Source: Candidatus Solibacter sp. (GTDB taxonomy: Bacteria; Acidobacteriota; Terriglobia; Bryobacterales; Bryobacteraceae). Taken from it: DNA of 49,804 bases. The stretch lies in assembly GCA_025361425.1 (NCBI GenBank), contig JANYAH010000135.1:1-49804 (forward strand). Reading direction: 5' to 3'. A program made the translations under genes and the position numbers. The notes under the pieces were generated by a model. The model was not told the origin of the DNA. It did not search any database and saw nothing but the letters and a program-made list of their open reading frames with translations. This document shows, piece after piece, positions 1 through 49,804 of this stretch (positions within the stretch are counted from its first letter, which is position 1; the number at the start of each line of letters is the position of its first letter).

Positions 1-632
1 CCTATCCGGTTGCCGTTCGAACCCGGCGCACCATGATAGGTCAGCACGATGTGCGTGCCGCTGGCCGTGGCGCTCACCGCTCCCGCCGCTTGATTCGCCG
101 TGATCGCCGCCGCTAGCGCATAGGTGGCGCTCTCCAGTGTGTCGGCGCCGGTCAGACGGTAGTTGAAGTGTTGATCCAACCACGCCAGTTCGATGTAGTC
201 GCCCCCTGTCGGTGTTCCCTGCAAGTCGAACTCTACCCTTGCGTCCGCATACTCGCCCATCGCGGACGCGTAGTTCTTTAACGGAACTTTGTATAGCGTC
301 TCCGTTCCGCCGGATTCTGCCCAGACCCTCAGATACGGCCAGTCTACAGTCGGATAAAGCGTCGAGTCCAAAGGGATGCAATTCGTGCGCACTTCTTCAT
401 AGCTGAGTGTTAGTCCGCTCAAATCGCCATCCGGCAGATTTCGCAACGCCGGATATTCGAACACATTATCCCGATTCCACTCGATCACCACCCAATCGAA
501 TTGTTGTCGCCAGCATCCGGAAACCGTGAACCCCGCTGCCGACGCGCCGCTCAGCGCCGCCACCGCCGACGGCCGTTCAAAGTAGCATTGCATGTCCCGG
601 TCCGGACGCAGTTTGGAAAGTTGTTCCGCCAT
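1..632 (-). CDS. Tail/baseplate-region protein, 5' part only (cut by window edge)
   Basis: An open reading frame reads leftward from ATG at 632 to the window edge without a stop (210 residues seen, beginning MAEQLSKLRPDRDMQCYFER). Its start overlaps the stop of the tail hub gene (TAATG), so it is translationally coupled and belongs to the same phage-like operon. The visible part is rich in short beta-like stretches and aromatic residues, with no catalytic motif that I recognise. Its place after the hub suggests a tail-tip, fibre or receptor-binding component. That is inference from position; the family is not recognised. Confidence 0.7.
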   Translation of the reverse strand, partial: MAEQLSKLRPDRDMQCYFERPSAVAALSGASAAGFTVSGCWRQQFDWVVIEWNRDNVFEYPALRNLPDGDLSGLTLSYEEVRTNCIPLDSTLYPTVDWPYLRVWAESGGTETLYKVPLKNYASAMGEYADARVEFDLQGTPTGGDYIELAWLDQHFNYRLTGADTLESATYALAAAITANQAAGAVSATASGTHIVLTYHGAPGSNGNRI

Positions 633-3600
633 TAGAGTCGAATCAGTACTGTCAGGTTCGCGCCCGGATAGGTCTGTCCCACCGATAGCACCGCCAGCGT
701 CAGCTTCGCGCCCGCCGCCAGCGGTCCCGTGATATTTCCATCCGCGGCTGCCGAGGTAGTAAATCCCGCGGGAATCGATAGCGTACAATATGCCGCGCCA
801 TCCACGTCCACCCGCAGCCGCACCTCCGCATCCGCCACACTTCCCAGCACCGCGAAGACATCTCGCACGGAGTGTGCTGCCTCCACCACTAAAGCGGCAG
901 CCACCCGCTCTTCCACCGCCAGATATCCGTCCACCTGAATCGAGTACTGGCCTCCCGATAGCGTCCGCAGCCCCCGGTCCACCGCGCTCGTCAAGCTGTT
1001 ACTCCTCACCGGACTGTTGCCGCGCCGATTCGTCACGAACAACTCCGCGCTCGCCACCCGCACGTCGGGCAGCGTCACCGCTTGGCTCCAACTCCCGCTG
1101 TACGGGCTCCCGAAGAAGTTCGGCGGAAACGCCGCGATCACCGTCTTACTCCGCAGCGCGTAGACCGCCACTTGCGTGCCATGCGCCGCCGCTCGGCTGG
1201 AGTGCATCCCGCGCGTCACCTGGTATCGTGTTCCGCTGTTTGCAACCGCGTCCACCCGGACCACCTCCGCGTCGATCTGCACGAAACTTCCCGCCGTCGC
1301 ATCCCCTGCCGCGTTCAGTTCCAGTGAGCTGTCTGCGACGCTTACCGCCTGCGCCAGCATCAAGCCGGGCCGCCCGCGCAGTTCGTCCCAGTAATGCATC
1401 GTCAACGTGGCCGCTGAAATAGTGCTCGTGTTCGTCAGCTCTGTAAACGACACTCCGCTCAACTCCACCGTGCCGCCCCGCTGTCCCGTTCCCAACCCGA
1501 AGTAAGGTGTTGGAGGAACATTCACATCGCTTGTGCCGCTGCCGCCGATTTGCCACCGCGTCACCGTGGATAGCTCGGCGGAGCACTCCAGGTCGTTTAC
1601 GTTCGCCGCGCGTCCGCACACCTGCACCGTCTCGCCACCGCGGTTCGGCACCGCGAACTGTACCGGGCTGCTCTTGGCCAATGCTCCAAACTGCCACCCG
1701 GTCTCCGCCACCACGAAGTGGCTGCTCACATCCGGAATCACGGCCCACCCCGGCGTTACCGCGACCGTCGTGCTGGTATTGGCCGAGATCGCCCGCTCCT
1801 GTCCCGCGCCCCGCCCCCTGGTAATGCGCACCATCATGCCGCGGTACCGGTTCTCCGTCATATGCAGTCCGTCGTTTCCTACCGACGCCGCGCCGTGAAT
1901 CGTCGCCGCACTCTCGGGTTGCAGCTCCATCCGCCAATAGAAGTTCGCGTGGTCGAAGTTAGGGTCCAGCGGCGCGATCAACTCCTTGTTCAATCCCGTA
2001 TCTGTGAACTGCGCGGCATTCGCCTGGTTCGAGGCAATCCGGAACAGTTGCGCCGGTGTGCTCCCGCGATAAACGTGGAAGCCCGCCGTCCCTGGCGAAA
2101 AACTCAGACCGTGGATCGTCACGCCGCTGCCGTCGCTCAATGTGATCGCCCGGACAATAAAAGAAAGCAGACTCTCATTCCCCGATCCGTCCACCCCGGC
2201 CACCGCGTAGTAAAGCGTCTGCCCGCCATTCAGCGATCCGCCCGCCCCTGGCGTCGCAGCCAGATTCAGTAACGGGATACCCGGCCCCCCCGCCGCGGCG
2301 ACGGCTGGTGCTACGAACCCCACTCGAAGGTCCGTCTGCATTGAACCATCGTCCGCCGTGGTTACCGATTCCTCGACTCCGAACTGTATCTCGCCCTGCT
2401 CGTCCAGTACATTCCCGGGCAACGGTCGCGGAACGCCGATGCCGGCGCTGCCCTGGCGCCGTCCGCCGCTTGCCGACGTTACTTGTCCGTTGCTATCGGC
2501 ATACCACGAATCGTCATGTATCTGCGCCGTAATGGTGGAGATGCGGTGGTTCGCCCCGGGTGCGATCTTCTGTACCCGGAATGCCTGCCGGTTCAATCCC
2601 TCCTTGAGATACGTCACGGTGATCAAATCTCCCGGCCGGATCCCGAATGCCTTTACACTCGTCTCGAACTCCACGTACGTGTTGCCGCGCACGGAGCGGT
2701 CTAGGTTCAACTTCAATATCCTCGCCGCCTGGTCGAAATTCGGGATGCCCGCCGCCGCCAGTGTCTGCGATACTTCCTGCCCGCTGCGCGACACGTCGTC
2801 GGCGTCTACCAGGGAAAAACTGTCTTGTTGGTATTCGTTTAGCGAATCTTGAAATTCCACCGTGAACCGGTTCGGTGTGTCCGCCATACCGCGCGAATAG
2901 ACGCGAAAACTGGGCTCGCCAGACGGCTTCCGCATAATGCCCGAAAACCCGTTGCTGCCATCGCCGAATTCGTAGCTGGGCCATCCGCCATTCAGGGGTT
3001 GCGCGCTGTTGGACCACACTGCCTTATTCGGCATCTCTAGCGCCAGCGAATTCTCCACCCGCAGTTGCAGTGCGCCGTTCGCCCCATACGTCAACATCAG
3101 TCTCGCCGCGTTGCGAACCCCGCGCACCAAATCGCCCGCGCTCTTGCGCTTCTGCAGAACCAGGTTGCACTGGAATCGCGGCAACTCAATTGCGTTTCCG
3201 AAAAGGTCCAGAGCATTGATCGGCTCATCGCAGTACGCCGCCGCCGCCGCGAAGCTCGCCACTTCTATTTCCCCCAGGCTCCACCCCGCCCGCCGCAGGA
3301 TATCCAGCAGCACCCATGCCGGGTTGCTCGAATACTGCTCGCCGCTGTAGCTCCCGTCCACTCCATAAACCGGTAGCTTTAACCCTTGCACCAGCATCGT
3401 TACCTTGGGCAGACTCTGTCCGTTGTTGATCCGGTTCGGCACCACCACCGAAAGGCACGCCATGCTCCCGTACGGGTCTCCCGCCGGTCGTCCCATTCCA
3501 TCCAGAAAATCGTAGTTGAAGCCCCCGGTTCGCGTGCCCAGCGTCGCCACGTTATACCAGCCGGTTCCCGTCATGTTGGTCCCCGCAACTCCCGCCGGAA

Positions 3601-4516
3601 TCTCCACGTCATTCACCAGAACCTTCAGCACTCCTTGAATCTCTCCTAGACCCAGCAGCACTTCCATGCGCGTCAAGTTGCCGTCATTGCGCGCCAACAC
3701 CACCGGCGGTTGATACCACGCCGTTCCGTAAACCATCGGAACAAAGTCGTTATACCGAGCTTCATTTACCGAGACCGCCGATGTGTGTGCGCTCTTGTCT
3801 CCGTAAGTCCTCACCGAAATCGCTGGAGGTACAAACTCGATTCCGCCGAAGTTCCGGAACATCCCCCGCGCCTCGCAGTTCGTCCGCGTGTAGCCGCATC
3901 CGGCAAACGCCACACTGCCTTCCAATTCCCCCGTTCCGCCCGCCACCCCCGCCGAGTAGCCGCACCGGTAATAGCGTGAGTATTTCCCCCTCGCGCCCCC
4001 ATCCACCGCCTCCGTGCGCTGCGGTCCGTCGCTCGGAAACTCCCACGGGCACCGCCGCTGGATCCGCACTTGCGGCAGCAACAACCGTTGCAGGTTCATG
4101 CGGTTCGTTGCCGTGATGCGGAATGTGGCTTCCAGAATCTCGTCTGGTGGGTTGCAGATCCCCTGGAATAGCACGGACCGCTCCGTCAACGGCGCGCCGT
4201 TCCGTAAATCGTAAAATACCAAACCCGCCGTCAAACGCGCACCCTTCCACCCCGTGGCCCGTTCGATCTGCGAACAGTGCGAGTCCGCGTTCGCCAGCAC
4301 CAGCGAAATCCGCGGCACTCCGTCCACGCCTTGACCGGACGAAGCCTGAAGTTCGAATACATTGTGCCGCAGCACTCTCGCGCTGTAGGCTACTTCTCCC
4401 ACCCGCACCGCGTGCGTACTCCAGTGTTCCGTCTGGCCATCGGGGAGTATGCAGTCAAACAGCAGCAGCGGCGTGTCTGTGACGGCTTGTTCCTTGAGAT
4501 CAAAGATGGTTTGCAT
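632..4516 (-). CDS. Phage-like tail tip hub: gpL-like Fe-S domain fused to gpJ-like hub
   Basis: 1294 residues. The first ~230 resemble the lambda minor tail protein L / DUF2163 (GTA gp13) type. Four cysteines (C156, C184, C207, C214), in contexts RRCPWEF, YRCGYSAG, AGCGYTR and NCEARGMFRNFGG, match the layout of the iron-sulfur-binding C-terminal domain of gpL. Residues ~230-700 look like the gpJ-type host-specificity hub. The rest is a string of beta-sandwich-like modules, including one at ~745-845 with a VYRGSTPAQ motif also found, in variant form, in the head-proximal gene at 8770-9504. It overlaps the upstream gene by 17 bp and the downstream gene by one base, so all are in one operon. 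The family assignment is from pattern recognition; the gpL+gpJ fusion is read directly from the single frame. Confidence 0.8.
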   Translation of the reverse strand: MQTIFDLKEQAVTDTPLLLFDCILPDGQTEHWSTHAVRVGEVAYSARVLRHNVFELQASSGQGVDGVPRISLVLANADSHCSQIERATGWKGARLTAGLVFYDLRNGAPLTERSVLFQGICNPPDEILEATFRITATNRMNLQRLLLPQVRIQRRCPWEFPSDGPQRTEAVDGGARGKYSRYYRCGYSAGVAGGTGELEGSVAFAGCGYTRTNCEARGMFRNFGGIEFVPPAISVRTYGDKSAHTSAVSVNEARYNDFVPMVYGTAWYQPPVVLARNDGNLTRMEVLLGLGEIQGVLKVLVNDVEIPAGVAGTNMTGTGWYNVATLGTRTGGFNYDFLDGMGRPAGDPYGSMACLSVVVPNRINNGQSLPKVTMLVQGLKLPVYGVDGSYSGEQYSSNPAWVLLDILRRAGWSLGEIEVASFAAAAAYCDEPINALDLFGNAIELPRFQCNLVLQKRKSAGDLVRGVRNAARLMLTYGANGALQLRVENSLALEMPNKAVWSNSAQPLNGGWPSYEFGDGSNGFSGIMRKPSGEPSFRVYSRGMADTPNRFTVEFQDSLNEYQQDSFSLVDADDVSRSGQEVSQTLAAAGIPNFDQAARILKLNLDRSVRGNTYVEFETSVKAFGIRPGDLITVTYLKEGLNRQAFRVQKIAPGANHRISTITAQIHDDSWYADSNGQVTSASGGRRQGSAGIGVPRPLPGNVLDEQGEIQFGVEESVTTADDGSMQTDLRVGFVAPAVAAAGGPGIPLLNLAATPGAGGSLNGGQTLYYAVAGVDGSGNESLLSFIVRAITLSDGSGVTIHGLSFSPGTAGFHVYRGSTPAQLFRIASNQANAAQFTDTGLNKELIAPLDPNFDHANFYWRMELQPESAATIHGAASVGNDGLHMTENRYRGMMVRITRGRGAGQERAISANTSTTVAVTPGWAVIPDVSSHFVVAETGWQFGALAKSSPVQFAVPNRGGETVQVCGRAANVNDLECSAELSTVTRWQIGGSGTSDVNVPPTPYFGLGTGQRGGTVELSGVSFTELTNTSTISAATLTMHYWDELRGRPGLMLAQAVSVADSSLELNAAGDATAGSFVQIDAEVVRVDAVANSGTRYQVTRGMHSSRAAAHGTQVAVYALRSKTVIAAFPPNFFGSPYSGSWSQAVTLPDVRVASAELFVTNRRGNSPVRSNSLTSAVDRGLRTLSGGQYSIQVDGYLAVEERVAAALVVEAAHSVRDVFAVLGSVADAEVRLRVDVDGAAYCTLSIPAGFTTSAAADGNITGPLAAGAKLTLAVLSVGQTYPGANLTVLIRL

Positions 4517-5282
4517 GAATAATCTTTACCGTGCAGGAATGGCGATTCACGTCGGTTCCGGTAATCGTCAGCACATCCTCGCCCAGGTGCGCGTCTTCGT
4601 ATACACCGCCGCGCGCGCTGGCTTTGTAGCCCGATGCCGCGGTTTGCGCTTCCACCTGCAGCCCGTACACTTCCACTACATCGCCCGCCCCAATCTCCAT
4701 CGCGAACCGCACCGACGTGGCGCCCGCGTCTCCCCTGCGGGTCCAGGCGATCCGCGTCCAATCGCTGGTCACCACCCGTCCCGCCGTTTCCCTACCTACC
4801 GTCAACCCCACGCTGGTCACCAGCGCCGCCCTGACGTACGCGCTCAGACAGTACTGGTATTCTCCCGGCGCTGCCAGCGTCTGCCCGGCCGCTTGCCCTG
4901 CTTCCCCGTTGTTGCTCAACCGCCACGCTCGCGTGCCGCCCCGCGGATCCGTGATGCCCCCGGTCAGGCTTAATAGCGGATCTTTCTGCCAGGCGGATTG
5001 GTCCAGTTGGTCGCTCCAGGCCAGAAGATTTCCCGCCGGGTCCAGGAACGTGAACCCATTCAGCGTGCCTTCCGCGGCCCCAAAGAACGCTCGCAGCGCC
5101 GCTGCCTCCTCATCGCTCAGGTCCGTGTAGGCCAGCAGCCATTCCGTAATCCCGGCCGCCGGATCCGCCAGTTTGATCGTGCTGCCATCGGCGGCTCGAT
5201 TGACCACCGTCCGCGCCCACCGGTTTTTCTGCACCGGGAATTGGCTCAGCGCACCGCTCCCGAGTTGTGGATATGCCCGCAT
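4500..5282 (-). CDS. Distal-tail (Dit-like) protein with C-terminal carbohydrate-binding-like jelly roll
   Basis: 260 residues. The N-terminal ~95 residues (YPQLGSGALSQFPV ... FTFLDPAGN) are a clear paralogue of the neighbouring 118-residue protein (FPKLKTNAIAQYPV ... FTFTDPWDG). This domain type, DUF2460-like, corresponds to distal tail proteins that ring the tail tube end. Residues ~105-235 resemble a CBM_4_9-like jelly roll common on phage tail proteins (QTLAAPGEYQYCLSAYV, WTRIAWTRRGDAG, VYGLQVEAQTAASGYKAS), suggesting glycan adhesion. It starts 5 bp after the upstream gene and overlaps the hub gene by 17 bp. Function is inferred from similarity patterns and position. Confidence 0.7.
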   Translation of the reverse strand: MRAYPQLGSGALSQFPVQKNRWARTVVNRAADGSTIKLADPAAGITEWLLAYTDLSDEEAAALRAFFGAAEGTLNGFTFLDPAGNLLAWSDQLDQSAWQKDPLLSLTGGITDPRGGTRAWRLSNNGEAGQAAGQTLAAPGEYQYCLSAYVRAALVTSVGLTVGRETAGRVVTSDWTRIAWTRRGDAGATSVRFAMEIGAGDVVEVYGLQVEAQTAASGYKASARGGVYEDAHLGEDVLTITGTDVNRHSCTVKIIHANHL

Positions 5283-5287
5283 GATAA

Positions 5288-5644
5288 TCAGATGTTCTCT
5301 ACCACGGTCAGCCTGGTGCTCCCGCGCATCTCCGCCTCGGTCACGAATGCCACTCCGTCCCCAGCCAAGCTGCAGTTATCGTGGACACTCCCGTCCCATG
5401 GGTCGGTGAACGTGAAACTGCCGAACGCTCCCTGCCTGGCCAAAAAGAACTCCTCGATCGCCGCCAGTTCACCCTCATCCAGTTGGCTCAATTGGATATC
5501 CCACTCCAGCCGCGCAACCGCCGAATCGCGATAACGCTGTTCGCTCCCATCGACGAAACGCACCGTCTGGTTCTGGTACTGCTCGCGTCGAACTACCGGA
5601 TACTGCGCGATCGCGTTGGTTTTCAATTTCGGGAAGGTGGCCAT
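5288..5644 (-). CDS. Distal-tail (Dit-like, DUF2460-type) protein
   Basis: 118 residues forming a single domain: FPKLKTNAIAQYP near the start, DGSEQRYRD at ~33-41, a LDEGELAAIEEFF helix and FGSFTFTDPWDGSVHDNC near the end. This is the compact distal-tail type of Acidobacteria phage regions and resembles GTA gp12. It lies one base after the tape-measure-like gene and just upstream of a longer paralogue, giving the usual order of tape measure, distal tail and hub. It is probably a structural ring at the tail tip. Confidence 0.7.
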   Translation of the reverse strand: MATFPKLKTNAIAQYPVVRREQYQNQTVRFVDGSEQRYRDSAVARLEWDIQLSQLDEGELAAIEEFFLARQGAFGSFTFTDPWDGSVHDNCSLAGDGVAFVTEAEMRGSTRLTVVENI

Positions 5645-5645
5645 A

Positions 5646-6338
5646 TCAAAGCTCGTTTACCACATCGTTGATCGCGTTCATATTTAGCATCGCGTCCCGC
5701 ACTGCCAGCGCAATGTCGTTGCTCCGGTCCATAAAGGAGCGCGCATCCATCGCCTGCACGTTGACCGTGATCTGCGCCGCCGCGCCACTCACCGCGGCCC
5801 TCGAACCCCCGCTTGCCCCGTCTTCTGCGTAGCTCCGCGGCATTCTCACTTGGTCGTATTCCTGACCCGTCACCCGCCCATTGATAGGAACATTCGCACC
5901 CCCGCTTTGCCTCGCTTCTGCATAGCTCCGCGGCATTCCCGTCTGGTCGTATTCCAGACCCGTCACTCGTCCACGGCTCTCCGCTGCCTGGAAATCGATC
6001 GCCGCCGGCAGCGCGTATTTCACCAGCGGCGCAGGCGCCGCCGCAGCTCCCCCGCTAAATAGACTCACCAAACCGCTGATCAACGGTGCCAGCCCGAACC
6101 CGCTCGTCAGCACCGTGGACGCCACCGATCCCAACGTGCTCCCGCTGTCCTTCGACGTTGTCTGCGTCGCAGTCTGCGTCTTGCTCGACGCCACCGGCGT
6201 CGGGTAACCGCTCCGCAGTTCGCTAATCTGCGCGATCACATCGCCCAACATCGCCGTTGCATCCCCAATGGCCGACGTTTGTCGCCCCGATACCGCCAGA
6301 AACTGCCGATATAGCTCGTCTTGTGTTGTGCTCGCCAT
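5646..6338 (-). CDS. Short tape-measure-like tail protein with internal repeat
   Basis: 230 residues. A hydrophobic Gly/Ala segment (VLTSGFGLAPLISGLVSLF, ~76-94) sits in the middle. The C-terminus (VNVQAMDARSFMDRSNDIA then LAVRDAMLN) has the helical form typical of tape-measure C-termini. Between them are two 25-residue repeats (GRVTG-EYDQ--MPRSYAE type) with a 31-residue period. Its position between the tail chaperone and the distal tail proteins is the tape-measure slot. It has an AGAGAGG-like ribosome-binding site (GAGAGAGG, about 6 nt from ATG). At 230 residues it is far shorter than siphophage tape measures and close to the ~220 residues I recall for the RcGTA tape measure. The role is inferred. 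Confidence 0.6.
   Translation of the reverse strand: MASTTQDELYRQFLAVSGRQTSAIGDATAMLGDVIAQISELRSGYPTPVASSKTQTATQTTSKDSGSTLGSVASTVLTSGFGLAPLISGLVSLFSGGAAAAPAPLVKYALPAAIDFQAAESRGRVTGLEYDQTGMPRSYAEARQSGGANVPINGRVTGQEYDQVRMPRSYAEDGASGGSRAAVSGAAAQITVNVQAMDARSFMDRSNDIALAVRDAMLNMNAINDVVNEL
5805..5972 (-). repeat. Two tandem coding repeats, 31-codon period, within the tape-measure-like gene
   Basis: Residues 123-147 and 154-178 of the tape-measure-like protein share GRVTG, EYDQ, MPRSYAE and a trailing SGG at the same spacing, and the DNA is also very similar. The period is 93 bp. It looks like a recent in-frame duplication. Confidence 0.8.
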
Positions 6339-6366
6339 TGTTCGCCTCTCTGCTCGCCGCTCTCTC

Positions 6367-7121
6367 TCACATCCCTCGCCGCCCGGCCAGATCCTCCGCC
6401 GCCCATGCCTGTTCCAAAATCAGGAATCCCTCCACCTGCCGCGCGCTCAACTCCCCGAAGTTCATCCCGCCCAGCCGTCGCCGCACCAGGAAGTCCTCCA
6501 CCATCACTTCGCTCTCCGCCGTAATGTAAGACTTGGGGCAGCTCTCGGTTGCCACCGTTTTCCGCGCCCACACCGGTGCCCCTTTGCCGTCCTGTGGCAA
6601 CCCCAGCCAACCGCACCGCCGGCGCACCTCCAGGCCAGATCTCCGGCACGCGTCGCACTCCCAACCGGCCTGGTTGGAAAACTGAAAATGGAAGGCGACT
6701 AGGAGTTTTTTCTTTCTTCTTCGCTCAGCCCTGTCTCTTTGTGGACCGCTGCCAGCGCCTCCCGGAATAGCTCCTCGGGTCCGCTCTCCGCCAGCAACTC
6801 CACGCCCGCGTCACGGCCATCCACCACCAGCCCCAAGATCGCTGTCACGCCCCACGTCACATAGACCCGTTCGATTTCAGCCCGCAGCAGCGCCGCATCC
6901 ATCTTGTCGCCCGAGTCCTCGCTGGCCGTCAGAAACTCCGTACGCCGCGTCAGGTCCCGCACCCGCCGCATCAATTCCACTCGCCGTCCGAACGACATCT
7001 TCGCGATCGTGAATGTTACCCCCGGAACCGCCCGCGATTCCACCACCACTTCGCTGGCGTAGCTGCTCCCCGCAATTCCTTCCGCCACCTGTCGCTTAGC
7101 CGAATGCCACGGAAATTTCAT
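6367..7121 (-). CDS. Tail assembly chaperone long form (G-T type), predicted -1 frameshift product
   Basis: Proposed product of 251 residues. The zero frame is read from 7121 to the heptamer A AAA AAC at 6711-6705, then the -1 frame continues from 6705 to the TGA at 6367. The -1 frame has no stop across the junction. It carries a zinc-binding-like segment just after the junction (WECDAC, then RRRC and ESC further on) and a helical C-terminus with an LSARQVEGFLILEQAW motif. In lambda and many siphophages the G and G-T chaperones are made this way from this operon position, between tail tube and tape measure. The downstream frame lacks a convincing start of its own apart from a GTG at 6627 that would miss the CxxC. 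The frameshift is a prediction from sequence. Confidence 0.72.
6699..7121 (-). CDS. Tail assembly chaperone short form (G type)
   Basis: 140 residues ending ...SEEERKNS at a TAG just after the slippery heptamer. It is mostly helical with a central RRVELMRRVRDLTRRTEFL segment, consistent with the small chaperone that coats the tape measure during tail assembly (compare GTA gp10). It overlaps the tail tube gene by 26 bp. Only a weak GGA-type ribosome-binding site is seen, so translational coupling is likely. Assignment rests on position, size and the frameshift signal. Confidence 0.68.
   Translation of the reverse strand: MKFPWHSAKRQVAEGIAGSSYASEVVVESRAVPGVTFTIAKMSFGRRVELMRRVRDLTRRTEFLTASEDSGDKMDAALLRAEIERVYVTWGVTAILGLVVDGRDAGVELLAESGPEELFREALAAVHKETGLSEEERKNS
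6705..6711 (-). promoter_or_regulatory. Slippery heptamer A AAA AAC for programmed -1 frameshift
   Basis: In the zero frame the minus strand reads AGA AAA AAC TCC TAG. The X XXY YYZ heptamer is in perfect register, six bases before the zero-frame stop. A purine-rich GAAGAAGAAAG run directly upstream could act as the Shine-Dalgarno-like stimulator seen in bacterial frameshift sites. Confidence 0.72.
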
Positions 7122-8268
7122 CGTCCACGGTCCCCTGTGCCCGCGATGCCCGGAAACGCCACTGCAGCCGGTTCTCTCCGTCGTCGAACTCCGGCACTTC
7201 CGGCACCACGCTCTTCAGATAGATCCCCATCAACTGGCCATCGGCCTCGCCCAGTTGGAGCATCACGCTGATCGGCGATTGCTGCCGCGCTGCCTGGTAC
7301 AGCTCCTTCGTGGCATCATCGTCCCGTGTGTAGATGTCGAAAGCCGCCGTCACCGTCCGCTTGCCCGGTGAAATCGCCAGTGCCCCGCACGGTCCGAATT
7401 CCCGGTTCCTCGCGTCCAGTTCATTCTTCACTGCGATCGTCGCTGCCGTGATCGTGCAGAACCGCGATGGCCCCGTCCCCAACCACGCCTGCCCCATATG
7501 TCCTGGCACGATCGAGTAGTCGAACGCCGCTACCGCTGGCTCCTCCGGAAAGCTTTGCAATTGCGCCGCGCCGGCCTCGAAGCTCGCGTTGTCCAGCACG
7601 TCCTTCGCGATGCCGCTGAAACGGAATTCGTGGTAATCCCCATTCACAAGAATCTCCATTAGGTCCACCCCCGCCCCGTGCATCAGCCGCTGCACCGCCG
7701 TCGCAGGGCTCCAGTAGTCGAAGATGCTCACGCTCTTCAGCTCCGTCGCCGGCGCATACGTCACCGTCGCCGTGATCGCCGCTCCCGCCGCCGGCAACAC
7801 CAGAAACCGCGCATTCAGTTGTACTGTTTGCGCATCCACAATCGCCGCCACGAACCGGATCTCGCCCCCCGAGCAGACTGCCTGGCCCGGCGCCAGCCCG
7901 TGCGGCGCTCCGAATCCGAGCTGCCCCGTCACCGTGCTCGATGCCACAATCCCTCCTCCGTACCAGACCGGGCTCCCCCCCATCGCCGCCTCGAACAGCG
8001 GACCGTATCCCGGCCCTGCCGCCGTCTTGTCCCAACTCGTCAAGTACGTCTGCAAGTCGAATGCGGTGCGCCGCCTCACTCCAACCGGCACACCCCCGAA
8101 CGTCCGGCTCCCCGTCTTGTCGCGCCGCGTCCCTGTCTCCACCTGCTGCCGGATCCCCAGCTTGACGGCCGGAATCCGATTCGCGGCCGTGATCGATTCC
8201 ACTTTCCCGTACGCATTCTCCAACGCCGTGTAGAATCGATTCGCGTTGGACGAAATATATGTAGACAT
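7096..8268 (-). CDS. Major tail tube-like protein
   Basis: 390 residues. Early motifs (NRFYTALENAYG, KLGIRQQ, RRDKTGSRTFGG) and the C-terminal half resemble phage tail tube proteins. A central Gly/Ala/Val-rich stretch at ~105-170 resembles an inserted Ig-like domain. It starts one base after the upstream gene and overlaps the chaperone gene by 26 bp, matching the order tube, chaperone, tape measure. It presumably polymerises into the tail tube; the assignment comes from context and general sequence character. Confidence 0.65.
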   Translation of the reverse strand: MSTYISSNANRFYTALENAYGKVESITAANRIPAVKLGIRQQVETGTRRDKTGSRTFGGVPVGVRRRTAFDLQTYLTSWDKTAAGPGYGPLFEAAMGGSPVWYGGGIVASSTVTGQLGFGAPHGLAPGQAVCSGGEIRFVAAIVDAQTVQLNARFLVLPAAGAAITATVTYAPATELKSVSIFDYWSPATAVQRLMHGAGVDLMEILVNGDYHEFRFSGIAKDVLDNASFEAGAAQLQSFPEEPAVAAFDYSIVPGHMGQAWLGTGPSRFCTITAATIAVKNELDARNREFGPCGALAISPGKRTVTAAFDIYTRDDDATKELYQAARQQSPISVMLQLGEADGQLMGIYLKSVVPEVPEFDDGENRLQWRFRASRAQGTVDDEISVAFG

Positions 8269-8269
8269 A

Positions 8270-8770
8270 CTAGTTTCTATTCACTCCGATTTCAAAACTC
8301 ACTTTCGCCATCTGCATGAAATTCTTCCCGCCCTGCTTCACCGGACCGAATGCCACCTCATACCCGCCGCCGAAGAACATCCCGTCGCCCCAATCGCCCC
8401 GGCTCTCATTCAGCATCTGCATCGTCGCGTCCACGTATAGTTCCAGTCGGTCCTGAATTCCCTCCAACCGGTCCTGCGATTGCCGCAACTCGATCGCCAT
8501 CTGCACCCGCCCCGAGAACGCTCGGAATTTCTCCCGCAGTTCGTTCACGATCTTTTCGCAGTACACGTTCACCGCCGGGTACTTCATGCCGAGCGCGCGC
8601 TCCGCCATCTCGGCCGCCACGTTTTGCGCGCGCACCTGTGAAGCTTCCACCAGACCCGCAAATTCCCGTTCCGCCAGTGTCAGCGCCCCTAGGCCCGCAT
8701 TCACTCCGCTCGGCCCCGTCATCCGGTGCAATACCTTGGACGTCACCGCGCTTCCAATTTTGCTTATCAT
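8270..8770 (-). CDS. Head-tail connector / tail terminator-like protein
   Basis: 166 residues from ATG 8770 (MISKIGSAVTSKVLHRMTG), chosen because it overlaps the upstream stop as ATGA. A longer in-frame reading exists but lies inside the upstream gene. The centre is helical (AEREFAGLVEASQVRAQNVA ...) and the C-terminus ends in KVSFEIGV. The slot directly before the tail tube usually encodes the tail terminator or completion protein. The family is not recognised, so the role is positional inference. Confidence 0.55.
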   Translation of the reverse strand: MISKIGSAVTSKVLHRMTGPSGVNAGLGALTLAEREFAGLVEASQVRAQNVAAEMAERALGMKYPAVNVYCEKIVNELREKFRAFSGRVQMAIELRQSQDRLEGIQDRLELYVDATMQMLNESRGDWGDGMFFGGGYEVAFGPVKQGGKNFMQMAKVSFEIGVNRN

Positions 8771-9504
8771 CAGCCCCTCTGTATCGTCCGTGGCACCGCT
8801 AGTCGGTACGTCGGCGCTTGCCCGCTGCCTGCCGGCCGTCCCGTTGTCGTCAACGTGTCCGGCTGCACCCAAGTCTGCCCCGGCCCCAACGTCAACTCAT
8901 TTTGCATCGTCATCGCCGCCGGGCTCGTCCCGCTATAGACGTTCCATCCTTTGACATTCGGTGGCGCCGCCGTCTGTACCGCGAAGGAGCTGCTCGACAC
9001 CCCAATCATTGCCGGTGCCGAACTGCCCCCCTCTTCACCCGCCGCATTTGTCCACGCGATGGCCACGAAGTAGACGCCCTCCGCCAGACCGCCCGCTGAC
9101 GCCTGCGGCGCCGGTGTGGCCGCTCGCTCCACTGCGTCCGCGGCAATTCCCAACCCTCCCCGGATCACTTGGTCGTACGCCCACTTCACCATCTCGTGAT
9201 ATTCGTCCCGCTTCCCCGCATACCGGTCGTTCAGTTGACTGTTGTATGCGTCCCGATACACCATTTCCAGCGTCCGGAAAATATGCCACAGCTTCAACGG
9301 TGGCGTCACCACTACCTGATGGATTGCCGGCGGTGCATTCAGCCGGCCCAGCAGTCCCGCCACCTCTACGCAGAGCTCCTCCTGGGCCAACGCCAGCTTC
9401 CGTGTCACGTCGATGCCCTCGACCGTGGCCACATTCAGTAGCTGCGTGTCATGCCCGCTCAGTTCTTCGATGCTCGCAATCGCGCCGTCCGTCAACAATG
9501 CCAT
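8770..9504 (-). CDS. Connector-like protein with C-terminal beta-sandwich (VYSGTSP) module
   Basis: 244 residues from ATG 9504 (MALLTDGAI), preceded by a GGCGG-type ribosome-binding site. An upstream in-frame ATG at 9555 would run into the preceding gene. The N-terminal ~130 residues are helical (SIEELSGHDTQLLNVATVEG, RKLALAQEELCVEV). Residues ~140-230 form a likely beta sandwich with GWNVYSGTSPAAM, echoing GFHVYRGSTPAQL in the tail hub. Its place downstream of the capsid suggests a head-completion or neck component with a surface-exposed decoration. Function is inferred. Confidence 0.6.
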   Translation of the reverse strand: MALLTDGAIASIEELSGHDTQLLNVATVEGIDVTRKLALAQEELCVEVAGLLGRLNAPPAIHQVVVTPPLKLWHIFRTLEMVYRDAYNSQLNDRYAGKRDEYHEMVKWAYDQVIRGGLGIAADAVERAATPAPQASAGGLAEGVYFVAIAWTNAAGEEGGSSAPAMIGVSSSSFAVQTAAPPNVKGWNVYSGTSPAAMTMQNELTLGPGQTWVQPDTLTTTGRPAGSGQAPTYRLAVPRTIQRG

Positions 9505-9514
9505 CGTCTGCCGC

Positions 9515-9841
9515 CTATTCTTTGGAACTCCGCACATCGCTTCGCAGCCGGTCAAGCTCCATCGTGGATAACACCGTCAACTGGAGCCTCGCTGCCGCCA
9601 CCGCCCGCTCCGCCATTCGGTTGGCCTCCGCCAGCGCGTCGCGATGTGCTTTCGCCTCGTCCTTCGACGCCAGCCGTGCCTGTCCCTCCACCAGCAGCTT
9701 GGCAGCTAGCCGGCGCGGCACCTCCGTCTTTGTCCCGCTCTTGCCTCCGTCCGCCATATCCAGGCTGACCAGCAGCGGAAACTCCTCCGTGATCTTCGTT
9801 TCCATCTCGCGAATCTTTTGGTAATACACCTGTAAATCCAT
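9515..9841 (-). CDS. Small coiled-coil-like protein of the head region
   Basis: 108 residues from ATG 9841 (MDLQVYYQKIREMETKI), preceded by a good AAGGAAGG site; this start is preferred over an upstream in-frame ATG at 9889. It is charged and helical (LLVEGQARLASKDEAKAHRD ... NRMAERAVAAARLQ). It lies between the capsid-side repeat gap and the connector-like gene, 10 bp upstream of the latter. No family recognised. A head decoration or connector accessory role is possible. Confidence 0.55.
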   Translation of the reverse strand: MDLQVYYQKIREMETKITEEFPLLVSLDMADGGKSGTKTEVPRRLAAKLLVEGQARLASKDEAKAHRDALAEANRMAERAVAAARLQLTVLSTMELDRLRSDVRSSKE

Positions 9842-9889
9842 TTGCCTTCCTTTTCTCTCTAGCTCTCGTGTTCCAGCCTTGTCTGCCAT

Positions 9890-10186
9890 TAGCTGACAAT
9901 AGTTGGACCGCTACTTTGTGGGGCAGCCAATCCTGGCTGCACCCGGCTTTCTAGCCGGCGCACCCGAGCGCCGCTCGCAGCACTCAGCAGTGGGGCGGAC
10001 GCCCCCGTCCGCGCGCGACCCCCTGGTCGCGCTCTTCTCCTTCATGTCTCCTTGCCCTCAGGCCCCATTGACTCTCTTGCTCTTCCTCCGCGTCGAGTGC
10101 ACGGTTTCCTGTCCCGGCCTCCCTCGAATTCGGGAGCCACCCAGTCCGGCATCCCGCTCCGTGAGGGGCGGGATGCCGTCATGCTC
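9890..10186. repeat. Non-coding gap inside the cassette filled with GGGGC-type hairpin repeats
   Basis: TGTGGGGC at 9919 leads into the hairpin GCAGCCA/TGGCTGC (9925-9942). A second GTGGGGC leads into GCGGACG/CGTCCGC (9997-10014, CCCC loop) and GCGCGACC/GGTCGCGC (10015-10034, CCCT loop). A further 11-bp stem, CGGCATCCCGC/GCGGGATGCCG, lies at 10147-10178 just after the capsid stop. The same repeat style occurs in host intergenic regions of this window at 24681, 40564 and 43276. No gene is seen here. Confidence 0.75.
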
Positions 10187-11098
10187 CTACGTATTCACCT
10201 GCACGCCCGCCGAGTTCCGCAGCACTCCGCAGCCGTACAGCACGTCCACCGTGAACTGCTGCGCCAGTGTGTTCGGCTGGTAGCTCATCACCACCCGCAT
10301 ACCGAAATTGCCCAGCTCCGCGTACTCCGCGATGGCGCCAGTCCCCGGCAGCGGCTGCGGCAGTCGCCGCACCACCAGACCCAAAGCGCTCTTCGTGAAC
10401 GCAATATTGTGCGTCGTCACCGGACCGCTGCCCGTCTTCTGCACGAACTGCGACCGGAACACGAAAAAGTCCTTGATCTTTCCCACCGTCCCGTCGATCA
10501 GCGACCGCAGTCCCGCGTCGCCCGCCGTCTGGAATTCGCTGAATCGCGGAATCTGCCGCCACGCCGAGTACGTAGCCGCGTCCACCACCATGTACTTCTG
10601 CTCGCTCGGCGGTACCTTTGCCAAAAATAGCGCCGTCTCCGCCGCGTCGATGATGGCTTCCGTGATCGCCGTCCCCGGCGTCCCCACCGGAGTGTTCGCC
10701 GTGAACCCCGCGTACAGCGCCAGTAGATCGCTTTCGATCTTCTGCGCGATCGCCGCTACCGCCGGCTCCATGTAGATCCTCAGCAGATCCGGCACCGCCA
10801 GTACCTTCGTTACATCCGGTATCTGGAAGGTCGCTTCCGCGTGCGTGTTCAGCACAATCTGCGCGTTCCCCACGTTCGGATTCTGCGTCTGTACCGTCCC
10901 GCCCTCGGCGATGTTGTTCGCCACCATGGTCGGCGGAATCGGCACGTTCACCGTGTCGCCGGCTTGTGCCAGCACCGGCTCGTAATCGCGGTTCACCAGG
11001 TTCCCCATCACCAGGTTCCCCACCAGCACTGGCAATGCGTCCACCGCCACCAGTTTCACAATCGCGTTCGCGATGTTACTCGACGTAATAGCTGCCAT
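10187..11098 (-). CDS. Major capsid protein, P22-coat-like (HK97 fold)
   Basis: 303 residues with a GGGAGAG ribosome-binding site. Features typical of the P22 coat-type family are an N-terminal helix (IANAIVKLVAVDALPVLVGN), DTVNVPIPPTMVANNIAEGG, an E-loop-like IVLNTHAEATFQIPDVTKV, and EPAVAAIAQKIESDLLALYAG, ending in a beta-rich C-terminus. There is no N-terminal delta/protease region, in keeping with the separate scaffold-like gene upstream. It would form the icosahedral head. Confidence 0.8.
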   Translation of the reverse strand: MAAITSSNIANAIVKLVAVDALPVLVGNLVMGNLVNRDYEPVLAQAGDTVNVPIPPTMVANNIAEGGTVQTQNPNVGNAQIVLNTHAEATFQIPDVTKVLAVPDLLRIYMEPAVAAIAQKIESDLLALYAGFTANTPVGTPGTAITEAIIDAAETALFLAKVPPSEQKYMVVDAATYSAWRQIPRFSEFQTAGDAGLRSLIDGTVGKIKDFFVFRSQFVQKTGSGPVTTHNIAFTKSALGLVVRRLPQPLPGTGAIAEYAELGNFGMRVVMSYQPNTLAQQFTVDVLYGCGVLRNSAGVQVNT

Positions 11099-11173
11099 TC
11101 GTTCTCTCCCTTAAATAGTTGGTTTCTTCACTACACCCACGCCGCGGGCATTCCCGCCCTGCATTGGGCCTCT

Positions 11174-11725
11174 TCACAGCCCCTTCATGGTCTGCGACGC
11201 CACGCGCACGATTTCCTCTCGTACCCGCTGCATTTCCTCGGCGCTCATTCCCGGCCGTATCCGCTCCAGCTCCACCGTCTCCCGGCCTACCACCGGAGCT
11301 TTCAGGCTCGCCGTCCTCCCCGTGCCCCCGGCAATCCGCGCCGGCAGAAACTCCGGATTTTCGTTCACGAAAGCGCTCAGGTACTCCTTCAACGGCGTTT
11401 CGCCGGCCTCGTTGCGGGCTACTAGCCGCCCGTCCTCGGTCCGCACGATCCCGTCCTGCACCGCTCTGAACGCAAGATCGATCTTGCCTACTCCCAAACG
11501 CTGCAGTTCCGCCCGTACCGTCGAGCTCCGCTCTGCTTCCACCGCCATCTTGCGGCTGCGCTTGTTCTCTTCCACCAGTTCGTTTAACCGGCGCTCCAGT
11601 TGCTCCCGGCGCTTCCGCTCCTCTTGCAACTCCGCCTTGTGCGCCGGCTCCGTCTTCGCCTGTTCGTTGTTCACGAACTCCTGTACCGCCTGCCGCACAA
11701 TTGCCTGTATGTCGATGCCTTCCAT
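11174..11725 (-). CDS. Scaffold-like head assembly protein
   Basis: 183 residues from ATG 11725 (MEGIDIQAIVRQAV), chosen for its strong GGGAGGT site five bases upstream. A long charged coiled coil (~20-75, KAELQEERKRREQLERRLNE) is followed by a basic region and a helical C-terminus (MSAEEMQRVREEIVRVA). Position between portal and capsid, plus the coiled-coil character, fits a scaffolding protein. No prohead protease gene accompanies it, which is usual for P22-type coats. Confidence 0.65.
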   Translation of the reverse strand: MEGIDIQAIVRQAVQEFVNNEQAKTEPAHKAELQEERKRREQLERRLNELVEENKRSRKMAVEAERSSTVRAELQRLGVGKIDLAFRAVQDGIVRTEDGRLVARNEAGETPLKEYLSAFVNENPEFLPARIAGGTGRTASLKAPVVGRETVELERIRPGMSAEEMQRVREEIVRVASQTMKGL

Positions 11726-11788
11726 ATACCTCCCATTCTGTTGCTTCCCGTGCGCCGAGCCGGCGCTCTTCACTTCGATCTAACTGTC

Positions 11789-11830
11789 TTCTCTGCGCTT
11801 ATCTCAGCGTCTCTGCGTCTCTGCGGTGAA
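11789..11830. repeat. Interspersed CGCAGAGA-type repeat
   Basis: On the minus strand this reads as ACCGCAGAGACGCAGAGA followed by CGCTGAGATAAGCGCAGAGA, the tandem 'CGCAGAGA' motif that I recall as a common intergenic repeat of many environmental bacteria. A degenerate second copy lies at 33993-34027. It fills the gap between portal and scaffold genes. Confidence 0.7.
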
Positions 11831-11838
11831 TAGCCTCC

Positions 11839-13212
11839 CTATCCCGCGTCGATTTCGTCCGCTACCCGGTTCTTGATCTCCTGCCGCGCGTCGCACAAGT
11901 ACTTGAATGCCAGCTTCTTGAATACCTGCTTCTTCAACGTCTCCGATGCGATCCCTAAATCCAGCAGCTTCTTGGCGTCGTCCAGTTCGTTGCTGAAATC
12001 GCCAATGTCGAATTCGTCCATCCCCGATACATCGATCGATACCTCGTCCCGTCGCGCCTCCGCGATCGCCCGCAGCACCTGCTTCATCGAGTCCTTCAGC
12101 ATGTCTCCGTACCCGCGCAATACCTCTTGCGTCACGCCGAAGTCTCTCTGCTTGCTGAGCCCGCTCATCCGCACGTCGCTCGACGTTCCCGCTTGGTTCA
12201 TCAGATAGCAAACACGGTAGATTTCGTCCTTTAACCGGACCAGGTTGTCCGCTGCTATCTGATAAACCTTGCCCTCCGGCTCCGTCCACCCGAATCGGTC
12301 TTCTTTGCCGAGTTGGATGAAGTAGCTCTCTCCCATCACTTGGTTCCATTCCTTATCCGAAAAAATTACCGGACTCGCGAACAGCCCCATCGTCAACGCC
12401 CAGGAAAGCGCGTTGGACTTGTTGAAGTGTTCTAATTGCAGAAGCGCGGCCTTATTCATCAGCCACAGCCCCTCCGACACTTTCATCTCGAATACCGGCA
12501 CCCGGCGCTGCGCGGCTAACCCGTGCCGCCCTTCATCCACCAGCTCTGTCGCCTGTGCCTCGCCCGCTTTACGGAAAACTTGATAGTTCTCGCGGTCGTA
12601 GTATATCCACCGCGTCTCTTTCTCCCACTTCGCATCCGTTACTTTCGATTGCTGCAGGCACGACGTCCGGATTACTACCCACTCCAGCCCACCCGTCTCG
12701 TCGTAGTTCCAATTGATTAGTTCGTCCGCCGAGTATTCACTCAGGTACGCCCGCGATCTCCCGCTCGCGTCCTCTTCCGCCCGCGTTTGCGCCACTCCAC
12801 CCGCCTTCGGGAAATCCACCACCACGAAACTGCTCCCGCACACCATCACTTCCACAAAACGCTGCCGGAAAAATTCGTGCAGGTTCGTCCCCTTCAAATC
12901 GCAGTTGTCCGAAAGCAGGTTATAGAAGCTCTTCGCTCCCGTATCGCTTCCCTCGAACAGTAGCATCGGTTCCCGTCGCATCAGCGTCGCGGCGTACCAG
13001 TCCACAATCGACCCCACGTAGTTCTCGTAGAACACTCGCCGCAGCCGTTCCTCGTATACCTGTCCCGGCTCCTTTTGACGCCGCACCAGGTACTCGCACG
13101 CGTTCAGCCGCAAGTGCTCTCCGCCCGCGTACAGATCCTTGTATTGCTTCCACATCGCCTTCCGCGCGACGTAATCCGGATGCTCCCGGTTGATGTTTTG
13201 CATGTTCTCCAC
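11839..13212 (-). CDS. Phage portal protein (DUF4055-like)
   Basis: 457 residues. Motifs include YLVRRQKEPGQVYEERLRR, VFYENYVGSIVDWYAATLMR and VMVCGSSFVVVDFP in the N-terminal half. A later segment (MNQAGTSSDVRMSGLSKQRD) has the portal-typical serine/glycine-rich turn followed by a helical C-terminus. It starts 3 bp after the large terminase stop, the canonical terminase-portal order. It would form the dodecameric DNA entry ring of the head. The family is recognised from pattern, and the position makes the call strong. Confidence 0.78.
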   Translation of the reverse strand: MENMQNINREHPDYVARKAMWKQYKDLYAGGEHLRLNACEYLVRRQKEPGQVYEERLRRVFYENYVGSIVDWYAATLMRREPMLLFEGSDTGAKSFYNLLSDNCDLKGTNLHEFFRQRFVEVMVCGSSFVVVDFPKAGGVAQTRAEEDASGRSRAYLSEYSADELINWNYDETGGLEWVVIRTSCLQQSKVTDAKWEKETRWIYYDRENYQVFRKAGEAQATELVDEGRHGLAAQRRVPVFEMKVSEGLWLMNKAALLQLEHFNKSNALSWALTMGLFASPVIFSDKEWNQVMGESYFIQLGKEDRFGWTEPEGKVYQIAADNLVRLKDEIYRVCYLMNQAGTSSDVRMSGLSKQRDFGVTQEVLRGYGDMLKDSMKQVLRAIAEARRDEVSIDVSGMDEFDIGDFSNELDDAKKLLDLGIASETLKKQVFKKLAFKYLCDARQEIKNRVADEIDAG

Positions 13213-13215
13213 TCG

Positions 13216-14520
13216 TTAAATACTGAGAAGCGGAAAACACCGCTCCCCGATCTTTCCCCCCGCTCGGCATTCTTGCCACAGCAGGTATCCCAGTGCGTCC
13301 GATAGGTGCGTCCGCAATCGGTCGCGGTCTTTATCGATCTGATTCGTGTCCGCCTTGAAACACACCTGCTCCAGGTCCTTCACCAGCTCCTTGCACCTCG
13401 GATCCACCAGCAGTCCGATCTTCCCCGACGCCGATCTCAGTTGCCGGTTCGTCAGGTTGATTCGCTCCCGCACGCTCGGGTTGGCCCTCGGCGCCCGGTA
13501 CTCCACCGTCATGTTCGCGTGTGCCGCAAAATGTTCGCGCACCATGTCGTAATCCGTTGCCCCCGTTGTCTGCTGCTGGTGCCCCGATGCGTCACCGAAT
13601 ACCAACACCCCGGCATCGTGTCTCGGAAACCGCCGCAGGAACTCCTCGCACGCCTGCGTCGTCGTCCCGTGCCGGATCACGATTTCTCCCAACACCTGCA
13701 CCGTCTCGCCCGCCCGCTGTACAATCAGCGAACTCATCGGATCCACGTTGAAATCCAGCGTCCACAACAATGGCTGGTAGGCGTTCACTCTCACTTCCCG
13801 TATGTGCGCGTTGCGGTCGAATGCCGAGTACACCCGGCCTCCGTCCATGCTCAGGTACGACCCCATTACTTCCTGCTGGTAGAACTTCTCGTCGTAGCTA
13901 TCCTTCAGCCGCTCGTAGAAATCCGCGATCTTTCCCAGCAGGTGCCGGTTTTCAAATGGCTCCGCCAGCACCGTCCCATACCCGGCAACCGGATCTGAAA
14001 TGAACTTCCGGTATACCCAGTCGTATCCCTTCGGCGTCCACACCCCGAATCCGCACAGCCGCGCCGCCTTCGGATCCCGCAGCCGGCCTTCCAGCCGCAG
14101 CCAGGATTCTTCCTGCGTGTACGTCAGCTCGTCCAGCCCGAACCATGCCAGGTTCGTACCCCGCAACCGTTCGAATTCTTCCACCGGCCGGAACAGGATA
14201 CGCGACCGCGTATCCAGCATTACGAACGTGTTCTCGGCCTTGTTATGCTCGTACGGGATGTCATTGCTCGCCAGAATCTCGATGAACGCCGCCTGCGTCG
14301 CATCCCGTAGCATCGGATAAGTCGGCGCTCCCAGAAGCCCCAGCCGCCCTGGATTCATGTAGCTTAGCTTGATTGCCTCGTGACACAGCGCCTGGCTCTT
14401 CCCGCTGCCGATCGGACCGGAAAAGCCCTTGAACCTGTTCTCTAACGCGTGAAACTTCTTCTGGGAAGGTAACGGGTCGTAACTTATGTCTAGGTGCTTG
14501 ATTTGACCGGTTCGACCCAT
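13216..14520 (-). CDS. terL: Phage terminase large subunit (ATPase and nuclease)
   Basis: 434 residues. Walker A SGPIGSGKS at 34-42 and Walker B-like LAWFGLDE at 124-131 (D130/E131) mark the packaging ATPase. The C-terminal RNase H-like nuclease has acidic residues at D256 (LDFNVD), D310 (FGDASG) and D408 (THLSDALGY). All key residues are present, so the enzyme looks functional. It overlaps the small upstream gene by 31 bp and is followed by the portal gene. It would drive DNA packaging into preformed heads. Confidence 0.9.
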   Translation of the reverse strand: MGRTGQIKHLDISYDPLPSQKKFHALENRFKGFSGPIGSGKSQALCHEAIKLSYMNPGRLGLLGAPTYPMLRDATQAAFIEILASNDIPYEHNKAENTFVMLDTRSRILFRPVEEFERLRGTNLAWFGLDELTYTQEESWLRLEGRLRDPKAARLCGFGVWTPKGYDWVYRKFISDPVAGYGTVLAEPFENRHLLGKIADFYERLKDSYDEKFYQQEVMGSYLSMDGGRVYSAFDRNAHIREVRVNAYQPLLWTLDFNVDPMSSLIVQRAGETVQVLGEIVIRHGTTTQACEEFLRRFPRHDAGVLVFGDASGHQQQTTGATDYDMVREHFAAHANMTVEYRAPRANPSVRERINLTNRQLRSASGKIGLLVDPRCKELVKDLEQVCFKADTNQIDKDRDRLRTHLSDALGYLLWQECRAGGKIGERCFPLLSI

Positions 14521-14750
14521 GTAACCTTGATCTCCTTTGTCTCCTCACCGCCGATATCCTTTTCCATCTGCACTAACTTCAGATAGTCCGCCACCGAGGC
14601 TTTGAATTCCTCCGTCTTTAACTTTTCCTCCATCTTCTTGATTACATCGGTGAGTACACCGCTCACCCTTAACTTGTTCCTTACTTCCTCCCAGCGCTCG
14701 CATTCCTGACAGGATTTGGGAGCCTTCTCTTGTTTTTTACCTTTGTTCAC
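14490..14750 (-). CDS. First gene of the cassette; candidate small terminase subunit
   Basis: 86 residues from GTG 14750 (VNKGKKQEKAPKSCQECERW). The start is set by a strong GAGGAG site seven bases upstream, and all longer in-frame starts fall inside an intrinsic terminator. It is very lysine/glutamate-rich, with one CxxC (SCQECERW), a helical middle (ASVADYLKLVQMEKDIGG) and a beta-like tail (EIKVTWVEP). The 31-bp overlap with terL puts it in the small-terminase slot. No helix-turn-helix is obvious, so this role is positional inference. Confidence 0.6.
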   Translation of the reverse strand: MNKGKKQEKAPKSCQECERWEEVRNKLRVSGVLTDVIKKMEEKLKTEEFKASVADYLKLVQMEKDIGGEETKEIKVTWVEPVKSST

Positions 14751-14763
14751 CTTCGTGCTCCTC

Positions 14764-14796
14764 AAAAAAAAAGGCCTCGCGAAAACTCGCGAAGCC
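14764..14796 (-). terminator. Intrinsic terminator abutting the first cassette gene
   Basis: The minus strand reads GGCTTCGCGA, loop GTTT, TCGCGAGGCC, then nine T. This is a 10-bp stem (one G-U) with a perfect T tract. It lies 96 bp after the glycosyltransferase gene and is followed at once by the GAGGAG site of the first phage-like gene, leaving no room for a promoter in between. Confidence 0.88.
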
Positions 14797-14821
14797 AAAC
14801 AACCTTTCCCTGACTCGACAA

Positions 14822-14838
14822 TAACACCCGAGGTGTTA
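14822..14838. promoter_or_regulatory. Perfect inverted repeat TAACACC-CGA-GGTGTTA
   Basis: Seven-base arms with a 3-bp spacer lie between the glycosyltransferase stop and the terminator, upstream of the phage-like cassette. It could be a regulator binding site for the cassette or a small transcript hairpin. The sequence cannot decide between these. Confidence 0.45.
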
Positions 14839-14891
14839 CCACTAGTCCAAAGAAGTTTTTTAACTAATTGAAAACAGAGGAAATATAAATT

Positions 14892-16736
14892 TCAATGATT
14901 GGTGAACAGATATTTTCCGCCGCTGAATTTCTGCAAATGGAACCGCGGGTTGCCCGCCAGTTGCTCCAGTCGCTCAGCCTTTGGTCCTTCTACCACTAGG
15001 TAATACCGGTTCTCGCTGCCCCATAGCCGCTGGAATTCCGCGTCGTCGATAAACACGTCCCGCGGCGCCTCTGGTGCGTACGATCCGTAATCCAGATTGT
15101 TTACCCGCCCATTCAGTAGATACGCCCGGCGGTTCGTGTAGAAAAAAACCGACGAGAAAGTGTAATATTGGTCGTCCACAATCAACTTGCCAGCCGGTGC
15201 CGCCAGTAGCGCTTCCGCCAACGGTCGCGACGACATATACGGATCGAACACCACCAGCGCCATCCGCGCCGCATGGAAAAACAACACCATCATCCCCACC
15301 AGTGCCGCCGTCGCCCCCCGCCGCCGCCACGCCCCCCACGTCCCCACCGCGAATGCCAGTCCCGCTACCACCAGCGGCCCCCGTAAGTACGCGAACGATG
15401 CCATCGTCAAATCCGTCATGTGCCCCAGCGATAGCGTGTACACATCCGGATTCTGGCTCAGCGCCGACGCGATATCCCCCGGCGCTGCCAGGTTCCGCAC
15501 CATCCACAGAATCGCGCAGATCGCCGCCAGCGCCAGCGCCGTCACCACCCCGATCGTTCGCCTCCCCCACTTCAGCCACCCATGCCCGCTCGCCATCGCG
15601 CATCCCAATAACAGCGCTAGCGCCGGATAGCACGGCATCGAGTAATACTCCTGCGTGGTCGAAAACGTGAAAAAGGTCAGGATGAATCCCGCCCAGCACA
15701 AACACAACAGCCGCACCCGCGACGCCCGGTCCGCTCCCCGGTACTTCAACCCGAGCGCCGCTGGAAAATACAGGCTCCACGGAAAAAACCACAGCAAGTG
15801 AAATAGCCAGAAATAGGCCCGCGGCACCGTGTTGTAGTCCCGCGGATACCGCAGATTTAGAAACCGCAGCACGTGCTCATTGAGGAAGTAAAACCAGAAG
15901 AACCCATGATATGAGCCCTTCTCGCTATGCATCGTGATATCGAAGTACGGCGGATTGCGCAGTGTCGCCAGTACGTGCCACGGCCCCGCGATTGCCAGCG
16001 CCAGCAGCATCCCCCACATCACCTGCAGTCGCCGCCACGTCCGCGCCACCAGTAACTGCTTCGTCAGCCCCAGATACAGTAGCCCCGTCGCTACTGGGAA
16101 CGCCGCCGCGATCAATCCCTTTAGCAGCAGTCCCGCGCCGATCGCCGCCCACATCGCCATCGCCCACGCCGCCGGATGCCGCTCCTCTTCCTCCAGCGCT
16201 CGCACCATCCCCCACAGCGCTATCGTGATCGTGAGCGTTAGCATCACATCCGGAATCAGGATGCGCGTGAACAAAAACAGCCCCACGCTCGTCCCTAGCA
16301 CCAGGCCCGCCCGCAACCCCACTCGCCGCCCGAATGCCCACGCCCCAAACCGCGCCGTCACCCAGCACAACAGTACCGTGCTCAAAGCGATCGGTATCCG
16401 CGCCGCCCAGTCGTGTGCCCCGAATATGGCGAACGACACCGCCATCATCCAGTATTTCAAGGGAGACTTTTCGAGGTACGCCACCCCGTCCAGCCGTGCC
16501 GTCACCCAGTCGCCAGATTGCAGCATGTTGCGCGCAATCTGCGCCTGCACCGCGTCCACATCGTCCATCAGTGAAGGCGGGCTCACCATGCAGCCAATGA
16601 ATATCGCCGCCGCCACCACCGCGACAATTATCTGGTAGCGAAGACCCGCGCGTTTGCGTGCGGAGCCGCTTCCGCCTCTGCCGGTACCTCCACCTTCCAT
16701 CTCTTCATCCACAGAAAAAGCGTCAGCAGGCCCCAT
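14892..16736 (-). CDS. GT39/ArnT-type membrane glycosyltransferase
   Basis: 614 residues with about 10-12 hydrophobic segments in the first ~480, then a soluble C-terminal part. The early loop MDDVDAVQAQIARNMLQSGDW and LEKSPLKYW are typical of the ArnT/PMT_2 family, which transfers sugars from polyprenyl phosphate donors on the outer face of the inner membrane. The start overlaps asnB by ~108 bp. ATG 16736 and ATG 16700 are both possible, and the Gly/Ser-rich first 30 residues may not be translated. Together with asnB and the sugar dehydrogenase it suggests cell-surface glycan decoration. The substrate is unknown. Confidence 0.82.
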   Translation of the reverse strand: MGPADAFSVDEEMEGGGTGRGGSGSARKRAGLRYQIIVAVVAAAIFIGCMVSPPSLMDDVDAVQAQIARNMLQSGDWVTARLDGVAYLEKSPLKYWMMAVSFAIFGAHDWAARIPIALSTVLLCWVTARFGAWAFGRRVGLRAGLVLGTSVGLFLFTRILIPDVMLTLTITIALWGMVRALEEEERHPAAWAMAMWAAIGAGLLLKGLIAAAFPVATGLLYLGLTKQLLVARTWRRLQVMWGMLLALAIAGPWHVLATLRNPPYFDITMHSEKGSYHGFFWFYFLNEHVLRFLNLRYPRDYNTVPRAYFWLFHLLWFFPWSLYFPAALGLKYRGADRASRVRLLCLCWAGFILTFFTFSTTQEYYSMPCYPALALLLGCAMASGHGWLKWGRRTIGVVTALALAAICAILWMVRNLAAPGDIASALSQNPDVYTLSLGHMTDLTMASFAYLRGPLVVAGLAFAVGTWGAWRRRGATAALVGMMVLFFHAARMALVVFDPYMSSRPLAEALLAAPAGKLIVDDQYYTFSSVFFYTNRRAYLLNGRVNNLDYGSYAPEAPRDVFIDDAEFQRLWGSENRYYLVVEGPKAERLEQLAGNPRFHLQKFSGGKYLFTNH

Positions 16737-18553
16737 AAGTGATATCCGGCATTGATTCGCCTCTCCATATGATCGCGGATCAATGCCTCAATCGCGCGCC
16801 CGTCGAAAATACCCGTCGCCGCGATTGCCTCCGGCGTCACCGTGTCCATCAACAATCGCCGCAGCGCGCCCCGGAACCAATCGTGCGTCGGTATGTCAAA
16901 ACCCGTCTTCTTGCGCTTCAGCACCGTCTCCGGCAGCTTGCCCCGCATCAGTTCCCGCAGCACGAACTTCTGCGTCCCCCCGCGGATCTTTAGCCGTTGC
17001 GGCAGCCCGGCCGCGAATTCCACAATCCGGTGATCCAGGAACGGCGGACGCACTTCCAGAGAATGCGCCATGCTCATCCGGTCCGTCTTGTACAATATAT
17101 CGTCCGGTAGATAGTAATTCTGATCCACCGTCAGATACCGCTGCAGCACCCCTTGCGGCGCCATCTTCAGCTCGTCAACCAGTCTCCGCAACCCGCTGCC
17201 ATTCGTCCCCGGCCGGATCTCCGCCAGTTGCTCCGGCGAGAACGTCCCGTTCCAGAAAAAGTGCGCTTCATCCGGATCCAGCAGGCTCCCTTCCAGCCAC
17301 CGCTTCAGCTTGTATTCCAGGCTGATTTTCTCGTCGGACACCGGCATGTACCGCTCCAGCGCGCCGCGCATCAGTCGCCGCAACCCCCTTGGCGCCAGCC
17401 GCCGGAGCGGCCGCACCAGCCGGTCCGCCTGGTAAGTCAGATATCCGCCGAATAATTCATCCGCGCCCTCGCCCGAGAGCGCCACCGTCACGTGCCGCCG
17501 GCTCATCCGCGAGAGGAACCACACCGGCAGCGCCCCCGCGTCCGCGCTCGGTTCGTCCGAATAGTACGCGAAGTCCTCAATCGCGCTCTGCAACTCCACT
17601 TCCGGGTTCAAATCGAATTCGTGATGGTCCGTCCCGTACTTGCGCGCAATCTCCCGGAAGTACGGGCTTTCGTCGAAACTCCGCCCTTGAAACGAAACCG
17701 AGAACGTCTTCAGTTTCCCCGCCGTCTGTCCCGCCGCGTAGTGCAGAATTGCCGACGAATCCAGGCCCCCGGATGCCCACACCCCCAGCGGAACGTCCGC
17801 AATCAGATGCTCCCGCACCGCATCGTTCAGCAGCCAGTCCAGTTCCTCTTTAGCCGCGCCCAGCGAGATCCCTCGCGTCCCGCCTGAAGGAATTTTCCAC
17901 CACGCTTCGCTGTGCAACTTCCCGTGCCGCCATTCCAGTAAGTGCCCCGGCGCCACTTTCCTTATTCCCCGGATCAGCGTCTGTGTCCCCGCCACGTAGT
18001 TCAGCGATAGGTACGTGTCCAGCGCGTCCAGATCCAGATGCCGTGGTACCTCCGGATGCTCCAGGATCGCCTTCAGTTCCGATCCGAAATACAGCTCCTC
18101 GCCCCTGCAATAGTAGTACAGCGGCTTGATCCCCATCCGGTCGCGCACCAGCACCAGCCGCTTTTTAGACTCCGTCCACAACGCCACCGCAAACATCCCG
18201 CGCATCCGCGTAAAACACGCCGTGTCCCATTCTAGGTAGGCCCGCAGCACCGTCTCTGTGTCGCAGTTGGAATGGAAACGATGACCTAGCCCCTCTAACT
18301 CCGCCCTAACTTCCCTATGGTTGTAGATTTCTCCGTTGAAGACAATGGCCGTATCCCGATCGTCACTCAAGATAGGCTGGTCCCCGCCTTCCAGATCGAT
18401 GATCTTCAGCCGCACCGCGCACAACGTCGCTTCGCTGCCTTCGTACACACCCTGCTGGTCTGGCCCGCGATGCGAAATCGCTTCAGTAATCCGCTCGGCA
18501 ACGCCCTTACTGACGCCAGTCCTGCGATGTGTAAACCCCGCGATTCCACACAT
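16628..18553 (-). CDS. asnB: Asparagine synthase (glutamine-hydrolysing)
   Basis: 641 residues. MCGIAGF exposes the catalytic Cys2 of the class II glutamine amidotransferase domain, with NGEIYNH at ~73-79. The synthetase domain carries the ATP pyrophosphatase loop SGGLDSS at 261-267. Length matches the AsnB/exosortase-type family. Such genes often sit in polysaccharide clusters, where the paralogue may amidate a sugar or peptide rather than free aspartate. Here it overlaps a GT39 gene and is divergent from a UDP-sugar dehydrogenase. The amidotransferase call is firm; the true acceptor is not shown. Confidence 0.9.
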   Translation of the reverse strand: MCGIAGFTHRRTGVSKGVAERITEAISHRGPDQQGVYEGSEATLCAVRLKIIDLEGGDQPILSDDRDTAIVFNGEIYNHREVRAELEGLGHRFHSNCDTETVLRAYLEWDTACFTRMRGMFAVALWTESKKRLVLVRDRMGIKPLYYYCRGEELYFGSELKAILEHPEVPRHLDLDALDTYLSLNYVAGTQTLIRGIRKVAPGHLLEWRHGKLHSEAWWKIPSGGTRGISLGAAKEELDWLLNDAVREHLIADVPLGVWASGGLDSSAILHYAAGQTAGKLKTFSVSFQGRSFDESPYFREIARKYGTDHHEFDLNPEVELQSAIEDFAYYSDEPSADAGALPVWFLSRMSRRHVTVALSGEGADELFGGYLTYQADRLVRPLRRLAPRGLRRLMRGALERYMPVSDEKISLEYKLKRWLEGSLLDPDEAHFFWNGTFSPEQLAEIRPGTNGSGLRRLVDELKMAPQGVLQRYLTVDQNYYLPDDILYKTDRMSMAHSLEVRPPFLDHRIVEFAAGLPQRLKIRGGTQKFVLRELMRGKLPETVLKRKKTGFDIPTHDWFRGALRRLLMDTVTPEAIAATGIFDGRAIEALIRDHMERRINAGYHLWGLLTLFLWMKRWKVEVPAEAEAAPHANARVFATR

Positions 18554-18887
18554 TTACGTCTAAATCCCCGTTCGCTTACCAAAACCGGTTCGATCCGTTC
18601 TGGTTTTGTGTTGAATATACCACACTAGCCGCCAACTCCGTAGCCATCTACCCCCAAACGCAAGCCTCTTTATGGCTACCCCTCCGCGTCCTCCACGCTA
18701 AAAACAAACCACTTGCTCCTGACCACCTTGTTCTACCCTCAATTGACCCCCGGGCCACCGCCCGGGCCCGCCAACCTCTATCTACAGAAACCGTTCACCG
18801 CCGAACAGTTCAGCGCCACCCAGTGGACTAGGCGCGGGGCCGTTTTTTTCGGCGCGTCCGCGGGCGTTATGCGAGAATACAGGACTG
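18554..18887. other. Divergent intergenic region between asnB and the UDP-sugar dehydrogenase gene
   Basis: 334 bp without a credible gene. It holds an imperfect inverted repeat near 18578-18605 (AAAACC ... GGTTTT) close to the asnB start, and a CCCGGGC/GCCCGGG hairpin with CACC loop near 18750. Promoters for both flanking genes should lie here, but no good -35/-10 pair stands out. Confidence 0.5.
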
Positions 18888-20219
18888 ATGACTGAGTTAC
18901 CCTTGAACACCTTCCCCGCTGCCACTGCGCACATCCTGGCAGAGAAGATCCGCACCAAGCGTGCCCGCGTCGGCGTCGTCGGACTAGGATACGTCGGGCT
19001 TCCCCTCGCCGTGGAGTTCGCCAAGGCCGGCTTCACGGTCACCGGCATCGATATCAGCGAAGAGAAAGTGCGCCGTGTCAACGCGGGGGATTCCTACATC
19101 GGGGATATTCCCACCGCCACCCTCGCGCCCCTGGTCGAATCGGGCAGATTGTGCGCCACCACGGATTTCTCCGCCGTCCTCGAACTCGACACCATCAATA
19201 TCTGCGTCCCCACACCCCTGCGCAAAACCAAGGACCCAGACATGAGCTTCATCGTGTCCTCCTGCGCTGAGATCGCACGCTTCTTCCATGCCGGCCTCCT
19301 GGTGATTCTCGAATCCACCACCTATCCCGGAACCACCGATGAGCTCGTTTTGCCCATGCTCGCCAAGAGCGGACTTCAAGTCGGGCAGGATTTCTACCTC
19401 TGCTTCTCCCCCGAGCGCGTGGACCCCGGCAATCCCAAGTACCAGACTGCCAACATCCCCAAGGTGGTGGGCGGCTGCACCCCGGCATGCACGGAAATGG
19501 GACGCCTGTTCTATGCTCAGGCCCTGGAACAGGTCGTGCCGGTCAGCTCCACCCAGGTCGCCGAGATGGTCAAGCTGATGGAAAATACCTTCCGTATGAT
19601 CAACATCGGCTTGGCTAACGAAATGGCCCTCATGTGCGACCGCATGCGCATCAATGTCTGGGAGGTAATCGACGCCGCCGCTACCAAGCCCTTCGGATTT
19701 ATGCCTTTCTATCCCGGTCCCGGGCTCGGTGGCCACTGCATCCCGATCGATCCGTTTTACCTGTCCTGGAAGACCAAACAGGCCGGCATTGAAGCCCGCT
19801 TCATCGAACTCGCCGGTTACATCAACGGCCAAATGCCTCACTTTGTCGTGGACAAGGTGCAGGACGCGCTCAACGACGCCTCTAAACCCGTCAAGGGCTC
19901 GAAGATTCACGTCATGGGCGTCGCCTACAAGCGCGACATCGACGACATGCGGGAATCTCCCGCCCTCGACGTCATGATGCTGCTCCAGCGCCGTGGCGCC
20001 ATCGTTACCTATAGCGACCCGCACGTCCCGCGCCTCCATCTAGAGGGGGTGGACCTGGTATCCGTGCCCGAATCCGCCGCCGCCGCCGCCGATTGCGTGG
20101 TCATCATCACCGATCACCACTCCTTCGACTATCCGGGGCTCGTCGAGCGCTCCTGCCTCATCGTGGACACGCGCAATGCCCTCAAGGGTATCAACTCAAC
20201 TAAAATCGTCCGTTTGTAA
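18888..20219 (+). CDS. UDP-sugar 6-dehydrogenase (UDP-GlcNAc / UDP-ManNAc dehydrogenase type)
   Basis: 443 residues. The NAD-binding motif GLGYVGLP lies at 32-39. The central region has FSPERVDPGN and the catalytic cysteine C284 in PGPGLGGHCIPIDPFYLSWK. The C-terminal domain has YKRDIDDMRESPALD. This form of the cysteine motif is typical of the WbpA/WecC/TviB branch, which oxidises C6 of UDP-N-acetylhexosamines to uronic acids for surface polysaccharides, in two NAD-dependent steps. It is divergent from asnB and GT39, consistent with a small glycan locus. The exact sugar cannot be read from the sequence. Confidence 0.87.
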   Translation: MTELPLNTFPAATAHILAEKIRTKRARVGVVGLGYVGLPLAVEFAKAGFTVTGIDISEEKVRRVNAGDSYIGDIPTATLAPLVESGRLCATTDFSAVLELDTINICVPTPLRKTKDPDMSFIVSSCAEIARFFHAGLLVILESTTYPGTTDELVLPMLAKSGLQVGQDFYLCFSPERVDPGNPKYQTANIPKVVGGCTPACTEMGRLFYAQALEQVVPVSSTQVAEMVKLMENTFRMINIGLANEMALMCDRMRINVWEVIDAAATKPFGFMPFYPGPGLGGHCIPIDPFYLSWKTKQAGIEARFIELAGYINGQMPHFVVDKVQDALNDASKPVKGSKIHVMGVAYKRDIDDMRESPALDVMMLLQRRGAIVTYSDPHVPRLHLEGVDLVSVPESAAAAADCVVIITDHHSFDYPGLVERSCLIVDTRNALKGINSTKIVRL

Positions 20220-20321
20220 CATTTGTGGCTTTTCACCGTAGTTCTAAAGAGACACCTGACACCTGGTTGACAACGGTCTCGAAAGTCCGCACTCTAGAGA
20301 TGTAGGATTAGCGAGGTGGTT

Positions 20322-21368
20322 ATGAAGCTGGTGTGGAAACTTTCTCTCTCCGTGGCTGTCCTCGCGCTTGGTGCGTTTCCCGCACTTGCGCAACCCGTAA
20401 TTTCCGCCAAGTCCGGCGTGGTCTCCTACGTCATCGGCAAGGTGATGGTGGGCGATCAGGTCGTCAAGCCGTCGGAAACTAAATTGACCGAAGTTAAGGA
20501 GAACGCCGTCCTGCGCACCGAAGAAGGACGGGCGGAAGTCCTGCTGACCTTGGGCGCCATCCTGCGCACCGGCGACAACGCCAGCTTCAAAATGCTCACC
20601 AACCGCCTCATTGACACCCGGGTGGAACTGCTCACCGGCACCCACATCGTCGAGGTGGCGGAAGTTCAGAAGGACAACAACCTGACCCTGGTTGTCAAGG
20701 ATGCCACGGTGGTGATCACCAAGCGCGGCCTCTATCGCTTCGATGTCGATCAGTCCCGCATCAAGGTGTTCGAAGGCGTATTGGGCGTCACCGTGAACGG
20801 CCAGAGCACTCTGGTGGGCGCGGGCAAGATGGTGGATAGCACCACGGCCTCGGTCGAGAAGTTTGACAAGGAAGCCACCGATGCCATGGACCACTGGGCC
20901 CAGCGGCGCGCCGAACTCGTCGCCATGGCGAACGCTTCTTCCGCCAAACAGGTGCACGATTACGGCTGTACGCCGAACAATTTCGCCTCCACCAACCGCA
21001 CCTCCGGCCCCTGCAGCAACTCCTGCAACACCTGGCGCTACAACCCCTGGTACGGTCTGGTCACCTACATCCCGTGCGGAGCCAACATCTACAGTCCCTA
21101 CGGTTACCGCTACTGGAGCCCGGACAACGTAATGCGGGCCTATTACGTGCCCCCGTCGCCTAGCTACAACGGTGGTGGATTCGGCGGCAACCCCGGCAGT
21201 TACTCCGGGATGTCGCAGACCTCCAGCGGATACTCGGGCGCCATGGCGACCTCCACGGGTTCCGTGTCCTCCTCGACGGCCGCGGTTTCGTCCGGCACCA
21301 GCACCTCTTCGTCGGCGGGCACCGCTTCCAGTGGACAAGGCGCTTCCGGCGGCGGACGCGGAAAATAA
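20322..21368 (+). CDS. Secreted FecR-domain protein with low-complexity tail
   Basis: 348 residues from ATG 20322, with GAGGTGG just upstream; a GTG two codons earlier is less likely. The signal peptide MKLVWKLSLSVAVLALGAFP ends ALAQ. Residues ~30-190 form a FecR-like beta domain (AVLRTEEGRAEVLLTLGAIL, VVITKRGLYRFDVD, VFEGVLGVTVNG). A Cys/Tyr-rich middle (four Cys between ~210 and ~245) is followed by a Ser/Gly/Thr-rich tail. There is no cytoplasmic sigma-binding domain, so it is not a classical FecR anti-sigma factor. A periplasmic or cell-wall structural role is more likely. Confidence 0.78.
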   Translation: MKLVWKLSLSVAVLALGAFPALAQPVISAKSGVVSYVIGKVMVGDQVVKPSETKLTEVKENAVLRTEEGRAEVLLTLGAILRTGDNASFKMLTNRLIDTRVELLTGTHIVEVAEVQKDNNLTLVVKDATVVITKRGLYRFDVDQSRIKVFEGVLGVTVNGQSTLVGAGKMVDSTTASVEKFDKEATDAMDHWAQRRAELVAMANASSAKQVHDYGCTPNNFASTNRTSGPCSNSCNTWRYNPWYGLVTYIPCGANIYSPYGYRYWSPDNVMRAYYVPPSPSYNGGGFGGNPGSYSGMSQTSSGYSGAMATSTGSVSSSTAAVSSGTSTSSSAGTASSGQGASGGGRGK

Positions 21369-21410
21369 GTGTCGCTGCTTTACCCGCCCCGCCCTCACCC
21401 TTACAGAAAA

Positions 21411-21439
21411 TCGGCCCGTCCCCAAAGAGGACGGGCCGA
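21411..21439 (-). terminator. Hairpin terminator between convergent genes
   Basis: TCGGCCCGTCC / GGACGGGCCGA forms a perfect 11-bp stem with a 7-base loop. On the minus strand it is followed by TTTTCTGT, so it suits the receiver-like gene best. The plus side lacks a T run but may still end the FecR transcript. Confidence 0.65.
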
Positions 21440-21493
21440 AGCTGTTTCATGGCGTTGACAATTCCGTGTGCCGCGAATTGCGCAGGCTGGCCG

Positions 21494-21931
21494 CTATCCT
21501 TCCGTGCGCAGGGGGCGGTAGCGGCGGGAGGCGCGGAGGCCGATCAATTCGGCGACCTCTCCCAGCAGGTTAGGGAGGTTCTCCGTGTAGATCGAGAGGT
21601 TGTGCCGGCAAGGTGCGGGCCGGACCTTGCGGGACGGTTCGTAGGAGGTCACTTGGGCGGTCGCAGGGCGATAGTCCTTGACTCGGGCATATGCCAGCAC
21701 ATTGCGCGGCACGTTGGTGTCGCTGAGTACCAGCGAATACCGCCCTTCGTCCAATTTCGAAAGCGCTTCCGCCGGAGATGCGGCTACATCCACCAAGTAT
21801 CCACCAGCTTGTAAGATGGTTTGCAAAGCCAATCGTGGTGCAAGATCGCCATGCACCAATAGAACTCGGGCCAGGTCTAGCGCCCGGCCGGAACCGCTGC
21901 TGCTTGGGAGCAAGCTGGGTACCTTACGCAT
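21494..21931 (-). CDS. Degenerate response-regulator receiver protein
   Basis: 145 residues. ARVLLVHGDLAPRLALQTIL, then AEALSKLDEGRYSLVLSDTNVP, gives the first half of a CheY-like receiver with D71 at the phosphorylation position. The usual acidic pair is reduced to HGD (D29). The second half (SYEPSRKVRPAPCRHNLSIYT) does not show the conserved Thr/Lys switch and differs from normal receivers. No output domain is present. It may be a pseudo-receiver acting by protein contact. It is monocistronic between a FecR gene and a pirin gene. Confidence 0.65.
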   Translation of the reverse strand: MRKVPSLLPSSSGSGRALDLARVLLVHGDLAPRLALQTILQAGGYLVDVAASPAEALSKLDEGRYSLVLSDTNVPRNVLAYARVKDYRPATAQVTSYEPSRKVRPAPCRHNLSIYTENLPNLLGEVAELIGLRASRRYRPLRTEG

Positions 21932-22030
21932 CTGTTATCTAGCTATACTGTAACCGGGAATAGGCGATTTTGACCCTTTTTTTTCAGTAGATTGGTCGGC
22001 TTTTACGGATGTCGTCCAGGCGCGGAGATT

Positions 22031-22894
22031 TTAGGCGAGCACGCCCATTCGGCCTTCCTCGTAGTCATCCACCGCTTGCACCAACTCCTCCTTGCTGTTC
22101 ATAACAAACGGGCCATACCGAGCCACGGGCTGTCCAATCGGTTCACCGGCGAGTAACAGCAGGCTGAGCCTGCACGCCCCGGAGTTGGCGATCTGTACGC
22201 CGTCTCCCCCGCGGTCGAAAAGTACCATCTGATGCTCCCGGGCCTCCGTTTTGTCGAATTGTCCCATCCCTTCAATCACATAGGCGAAGGCGTTACTAGT
22301 CTTGGGGATAGCCTGCTCGAACCTGGAGCCGGGTTCTAGCGTGAGGTGCAGAAAGAGGATTGGAATCCGCGTATCTATCACACCTTTGCCGCCCATGGTC
22401 TCGCCGGAGATTACCTTGGCGGTTACCGTGGCCTCCGGGTTGTGGACCACCGGAATCCTCGCCGATGGTGTGTCCTGGTAGCGCGGCGAAGTCATCTTGT
22501 CTTTTTTAGGCAAGTTCACCCAAAGCTGGAAGCCATGTAGTGTACCTCCATCACGTATAAGGGTTTCGCCGGGTAGTTCGGAGTGTACCAGACCGCTTCC
22601 GGCGGTCATCCACTGGACGTCGCCAGGTCGGATCGTCCCGTGGTTGCCCCAAGAGTCGCGATGCTGCATTTCGCCGTCCAGCAGGTAGGTCACCGTCTCG
22701 AAACCGCGGTGTGGGTGGGGTGGAAACCCGCGGGCTTCGCCGGGCCCGAGGGCCGTCGGCCCCAGGTGGTCTAACAGTAGAAACGGGTCCAGCTCCATCA
22801 GGTCTGTTCCGGGGAAGGCCCGCCGGAGATCCACCCCGTCCCCATCCTGCGATGAGGCCGCGCTGAATACCTTGGTCACTGCTCGATACGTCAT
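22031..22894 (-). CDS. Pirin family protein
   Basis: 287 residues, the usual pirin length. The bicupin metal site is visible as H60 and H62 in PPHPHRGFETVTY and H104/E106 in GSGLVHSELP. C-terminal motifs (GEPIGQPVARYGPFVMNSKEE) are also standard. Bacterial pirins often have quercetinase or redox-linked functions. The gene is divergent from a MarR regulator, with a TATCTTGANGNNGAGATA operator overlapping its ribosome-binding site, so it is probably repressed by that regulator and induced by quinones or other electrophiles. Confidence 0.88.
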   Translation of the reverse strand: MTYRAVTKVFSAASSQDGDGVDLRRAFPGTDLMELDPFLLLDHLGPTALGPGEARGFPPHPHRGFETVTYLLDGEMQHRDSWGNHGTIRPGDVQWMTAGSGLVHSELPGETLIRDGGTLHGFQLWVNLPKKDKMTSPRYQDTPSARIPVVHNPEATVTAKVISGETMGGKGVIDTRIPILFLHLTLEPGSRFEQAIPKTSNAFAYVIEGMGQFDKTEAREHQMVLFDRGGDGVQIANSGACRLSLLLLAGEPIGQPVARYGPFVMNSKEELVQAVDDYEEGRMGVLA

Positions 22895-22898
22895 TGGT

Positions 22899-22918
22899 TT
22901 ATCTCCACGTCAAGATAA
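22899..22918. promoter_or_regulatory. MarR-type operator between pirin and MarR genes
   Basis: TTATCT-N8-AGATAA is a perfect inverted repeat. Its minus-strand reading matches the site at 44671-44688 in 15 of 18 positions. It covers the GGAG ribosome-binding site of the pirin gene and lies 30 bp before the regulator start. Confidence 0.75.
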
Positions 22919-22948
22919 TTGATGCTAGACTCAGTGCTAGGATTCAAC

Positions 22949-23446
22949 ATGGAAGCGACCGGTATTCACCTGTGGTTGGTATTGTGGAAGGCCTATGAGG
23001 CGGTTCGCCGCCACGCCGAACGGCACATCTACTCGCTGGGTCTGGGGTTCTCCGATTTCGCCGTGCTGGAGGCGCTGCTTCACAAAGGGCCGACTCCCGT
23101 GAACACGATTGGGGAACTGGTACATCTTACCAGTGGATCGATCACGGCGGCGATCGACCGTCTGGAGCGGAAATCGCTGGTGGAGCGGTGCACCGTTCCA
23201 GCGGATCGGCGGGCGCGGGTCGTCCATTTGACGGACGCAGGCCGCAAACTGATCGAGTGCGCATTCGGGCATCATGCGGCCGCGCTGGAGGCCGCCACCA
23301 GCGGGCTGACCGCTGCGGAGCGGGGCGAGGCGGTCGCCCTTCTGAAGAAGCTGGGACTCGGTGCGCAGGCCAAAGGTATTCCGGAATACCGCGGGCTGCC
23401 TGCCAAGCCATTTTCACCAGCCGATCAGGCCAAGCTGGCGTCATGA
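22949..23446 (+). CDS. MarR family transcriptional regulator (MhqR-like)
   Basis: 165 residues from ATG 22949 (MEATGIHLWLVLWKAYEAVR), preceded by AGGA six bases upstream; upstream TTG/ATG codons at 22919 and 22922 touch or adjoin the operator and lack a site. The winged helix-turn-helix is FSDFAVLEALLHKGPTPVNTIGELVHLTSGSITAAIDRLERKSLVER, with wing DRRARVVHLTDAGRKL. Its divergent partner is a pirin, a common pairing for quinone-sensing MarR proteins. It probably autoregulates and represses both pirin loci of this window. Confidence 0.88.
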   Translation: MEATGIHLWLVLWKAYEAVRRHAERHIYSLGLGFSDFAVLEALLHKGPTPVNTIGELVHLTSGSITAAIDRLERKSLVERCTVPADRRARVVHLTDAGRKLIECAFGHHAAALEAATSGLTAAERGEAVALLKKLGLGAQAKGIPEYRGLPAKPFSPADQAKLAS

Positions 23447-23453
23447 TAGAGAG

Positions 23454-24641
23454 ATGACTCAAATGCAGGAACGCTGGCAAGGCGTGTCCCTGCCCGGGGA
23501 TTATCTTCTCGTACGGTGGTTGAGCGGCGATGATGCCGCTGCGTTTTTTGAAACTTCGCTCGCGCTGGATGGCCGCCGCGCTGTGGTCAAGTTGCTACCG
23601 GAGTCCGCGGTGGATGCCGCCGCGCAGCTCGCCTTGTGGCAGCGCACGCGCTTGTTGCGGCATCCCAATCTGCGCGAGCTGCTGGATTGCGGGCGCGCCG
23701 AACGCTCGGGTGAAACCGTACTCTACGCCGTCTTTGAATACGCCGACGATACGCTCGCCAGCGCGCTCGCCCAAGCGCCCCTGACGGAATTGGAAGCGCG
23801 CGAAGTGCTCCTCGCGGTGCGCGATGGGTTGTCCTGCCTACAGGCCCAGGGGTTGGCTCATCCCGCGCTCGATCCGGACCACGTGTTAGCCGTGGGCGAG
23901 GCCATCAAGCTGTCCAGCGATGCCCTGTGCGAAGCGGCCGCCGACACACCGTACACCGACGCGCTGCGCGCATTCTGGTACAAGATCTCACCCTGCACAC
24001 TGGCGCGGAGCGCGGACATATTCGCCCAAAGCTTGGGCGATCCCACCGGCCCGACGCCCGCGCAGCCCCCACTCCCGGCTGAAATCAAGCCGATCGCGGA
24101 TGTCGCGGTGCGGCCACTCGCGCTCAATGCCGCGCCACCCGTGCCACTCGCCTCCGGTTCCACGCCTCGCCCGCCCAACCGTTTTCCCAAGTGGATCCTG
24201 GTGGGTGCCGCCGGAGTCATACTGCTGATCCTTGGCCTGAATCTCCGCCGCGGTCCCGAGACGCCAGTGGAACCGGCTCGTGTGCCCCATTCCGCACCGG
24301 TTGTTGCGGCGCCCCCCGTTCGCCAGGCGAGCCCGCTCGCGGAAACGATAGCCAAGCCGGCCTCGAAGCCGGCAGCAAAGCCGGCCCAGCCTGGCAAAAG
24401 AGTGTGGCGCGTAATCGCCTTCACTTACCGGACCCACGATGCCGCCGCCCGGAAAGCGGATCAGGTAAACCAGCGCCATCCCAATCTCGAAGCCACGGTA
24501 TTTTCGCCGAAGGAGAAGAAAGGCTTCTACCTGCTTGCGCTCGGCGCACCCATGACGCGCGAGAATGCGGTCCGCCTGCAAAAGAGGGCGCGCGCCGCTG
24601 GTGTGGCGCGCGACGTGTACGTGCACAATTTCCTGGATTGA
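23454..24641 (+). CDS. Pseudokinase-like membrane protein with C-terminal SPOR domain
   Basis: 395 residues from ATG 23454, 7 bp after the MarR stop. Residues ~15-190 follow a Ser/Thr kinase fold: VVK with K46, RLLRHPNLRELLDCG, YAVFEYADDTLASALAQAPL. The catalytic HRD loop is replaced by HPALDPDHVL (136-145) and the DFG by LSS (~153-155), so it should be inactive. A Pro/Ala-rich linker, one membrane span (WILVGAAGVILLILGLNL, 247-264), a periplasmic Ala/Lys/Pro linker and a SPOR domain (~315-390, RVIAFTYRTHDAAARKAD) follow. SPOR domains bind denuded septal peptidoglycan, so a division-site scaffold is plausible. Confidence 0.75.
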   Translation: MTQMQERWQGVSLPGDYLLVRWLSGDDAAAFFETSLALDGRRAVVKLLPESAVDAAAQLALWQRTRLLRHPNLRELLDCGRAERSGETVLYAVFEYADDTLASALAQAPLTELEAREVLLAVRDGLSCLQAQGLAHPALDPDHVLAVGEAIKLSSDALCEAAADTPYTDALRAFWYKISPCTLARSADIFAQSLGDPTGPTPAQPPLPAEIKPIADVAVRPLALNAAPPVPLASGSTPRPPNRFPKWILVGAAGVILLILGLNLRRGPETPVEPARVPHSAPVVAAPPVRQASPLAETIAKPASKPAAKPAQPGKRVWRVIAFTYRTHDAAARKADQVNQRHPNLEATVFSPKEKKGFYLLALGAPMTRENAVRLQKRARAAGVARDVYVHNFLD

Positions 24642-24973
24642 CCAACTACAAAAAGCCGCCTAAAACACGGCTCCATTCATTGTGGGGCAGTCCCCCTGGA
24701 CGGCGGCCGACGCCCCCGTCGGCCTGCTCGCGCCTGCAAGGTGCTGACCCCGTTCGAAGAGGGCGGCCCGCGCACGCCAGGGGGTCTGCTCCACAGCGGA
24801 ACTCGCGAGAAATGACCCGGCCTTGCTCACGAAACCCGATCCAGCGACCCGCCGACGTCCGGGATGATAACGTGCTCCCTACTTGCGGTTTGCGGATTCA
24901 GGCGCGGCGTTTCTTGTTTGTCACTCTATCCGGCCGCAAGTGGGTCATTCTTGGCGAGCCGACGCAAGTTTGG
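24642..24973. repeat. Non-coding gap with GGGGC-type hairpin repeats
   Basis: TGTGGGGCAG at 24681 is followed by GTCC/GGAC (24690-24701, CCCT loop) and GGCCGACG/CGTCGGCC (24705-24724, CCCC loop), the same build as the repeats at 9919, 40564 and 43276. The rest of the 332 bp shows no credible gene. Confidence 0.7.
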
Positions 24974-25468
24974 TTATAGGCTGTGGCAGAGTTGACAGCC
25001 GGCCTCAGGCGTCGCAGTCAGGGCATGACCGCGCATGTCGGACGCGGCATGGGCAAGCAGGATGGTGGCCTTGCGGGCGTTGAGTTGTAGGAACGTAGCC
25101 GCCTCGCGATCGCAGCGGATGAGCCGGCCGCCCGCCGGGCGCAAGCCTTCATCCGGCCGTGGCGGAACGTCCCCGCCGGCTTCGCCCCGCAGCCAAGTGG
25201 CGACCGCCACAGCGTTGGCGGATGCGAACTCGCCGGTCTCCGTGCCGCGCAAATGCCGCGCCGCCCCTTGGCCCAGATCGAGCGCCGCCGTCCGGCTCGC
25301 GGCATAGCCGCCGGCGATAATCACCACCACCGCGGCAGCCACGGCGAGCGCCCGGCGGGGGCACTCCCAGCGCTTCGCAGGCGCGAACCCGAGGCGAATT
25401 CCCAGGGCGTTCGGGGCCGCCACCCGGGTCAATTCACCCGCCAATTGCCGTTCCAACCAGTCAGACAT
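24974..25468 (-). CDS. Membrane anti-sigma-like protein with C-terminal CxxCH
   Basis: 164 residues. A short N-terminal cytoplasmic part (MSDWLERQLAGELTRVAAP) is followed by one membrane span at ~40-57 (ALAVAAAVVVIIAGGYAA) and a ~100-residue periplasmic domain ending CQLCHSL, with C158, C161 and H162 forming CxxCH. It overlaps the sigma factor gene by 8 bp, the usual sigma/anti-sigma arrangement. The CxxCH at the very end could attach haem c or form a redox disulfide, so a redox-sensing anti-sigma factor is possible. The anti-sigma role comes from context; no zinc-binding anti-sigma motif is seen. Confidence 0.65.
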   Translation of the reverse strand: MSDWLERQLAGELTRVAAPNALGIRLGFAPAKRWECPRRALAVAAAVVVIIAGGYAASRTAALDLGQGAARHLRGTETGEFASANAVAVATWLRGEAGGDVPPRPDEGLRPAGGRLIRCDREAATFLQLNARKATILLAHAASDMRGHALTATPEAGCQLCHSL

Positions 25469-26030
25469 GCGAACTTCCTTTCCAGTGCGACAGCCGCCGC
25501 CCCAGCGCCTTGTGGGCGCGATTGAGGCGCGACGCGACGGTCCCCATGGAGCAGCCTAGTACTTCGGCGATCTCCTCATACGTTAGTCCCTCGGTGTAGC
25601 GCAGCACCACCACGATGCGCTGGTCGGCGGGTAGTTTCTCAACGGCGCCCTGAACTCGCCCCCTCATCTCCGAATGCAACAGACCGTGCAACGCGTCGCC
25701 CGGCGCGCGCAGCACCGCCATGACTTTGTCCGCCATCGGAATCAGACGCCAGGATCGACGCTTGTGATCCAGGCAGCGATTGACCACCAGACGGTACACC
25801 CAGGTGCTGAAGCTGGAATCGCCGCGGAACTCGGCCATCGAGGAGAAGAGCTTGAGAAAGGTGTCCTGGGCGATGTCCATAGCGAGCGCTTCATTGCCGC
25901 TGAAGCGCAGGGCAATCGAGTAGATTTGGTCCTGGTAGGTCTCAAACAGGGCGCGAAAGGCGTCCCGCTCACCGCGGCGGCACCCCTCAATCAACTCCCG
26001 ATCCGACCCTTCCATCACCATCCAGGTCAT
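25461..26030 (-). CDS. ECF RNA polymerase sigma factor (RpoE-like)
   Basis: 189 residues. Region 2 spans LIEGCRRGERDAFRALFETY to DIAQDTFLKLFSSMAEFRGDSSFSTWVYRL. Region 4 has LPADQRIVVVLRYTEGLTYEEIAEVLGCSMGTVASRLNRA. ATG 26015 (MEGSDREL) is an equally good start. It lies 27 bp (or 42 bp from the alternative start) after a TonB-dependent receptor stop, in the same direction, and overlaps the anti-sigma-like gene. The order receptor, sigma, anti-sigma is opposite to fecIRA. Its targets are unknown. Confidence 0.92.
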   Translation of the reverse strand: MTWMVMEGSDRELIEGCRRGERDAFRALFETYQDQIYSIALRFSGNEALAMDIAQDTFLKLFSSMAEFRGDSSFSTWVYRLVVNRCLDHKRRSWRLIPMADKVMAVLRAPGDALHGLLHSEMRGRVQGAVEKLPADQRIVVVLRYTEGLTYEEIAEVLGCSMGTVASRLNRAHKALGRRLSHWKGSSHV

Positions 26031-26057
26031 GAGACGATGATAACTCGATTTTCTTCT

Positions 26058-29000
26058 TTAAAAATGAATCTTGGCGCCTAACTGGATCTTGCGGGAACTG
26101 CTCGATACGGAGTTTCGGATGCGGCCAAAAGTCGAACTCGTGATGTCCGTGGTGGGCCCGCCGAAGCTCGGAGTATTGGTCAGGTTGGCGGCGTCGGCGC
26201 GAATTTCGAGCTTGACGCGCTCCGTCACGGGCACGTGCTTCAGCAGCGAAGCATCGATTTGAAACCAGTGAGGTCCGATGAAGAAATTGCGGCCGGTATT
26301 GCCGAACTGACCGGCGCTGGGTGCGGAAAATTTTGCTCGCTCGGCGGCGTCGAAGTACCACAGCAAGCCGGAAGCGGTATCGGTGAACGCCGAACCATCG
26401 CCGCGGCTGCAACCCGTGCAGTTGGCGGTGGACTGATTCACGTTGCTGACCGTGTTCGCGCCGGCGAATGCCGTGAAAGGACGGCCGCTGGTGATGCGGC
26501 CCAGCCCCGTGACTTCCCAGCCGCCAAGTACGCGTTCCACTATGCCGCTGGCGTTGTGCAGGAAGTACTTGCCCTTGCCGAAGGGAAGCTCCGCGACCAC
26601 GTTCCACTGGAACACGTGGCGGCGGTCGAAATCGCTGTACGCATAGTTGAGGCGCCGGTTGTTGATGTCGAACGGGGTATCGGCCGCGGTGGCAGCGTTG
26701 CCGACGCCCACCACCGTAATCGTGGGGTCGAACGAGCGCGTATCCAGCGACTTGGACAAGGTGTAGGCGATGTTGAAGGAGATGCCCTGGGAGAGGCGGC
26801 GCGTCAACTGCGCTTCCAACCCGTGATAGGTGGAAAAGTCATTGGAGTCGAGCACGTTCAGGCTGGTGAACTGCGGGTACGGAAGGAAGACGAACGGCTG
26901 GCCGGCGGAGAGTTGCGTCACCGATACGCCGTTCTGCAAACGCGTAGCTAGGGAACCAGCCAGACCGCCTACCGAATTCAGGCTCAGGTTGGAAGTAAAC
27001 AGGCGGCGCACCATTTGGGAGCCGGATTCGCCCGCGTTCAGGCGCGTATCTTTCGTCAACAGGTTATTGATCAGCGTAGATTCGCCGCCGGCCTTCACGG
27101 TGTTGAAGGCGTCCAGGAAGCCGTTGGTGAAGATCTGGGTCTGGTTGACGTTGTAGGCGCCCAGCAGGTGATAGCCGCGGCGGCCGATGTAGGCGATATC
27201 CACAATCGTGTTACGGGCCACTTCCCGTTGAATGTTAAATGCCCACTGGTGGGTGCGGGGCGTTTTGAGGTTAGGATCGATCACCGTATTGGAGGCGGAG
27301 GAGAATGCCGTCGGCTGCAGCAGGCTGCTGGGTTTCGCGGTGGGGGCATTCAGCGCCGGCAGGTTGGCGAGGCGTCCGCCGCCCTGGCCGAAATCGGTAT
27401 TGATGGCCGCGAACGCGGCTCCTGGCAGGTTGGGCAGAATGGCCGATGCTACCACGAAATTGTTGATCCGGTCGTAGGCGATGCGGTAGTTGCCGCGAAC
27501 CGACGTTTTGCCGGTGCGGAACGGGTCCCAAGCGAAGCCCAGAGACGGGCCGATATTGCCCAATTGGTTCTTGAAGAGTTTGCCGGGCACCCACGCCACG
27601 GTGTTGCTGGCCGTGCCGCCGGCAACCATTGCCTGGTTAGGGACCAGGATGTTGTTATTCGGCGAATTCGGCGACAGGCGGATCTCGTAACGCAGGCCCA
27701 GATCCACGGTGAGGTTGGGACGCACCTTCCAGGTATCCTGGGCGTACATTTCGTATTCCGGATAGCGCGTATCGAACCGGAAGGTGCTTTTCGTCCACTG
27801 GTCGCCCTGGGCGACGAAGCCGCGGTCGATCTGGCCCACGCGGCCCAATTGGAAATTGATGTGCGACTGGAACAGGCCGCGGTCGAAGGTGGTATTGAGA
27901 TCGGCGGGCAGTCCGAACGTAGCGGGGTCCACGGTGTTGATGCTGGTGGAAAAGCTGACTTCTTCCGCGGCATTGAGGCCGGCCACGCTGCCCCGAATGT
28001 CCTCTTCGCGGACGCGCCGCAAATTAGCGCCGAACTTGAATGCATGGGCGCCGCGGAAGTAAGCGAAGTTGTCCACCACCTGCCAGGTGCTGACCACGCG
28101 CGAGTTGCCGAAATAGTACTGCGCGGTATTGTCCACGGGGGTTCCGTTAAAGGAAATTTTGTCGATCGATTCCGGCTGCCCGAAGATGGGGTCGTAGCGG
28201 TTCTGGCCGATGACGAGTTCGTTGGTCATCCTGCTGGTGGGGGTAAAGCGCCAGTTGACGGCGAAGTTGCGCGGGCCGCGTAGCGTGTTGACTTGGCATG
28301 GGCCACCGGGGAAGATGGGCTGGCCGCCGTTGCCGACGTCGCACAGACTGTTGTCGCGGCCCCAGGCGACACGGCCGTAGAGGGTGTTCTTGCCGTTCAG
28401 TATCTGGTCGAGTTTAATGGTCTGATCGTGCTGGCGCTCCGATGCCTGCGCGCTGAAGGTGTAGCCTGCGGTGTTGAGACCGTCGCCGGTGGTGAAGGTG
28501 TTGGGCAGTGGCGCATTCTTGATTTCCGCCTGCACCATGGGGTCGAGCCCGATGCGCTGGGGGTCGCTCTGCCCGATGTTGTAAGTGCCGATGTTCAGGC
28601 CGGGCAGGGGATTGCCGGCGGCATCCACCGATGCCGTGGTGGTTCCGGCAGGCTGGTTGCGGCCGCCTTTCACGTAGCGCAGCAGGCCGGTGCGGGCAGT
28701 GGCGGTGTAGACGGTGCGGCTGGTGGCGCGGCTGGAGCGGGCGCGCAACGCCTGAATCTGGGCAAAGAAGAACGTCTTGTTCTTGACGATGGGCCCGCTG
28801 AGGCCGCCACCGAAAATATTCTGCTGGAGCTGCGCCTTGCCGAGGTTGTCGAGGTTGTTCTCCCACTCGTTGGCGTTCAGGCGCGGCGTGCGATAGAACC
28901 AGAAGCCGTCACCGTGGAAGCTGTTGGAGCCGGAGCGCGTGATCATGGCCACCTGGCCGCCACTGTTGCGGCCATTCTCGGCGGTGTTGTTGCCGGTGAG

Positions 29001-29669
29001 AATGCGCATTTCTTCCAGCATGTCCGGGTTGATCCGGAAGGACGTGGTGTTGCTGCCGCCCTGGCTGGTATCGTTGACGTCAATGCCGTCCAGGGTATAG
29101 TTCCAGGAGCGGTCGCGTGCGCCGTGAACGTGGATACCGCCGCCCGTGGGAGAGCCGCTAACCACGCCCGGCTGGGTGATGACCAGGTCCAACGGATTGC
29201 GGCCGCGCGAGCCCACAATGGGGAGGTCCTTCACTGCGGTGCCCGAAAGGAGGTTGCCGTAGTTACCGGAGTTACTCGTCTGCACGGTTTCGGCCGAGGC
29301 CCCCACTTCCACGGTATCGACGACGGTGCCCACTTCGAGCTTCACGTTGACGGTGGTGGGCTGCCCGATGTTGACCAGATTGCCGCGTGAACTGAATTTG
29401 CGGAAGCCCTGGAGTTCCACGTCGATCTGGTAGGCGCCGGACTGTACGGCCTCGAAGGCGTAAGTGCCGGCCGCGGATGTGCGGGCTTCGAAGGTCTGAC
29501 GCGTGCCTTCATTGATCAACTTGACTGAAGCTTCGGGCACGACGGCCCCGCTGGAATCCTGCACGGTCCCGAGAACCCGTGAAGTTGTGCCTTGGCCGAA
29601 GGCGGCAGCGCATGCACACGCAAATAGCACGAGAGAAAAGAACCCTCTATTACCCATACGGGCGAGCAT
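26058..29669 (-). CDS. TonB-dependent receptor-like outer membrane protein (carboxypeptidase-regulatory N-domain)
   Basis: 1203 residues from ATG 29669 (MLARMGNRGFFSLVLFACAC), which has AAGG 8 bases upstream; a longer in-frame reading extends into the divergent promoter. A signal peptide ends AAAFGQ. A carboxypeptidase-regulatory Ig-like domain follows at ~27-110 (RVLGTVQDSSGAVVPEASV), then a plug-like region (NYTLDGIDVNDTSQGGSNTT) and a beta barrel of about 900 residues ending IQLGAKIHF with a terminal Phe, as in outer membrane proteins. This is the Oar-like type that is greatly expanded in Acidobacteria. Ligand unknown; probably uptake of large or complex substrates. It is upstream of the ECF sigma gene in the same direction. 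Confidence 0.88.
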   Translation of the reverse strand: MLARMGNRGFFSLVLFACACAAAFGQGTTSRVLGTVQDSSGAVVPEASVKLINEGTRQTFEARTSAAGTYAFEAVQSGAYQIDVELQGFRKFSSRGNLVNIGQPTTVNVKLEVGTVVDTVEVGASAETVQTSNSGNYGNLLSGTAVKDLPIVGSRGRNPLDLVITQPGVVSGSPTGGGIHVHGARDRSWNYTLDGIDVNDTSQGGSNTTSFRINPDMLEEMRILTGNNTAENGRNSGGQVAMITRSGSNSFHGDGFWFYRTPRLNANEWENNLDNLGKAQLQQNIFGGGLSGPIVKNKTFFFAQIQALRARSSRATSRTVYTATARTGLLRYVKGGRNQPAGTTTASVDAAGNPLPGLNIGTYNIGQSDPQRIGLDPMVQAEIKNAPLPNTFTTGDGLNTAGYTFSAQASERQHDQTIKLDQILNGKNTLYGRVAWGRDNSLCDVGNGGQPIFPGGPCQVNTLRGPRNFAVNWRFTPTSRMTNELVIGQNRYDPIFGQPESIDKISFNGTPVDNTAQYYFGNSRVVSTWQVVDNFAYFRGAHAFKFGANLRRVREEDIRGSVAGLNAAEEVSFSTSINTVDPATFGLPADLNTTFDRGLFQSHINFQLGRVGQIDRGFVAQGDQWTKSTFRFDTRYPEYEMYAQDTWKVRPNLTVDLGLRYEIRLSPNSPNNNILVPNQAMVAGGTASNTVAWVPGKLFKNQLGNIGPSLGFAWDPFRTGKTSVRGNYRIAYDRINNFVVASAILPNLPGAAFAAINTDFGQGGGRLANLPALNAPTAKPSSLLQPTAFSSASNTVIDPNLKTPRTHQWAFNIQREVARNTIVDIAYIGRRGYHLLGAYNVNQTQIFTNGFLDAFNTVKAGGESTLINNLLTKDTRLNAGESGSQMVRRLFTSNLSLNSVGGLAGSLATRLQNGVSVTQLSAGQPFVFLPYPQFTSLNVLDSNDFSTYHGLEAQLTRRLSQGISFNIAYTLSKSLDTRSFDPTITVVGVGNAATAADTPFDINNRRLNYAYSDFDRRHVFQWNVVAELPFGKGKYFLHNASGIVERVLGGWEVTGLGRITSGRPFTAFAGANTVSNVNQSTANCTGCSRGDGSAFTDTASGLLWYFDAAERAKFSAPSAGQFGNTGRNFFIGPHWFQIDASLLKHVPVTERVKLEIRADAANLTNTPSFGGPTTDITSSTFGRIRNSVSSSSRKIQLGAKIHF

Positions 29670-29804
29670 AACAGATACCTTGCTGCCGCGTAAAGCGATG
29701 GTGGGACAGACTATCGCCATGCGTGGTCTGTCAACCCTGTTATGAGCAGGGCAGGTTGGCAGGTTGACTGACCACCAACATCGATCGTCCGTCCTACCTT
29801 CGGA

Positions 29805-29833
29805 TTGTAGTTGATGCGCGGTTGTCTTATGAT
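29805..29833 (+). promoter_or_regulatory. Possible sigma70-type promoter for the VWFA genes
   Basis: TTGTAG, 17-bp spacer, TATGAT. The -10 matches five of six consensus bases and the -35 three of six. Transcription would begin near 29840, which supports translation from ATG 29859 rather than from earlier in-frame ATGs. Confidence 0.4.
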
Positions 29834-29858
29834 GAATGTGCCCCCCGATGAGCCAACC

Positions 29859-31586
29859 ATGAGCAGGTCCGGCTACTCCGCGATGGCGCTGACCCTCTTC
29901 GGCGCGTGCGCTGCCTGGGCGCAAACCCCTCCCGCGCCGCCTCAAACCCCCGCCAGGGCCGCGGCGGAAATGGCCACGCACGATGAGCCGGCGCTGTTCC
30001 AGGCGCGGGTCAACCTGGTGATGGTGCCGGTGGTAGTCCGCGACCGCCAGGGCAAGGCGCTAGGCAACCTCAAGCAGGAAGACTTCCAACTGTTCGACAA
30101 AGGCAAGCCGCAGTACATCGCGCGCTTTTCCATGGAGAGGGCCGCGGGCCGCCTCAACAAAACGGGCGCCCCCGCACCCGCCCCCAACCCCGGCAAGCCG
30201 TCCGAGGAAAAAGCCGCGGCCGACCTGCCGGACCGCTTTATCGCCTATCTGTTCGACGACGTGCACATGAAGTTCGGCGATCTGGCGCACTCGCGGGATG
30301 CCGCTGGCCGTCACATCGATAACGCCCTGCGCACTACCGACCGCGCCGCGATTTACACTACCTCGGGCCAGACCGTCCTCGATTTCACCGACGACCGCGC
30401 CCAGTTGCACGAGGCGCTCGGCAAACTGCGCATGCGCCCGGTCACCGGACAAGGCGGCAACCGCTGCCCCAACATGACGTATTACATGGCGGACCTGATC
30501 CAGAACAAGCACGACCCCACCGTCCTGAATGCCGCGACGCGGGATGTCATGGCGTGCGCCAGCATCCCCGATGTGCCTACCGCACAGCAGATGGCTCAGG
30601 CGGCCGCGGCCCAGGAACTGAATCTCGGCGATCGTGAGACGCGCCTCGCCATGGGCGTGATTAACGGTCTGGTGCGCCGCCTGGCGGCCTTGCCGGGGCA
30701 GCGCTCCATCATCCTGGTCTCTAACGGCTTTGTGACTCTCGCGGAGCATTCGATTGAAAAAACCGAGATCATGGACCGCGCCATTCGCGCCAGCGTGTTG
30801 ATCAACTCGCTGGATGCGCGCGGTCTTTATACGGATAATCCCGATATCACGCGCTCCGGCACCAACTTTCTTACGGATCGCATCCTCAATCAGATGGAGC
30901 GCGAGACCAACCGCGCCCAGTCCGATGTGATGGCGGAACTGGCCGCGGGCACGGGCGCCACCTTCTTCCAGAACAGTAACGATCTGGACGCCGGGTTCGC
31001 CCGTCTGGCGGCGGCTCCGGAATATTATTATCTCCTGGCCTTCTCTCCGCAGAATCTGAAAATGGACGGCAGTTTCCATACCCTCAAGGTGACGCTGAAA
31101 GGCGTGAAGGATGTCAGCGCCAATGCGCGCACCGGCTACTATGCGCCGCGCCATCTGGAGAATGCCATCGAGACCGCCAAGCGCGAAATTGAAGAGGCTC
31201 TGTTCTCGCGAGAGGAGATGAGCGATATCCCCGTGGAATTGCATACCCAATTCTTCAAGTTGGGTGAGGACAAGGCGCGGGTTGCCCTGGTCGTCAAGGT
31301 GGATGTCAAACGTCTTAAGTTCCGCAAGCAAGACGATCGCAACTGCAACGAACTGACGGTGGTAGCGGGCCTGTTCGATCGCAACGGCGTGTATGCGGCG
31401 GGCAATCGGAAGAAGATTGAGATGCGGCTGCTGGACGAGACGGTGGAAAAGCGGCTGGGCGGAGGCTTGACCATCCGCTCTAGTTTCGATGTCAAGCCGG
31501 GCACTTATTCGGTCCGGCTGGTGGTCAGGGATGTCGAAGGACAATCGATGTCGGCGCAGAACAGCGCCGTCGAAATTCCGTACTAA
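29859..31586 (+). CDS. Secreted VWFA-related protein (Acidobacterial TIGR03436 type)
   Basis: 575 residues from ATG 29859 (MSRSGYSAMALTLFGACAAW), a signal peptide ending WAQ. An early beta domain (LVMVPVVVRDRQGKALGNLK, EDFQLFDKGKPQYIARFS) is followed by a VWA-like domain (RFIAYLFDDVHMKFGDL, with a DDVH sequence at the metal-site position, and GQRSIILVSNGF). Motifs YYYLLAFSP and HTLKVTLKG with RTGYYAPR match the Acidobacteria-specific VWFA-related family. It is 10 bp upstream of a second member, so both are co-transcribed. Extracytoplasmic; substrate or partner unknown. Confidence 0.85.
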   Translation: MSRSGYSAMALTLFGACAAWAQTPPAPPQTPARAAAEMATHDEPALFQARVNLVMVPVVVRDRQGKALGNLKQEDFQLFDKGKPQYIARFSMERAAGRLNKTGAPAPAPNPGKPSEEKAAADLPDRFIAYLFDDVHMKFGDLAHSRDAAGRHIDNALRTTDRAAIYTTSGQTVLDFTDDRAQLHEALGKLRMRPVTGQGGNRCPNMTYYMADLIQNKHDPTVLNAATRDVMACASIPDVPTAQQMAQAAAAQELNLGDRETRLAMGVINGLVRRLAALPGQRSIILVSNGFVTLAEHSIEKTEIMDRAIRASVLINSLDARGLYTDNPDITRSGTNFLTDRILNQMERETNRAQSDVMAELAAGTGATFFQNSNDLDAGFARLAAAPEYYYLLAFSPQNLKMDGSFHTLKVTLKGVKDVSANARTGYYAPRHLENAIETAKREIEEALFSREEMSDIPVELHTQFFKLGEDKARVALVVKVDVKRLKFRKQDDRNCNELTVVAGLFDRNGVYAAGNRKKIEMRLLDETVEKRLGGGLTIRSSFDVKPGTYSVRLVVRDVEGQSMSAQNSAVEIPY

Positions 31587-31596
31587 GAGGTGTAGC

Positions 31597-33978
31597 ATGC
31601 AATTCCAGCGCACGATGCTGTTGAGCGGAATTCTTCTTCTGGCGAGCGCTCTGGCACCGGCCCAACAGGTCTCGCCTCAGGTAACGCCGCCGGTGATCCG
31701 GACGGAAACCAAGCTGGTGCTGGTGGACGTAGTGGTGACCGGCAAAAAGGGCGTGTATGTCGAAGACCTGGAATTGAAGAATTTCAAGGTCTGGGAAGAC
31801 AACAAAGAGCAGCAACTCAAAACCTTCTCCTCCGGCGCCGACCCGAACGGTCCCGGCGGCCAGAAGCGCTACATTGTTCTCTTCTTCGACAACTCCTCCA
31901 TGGCGATGGGGGAGCAGGTGCAGGCGCGCCAGGCCGCCGCGCGTTTCATTGAATCCAATGCCGGGCCGGACCGGCTGATTGCGGTGGTGAACTTCACCGT
32001 CGGCATGCAGATTGCACAGAACTTCACCGGCGACATCGACCGGCTGAAGCTGGTGGTGAGCAGTATCAAGGCCTCCGCCGTGGCGCCTGGACCCGAACTG
32101 GCGAGTCTTGGTGGCGGCCCCCGCCTGGGCGGCGGAATTGGCGATTACGGCGCCCGCAGCATGCTGCTCGCTTTACGCAATTTGGCCAGGAACCTGACCG
32201 ATGTCCCGGGGCGCAAGAGCCTCATCCTGTTCACCTCCGGTTTCCCGCTCAGCTACGAAGCGCGTTCGGAAGCCAACGCGGCCATCGATTCGTGCAACAA
32301 GGCGAACGTGGCCATTTATCCCATCGACGCGCGCGGCGTCAGCGGCCGCATGCCGGGGATACTGGAGGACAGTTCCACCCCGGGACGGCGCGGGCGCGCG
32401 GCGCTGGAGTTTCCCCAGGCATTTCCTGGCCTTGCGTTGCGCTCTACCGGCGTCGCGCTGGCGGCTTCACCGGTGCTGCGCATCGCCGCATTCTTTCTTT
32501 CCACCACCGAGTGGCAGCAGCAGAGCGGCGCTGGTGCGGGCAGGGGCGGCGCCACTACCGGAGGGGGCGCCGCCAACGGCTCGGGCGCTAGCACAGGCTC
32601 GCCCGGCGGCGCGATCACGCGCGGCACCCCGGGCTCTACTACCGGGGGTAATCCCGGCGCCACTCCCGGCGGCGCCACGCGAGGAACCACTACCGGCAAC
32701 CCCGGCGCCGGCGTCAACAGTCCCAGCAACAATAGCAACAGCAACGGCCGCGGCAACGGCGGAATGAATGAGACCAACGATCCCAATAGTCCGCTCAACC
32801 GCAACAATCCCTTCAACAATCCGTCGCGCCTGAGCATCCCGGATTTTCGAGGCGCCACCGACAATCAGCAGGTGATGTACCTCCTGGCGGACGGCACCGG
32901 GGGCTTCGTGATCAACAACACGAACGACATGATCGGCGGCATGCGGAAGATCGGCAAGGAACAGAATTCGTACTACATTGTGGGATACACGCCGCATGAA
33001 TCCACCGAAGGCAGTTGCCACACTCTCAAGGTCAAGGTGGATAAAGGCGGAACTACCGTGCGTTCGCGGGCCGGCTACTGCAACGTGAAATCGCGCGATG
33101 CGCTGGCCGGCAACCCGGTCGAAAAGACGCTGGAAAGCCGCGCGGCGGCTCCGGCGGCCGGCACGATCGCCGCCTCAATGCGTGCGCCGTTCTTCTATAC
33201 CGGGGCGAACACCGCGCGCGTGGCGGTGGCCATCGAGATTCCCTCGGAAGCCATCAAATTCGAGAAGCTGAAGGGTAAGATGCACGCCAACGTGAATGTC
33301 CTAGGCATCGCCTACAAACAGGATGGCAGCGTTGGGGCCCGGTTCAGCGACGCGGTCAAGCTGGATTTCGAAAACCAAAAGGAAGTGCAGGCATTCAAGG
33401 AAAAGCCGATGCACTACGAGAACCAGTTCGACGTCGGCGTCGGCGTCTTCGCGTTGAAAGTCGTGTTCGATTCCGGCGACGCGAGTTTCGGCAAGCTGGA
33501 ATCCCCCCTGGTGATCAATGCTTACGACGGCACGGATTTCGCGGTCAGCGGGATCGCCTTCAGCAAGGTGTTCTCCAAGGTGACGGATTCGGACGCGAAC
33601 CTGGATGCGGTGCTCCTGGAAGGTAGGTCGCCGCTGGTGGCCGGGAACTACCAGTTCACGCCCACGGGCTACTCGCGCTTCAAGGCGGCCGACCGTGTGG
33701 TGATGTACTTCGAAATGTACGATCCGGCCTTGCTGGGCGAGACCAAGCCCAAAGTGGCGGTGCAGGTCCGCATTCTGGATGGCAAGACGCTGGATGTGAA
33801 GCAGGATTCCGGCAACGTACTGGTGGACAATTTCGTGAAAGCGGGCAGCCCCGTGGTGCCCACCGGCCTCCGTCTGCCAATTGAGGCGCTGGCCCCCGGC
33901 CTCTACCGCTTGGAACTAAAAGCGCTCGATTCCACCGGCGCCTTCGCCATCCGCACGGCGGATTTCGAGATTTTATAA
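31597..33978 (+). CDS. Secreted VWFA-related protein with Gly/Asn/Ser-rich insert (TIGR03436 type)
   Basis: 793 residues from ATG 31597, preceded by AGAGGTG; the signal peptide MQFQRTMLLSGILLLASALA ends APAQQ. LVLVDVVVTGKKGVYVEDLE and KNFKVWEDNKEQQLKTFSSG form the usual N-terminal domain. The VWA-like part has YIVLFFDNSSMAM (DxSxM, a MIDAS-type motif) and GRKSLILFTSGFPLS. A low-complexity insert of ~100 residues (Gly/Thr/Asn/Ser-rich, DNA ~32,515-32,830) interrupts the family pattern before QQVMYLLADGTGGFVINNTN and SYYIVGYTPHES. A ~240-residue beta-rich C-terminal part follows. It is a paralogue of the preceding gene. Confidence 0.85.
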   Translation: MQFQRTMLLSGILLLASALAPAQQVSPQVTPPVIRTETKLVLVDVVVTGKKGVYVEDLELKNFKVWEDNKEQQLKTFSSGADPNGPGGQKRYIVLFFDNSSMAMGEQVQARQAAARFIESNAGPDRLIAVVNFTVGMQIAQNFTGDIDRLKLVVSSIKASAVAPGPELASLGGGPRLGGGIGDYGARSMLLALRNLARNLTDVPGRKSLILFTSGFPLSYEARSEANAAIDSCNKANVAIYPIDARGVSGRMPGILEDSSTPGRRGRAALEFPQAFPGLALRSTGVALAASPVLRIAAFFLSTTEWQQQSGAGAGRGGATTGGGAANGSGASTGSPGGAITRGTPGSTTGGNPGATPGGATRGTTTGNPGAGVNSPSNNSNSNGRGNGGMNETNDPNSPLNRNNPFNNPSRLSIPDFRGATDNQQVMYLLADGTGGFVINNTNDMIGGMRKIGKEQNSYYIVGYTPHESTEGSCHTLKVKVDKGGTTVRSRAGYCNVKSRDALAGNPVEKTLESRAAAPAAGTIAASMRAPFFYTGANTARVAVAIEIPSEAIKFEKLKGKMHANVNVLGIAYKQDGSVGARFSDAVKLDFENQKEVQAFKEKPMHYENQFDVGVGVFALKVVFDSGDASFGKLESPLVINAYDGTDFAVSGIAFSKVFSKVTDSDANLDAVLLEGRSPLVAGNYQFTPTGYSRFKAADRVVMYFEMYDPALLGETKPKVAVQVRILDGKTLDVKQDSGNVLVDNFVKAGSPVVPTGLRLPIEALAPGLYRLELKALDSTGAFAIRTADFEIL

Positions 33979-33992
33979 GGGCTCGTTGCTCT

Positions 33993-34027
33993 TTTCTCTA
34001 CGCTTCCTCTGCGCTCTCTGCGTTGAA
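33993..34027. repeat. Degenerate CGCAGAGA-type interspersed repeat
   Basis: On the minus strand it reads CAACGCAGAGAGCGCAGAGG, then AAGCGTAGAG, a weaker copy of the repeat at 11789-11830. It sits between the convergent ends of the VWFA and pntB genes. Confidence 0.55.
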
Positions 34028-34049
34028 ATGTTCTTCCACCTTCGCCGGC

Positions 34050-35435
34050 TTACCGAACAGCGGCCGGCAGTTCCTTAAGAATCTCCGACACAAATGCCTT
34101 CGCATCCCCAAACAGCATCAGCGTTTTATCCATATAATACAGATCGTTGTCGATGCCGGCGAAGCCGGGGCTCATGGAGCGCTTGATCACCATGACGGTA
34201 TGCGCCTTGTCCACATCCAGGATCGGCATGCCGAAAATCGGGCTGGATTTGTCGCTGCGCGCCCCGGGGTTCGTGACGTCGTTCGCGCCGATCACCAGCG
34301 CCACGTCGCACTGCGCAAATTCGCCGTTGATGTCGTCCATCTCGATCAGCCGGTCGTACGGGATATCGGCTTCCGCCAGCAGCACGTTCATGTGGCCGGG
34401 CATGCGTCCCGCCACCGGGTGGATGGCGAACTTCACGTCGATGCCGCGCTTCATCAGGGTATCGAACAGTTCGCGAATCTTGTGCTGCGCCTGCGCCACC
34501 GCCAGACCATAGCCGGGCACGATGATCACGCTCGACGCCGCCTCCAAAATCGACGCGGCTTCTTCGGCGCTGGCAGAGCGCACCGGCCGCTGCTCGCCCT
34601 TCGCCTTGGACGGCTGGATCTGCCCGAATGCGCCGAACAGCACGTTGGTAAAGGAGCGGTTCATGGCCTTGCACATGATGATGGAGAGAATCAGGCCGCT
34701 CGATCCATCAAGCGCGCCGGCGATGATCAGCAGCTTGTTGTCCAGCGCGAACCCCATGGCGCAGGCCGAGAGCCCGGCGTAGGAGTTCAACAGCGCGATC
34801 ACCGTGGGCATGTCGGCGCCGCCGATCGGCAGGATCAGTAGTACGCCGAAAACCAGCGACAGCCCCGCGAAGATGGGGAAGATCCAGGTATCGGTCGGCA
34901 CCATGATGACGCGCACGCCCAACCCGATGGCGATCGCGAAGAGCACGAAATTGATGGCGTTCTGATTCTTGTAGACCAGCGGACGCGAGGGCAGGATTTC
35001 CTGCAGTTTGCCCATCGCCATCAGGCTTCCTGTAAAGGTGAGGAAGCCCAGCAGGGTTTCGATCACCAGCGCCACCATGACGAAACCTACGAGTTCGGTT
35101 CCCGCATGCGGCTGCCGCTGGTAATACTCCGCCGTGCCCACCAGCGCCGCGGCCAATGCGCCGCAGGCGTGCGACATCGCGGTCCGCTGCGGCACCGCCG
35201 TCATCGGCATGATGTAGGCGATGGGCACGCCCACCGCCGTGCCGATGAACAACGCCGCCAGAATCCACTCCCAGTTGGCGTGATGCCCGATCAGCGTGCC
35301 GCCAATCGCCATCAGCATTCCGGCCTCGCCCGCAAACACCCCGCGCCGCGCCGTCACCGGCGAGTTCATCCATTTCAGCGAGAGAACGAACAGCGCGCCG
35401 GAGAGAATGTAGATGTAGTTGACCAGGGAGCCCAT
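34050..35435 (-). CDS. pntB: NAD(P) transhydrogenase subunit beta
   Basis: 461 residues. Several membrane helices (~1-265, with YIYILSGALFVLSLKWMNSP at the start) form part of the proton channel. The NADP(H)-binding domain III follows, with IVPGYGLAVAQAQHKIRELF, HPVAGRMPGHMNVLLAEADI, ALVIGANDVTNPGA and KRSMSPGFAGIDNDLY, all standard. The start overlaps the pntAB stop as TAATG. It couples hydride transfer between NAD(H) and NADP(H) to proton movement across the inner membrane, and is the last gene of the suc-ndk-pnt operon. Confidence 0.95.
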   Translation of the reverse strand: MGSLVNYIYILSGALFVLSLKWMNSPVTARRGVFAGEAGMLMAIGGTLIGHHANWEWILAALFIGTAVGVPIAYIMPMTAVPQRTAMSHACGALAAALVGTAEYYQRQPHAGTELVGFVMVALVIETLLGFLTFTGSLMAMGKLQEILPSRPLVYKNQNAINFVLFAIAIGLGVRVIMVPTDTWIFPIFAGLSLVFGVLLILPIGGADMPTVIALLNSYAGLSACAMGFALDNKLLIIAGALDGSSGLILSIIMCKAMNRSFTNVLFGAFGQIQPSKAKGEQRPVRSASAEEAASILEAASSVIIVPGYGLAVAQAQHKIRELFDTLMKRGIDVKFAIHPVAGRMPGHMNVLLAEADIPYDRLIEMDDINGEFAQCDVALVIGANDVTNPGARSDKSSPIFGMPILDVDKAHTVMVIKRSMSPGFAGIDNDLYYMDKTLMLFGDAKAFVSEILKELPAAVR

Positions 35436-35731
35436 TACTTTTTCTCTTCCCTGCGCTTGAACATCTTGAGCATGCGGTCTGTAATCAGGAAGCCGCTGAC
35501 GATGTTGGTCGTCGCGGCCGTGATGGCCACGAAGCCCAGCACTTTGCTCATCGTCGTCGCTTCGTCATTGCTGATGATCAAAATCGCACCCACCACCGAG
35601 ATCGCCGAGATCGCGTTGGTCAGCGACATCAGCGGCGTGTGCAGCAGGGGCGACACCCTGCGTATCACCTCCAGGCCGACGAAGGTCGCCAGCATGAAGA
35701 CGTACAGTCCCATTTCCAAGCTCGAAGGCAT
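35435..35731 (-). CDS. pntAB: NAD(P) transhydrogenase subunit alpha part 2 (membrane part)
   Basis: 98 residues with about three membrane segments (YVFMLATFVGLEVIRRV, LTNAISAISVVGAILII, VLGFVAITAATTNIVSGFLI). SPLLHTPLMSLTNAISAI is the standard motif of the membrane part of PntA. As in Rhodospirillum rubrum, the alpha subunit is split into two genes. It overlaps pntB by one base and follows pntAA by 12 bp. Confidence 0.93.
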   Translation of the reverse strand: MPSSLEMGLYVFMLATFVGLEVIRRVSPLLHTPLMSLTNAISAISVVGAILIISNDEATTMSKVLGFVAITAATTNIVSGFLITDRMLKMFKRREEKK

Positions 35732-35743
35732 TTCGCGCTCCTC

Positions 35744-36910
35744 TTAAACCGCCGCCAGTCCCAGCATTTCCCGCACCCGTGGATGCACCACTTCTCCGCC
35801 GTGCGTGACCAGCGTTTCCCTCACGATCTCATCTTCCCTATCGAGCGCCAGCTTGCCGTCCTTAATCAGGTACTTCAGAAAGGTCGCAATATTCTTGGCG
35901 TACATCTGGCTGGCGTGATACGGAATCGTGGAAGGCAGATTCAACGGCCCCATGATAGTCACGCCGCCACTCACCACGCTTTCCCCCGGGCGGGTCAGTT
36001 CGCAATTGCCGCCGCGCTCCGCCGCGATATCCACGATCAAGGACCCCGGCGCCATGCGCGCCACCATCTCGCCCGTGATCAGAATGGGCGCTTTCCTGCC
36101 CGGCACCGCGGCCGTCGTGATCACCACGTTCTGCTGCGCCAGCACACCGGCCATCAGCTCGCGCTGCCGCTGGTAGAACTCCTCGGTCATGGCCTTGGCG
36201 TAGCCCCCCTTGTCCTCGGCGCCGGCTGCCGCCACCTCCAGCACCACGAACCGCGCGCCCAAGCTCTCCACCTGCTCCTTGACCGCCGCGCGGATATCGT
36301 AACCGCTGACCACCGCCCCCAAGCGCTTTGCCGTGGCGATCGCCTGTAACCCTGCCACGCCCGCGCCAATCACCAGCACCCGCGCCGGCGCCACGGTTCC
36401 CGCCGCGGTCATCAACATGGGGAACATGCGCGGCAGGCTATCCGCCGCCATCAGGGCCGCCTTGTATCCCGCCACCGTCGCCATGGAGGATAGCGCGTCC
36501 ATGCTCTGCGCGCGCGTGATCCGCGGCATCAGTTCCATGGAGAGAAAGGTGACGCCGCGCTCCGCCAGAAAGCGTGCCGCGTCCGCCGCGGAAAGCGGTT
36601 CGCCGAAGCCGATCGCCGTCTGCCCCTGCCGCAACAGCGCCAGGTCGGCCGCCCCGGTCTCCGGATTCGCCCCCGGGCTGCGTACCTGCAAAATCACTTC
36701 TGCGGTGCGGAACACCTCTTCCCGGCTGCCCGCCAGCCGCACGCCCTTCTCCACATATTCGGCATCCGCAAAGCCCGCTTCGGCTCCCGCACCCGGCTGC
36801 ATGACCAGTTCCACGCCCGTCTTGTTGAAGACGGAGATCGCACCCGGGACCATCGCCACCCGGCGCTCGCCCGGTGCTGCTTCAACGACAATTCCGACGA
36901 TAATCCCCAT
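35744..36910 (-). CDS. pntAA: NAD(P) transhydrogenase subunit alpha part 1 (NAD-binding)
   Basis: 388 residues, soluble. APGERRVAMVPGAI near the start, the NAD-binding GAGVAG at 182-187 (ARVLVIGAGVAGLQAIATAK) and VITTAAVPGRKAPILITGEM identify domain I of the enzyme, related to alanine dehydrogenase. Its ribosome-binding region lies entirely inside a long palindromic repeat (36911-36965). The only Shine-Dalgarno-like AGGAGG is in that repeat, 10 bases from ATG. Confidence 0.94.
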   Translation of the reverse strand: MGIIVGIVVEAAPGERRVAMVPGAISVFNKTGVELVMQPGAGAEAGFADAEYVEKGVRLAGSREEVFRTAEVILQVRSPGANPETGAADLALLRQGQTAIGFGEPLSAADAARFLAERGVTFLSMELMPRITRAQSMDALSSMATVAGYKAALMAADSLPRMFPMLMTAAGTVAPARVLVIGAGVAGLQAIATAKRLGAVVSGYDIRAAVKEQVESLGARFVVLEVAAAGAEDKGGYAKAMTEEFYQRQRELMAGVLAQQNVVITTAAVPGRKAPILITGEMVARMAPGSLIVDIAAERGGNCELTRPGESVVSGGVTIMGPLNLPSTIPYHASQMYAKNIATFLKYLIKDGKLALDREDEIVRETLVTHGGEVVHPRVREMLGLAAV

Positions 36911-36965
36911 GTAGGAAAGGCCTCCTGGCCTGTCTCCGCGGGACCGGCCAGAAGGCCTGTCCTAC
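36911..36965. repeat. Long palindromic repeat between ndk and pntAA
   Basis: Two 20-bp arms, GTAGGAaAGGCCTcCTGGCC and its near-perfect reverse complement (18 of 20 pair), flank a 15-bp centre. It touches the pntAA start codon on one side and overlaps the ndk stop codon on the other. A shorter relative containing AGGCCTCCTG occurs at 48306-48320. Confidence 0.85.
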
Positions 36966-37381
36966 AGCAGTTCCGACGTTCGGAAGAAGAACGCCAACTC
37001 CACCGCCGCCGTCTCCGGAGCGTCCGACCCGTGAATGCAGTTGCGCTCGATGTTGGCCGCGAAACGCTTGCGCACCGTACCCTCCGCGGCATTGGCCGGG
37101 TTGGTGGCGCCCATGACTTCGCGCAGTCCCTTGACGGCGTCCTCGCGCTCCAGCGCCATCACGATAATCGGCCCCTCGGTCATGAACTTGACCAGGCCGC
37201 TATAGAAAGGGCGCTCCTTATGCACCGCGTAGAAACCCTGCGCTTCCGCTGCGGAGAGCCGCGTCATGCGCAAGCCCACAATCGTGAAACCGGCCTTCTG
37301 AATCATGGCCAGGATTTCTCCGGCCTGCCCGGCTGCCACGGCATCGGGTTTAATAATGGAAAACGTACGTTCTACACTCAT
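36962..37381 (-). CDS. ndk: Nucleoside diphosphate kinase
   Basis: 139 residues, full family length. [12 protein letters not shown] near the start, [20 protein letters not shown] and the phospho-acceptor His at H117 in [17 protein letters not shown] are all present. It transfers phosphate between nucleoside di- and triphosphates. The start overlaps the sucD stop (ATGA), linking it to GTP/ATP made by succinyl-CoA synthetase. The final residues and the stop codon touch a palindromic repeat. Confidence 0.97.
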
Positions 37382-38244
37382 AAGCGACTTTGAACCTTCT
37401 TTCCCAAATCGGCCGGGGTAGCGCAGACCGTTATGCCTGCTGCTTCCATGGCCTTGATCTTATCGGACGCCTTGCCACTCCCGCCCGCGATGATCGCGCC
37501 CGCGTGCCCCATGCGGCGTCCCGGCGGCGCGGTCTGCCCGGCCACAAAACCAATCACCGGCTTCTTCACGTGGGCCTTCACATAAGCCGCCGCGGTCTCC
37601 TCGGCATTGCCGCCGATCTCCCCAATCATGATGATCGCGTGCGTGTCCGGGTCCGCATTGAACAGCTCCAGCGCGTCTACAAAATTGGTCCCGATGATCG
37701 GGTCGCCGCCGATTCCGATGCAGGTGGATTGCCCTATCCCGAGCTTGGTCAACTGCCCCACCGCCTCGTAGGTCAGCGTGCCCGAGCGCGAAACCACCCC
37801 CACATGGCCCTCCAAGTGGATCGAGGCTGGCATGATGCCGATCTTGCATTTTCCCGGCGAGATGATGCCCGGGCAGTTGGGTCCGATCAACCGCGTCTTG
37901 CGGCCTTGCAGAAATTGCCACGCCTTCACCATCTCTAGCGTCGGGATACCTTCCGTAATGCAAACCACCAGCGGCAGGCCCGCATCGGCCGCTTCCATGA
38001 TGGCATCGCCGGCGAACGGCGGCGGCACGAAGATCACAGTGGCATTGGCGCCGGTCGCTTTCACCGCCTGCTCCACCGTGTCGAACACCGGCAAATCCAG
38101 GTGCTTGCTTCCGCCCTTACCGGGCACCACGCCGCCCACCACGTTGGTGCCGTAGGCGATCGATTGTTGCGCATGGAAGGTGCCTTCCTTGCCGGTGAAG
38201 CCCTGGACAATTACTCGTGTATTTCTATCTACCAGTACGCTCAT
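37378..38244 (-). CDS. sucD: Succinyl-CoA ligase subunit alpha
   Basis: 288 residues. N-terminal CoA-binding [44 protein letters not shown] and the active-site phospho-His H247 in [10 protein letters not shown] are conserved. With SucC it converts succinyl-CoA to succinate with NTP formation in the TCA cycle. It lies 23 bp after sucC. Confidence 0.97.
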
Positions 38245-38267
38245 TCATTTCCTCGTGCGGGCGCCCG

Positions 38268-39425
<1,158 letters not shown>

Positions 39426-39464
39426 GGAATCGCTTGTGTTAGCCTACAGAAAACCCAATATATC

Positions 39465-40490
39465 ATGTCGCTTCTGCCCTACCTGATTCGTCTGGTCTCT
39501 CAACAGAACCTGCCTTCCCCCGACGCGGAAGCCGCCATGCAGATTATTCTGCGCGGCGAGGCCACCCATCCGCAGATCGCCGCCTTCCTCATCGCCCTCA
39601 AAATGAAGGGCGAAACTGTCGAGGAACTGGTCGGTTTCGCGCGCGCCATGCGCCAAATGGCCGCCCCCCTCGACGCCAATCTTGCCGGCCAGACCCTGCT
39701 CGACACCTGCGGCACCGGCGGCGATGGCTGCGACACGTTCAACATCTCCACGCTGGCCGCTTTCGTGGTCGCCGGCGCCGGGGTGCACGTCGCCAAGCAC
39801 GGCAATCGCTCCATTTCCAGCCAGTGCGGCAGCGCCGATCTGCTCGAAGCCTGGGGCATCCGTCTCGATCTGCCGCCCGCCGCCACCGCCCGCTCCATCC
39901 GCGAGTTGGGCATCGGATTCCTCTTTGCCCCGGCAGTCCACACCGCCATGAAGCACGCCCAACCGGTGCGCGTCGATCTCAAAATGCGCACCGTGTTCAA
40001 TCTGCTCGGCCCATTGACCAACCCGGCCGGCGCCACGGCCCAACTCATCGGCGCACCCTCGTTCCACGCCGCCGAACTGATGGCGGGGGCGATTGCGGCG
40101 CTCGGCATGCCGCGCGGTTTCGTGGTCCACGGATCCGATGGACTGGACGAGATCACCACCACCGGTCCCACGTCCGCCTGGGAGATCCGCAACGGCAAAG
40201 TGGAAGCGCGCACCCTGGAGCCCGCCGATTTTGCCGTGCGGACGGCGAGCGCAGACCACCTGCGCGGCGGAGACCGGCAGGTGAATCTGGAAATCGCCAA
40301 CGCCGTGCTTTCGGGCGCACGCGGTCCGCGCCGGGATATCGTCCTCGTGAACTCCGCCGCCGCCCTCGTCGCCGCCGGCAAAGCGGAGACCTTCCTCGAA
40401 GGCATGGCGCTCGGCGTCGTGTCCATCGATTCGGGTGCCGCCATGCGTAAGGTGGAGGCGCTGGCGCAGTTTAGTACCCGTTTAAGATAA
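39465..40490 (+). CDS. trpD: Anthranilate phosphoribosyltransferase
   Basis: 341 residues from ATG 39465 (MSLLPYLIRLVSQQNLPSPD); longer in-frame readings run backwards through sucC. PRPP-binding DTCGTGGDGCDTFNIST (80-96), KHGNRSISSQCGSADLLEAW (111-130) and VDLKMRTVFNLLGPLTNPA are all conserved. It makes phosphoribosyl-anthranilate in tryptophan synthesis. No clear Shine-Dalgarno is seen before the ATG (CCCAATATATC). No other trp genes are nearby. Confidence 0.96.
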   Translation: MSLLPYLIRLVSQQNLPSPDAEAAMQIILRGEATHPQIAAFLIALKMKGETVEELVGFARAMRQMAAPLDANLAGQTLLDTCGTGGDGCDTFNISTLAAFVVAGAGVHVAKHGNRSISSQCGSADLLEAWGIRLDLPPAATARSIRELGIGFLFAPAVHTAMKHAQPVRVDLKMRTVFNLLGPLTNPAGATAQLIGAPSFHAAELMAGAIAALGMPRGFVVHGSDGLDEITTTGPTSAWEIRNGKVEARTLEPADFAVRTASADHLRGGDRQVNLEIANAVLSGARGPRRDIVLVNSAAALVAAGKAETFLEGMALGVVSIDSGAAMRKVEALAQFSTRLR

Positions 40491-40737
40491 CCCGCCGCTT
40501 GTGGCCCAGCCACTCCTGGCTAATGTCACTGAGTCTTTCCAAAACTGCGACTCCGGCAGAAATTGTGGGGCGGACCCCCTGGTCCGCGCGGGTCCCCCTG
40601 GACCCGCAGCCAGGGCGTCGGTCGCGGACCAGGGGGTCCCAGACCCTCTCGTCGGATTCAGCAACCCCGCTATGCCAGACTGCGCCCATACGTTCGAGCT
40701 GTCAGATTAGCAGGCCCTACCCGGTCGTAGAAGAGGA
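40491..40737. repeat. Intergenic GGGGC-type hairpin repeats after trpD
   Basis: TGTGGGGC at 40564 leads into GCGGACC/GGTCCGC (40570-40587) and GCGGGTCC/GGACCCGC (40588-40607), both with CCCT tetraloops. A further GCGGACCAGGGGGTCC follows at ~40624. This matches the repeats at 9919, 24681 and 43276. No gene seen. Confidence 0.75.
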
Positions 40738-40938
40738 TTAGTCGAGGTAACGCCGTTTTCGTTGAAAATGCTCAACAGTTCTTCGAAGTCGGAGTTCATC
40801 GCTTCCGCCGCCGCCGCGCCCATGTGCATCGACCGCCATCTGGCACGCCGCTTCGAAGATCGCCTCCGCACCTAGGCGCTGCCAGTACTCAATGTCGAAC
40901 CACCGGTCCATCTCGGAAATTCGCCGGTACCGTTCCAT
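40738..40938 (-). CDS. Small conserved-looking hypothetical protein
   Basis: 66 residues from ATG 40938 (MERYRRISEMDRWFDIEYWQ), continuing GAEAIFEAACQMAVDAHGRG and ending with ELRLRRTVEHFQRKRRYLD. The pattern ISEMDRWFDIEYWQ ... DELRL-R-VEHF resembles a small uncharacterised family of Acidobacteria and other environmental bacteria. The frame stays open upstream as far as 41142, overlapping ppk, and no good ribosome-binding site is seen, so the true start is unclear and it may be a remnant. Function unknown. Confidence 0.45.
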   Translation of the reverse strand: MERYRRISEMDRWFDIEYWQRLGAEAIFEAACQMAVDAHGRGGGGSDELRLRRTVEHFQRKRRYLD

Positions 40939-41059
40939 CGCGAATACAGGTCGCGGCTTTTCCGAACTAATGTCCACTGCCCCATGGTACCGCCCGAATG
41001 CGCACCCCTCCTGGCGGCACTCCTGCCTCTGTGGCGCTAATTGTTCTAGTCTGGTAAGG

Positions 41060-43234
41060 ATGGCTGCAAGCTCAACCGGCAAGGCTCCTCCGCCGCACCC
41101 GAAGAAGACCCAGACGCCGGCGCGAGATCTCGACGATCCCACTCTCTACGTCAACCGCGAACTCGGCTTGCTCAGCTTTCAGTGGCGCGTGCTGGAAGAG
41201 GCCCGAGATGCCACCAACCCACTCCTCGAACGCATCAAATTCCTCGCCATCGTCGGCTCCAATCTGAATGAGTTCTTCATGGTCCGGGTGGCCGGCCTGA
41301 ATGCGCAATTGGATGCCGGCATCGCCGAATTCGGTCCGGACCGGATGAGCCCTAGCGCGCAACTGCTGGCCATCCGCCGCGAGGTCAAGCGCCTCGCCGA
41401 AGCGGTCCATCAGTGCCTGGAAAAGGAGCTGATGCCCGCCCTCGCCGACGAGGGCATCCATGTCGTCCCTTACCATGAGCTCAATTCCAAGCAATTGCAG
41501 GTGTGCCAGCGTTACTTTGCGGAAATCATTTTCCCCGTGCTCACCCCGCTGGCCTTTGACCCGGGACGGCCGTTTCCGCACATCTCCAATCTGAGCCTCA
41601 ACCTGGCCGTTCTGATCCGCGATGCGGGCGGCGACGACCGGTTCGCCCGCGTCAAAGTGCCAGACTCCCTCCCCGCGCTGGTGCCTCTGACGCGGATGCA
41701 CCGCCTGATTCACAAGCGGTCACGCACGCGCCGCCAGGAATCCTACGTCTGGATCGAAGAGGTGATTGCCGCCAATCTGGATGCCCTCTTCCCCGGCATG
41801 AAAATCATCGACGCGCACCCGTTCCACGTGACGCGAGACGCCGATATTGAGATCAAGGAACTCGAAGCGGAAGATCTCCTCGAAACCATTGAGGAAGGCG
41901 TGCGCCAGCGCAAGTTCGGCAGCGTCGTGCGCTTGCAGGTGAATCAGGAGATGCCCCACCACATCCTGCAAATCCTCAAGACCAATCTCGAACTGGAAAG
42001 CGGCCAGGTCTACCGGGGCAAGGGGTTGCTCGGTATGAGCCGCCTGTCCGCCGTGGCCCTGATCGACCGTCCCGATCTCAAGTACAAGCCCTTCCTGCCC
42101 ACCTCCCCTCCCGAACTTAAGCCCACCACGGATGAAGAGAATATGTTCGCGCTCATCCGGCGGCGCGACATCCTGCTCCATCACCCCTTCCAATCCTTTC
42201 AGCCGGTGGTGGATTTTCTGCGCCAGGCGGCGCGCGATCCCGACGTCCTGGCCATCAAAGTGGTGCTCTACCGGGTGGGGCGCAATTCGCCGGTGGTGGA
42301 AGCGTTGTTGGAGGCAATCGAAGAAGGCAAGCAGGTCGCCGTGCTGCTGGAACTGAAGGCCCGCTTCGACGAAGAGAGCAACATTGAGTGGGCCAAAACT
42401 CTGGAAAAAGCTGGCTGTCATGTGGTCTATGGCTTGCTAGGGTTGAAGATTCATTGCAAGGCGGCCCTGGTGCTCCGGCGCGAGGCAGACGCCATCCGCC
42501 CATATCTGCACCTGGCCACCGGCAATTACAACGTGGTGACCGCGCACCTCTACACCGATATCGGCATGTTCACCTGCAACCCGGAGATTGTCGCCGACAC
42601 CATCGATCTCTTCAATTTCTTGACCGGCTACTCGGCCAAGCGGGACTACCAGAAACTGCTGGTCGCGCCCGTCAACCTTCGCCAGCGGCTCGAAGCCCTG
42701 ATCCAGCGCGAGATCCAGCAGCATGCCAAAGACGGCAAAGGCCACCTGGTATTTAAAATGAACGCACTGGTGGATCCCAAGATCATCCGCTGTCTCTATC
42801 GCGCCTCCCAGGCGGGCGTCCGCATCGATCTGCTGGTCCGCGGCATCTGCTGCCTGCGGCCGGGGGTTTCCGGCGTCAGCGAGACCGTCCGCGTGACCAG
42901 CATCGTGGGACGCTTCCTCGAGCACAGCCGCGTCTTCTACTTCCGCAACGGCGGCAAAGAGGAAGTCTATCTGGGCAGCGCCGACCTGATGCCGCGCAAT
43001 CTCAACCGCCGCGTCGAGTTGCTCTTCCCGGTGGAGGATGAGGAGTTGATGCGCCGCATCCGCGACGAGATTCTGGCGGAATATCTGGTCGATAACGTCA
43101 AGGCGCGCCGCATGATGCCCGACGGCACTTACAAGCGCGTGCCGCACGGCGAGGGCCAGGTCGCTCTCAACAGTCAGGAGATCCTCATGGGCGTCACCCC
43201 GCGCGGCCGCAAAAAGGTAAAGCTGGTCTGGTAA
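41060..43234 (+). CDS. ppk1: Polyphosphate kinase 1
   Basis: 724 residues from ATG 41060; GGTAAGG is directly upstream, and the earlier in-frame ATG at 40892 runs through unrelated sequence. LYVNRELGLLSFQWRVLEEA, FLAIVGSNLNEFFMVRVAGL, the phospho-acceptor His H465 in GLLGLKIHCKAAL and H622 in FLEHSRVFYF are conserved, and SADLMPRNLNRRVELLFPV is the C-terminal signature. It reversibly forms polyphosphate from ATP. Length is normal. Confidence 0.96.
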   Translation: MAASSTGKAPPPHPKKTQTPARDLDDPTLYVNRELGLLSFQWRVLEEARDATNPLLERIKFLAIVGSNLNEFFMVRVAGLNAQLDAGIAEFGPDRMSPSAQLLAIRREVKRLAEAVHQCLEKELMPALADEGIHVVPYHELNSKQLQVCQRYFAEIIFPVLTPLAFDPGRPFPHISNLSLNLAVLIRDAGGDDRFARVKVPDSLPALVPLTRMHRLIHKRSRTRRQESYVWIEEVIAANLDALFPGMKIIDAHPFHVTRDADIEIKELEAEDLLETIEEGVRQRKFGSVVRLQVNQEMPHHILQILKTNLELESGQVYRGKGLLGMSRLSAVALIDRPDLKYKPFLPTSPPELKPTTDEENMFALIRRRDILLHHPFQSFQPVVDFLRQAARDPDVLAIKVVLYRVGRNSPVVEALLEAIEEGKQVAVLLELKARFDEESNIEWAKTLEKAGCHVVYGLLGLKIHCKAALVLRREADAIRPYLHLATGNYNVVTAHLYTDIGMFTCNPEIVADTIDLFNFLTGYSAKRDYQKLLVAPVNLRQRLEALIQREIQQHAKDGKGHLVFKMNALVDPKIIRCLYRASQAGVRIDLLVRGICCLRPGVSGVSETVRVTSIVGRFLEHSRVFYFRNGGKEEVYLGSADLMPRNLNRRVELLFPVEDEELMRRIRDEILAEYLVDNVKARRMMPDGTYKRVPHGEGQVALNSQEILMGVTPRGRKKVKLVW

Positions 43235-43275
43235 CGCCGCCGCGAGTTTCGGCCCGTGACTTTTCCACCGCATTT

Positions 43276-43316
43276 GGTGGGGCAGGCTTCAGCCTGCCAA
43301 TCCGAGCGCAGCTCGG
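43276..43316. repeat. GGGGC-type hairpin pair after ppk1
   Basis: GGTGGGGCAGGCT begins GGCAGGCT/AGCCTGCC (43281-43298), followed by CCGAGC/GCTCGG (43302-43316). Same style as the other GGGGC repeats of the window. Confidence 0.65.
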
Positions 43317-43368
43317 ACATCTTAGACCAGCTCGAACTTCTTAGACCAGCTCGGACATCTTATGCCAG
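43312..43368. repeat. Three 19-bp tandem repeats running into the pirin 3' end
   Basis: Units of the form CTCGGACATCTTAGACCAG lie at 43312-43330, 43331-43349 and 43350-43368. The last covers the stop codon and final residues of the pirin gene, and a partial fourth unit continues into the coding sequence. Confidence 0.8.
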
Positions 43369-44055
43369 GTCGAACACCAGCACTTCACTGTTCGACTCCG
43401 CGCCGGCAAGCATTACCAATGCCTCGCCAGTAACCCCCGCCGCGTCGCCGGTAGCCAGTGGTTGGCCATTTACCGTCACTGCGCCGCGGATCACGTGGAC
43501 CCAGGCCTGCCGTCCCGCCTTCAAGTCGTACTCCAATTCCTCCCCCGCTTCCACCTGACCGATCAGGACCTGCGCGTCCTGGTGAATCTTCAGCCCTCCG
43601 CCTTCGGGCGACGCCACCAGTATCAGCTTGCCGAGTTTCTGTTCCTCGGTCAGGCTCAATTGTTGGTAGCTCGGCTGCAAGCCGTCGACTGCCGGTTCGA
43701 GCCAGATCTGCAGGAAGTGCACCGGTTCCGTGTCGGACCCGTTGAACTCGCTGTGTACAATCCCCGTGCCGGCGCTGATCCGCTGTAGATCGTTAGCGTG
43801 CAGTGTCTCGACATTGCCCATGCTGTCCTTGTGACCCAGGGCGCCGCTCAGGATGTAGGTTAGAATCTCCATGTCCTCGTGTCCATGCGACCCGAATCCC
43901 CTCCCGGGGCTGACGCGGTCTTCGTTGATCACGCGCAATGCTCCGAAACCCATGTGGTTGGGGTCGTAATAAGCCGCGAAGGAAAAGCTGTGGTAACTGT
44001 CCAGCCAGCCGTGTTTGGCATGGCCGCGTTGGTTGCTCTTGCGAATCGCGATCAT
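43360..44055 (-). CDS. Pirin-like bicupin (YhaK/YhhW quercetinase type)
   Basis: 231 residues, the short pirin form. MIAIRKSNQRGHAKHGWLDS, GSHGHEDMEILTYILSGALG (metal-binding HxH and E) and ISAGTGIVHSEFNG (H and E) are the family signature. GAGAGGGG lies upstream of the ATG. It follows a frameshifted FMN reductase gene in one operon whose first gene carries the TATCT-N8-AGATA operator. A role in detoxifying quinones or flavonoids is inferred from family and regulation. Confidence 0.9.
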   Translation of the reverse strand: MIAIRKSNQRGHAKHGWLDSYHSFSFAAYYDPNHMGFGALRVINEDRVSPGRGFGSHGHEDMEILTYILSGALGHKDSMGNVETLHANDLQRISAGTGIVHSEFNGSDTEPVHFLQIWLEPAVDGLQPSYQQLSLTEEQKLGKLILVASPEGGGLKIHQDAQVLIGQVEAGEELEYDLKAGRQAWVHVIRGAVTVNGQPLATGDAAGVTGEALVMLAGAESNSEVLVFDLA

Positions 44056-44669
44056 CGTGAATCCCCTCTCAAGCTACTGCTTCTACCTTTCGTGCGACGG
44101 CTTGCGCCAGAGCGGCCGCCAATTCTTCTAAACCCGAGAGGTCCTCCGCCCGCATCAGGCGGCCGGCGGCGTCGAACGCTCCGCTCGACCGGGCAATTGC
44201 CAGCTCCCGCGGAACCACCCCGAACGCTCATCATTTCCAGCAGTTCGCGCAAATGGCGGAGTCCGCGGTTGCCGCCGCCGGGACCGGGGGACGCACTCAG
44301 GATGGCCGCCACCTTGCCGCGGAAAACCTCCAGGGGGCGCTCGCCCGGCGCGGGCCGCGAGATCCAGTCGAGGGCGTTCTTAAGCAGGGCGGGGAAGGAG
44401 CCGTTGTACTCTGGCGACGCGATGGCGAACCCGGCGTGACGGCGCGCCAGTTCCTTTAGCGCCTTGGCCGCGGGCGGCATGCCCTGTCCGGCTTCCAGGT
44501 CGCCGTCATAGATCGGCATGGGAAACTCGCGCAGGTCGCCCAGCGTCGCTTCCACGCCTGCATTGCGCAGCGCTTCGACGGTTTGTCGCGCCAGTTTGCG
44601 GTGAATGGAGTCGCGGCGAACGCTACCCGCCAGGACCAGGATCTTCGATTGCTGCGTTATGTCTATCAT
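44052..44669 (-). pseudogene. NADPH-dependent FMN reductase, frameshifted near the C-terminus
   Basis: Starts at ATG 44669 (MIDITQQSKILVLAGSVRRD). The flavodoxin-like core LVLAGSVRRDSIHRKLARQ, FAIASPEYNGSFPALLKNAL and AAILSASPGPGGGNRGLRHL is intact. After EMMSVR the frame turns into Arg/Gly-rich sequence. Removing one G from the GGGG run at 44218-44221 restores a normal ending (VVPRELAIARSSGAFDAAGR ... VARKVEAVA, stop at 44069-44071). So there is either a one-base insertion or a sequence error. The intact enzyme would reduce FMN or quinones with NADPH. Confidence 0.8.
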
Positions 44670-44670
44670 G

Positions 44671-44688
44671 TATCTCGCCTTCAAGATA
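44671..44688. promoter_or_regulatory. MarR-type operator before the FMN reductase/pirin operon
   Basis: TATCT-N8-AGATA, one base from the ATG at 44669. It covers the AAGG ribosome-binding site and matches the operator at 22899-22918 in 15 of 18 bases. Confidence 0.75.
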
Positions 44689-44769
44689 TATGATGTCGAG
44701 GGACTATTTTGGATTCAACATGCCCGAGGCAGGCCCAGGATCGCCCTTTCCCGTGATGCGAAGTCCAGC

Positions 44770-45153
44770 TTACTGCGAACTAACCTCCGTCCCCGCCAGC
44801 TTCTTCTTTGCCGCTTTCTTAGCCGCCTTCTTCTTCGCCCTCGACAGTGGAACCTTCACCGTCGGCTTGGCCTTCGTCGGTGCAGTTTGCTCAGGCGTCT
44901 CCGCTTGTTTTGCCGCATGGAACGCCGCCCAACGTTTCGTGGTGGCCTCCGAAATCGCTTTCCTACCAGCGACACTCATCTTTCGTTTGGGCTTGCCTTC
45001 ACCGCTTAGCGTCTTTGCCGCAACCGTGGAAGCTGGCACGCCTTTAAAGCGAATTCCTAACTGGCTGCGAATTGCTTTGATTGCATTGTCGATTTTCAGC
45101 CGTTCAGACTCAAACCCGATCAATGCCATCTGTATAGTTTCAATATCGGTCAT
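44770..45153 (-). CDS. Lysine/alanine-rich small basic protein
   Basis: 127 residues. The N-terminal ~35 are helical (MTDIETIQMALIGFESERLK). The middle has KPKRKMSVAGRKAISEATTK-RWAAFHAAK, a small motif seen in DNA-associated proteins. The C-terminus is a histone-H1-like Lys/Ala tail (SRAKKKAAKKAAKKK). Two 13-bp direct repeats lie directly upstream of the start. It may bind nucleic acid; the exact role is unknown. The surrounding DNA is more AT-rich than the rest of the window. Confidence 0.65.
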   Translation of the reverse strand: MTDIETIQMALIGFESERLKIDNAIKAIRSQLGIRFKGVPASTVAAKTLSGEGKPKRKMSVAGRKAISEATTKRWAAFHAAKQAETPEQTAPTKAKPTVKVPLSRAKKKAAKKAAKKKLAGTEVSSQ

Positions 45154-45154
45154 T

Positions 45155-45190
45155 AGAATTACGATATCAAAATGCTGAGAATTACGATAT
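45155..45190. promoter_or_regulatory. Two 13-bp direct repeats upstream of the lysine-rich gene
   Basis: AGAATTACGATAT occurs at 45155-45167 and 45178-45190 (23-bp period, about two helical turns), ending two bases before the minus-strand ATG at 45153. Such same-face repeats suggest binding sites for a regulator, possibly the gene product itself. Confidence 0.55.
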
Positions 45191-45283
45191 GAAAAAGCGA
45201 AATTGCGATCCGTGCGACCGGTGCCGCCTCCGCCATCGTGTGGCGGCGCGCGTCTGATAGGATGAAAGTCTCCCCTTATCTCT

Positions 45284-46684
45284 ATGGCGCTGCGCTTCTA
45301 CAACACGTTGTCTCAACAGGTGGAGGATTTCACCCCCGCTACCGATAACACCGTCCGCATGTACACCTGCGGACCCACGGTCTACGATTTTGCCCACATC
45401 GGCAACTTCCGCACCTTCACCTTCGTGGACCTGCTGCGCAAGTGTCTGCGCGCCAACGGCTTCCACTTAAACCACGTCATGAACATCACCGACGTGGACG
45501 ATAACATCATTCGCAACGCCGTGGCCCGCCACCAGCCGCTCGCCGAGTACACCAGAATCTACACCGAAGCCTTCCTGCAAGATTGCACCGCGCTACGCCT
45601 CGAGCGGCCGGAACGGCTGGCCCTCGCGACCGAACACATCCAAGATATGGTGGAGGCGATCGAGCGGTTGGGCCAGGGCCAACACACGTACTCCACCGAG
45701 GGCTCGGTCTATTTCAAGATCGCCAGCTTCCCGCCGTACGGCAAGCTGTCCCACAACGATTTCAGCGGCAACCTCGCCGGCGCACGGGTGGATGTTGACA
45801 ACTATGAGAAGGCCGACGCGCGCGATTTTGCGCTTTGGAAGACGCCCAAGGAGGGCGAGCCTTTCTGGGAAACCGCGATCGGTCCCGGCCGCCCCGGCTG
45901 GCACATCGAGTGCTCCGTGATGGCGATGAAGTATCTCGGCGAGACCCTGGATATCCACGCCGGCGGCATCGACCTGGTCTTCCCCCACCACGAAAACGAG
46001 ATCGCCCAGTCGGAATCGCTCACCGGCAAACCGTTCTCCCGCTTCTGGCTCCACTCCGAGTTCCTCATGGTGGAGGGGCAGAAAATGTCCAAGTCCGCGG
46101 GCAACTACTATACGCTCCGCGACCTCGTCGGCAAGGGGCATGCGCCCGAGTCCATCCGCTACCTCCTGGCGTCCGTGCCCTACCGCAGGGCGCTCAACTT
46201 TACCATCGACGGCCTGAAAGCGGCCGCCATTGCCATCGACCGCTTACGTAATTTCAAACTCCGCCTGGAGACCGACCGCTGCCCAGATGGGCTCAACCAG
46301 CAACTCGCCGCGCGCACCGCCCAGGCCACCCAGGCGTTCACCGAGAGCATCAACGACGATCTCAATACCGCCGAAGCCCTGGCCGCCGTCTTCGAGTTTG
46401 TGCGCGATGCCAACAGCGCCATGGATGCGGGCGAGTTCCGCGCCGGCAACGCCCCGGCCGCGCTCGAGTTTCTCAGCCTCTTCGATTCCATCTTCGACGT
46501 GCTCAAGCCCAGCGCTCAAGCCGGCGAGCTTTCCGATGCCGATATCGAAGCCCGCGTGGCGCAGCGCGCCGCCGCCAAGAAGGCCCGTGATTTCGCCCTC
46601 TCCGACCAAATTCGCGACCAGCTTCTGGAGCAGGGTATCATCCTCGAAGACACCAAAAGCGGCGTGCGTTGGAAGAGGAAGTAG
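45284..46684 (+). CDS. cysS: Cysteinyl-tRNA synthetase
   Basis: 466 residues. Zinc ligand C29 lies in MYTCGPTVYD, HIGN at 38-41, GWHIECSVMAMKYLG and HHENEIAQSE follow, and KMSKS is at 267-271. The C-terminal tRNA-binding part is normal (RAAAKKARDFALSDQIRDQL). It is followed three bases later by a PLP enzyme gene. Confidence 0.97.
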   Translation: MALRFYNTLSQQVEDFTPATDNTVRMYTCGPTVYDFAHIGNFRTFTFVDLLRKCLRANGFHLNHVMNITDVDDNIIRNAVARHQPLAEYTRIYTEAFLQDCTALRLERPERLALATEHIQDMVEAIERLGQGQHTYSTEGSVYFKIASFPPYGKLSHNDFSGNLAGARVDVDNYEKADARDFALWKTPKEGEPFWETAIGPGRPGWHIECSVMAMKYLGETLDIHAGGIDLVFPHHENEIAQSESLTGKPFSRFWLHSEFLMVEGQKMSKSAGNYYTLRDLVGKGHAPESIRYLLASVPYRRALNFTIDGLKAAAIAIDRLRNFKLRLETDRCPDGLNQQLAARTAQATQAFTESINDDLNTAEALAAVFEFVRDANSAMDAGEFRAGNAPAALEFLSLFDSIFDVLKPSAQAGELSDADIEARVAQRAAAKKARDFALSDQIRDQLLEQGIILEDTKSGVRWKRK

Positions 46685-46687
46685 GTC

Positions 46688-47866
46688 TTGAAGATTCACA
46701 CCAAAGCAGTCCATGCCGGCGAGCGCAAGAGCCCTGGCAGCCACGTTCCCGTTACCACCCCGATTCACACCGCAACCAGCTATTTCTACGCGTCCATGGA
46801 ACAGCTCGACCGCGTCTTCGGCGGCCAGGAGCAGGGCTACTGCTACGCGCGCTACGACAACCCGTCCACCGCCGCGCTGGAAGAACTCATGTGCGCGCTC
46901 GAAGGCGGCGACGCGGCACTGGCATGCGCCTCCGGCATGGCGGCCCTGCACACTGCCATCCTCAGCGCCCTCACCGACCGCCGCCGCTCCATCGTGGCGG
47001 CCAATGCCATGTACGGCGCTACCGTGAGCCTGCTGATGAACGTGTTTGAGCCCTCCGGCACCGCCGTCCACTTCGCCGATATCTGCGATCTCCACGCCTT
47101 GCGCGCGGTCGTCGCCGAGGCCAAGCCGGGCTGCATCGTGATGGAGACCATTTCCAATCCGTTGCTCCGCGTCGGAGAGATCGACCAGATCGCCGCCATC
47201 GCCAACCAAGCCGGCGCCGCCCTGGTCGTGGACAACACTTTCGCCACCCCCCTGCTCGCCCGCCCGCTCGAATTGGGCGCGCACTTCAGCGTCCACAGCG
47301 TGACCAAATATCTGGCCGGCCACGGCGATGTGCTGGGCGGCGTGGTCGTCACCACTCGCCCGCACGCCGATTCGCTGCGCGCGCTCGGCCGCACCATCGG
47401 CCCCGTGCTGGGCCCCTTTGAAAGCTACCTGACGATGCGCGGCATCAAGACGTTCCCGCTGCGTATGGAGCGCCAGTGCGCCAATGCCTGCCGCGTAGCC
47501 GCGTGGCTGGCCACCCATCCGCGCGTCCAGCGCGTCTATTTCACCGGCGATCCACAGCATCCCGATCACGCCGCCATCCGCCGCCTGTTCCCGCCCGGGC
47601 TCTTTGGCGCCATGGTCAGCTTTGAGATTCGCGACGCGGGCAGGCCAGAGGTCTTCCGCCTTATGGACGCCCTCCAAATGATTGTGCGCGCCACGTCCCT
47701 CGGCGACGTGCACAGCATGATGCTCTATCCGGTGATGAGTTCCCACCGCGAGCTTTCCCCGAAGCACCGCGAGCGCATGGGCATTCGCGACAGCTTGGTA
47801 CGGCTCTCGGTGGGCATCGAAGCGCCGGAAGACATCATCGCCGACCTCGAACAGGCCCTCGCTTAG
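46688..47866 (+). CDS. PLP-dependent cystathionine gamma-synthase / gamma-lyase family enzyme
   Basis: 392 residues. A TTG start at 46688 (KIHTKAVHAGE) is preceded by AGGAAGTAGG. ARYDNPSTAALEELMCALEG, ASGMAALHTAIL, LVVDNTFATPLLARPLELGA and the PLP lysine K207 in SVTKYLAGHGDVLGG are conserved, with SVGIEAPEDIIADLEQAL at the C-terminus. Cys/Met metabolism family; synthase and lyase cannot be told apart here. Linkage to cysS suggests cysteine or methionine supply. Confidence 0.93.
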   Translation: MKIHTKAVHAGERKSPGSHVPVTTPIHTATSYFYASMEQLDRVFGGQEQGYCYARYDNPSTAALEELMCALEGGDAALACASGMAALHTAILSALTDRRRSIVAANAMYGATVSLLMNVFEPSGTAVHFADICDLHALRAVVAEAKPGCIVMETISNPLLRVGEIDQIAAIANQAGAALVVDNTFATPLLARPLELGAHFSVHSVTKYLAGHGDVLGGVVVTTRPHADSLRALGRTIGPVLGPFESYLTMRGIKTFPLRMERQCANACRVAAWLATHPRVQRVYFTGDPQHPDHAAIRRLFPPGLFGAMVSFEIRDAGRPEVFRLMDALQMIVRATSLGDVHSMMLYPVMSSHRELSPKHRERMGIRDSLVRLSVGIEAPEDIIADLEQALA

Positions 47867-48276
47867 GGGGCCGGATTCACGCGCGTCGATTGGCGCGCCA
47901 CCAGTTGCCAGCCTTTAGGTCCTTTGAGCCACACCTGCAGCACGTTGAGGCTGATGGTAGCCGGCTTGCCGTTGGTGACAATGACGAATTCCATCGGTCC
48001 CTTCACCAGCGCGGTTTTCCCGTAAACGCGGACGCTGCTTTCACCAATTTTGATCGATTGCGTGTTGGAGAGCGCCTTCAGGATGTCGGCCTTGCTTTCA
48101 GTGCGCGCATCCGAATGGCTGTAGGTGAGGTCCGGATGGAGCAACCGGTCGAGCGCCGTCGCGTCCTTCTTCAATACCGCCTGTTTCCACGATTCCATTG
48201 CCGAAAGCACGTCGGCCTTCGGGTCGGCGGCGGAGAGCGACGCGGCGGTCGCGAATAGGAGAAGCCATTTAACCAT
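47863..48276 (-). CDS. Secreted DUF4440/SnoaL-like protein
   Basis: 137 residues. The signal peptide MVKWLLLFATAASLSA is followed by a cone-shaped NTF2-like domain: VLSAMESWKQAVLKKDATAL, LLHPDLTYSHSDARTESKAD, VYGKTALVKGPMEFV, LQVWLKGPKGWQLVARQSTR. The stop overlaps that of the convergent PLP gene (shared cTTAg). Function unknown; such proteins are often periplasmic small-molecule binders. Confidence 0.85.
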   Translation of the reverse strand: MVKWLLLFATAASLSAADPKADVLSAMESWKQAVLKKDATALDRLLHPDLTYSHSDARTESKADILKALSNTQSIKIGESSVRVYGKTALVKGPMEFVIVTNGKPATISLNVLQVWLKGPKGWQLVARQSTRVNPAP

Positions 48277-48305
48277 AGGCTTCTAGCTTAATCCAGATTG
48301 AGTCG

Positions 48306-48320
48306 GACAGGCCTCCTGTC
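48306..48320. repeat. Short palindrome GACAGG-CCT-CCTGTC
   Basis: It contains AGGCCTCCTG, shared with the long palindrome at 36911-36965, and lies in the divergent gap between the DUF4440-like and amidohydrolase genes. It may be a fragment of that repeat family. Confidence 0.45.
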
Positions 48321-48361
48321 GGCTCGCGCCTGGCTTCCTCCTTCGCTGGTACAATTTCCGC

Positions 48362-49753
48362 ATGCGACTCGCGCTTGTGCTCCTCACCCTTCCCCTTTTC
48401 GCGCAGACTTACGATCTCGCCGTCGCCAACGGGCGCGTGCTGGACCCGGCCACCAACCTCGATGCCATCCGCCACGTCGGTATCCGCGACGGCAAAATCG
48501 CCGCCGTCTCCGCCACGCCCCTCGCCGCCCGCACCACCATCGATGCCAAGGGCCTGGTGGTGGCCCCGGGCTTCATCGACCTGCATTCCCACGGACAGAC
48601 GCCGGAGAACTACCGTTTCAAGGCCCGCGACGGCGTCACCACCGCGTTGGAACTCGAAGTCGGCGTCCACCCCGTCGCGGCCTGGTATGCCCAGCGCGAG
48701 GGGCGCGCCCTCATCAATTACGGCGCCACCAGCGGCGATATCCCCGCGCGCATCGCCGTGATGCACGATAGCGGTACCCTGCTGCCCCGCGACCGCGCCG
48801 TGGAGCGCGCCGCCACCCCCGATGAGTTCCGCGAGATCCTCGACCGCGTCGCCCGCGGCCTCGATGACGGCGCCCCCGGCATCGGACTCGGCATCGCCTA
48901 TCTGCCGCATGAATCGCGCGCCGAAGTGCTCAGCTTGTTCCGCCTGGCGGCCACCCGCAAACGCCCCCTCTTCGTCCACATGCGCAATGGCGGCCCGATC
49001 GAGCCCGGTGTCATCGATGCCCTCCAGGAGGTCCTCGCCGACGCCGCCGCCACCGGCGCTTCGGTCCACGTCGTGCACATCACCAGCATGGGCTTGCGCG
49101 AAACCGCGCTCTGCCTGGAGATGATCCAGGGGGCCCGCGCACGCGGCCTCGATATCACTACCGAAGCCTACCCCTACACCGCCGGCATGACGGACCTGGC
49201 CAGCGCGATCTTCGCCGACGGCTGGCAGGCGCGGCAGGGCGGCATCGGCTTCAACGACCTGCAATGGGCTTTGACCGGCGAGCGCCTCAACGCCGACAGT
49301 TTCGCGCGCTACCGCAAGCAGGGCGGGTTCGCCGCCATTCACTCCATCCCGGAGGAAATCGTCCGCCTCGCCCTCTCCCACCCGCTCGTCATGCTGGCCA
49401 GCGACGGCGTGCTCGACGAAGGCAAGGGCCACCCGCGCGCCGCCGGCACCTTCGCCCGCGTGCTCGGCCGCTACGTGCGCGAACAGCACTCTCTCACTCT
49501 CATGGACGCCCTCCGAAAGATGACTCTGATGCCCGCCGACCGCCTCGCGCTCAAAACCAAGGGACGCCTCGCCGTCGGCGCCGACGCCGATCTGGCCATC
49601 TTCGACCCCGCTCGGGTCACCGACCGCGCCACTTTCGAGAACCCCGCGCAGTACTCCGACGGCATCGCGTATGTGCTGGTCAACGGCACTCTGGTGGTCA
49701 ACCGCGGCGAACTCGTTCCCGGCGTCGCGCCCGGCCGCGGCGTTCTCCGCTGA
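48362..49753 (+). CDS. Secreted N-acyl-D-amino-acid deacylase / amidohydrolase family protein
   Basis: 463 residues. A short signal peptide (MRLALVLLTLPLFAQ) leads into YDLAVANGRVLDPATNLDAI and the metal-binding H75/H77 in APGFIDLHSHGQ. VHVVHITSMG, MLASDGVLDEGKGHPRAAGT and FARVLGRYVREQHSLTLMDA are typical of the D-aminoacylase branch. The C-terminal GRLAVGADADLAIFDPARVT closes the composite domain. It probably hydrolyses N-acyl or cyclic amide substrates outside the cytoplasm. The remaining 51 bases of the window show nothing certain. Confidence 0.88.
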   Translation: MRLALVLLTLPLFAQTYDLAVANGRVLDPATNLDAIRHVGIRDGKIAAVSATPLAARTTIDAKGLVVAPGFIDLHSHGQTPENYRFKARDGVTTALELEVGVHPVAAWYAQREGRALINYGATSGDIPARIAVMHDSGTLLPRDRAVERAATPDEFREILDRVARGLDDGAPGIGLGIAYLPHESRAEVLSLFRLAATRKRPLFVHMRNGGPIEPGVIDALQEVLADAAATGASVHVVHITSMGLRETALCLEMIQGARARGLDITTEAYPYTAGMTDLASAIFADGWQARQGGIGFNDLQWALTGERLNADSFARYRKQGGFAAIHSIPEEIVRLALSHPLVMLASDGVLDEGKGHPRAAGTFARVLGRYVREQHSLTLMDALRKMTLMPADRLALKTKGRLAVGADADLAIFDPARVTDRATFENPAQYSDGIAYVLVNGTLVVNRGELVPGVAPGRGVLR

Positions 49754-49804
49754 CCGCCTTCCCCCGCACCTTGCGCCAAGCCTGGGCCGAATACTTCGCG
49801 CCGG

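Follow-up and report, generated by a model that had tools for sequence, protein, structure and literature searches.

A programmed -1 ribosomal frameshift of the lambda G/GT type is very probably encoded at the G/T junction of a phage-like gene cluster in Candidatus Solibacter sp., judging from its sequence signal and the conservation of that signal. The cluster lies in a 49,804-nt stretch of contig JANYAH010000135.1 (the window). It recurs across Bryobacteraceae, and its likeliest reading, somewhat better than even, is a domesticated element resembling a gene transfer agent. G/GT frameshifts have long been known. As far as a partial literature search shows, three aspects may be new: a covariation-supported pseudoknot in a G/GT context, unrelated G and T families, and a family-wide short-tape element in Acidobacteriota. 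The junction has the following features, all on the minus strand.

6699..7121 (-), G, putative tail assembly chaperone ORF, 0-frame product of 140 aa; homologues of the ORF in 22 of 41 relatives
6705..6711 (-), slip-site heptamer A AAA AAC, in register with G, read from the sequence; identical in 154 of 156 distinct loci
6700..6704 (-), 5-nt spacer TCCTA, holding the first bases of the 0-frame stop TAG (6701-6699)
6689..6699 (-), pseudoknot stem 1, 5' arm GUCGCCUUCCA; RNAalifold consensus and pair counts, 99 sequences
6652..6663 (-), pseudoknot stem 1, 3' arm UGGGAGUGCGAC; RNAalifold consensus and pair counts, 99 sequences
6667..6673 (-), pseudoknot stem 2, 5' arm CCAGGCC, inside the stem 1 loop; pair counts and coupling
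6630..6636 (-), pseudoknot stem 2, 3' arm GGCCUGG; pair counts and coupling
6367..6705 (-), T extension, -1 frame (112 codons and a stop codon), with Cys codons at 6657-6655, 6648-6646, 6615-6613 and 6540-6538

The 3' end of the G ORF (7121-6699, minus strand) reads GAA GAA AGA AAA AAC TCC TAG. The perfect A AAA AAC heptamer of the original prediction is present in register with G at 6711-6705. Its placement six bases before the stop holds only when counted to the end of the stop codon, since the single codon TCC separates heptamer and stop. The window contains the extended pattern AAAAAACTNNTNGTCGC once, and 0 of 100 shuffles contain it; with a heptamer that is exact and identically placed in 154 of 156 loci, this puts the slip site beyond chance. 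G has no significant match among Pfam, NCBIfam or PDB sequences, to a tail-chaperone family or otherwise, and its one match in PHROGs is insignificant (E 0.23, unknown function). Its putative role as a chaperone is proposed from gene position and the frameshift.

The -1 frame is open across the junction for the predicted 112 codons, from the slip codon at 6705 to a stop at 6367. The CxxC and two further cysteines are also present (T residues 17-20, 31 and 56), but they begin 16 codons past the slip and not right after the junction. As had been anticipated, the downstream frame has no convincing start: the sole start given by the ORF finder is a GTG at 6627, 3' of the CxxC. Conservation of T begins at the slip codon (LxVAFHFQFSNQAGWxCDxCRR), and 12 residues, including C17, C20, C31 and C56, are invariant in 83 aligned homologues. 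On sequence comparison, T is under purifying selection (dN/dS 0.12-0.20 in four close pairs, over the first 312 nt, most of its length). T had no significant match in Pfam, PHROGs, NCBIfam or PDB sequences, and neither T nor the tail tube had a match among 50,697 phage records.

The cysteines of T are spaced C-x2-C-x10-C-x24-C-P, and the four together suggest one metal site. The label Zn-ribbon-like, first attached to this domain, was not borne out: it drew on the four invariant cysteines, and no family or fold matched. A classical zinc ribbon is recognized by two CxxC-type knuckles; T has a single CxxC and lacks the second knuckle. An AlphaFold model of T has a mean pLDDT of 76, with values of 55-73 over most of the Cys region, and matched no PDB or BFVD fold with E <= 0.001. 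Weak T-like Cys motifs (31-32 bits) were seen in two other Acidobacteriota families (L026 and L027). Their regions hold zero cluster genes, and both were set aside.

RNAalifold (19 sequences) placed a hairpin beginning 5 nt past the heptamer. Inspection of the alignment revealed a second helix, in which the hairpin-loop sequence CCAGGCC (6673-6667) pairs with GGCCUGG further downstream (6636-6630). Across 99 sequences, 96.9% of stem 1 cells and 88.0% of stem 2 cells are paired. Both sides have changed in 43 cells, against 12.3 expected from shuffles, and 0 of 500 shuffles reach 43. In a slid control, with the partner moved 1-3 columns, pairing is only 31-45%. A doubly synonymous coupling links Gln and Leu codons: CAG-CTG occurs 98 times, CAA-TTG 16 times and mixed pairs 7 times (Fisher p 1e-13 on raw counts, ignoring relatedness). 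By parsimony there are 22 and 20 changes at the two codon sites and 31 for the pair, so about 11 are coupled. These data support a conserved H-type pseudoknot, predicted from the alignment, 5 nt downstream of the heptamer. This distance falls inside the usual 5-9 nt between slip site and stimulatory structure (PMC7618472). The minimum-energy fold of the window sequence by itself does not pick the pseudoknot, which the program cannot model, and the single-sequence fold of the downstream region is no better than shuffles; support for the pseudoknot was therefore taken from the alignment. No Rfam family was found in the slip-site region. A_AAA_AAC is far less shifty than A_AAA_AAG in E. coli (PMC5009743), and the pseudoknot may compensate for a weak A AAA AAC heptamer. 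Diverged prophage-like copies have a comparable hairpin 3-6 nt downstream, built from different sequence.

A genome search found the G gene in 22 of 41 related genomes, one copy each. All 22 first loci have A AAA AAC in identical register and T in the -1 frame. The wider set of 156 distinct sequences comprises related genomes, viral contigs and named genome contigs. It holds 154 A AAA AAC, one A AAA AAT (L108) and one GAGAAAC; the last (L192:8047) is the sole locus without a slippery run and keeps the -1 arrangement. More divergent copies have A AAA AAT or G GGA AAC, and all fit X XXY YYZ. Codon choice is skewed at the site: AAA makes up 23% of Lys codons in the G and T genes and 110 of 110 at the slip. 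Among Arg codons, those with a final A (CGA, AGA) account for about 21%, and the codon preceding the slip ends in A in all 110 loci, including one in which Arg is replaced by Ala (GCA). The 0-frame stop varies in position, mostly falling immediately or one codon later, with 22-45 codons of read-on in 3 of the 22 first loci. In one relative (L022, G009:C170, about 500-1671), the tail tube gene is seemingly fused in frame with the second half of G via a deletion, which reflects either damage to this copy or an error in assembly.

By the proposed mechanism, the majority of ribosomes would read G and stop at 6699, making a short tail chaperone. A minority would stall at the H-type pseudoknot and move back by one base on A AAA AAC, both tRNAs re-pairing on AAA AAA. 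These ribosomes would read 112 further codons, joining a four-cysteine domain to G in a G-T fusion. As in lambda, G may coat the tape measure and G-T may recruit tail tube subunits; with such roles, the slip would set the G:GT ratio and so control tail assembly. The lambda strategy invoked in the original prediction gains support from the gene order, from recurrence of the junction in related prophage-like clusters and, independently, from the conserved pseudoknot.

Three other accounts of the junction were weighed. Transcriptional slippage on the A6 run, yielding mixed mRNAs with no ribosomal slip, would fit the six A's kept in nearly all loci and is very unlikely. Six A's followed by C are short for polymerase slippage, and a diverged copy has G GGA AAC instead of the A run. 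Conservation extends to the base before the run and to the AAC/AAT codon, as in a tandem-slip heptamer, and a covariation-conserved pseudoknot sits at ribosome spacing. Slightly less probable again is a separate T gene with its own start, or re-initiation past the G stop. G and T do overlap or abut, and a possible GTG, ATG or TTG lies between -30 and +15 codons in 21 of 133 loci. However, 38 of the 133 have zero ATG, GTG or TTG from the upstream -1-frame stop to T residue 15, the first 15 T codons hold no possible start in 125, and the conserved stretch starts at the slip codon. An independent start would also leave the heptamer unexplained. The check suggested at the outset, a comparison of homologous clusters, found the heptamer and the -1 frame both kept and no T start with a ribosome-binding site among the homologues compared. 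Translation of T only as a G-T fusion is thus the reading that the sequences support. A pseudogene or sequencing frameshift dividing one ancestral gene can practically be dismissed: split frames are a common signature of error or decay, but the same junction occurs in more than 150 distinct sequences from many assemblies, and both parts are under purifying selection.

The G/T pair lies directly between the tail tube and tape measure genes in a 15-gene TerL-portal-capsid-tail set on the minus strand, running from 14798 to 632. The other genes of the cluster are listed below.

14490..14798 (-), small ORF 5' of TerL, possible small terminase; position, partly conserved
13216..14520 (-), terminase large subunit; PF03237, phrog_2 E 5e-31
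11839..13212 (-), portal protein; phrog_145 E 3e-53
11174..11773 (-), putative scaffolding protein; position and synteny, no family match
10187..11098 (-), major capsid protein, P22-coat-like; PF11651 E 7.8e-16, phrog_283 E 8.7e-40
9515..9889 (-), unnamed connector-region protein, 124 aa; synteny
8770..9555 (-), head-closure-like protein; phrog_8040 E 2.8e-4
8270..8872 (-), unnamed connector-region protein, 200 aa, cluster-conserved; synteny
7096..8268 (-), tail tube-like protein, 390 aa; phrog_290 (tail) E 1.6e-11, syntenic in relatives
5646..6338 (-), very short tape measure protein, 230 aa; phrog_3779 and RcGTA_tape NF058675 in homologues
5288..5644 (-), DUF2460 distal tail-like protein; PF09343 E 1.5e-13
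4500..5282 (-), second DUF2460-like protein; PF09343 E 6.6e-4
632..4516 (-), J-like tail tip protein, 1294 aa; phrog_31 E 7e-30, PF13550

The genomes examined share the order TerL, portal, capsid, connectors, tube, G/T, tape measure. The exceptions are two incomplete contigs, a few genomes with no match for the small pre-TerL ORF or the gene at 9515, and an insertion in G032. Among tape measure homologues, 12 of 13 match phrog_3779 (tape measure C-terminus) and 2 of 13 match RcGTA_tape NF058675 weakly (best 1.2e-5). The tape measure ORF of the window (5800-5990) contains two copies of a direct repeat, GRVTGxEYDQxxMPRSYAE, absent from most homologues. Several relatives (for example L143:11409-14183) encode, directly after J, a protein of 900-1000 aa with a PF23845 non-contractile tail sheath TIM barrel; the corresponding position of the window falls past the contig end.

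The T profile matches 162 of 200 Bryobacteraceae genomes and 67 of 76 genera, nearly always as a single copy. Matches fall to 106 of 150 genomes in the order; phylum-wide there are 4 among 396, of which two are weak. Most of the relatives with names are MAGs of Bryobacterales, Candidatus Solibacter, Candidatus Sulfopaludibacter and Paludibaculum. The tape measure is 171-230 aa in nearly all members. A conserved, mostly single-copy structural cluster under selection within a bacterial clade is one of the marks by which gene transfer agents are recognized. On balance, the slightly favored reading is an independently arisen gene transfer agent that became fixed in Bryobacteraceae: it would descend from a siphophage by shortening of the tape measure, from about 900-1100 residues to about 200, with a pseudoknot-driven G/GT frameshift and a novel cysteine-bearing T domain kept under selection.

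Second, diverged clusters occur in three genomes (L287-L288 in G516, L289-L290 in G472 and L291-L292 in G450). Most structural genes are visible in two of them (capsid 66-72% identical), and the third contig starts at G/T. They have the same G/T junction, with G GGA AAC in one, and tape measures of 862-1145 aa, and are likely to be prophages akin to the ancestor from which the short-tape element arose. Given these longer tape measures, the family-wide element resembles a siphophage with a cut-down one.

That the frameshift is real and the cluster an ordinary, recurrent Bryobacteraceae prophage is less probable and regarded as rather doubtful. Flanking genes do vary between genera, and the cluster is widespread in viral contig sets. 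Cluster and rpoB trees have 5 of 12 splits in common, and a member from a different family (L162, G032) nests among Bryobacteraceae clusters, with G016; inheritance is therefore not purely vertical. The L162 cluster was possibly acquired by transfer, and about 3.5 kb of additional sequence separates its T from DUF2460. Against a prophage stand the near-ubiquity in the family as a single copy, the correlation of cluster with rpoB distances (Mantel r 0.70, p 5e-5), and the contrast between the 171-230 aa tape measure and those of the related prophage-like clusters. In relatives, the flanking genes that were looked up are for the most part of ordinary chromosomal kinds: of ten neighbor genes scanned, 7 match ordinary families or a tail protein and 3 have no match. 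In the window, no integrase or replication genes were seen adjoining the cluster, and the genes nearest to it have Pfam matches of chromosomal character. ORFs further out are presumably cysS, sucCD, a transhydrogenase, trpD and ppk.

The gene-transfer-agent reading invites comparison with RcGTA of Rhodobacter capsulatus. Both have a compact structural cluster, a DUF2460 distal tail protein, a vertical tendency and a tape measure of about 220 aa (about 216 aa in RcGTA; PMC7296036). The present cluster differs from RcGTA in its P22-coat-like capsid, its terminase and portal families and its host phylum, and shows only weak tape-measure homology (2 of 13 members, best E 1.2e-5). NCBIfam RcGTA models gave no match for the MCP or portal, and TerL matches the PBSX-type phage_term_2 below cut-off. 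Membership in the RcGTA family was rejected on the grounds of capsid, portal and terminase.

As in lambda and its siphophage counterparts, the G/T pair sits between tail tube and tape measure, the -1 slip would occur just before the G stop on an X XXY YYZ heptamer, and T has no start of its own. The heptamer is A AAA AAC here and G GGA AAG in lambda. The cluster further differs from lambda in its covariation-supported pseudoknot, in G and T proteins with no sequence kinship to known families, in the four invariant cysteines of T and in its very short tape measure. The nearest capsids (24-28% identity, among 50,697 phage records) belong to actinophages such as Streptomyces phage Hiyaa and Corynebacterium phage PSonyx. 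These have the same gene order and an annotated G/GT, but their T parts lack the CxxC and their tape measures are longer. Retrovirus and coronavirus frameshifts also combine A AAA AAC, a 5-nt spacer and an H-type pseudoknot, and this heptamer is among the most shifty with mammalian ribosomes (PMC5009743). Here, in contrast, the host is bacterial and the product would serve tail assembly.

The alignment documents, with strong covariation evidence, a predicted pseudoknot-stimulated -1 frameshift in bacterial chromosomes. The G/GT switch appears to have been kept by selection though the tape measure was reduced to about 200 residues; whether the switch really concerns long tail-tube polymerization thereby becomes testable. 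The cluster indicates a likely gene-transfer-agent lineage within a phylum that is among the most abundant in soil. Catalogues of viruses may include this host-borne cluster by mistake, and many "viral" soil contigs may be host-encoded. In IMG/VR, at least 523 viral-contig stretches encode the T domain (L057-L136), many on contigs of about 16-17 kb that look as if cut out of chromosomes.
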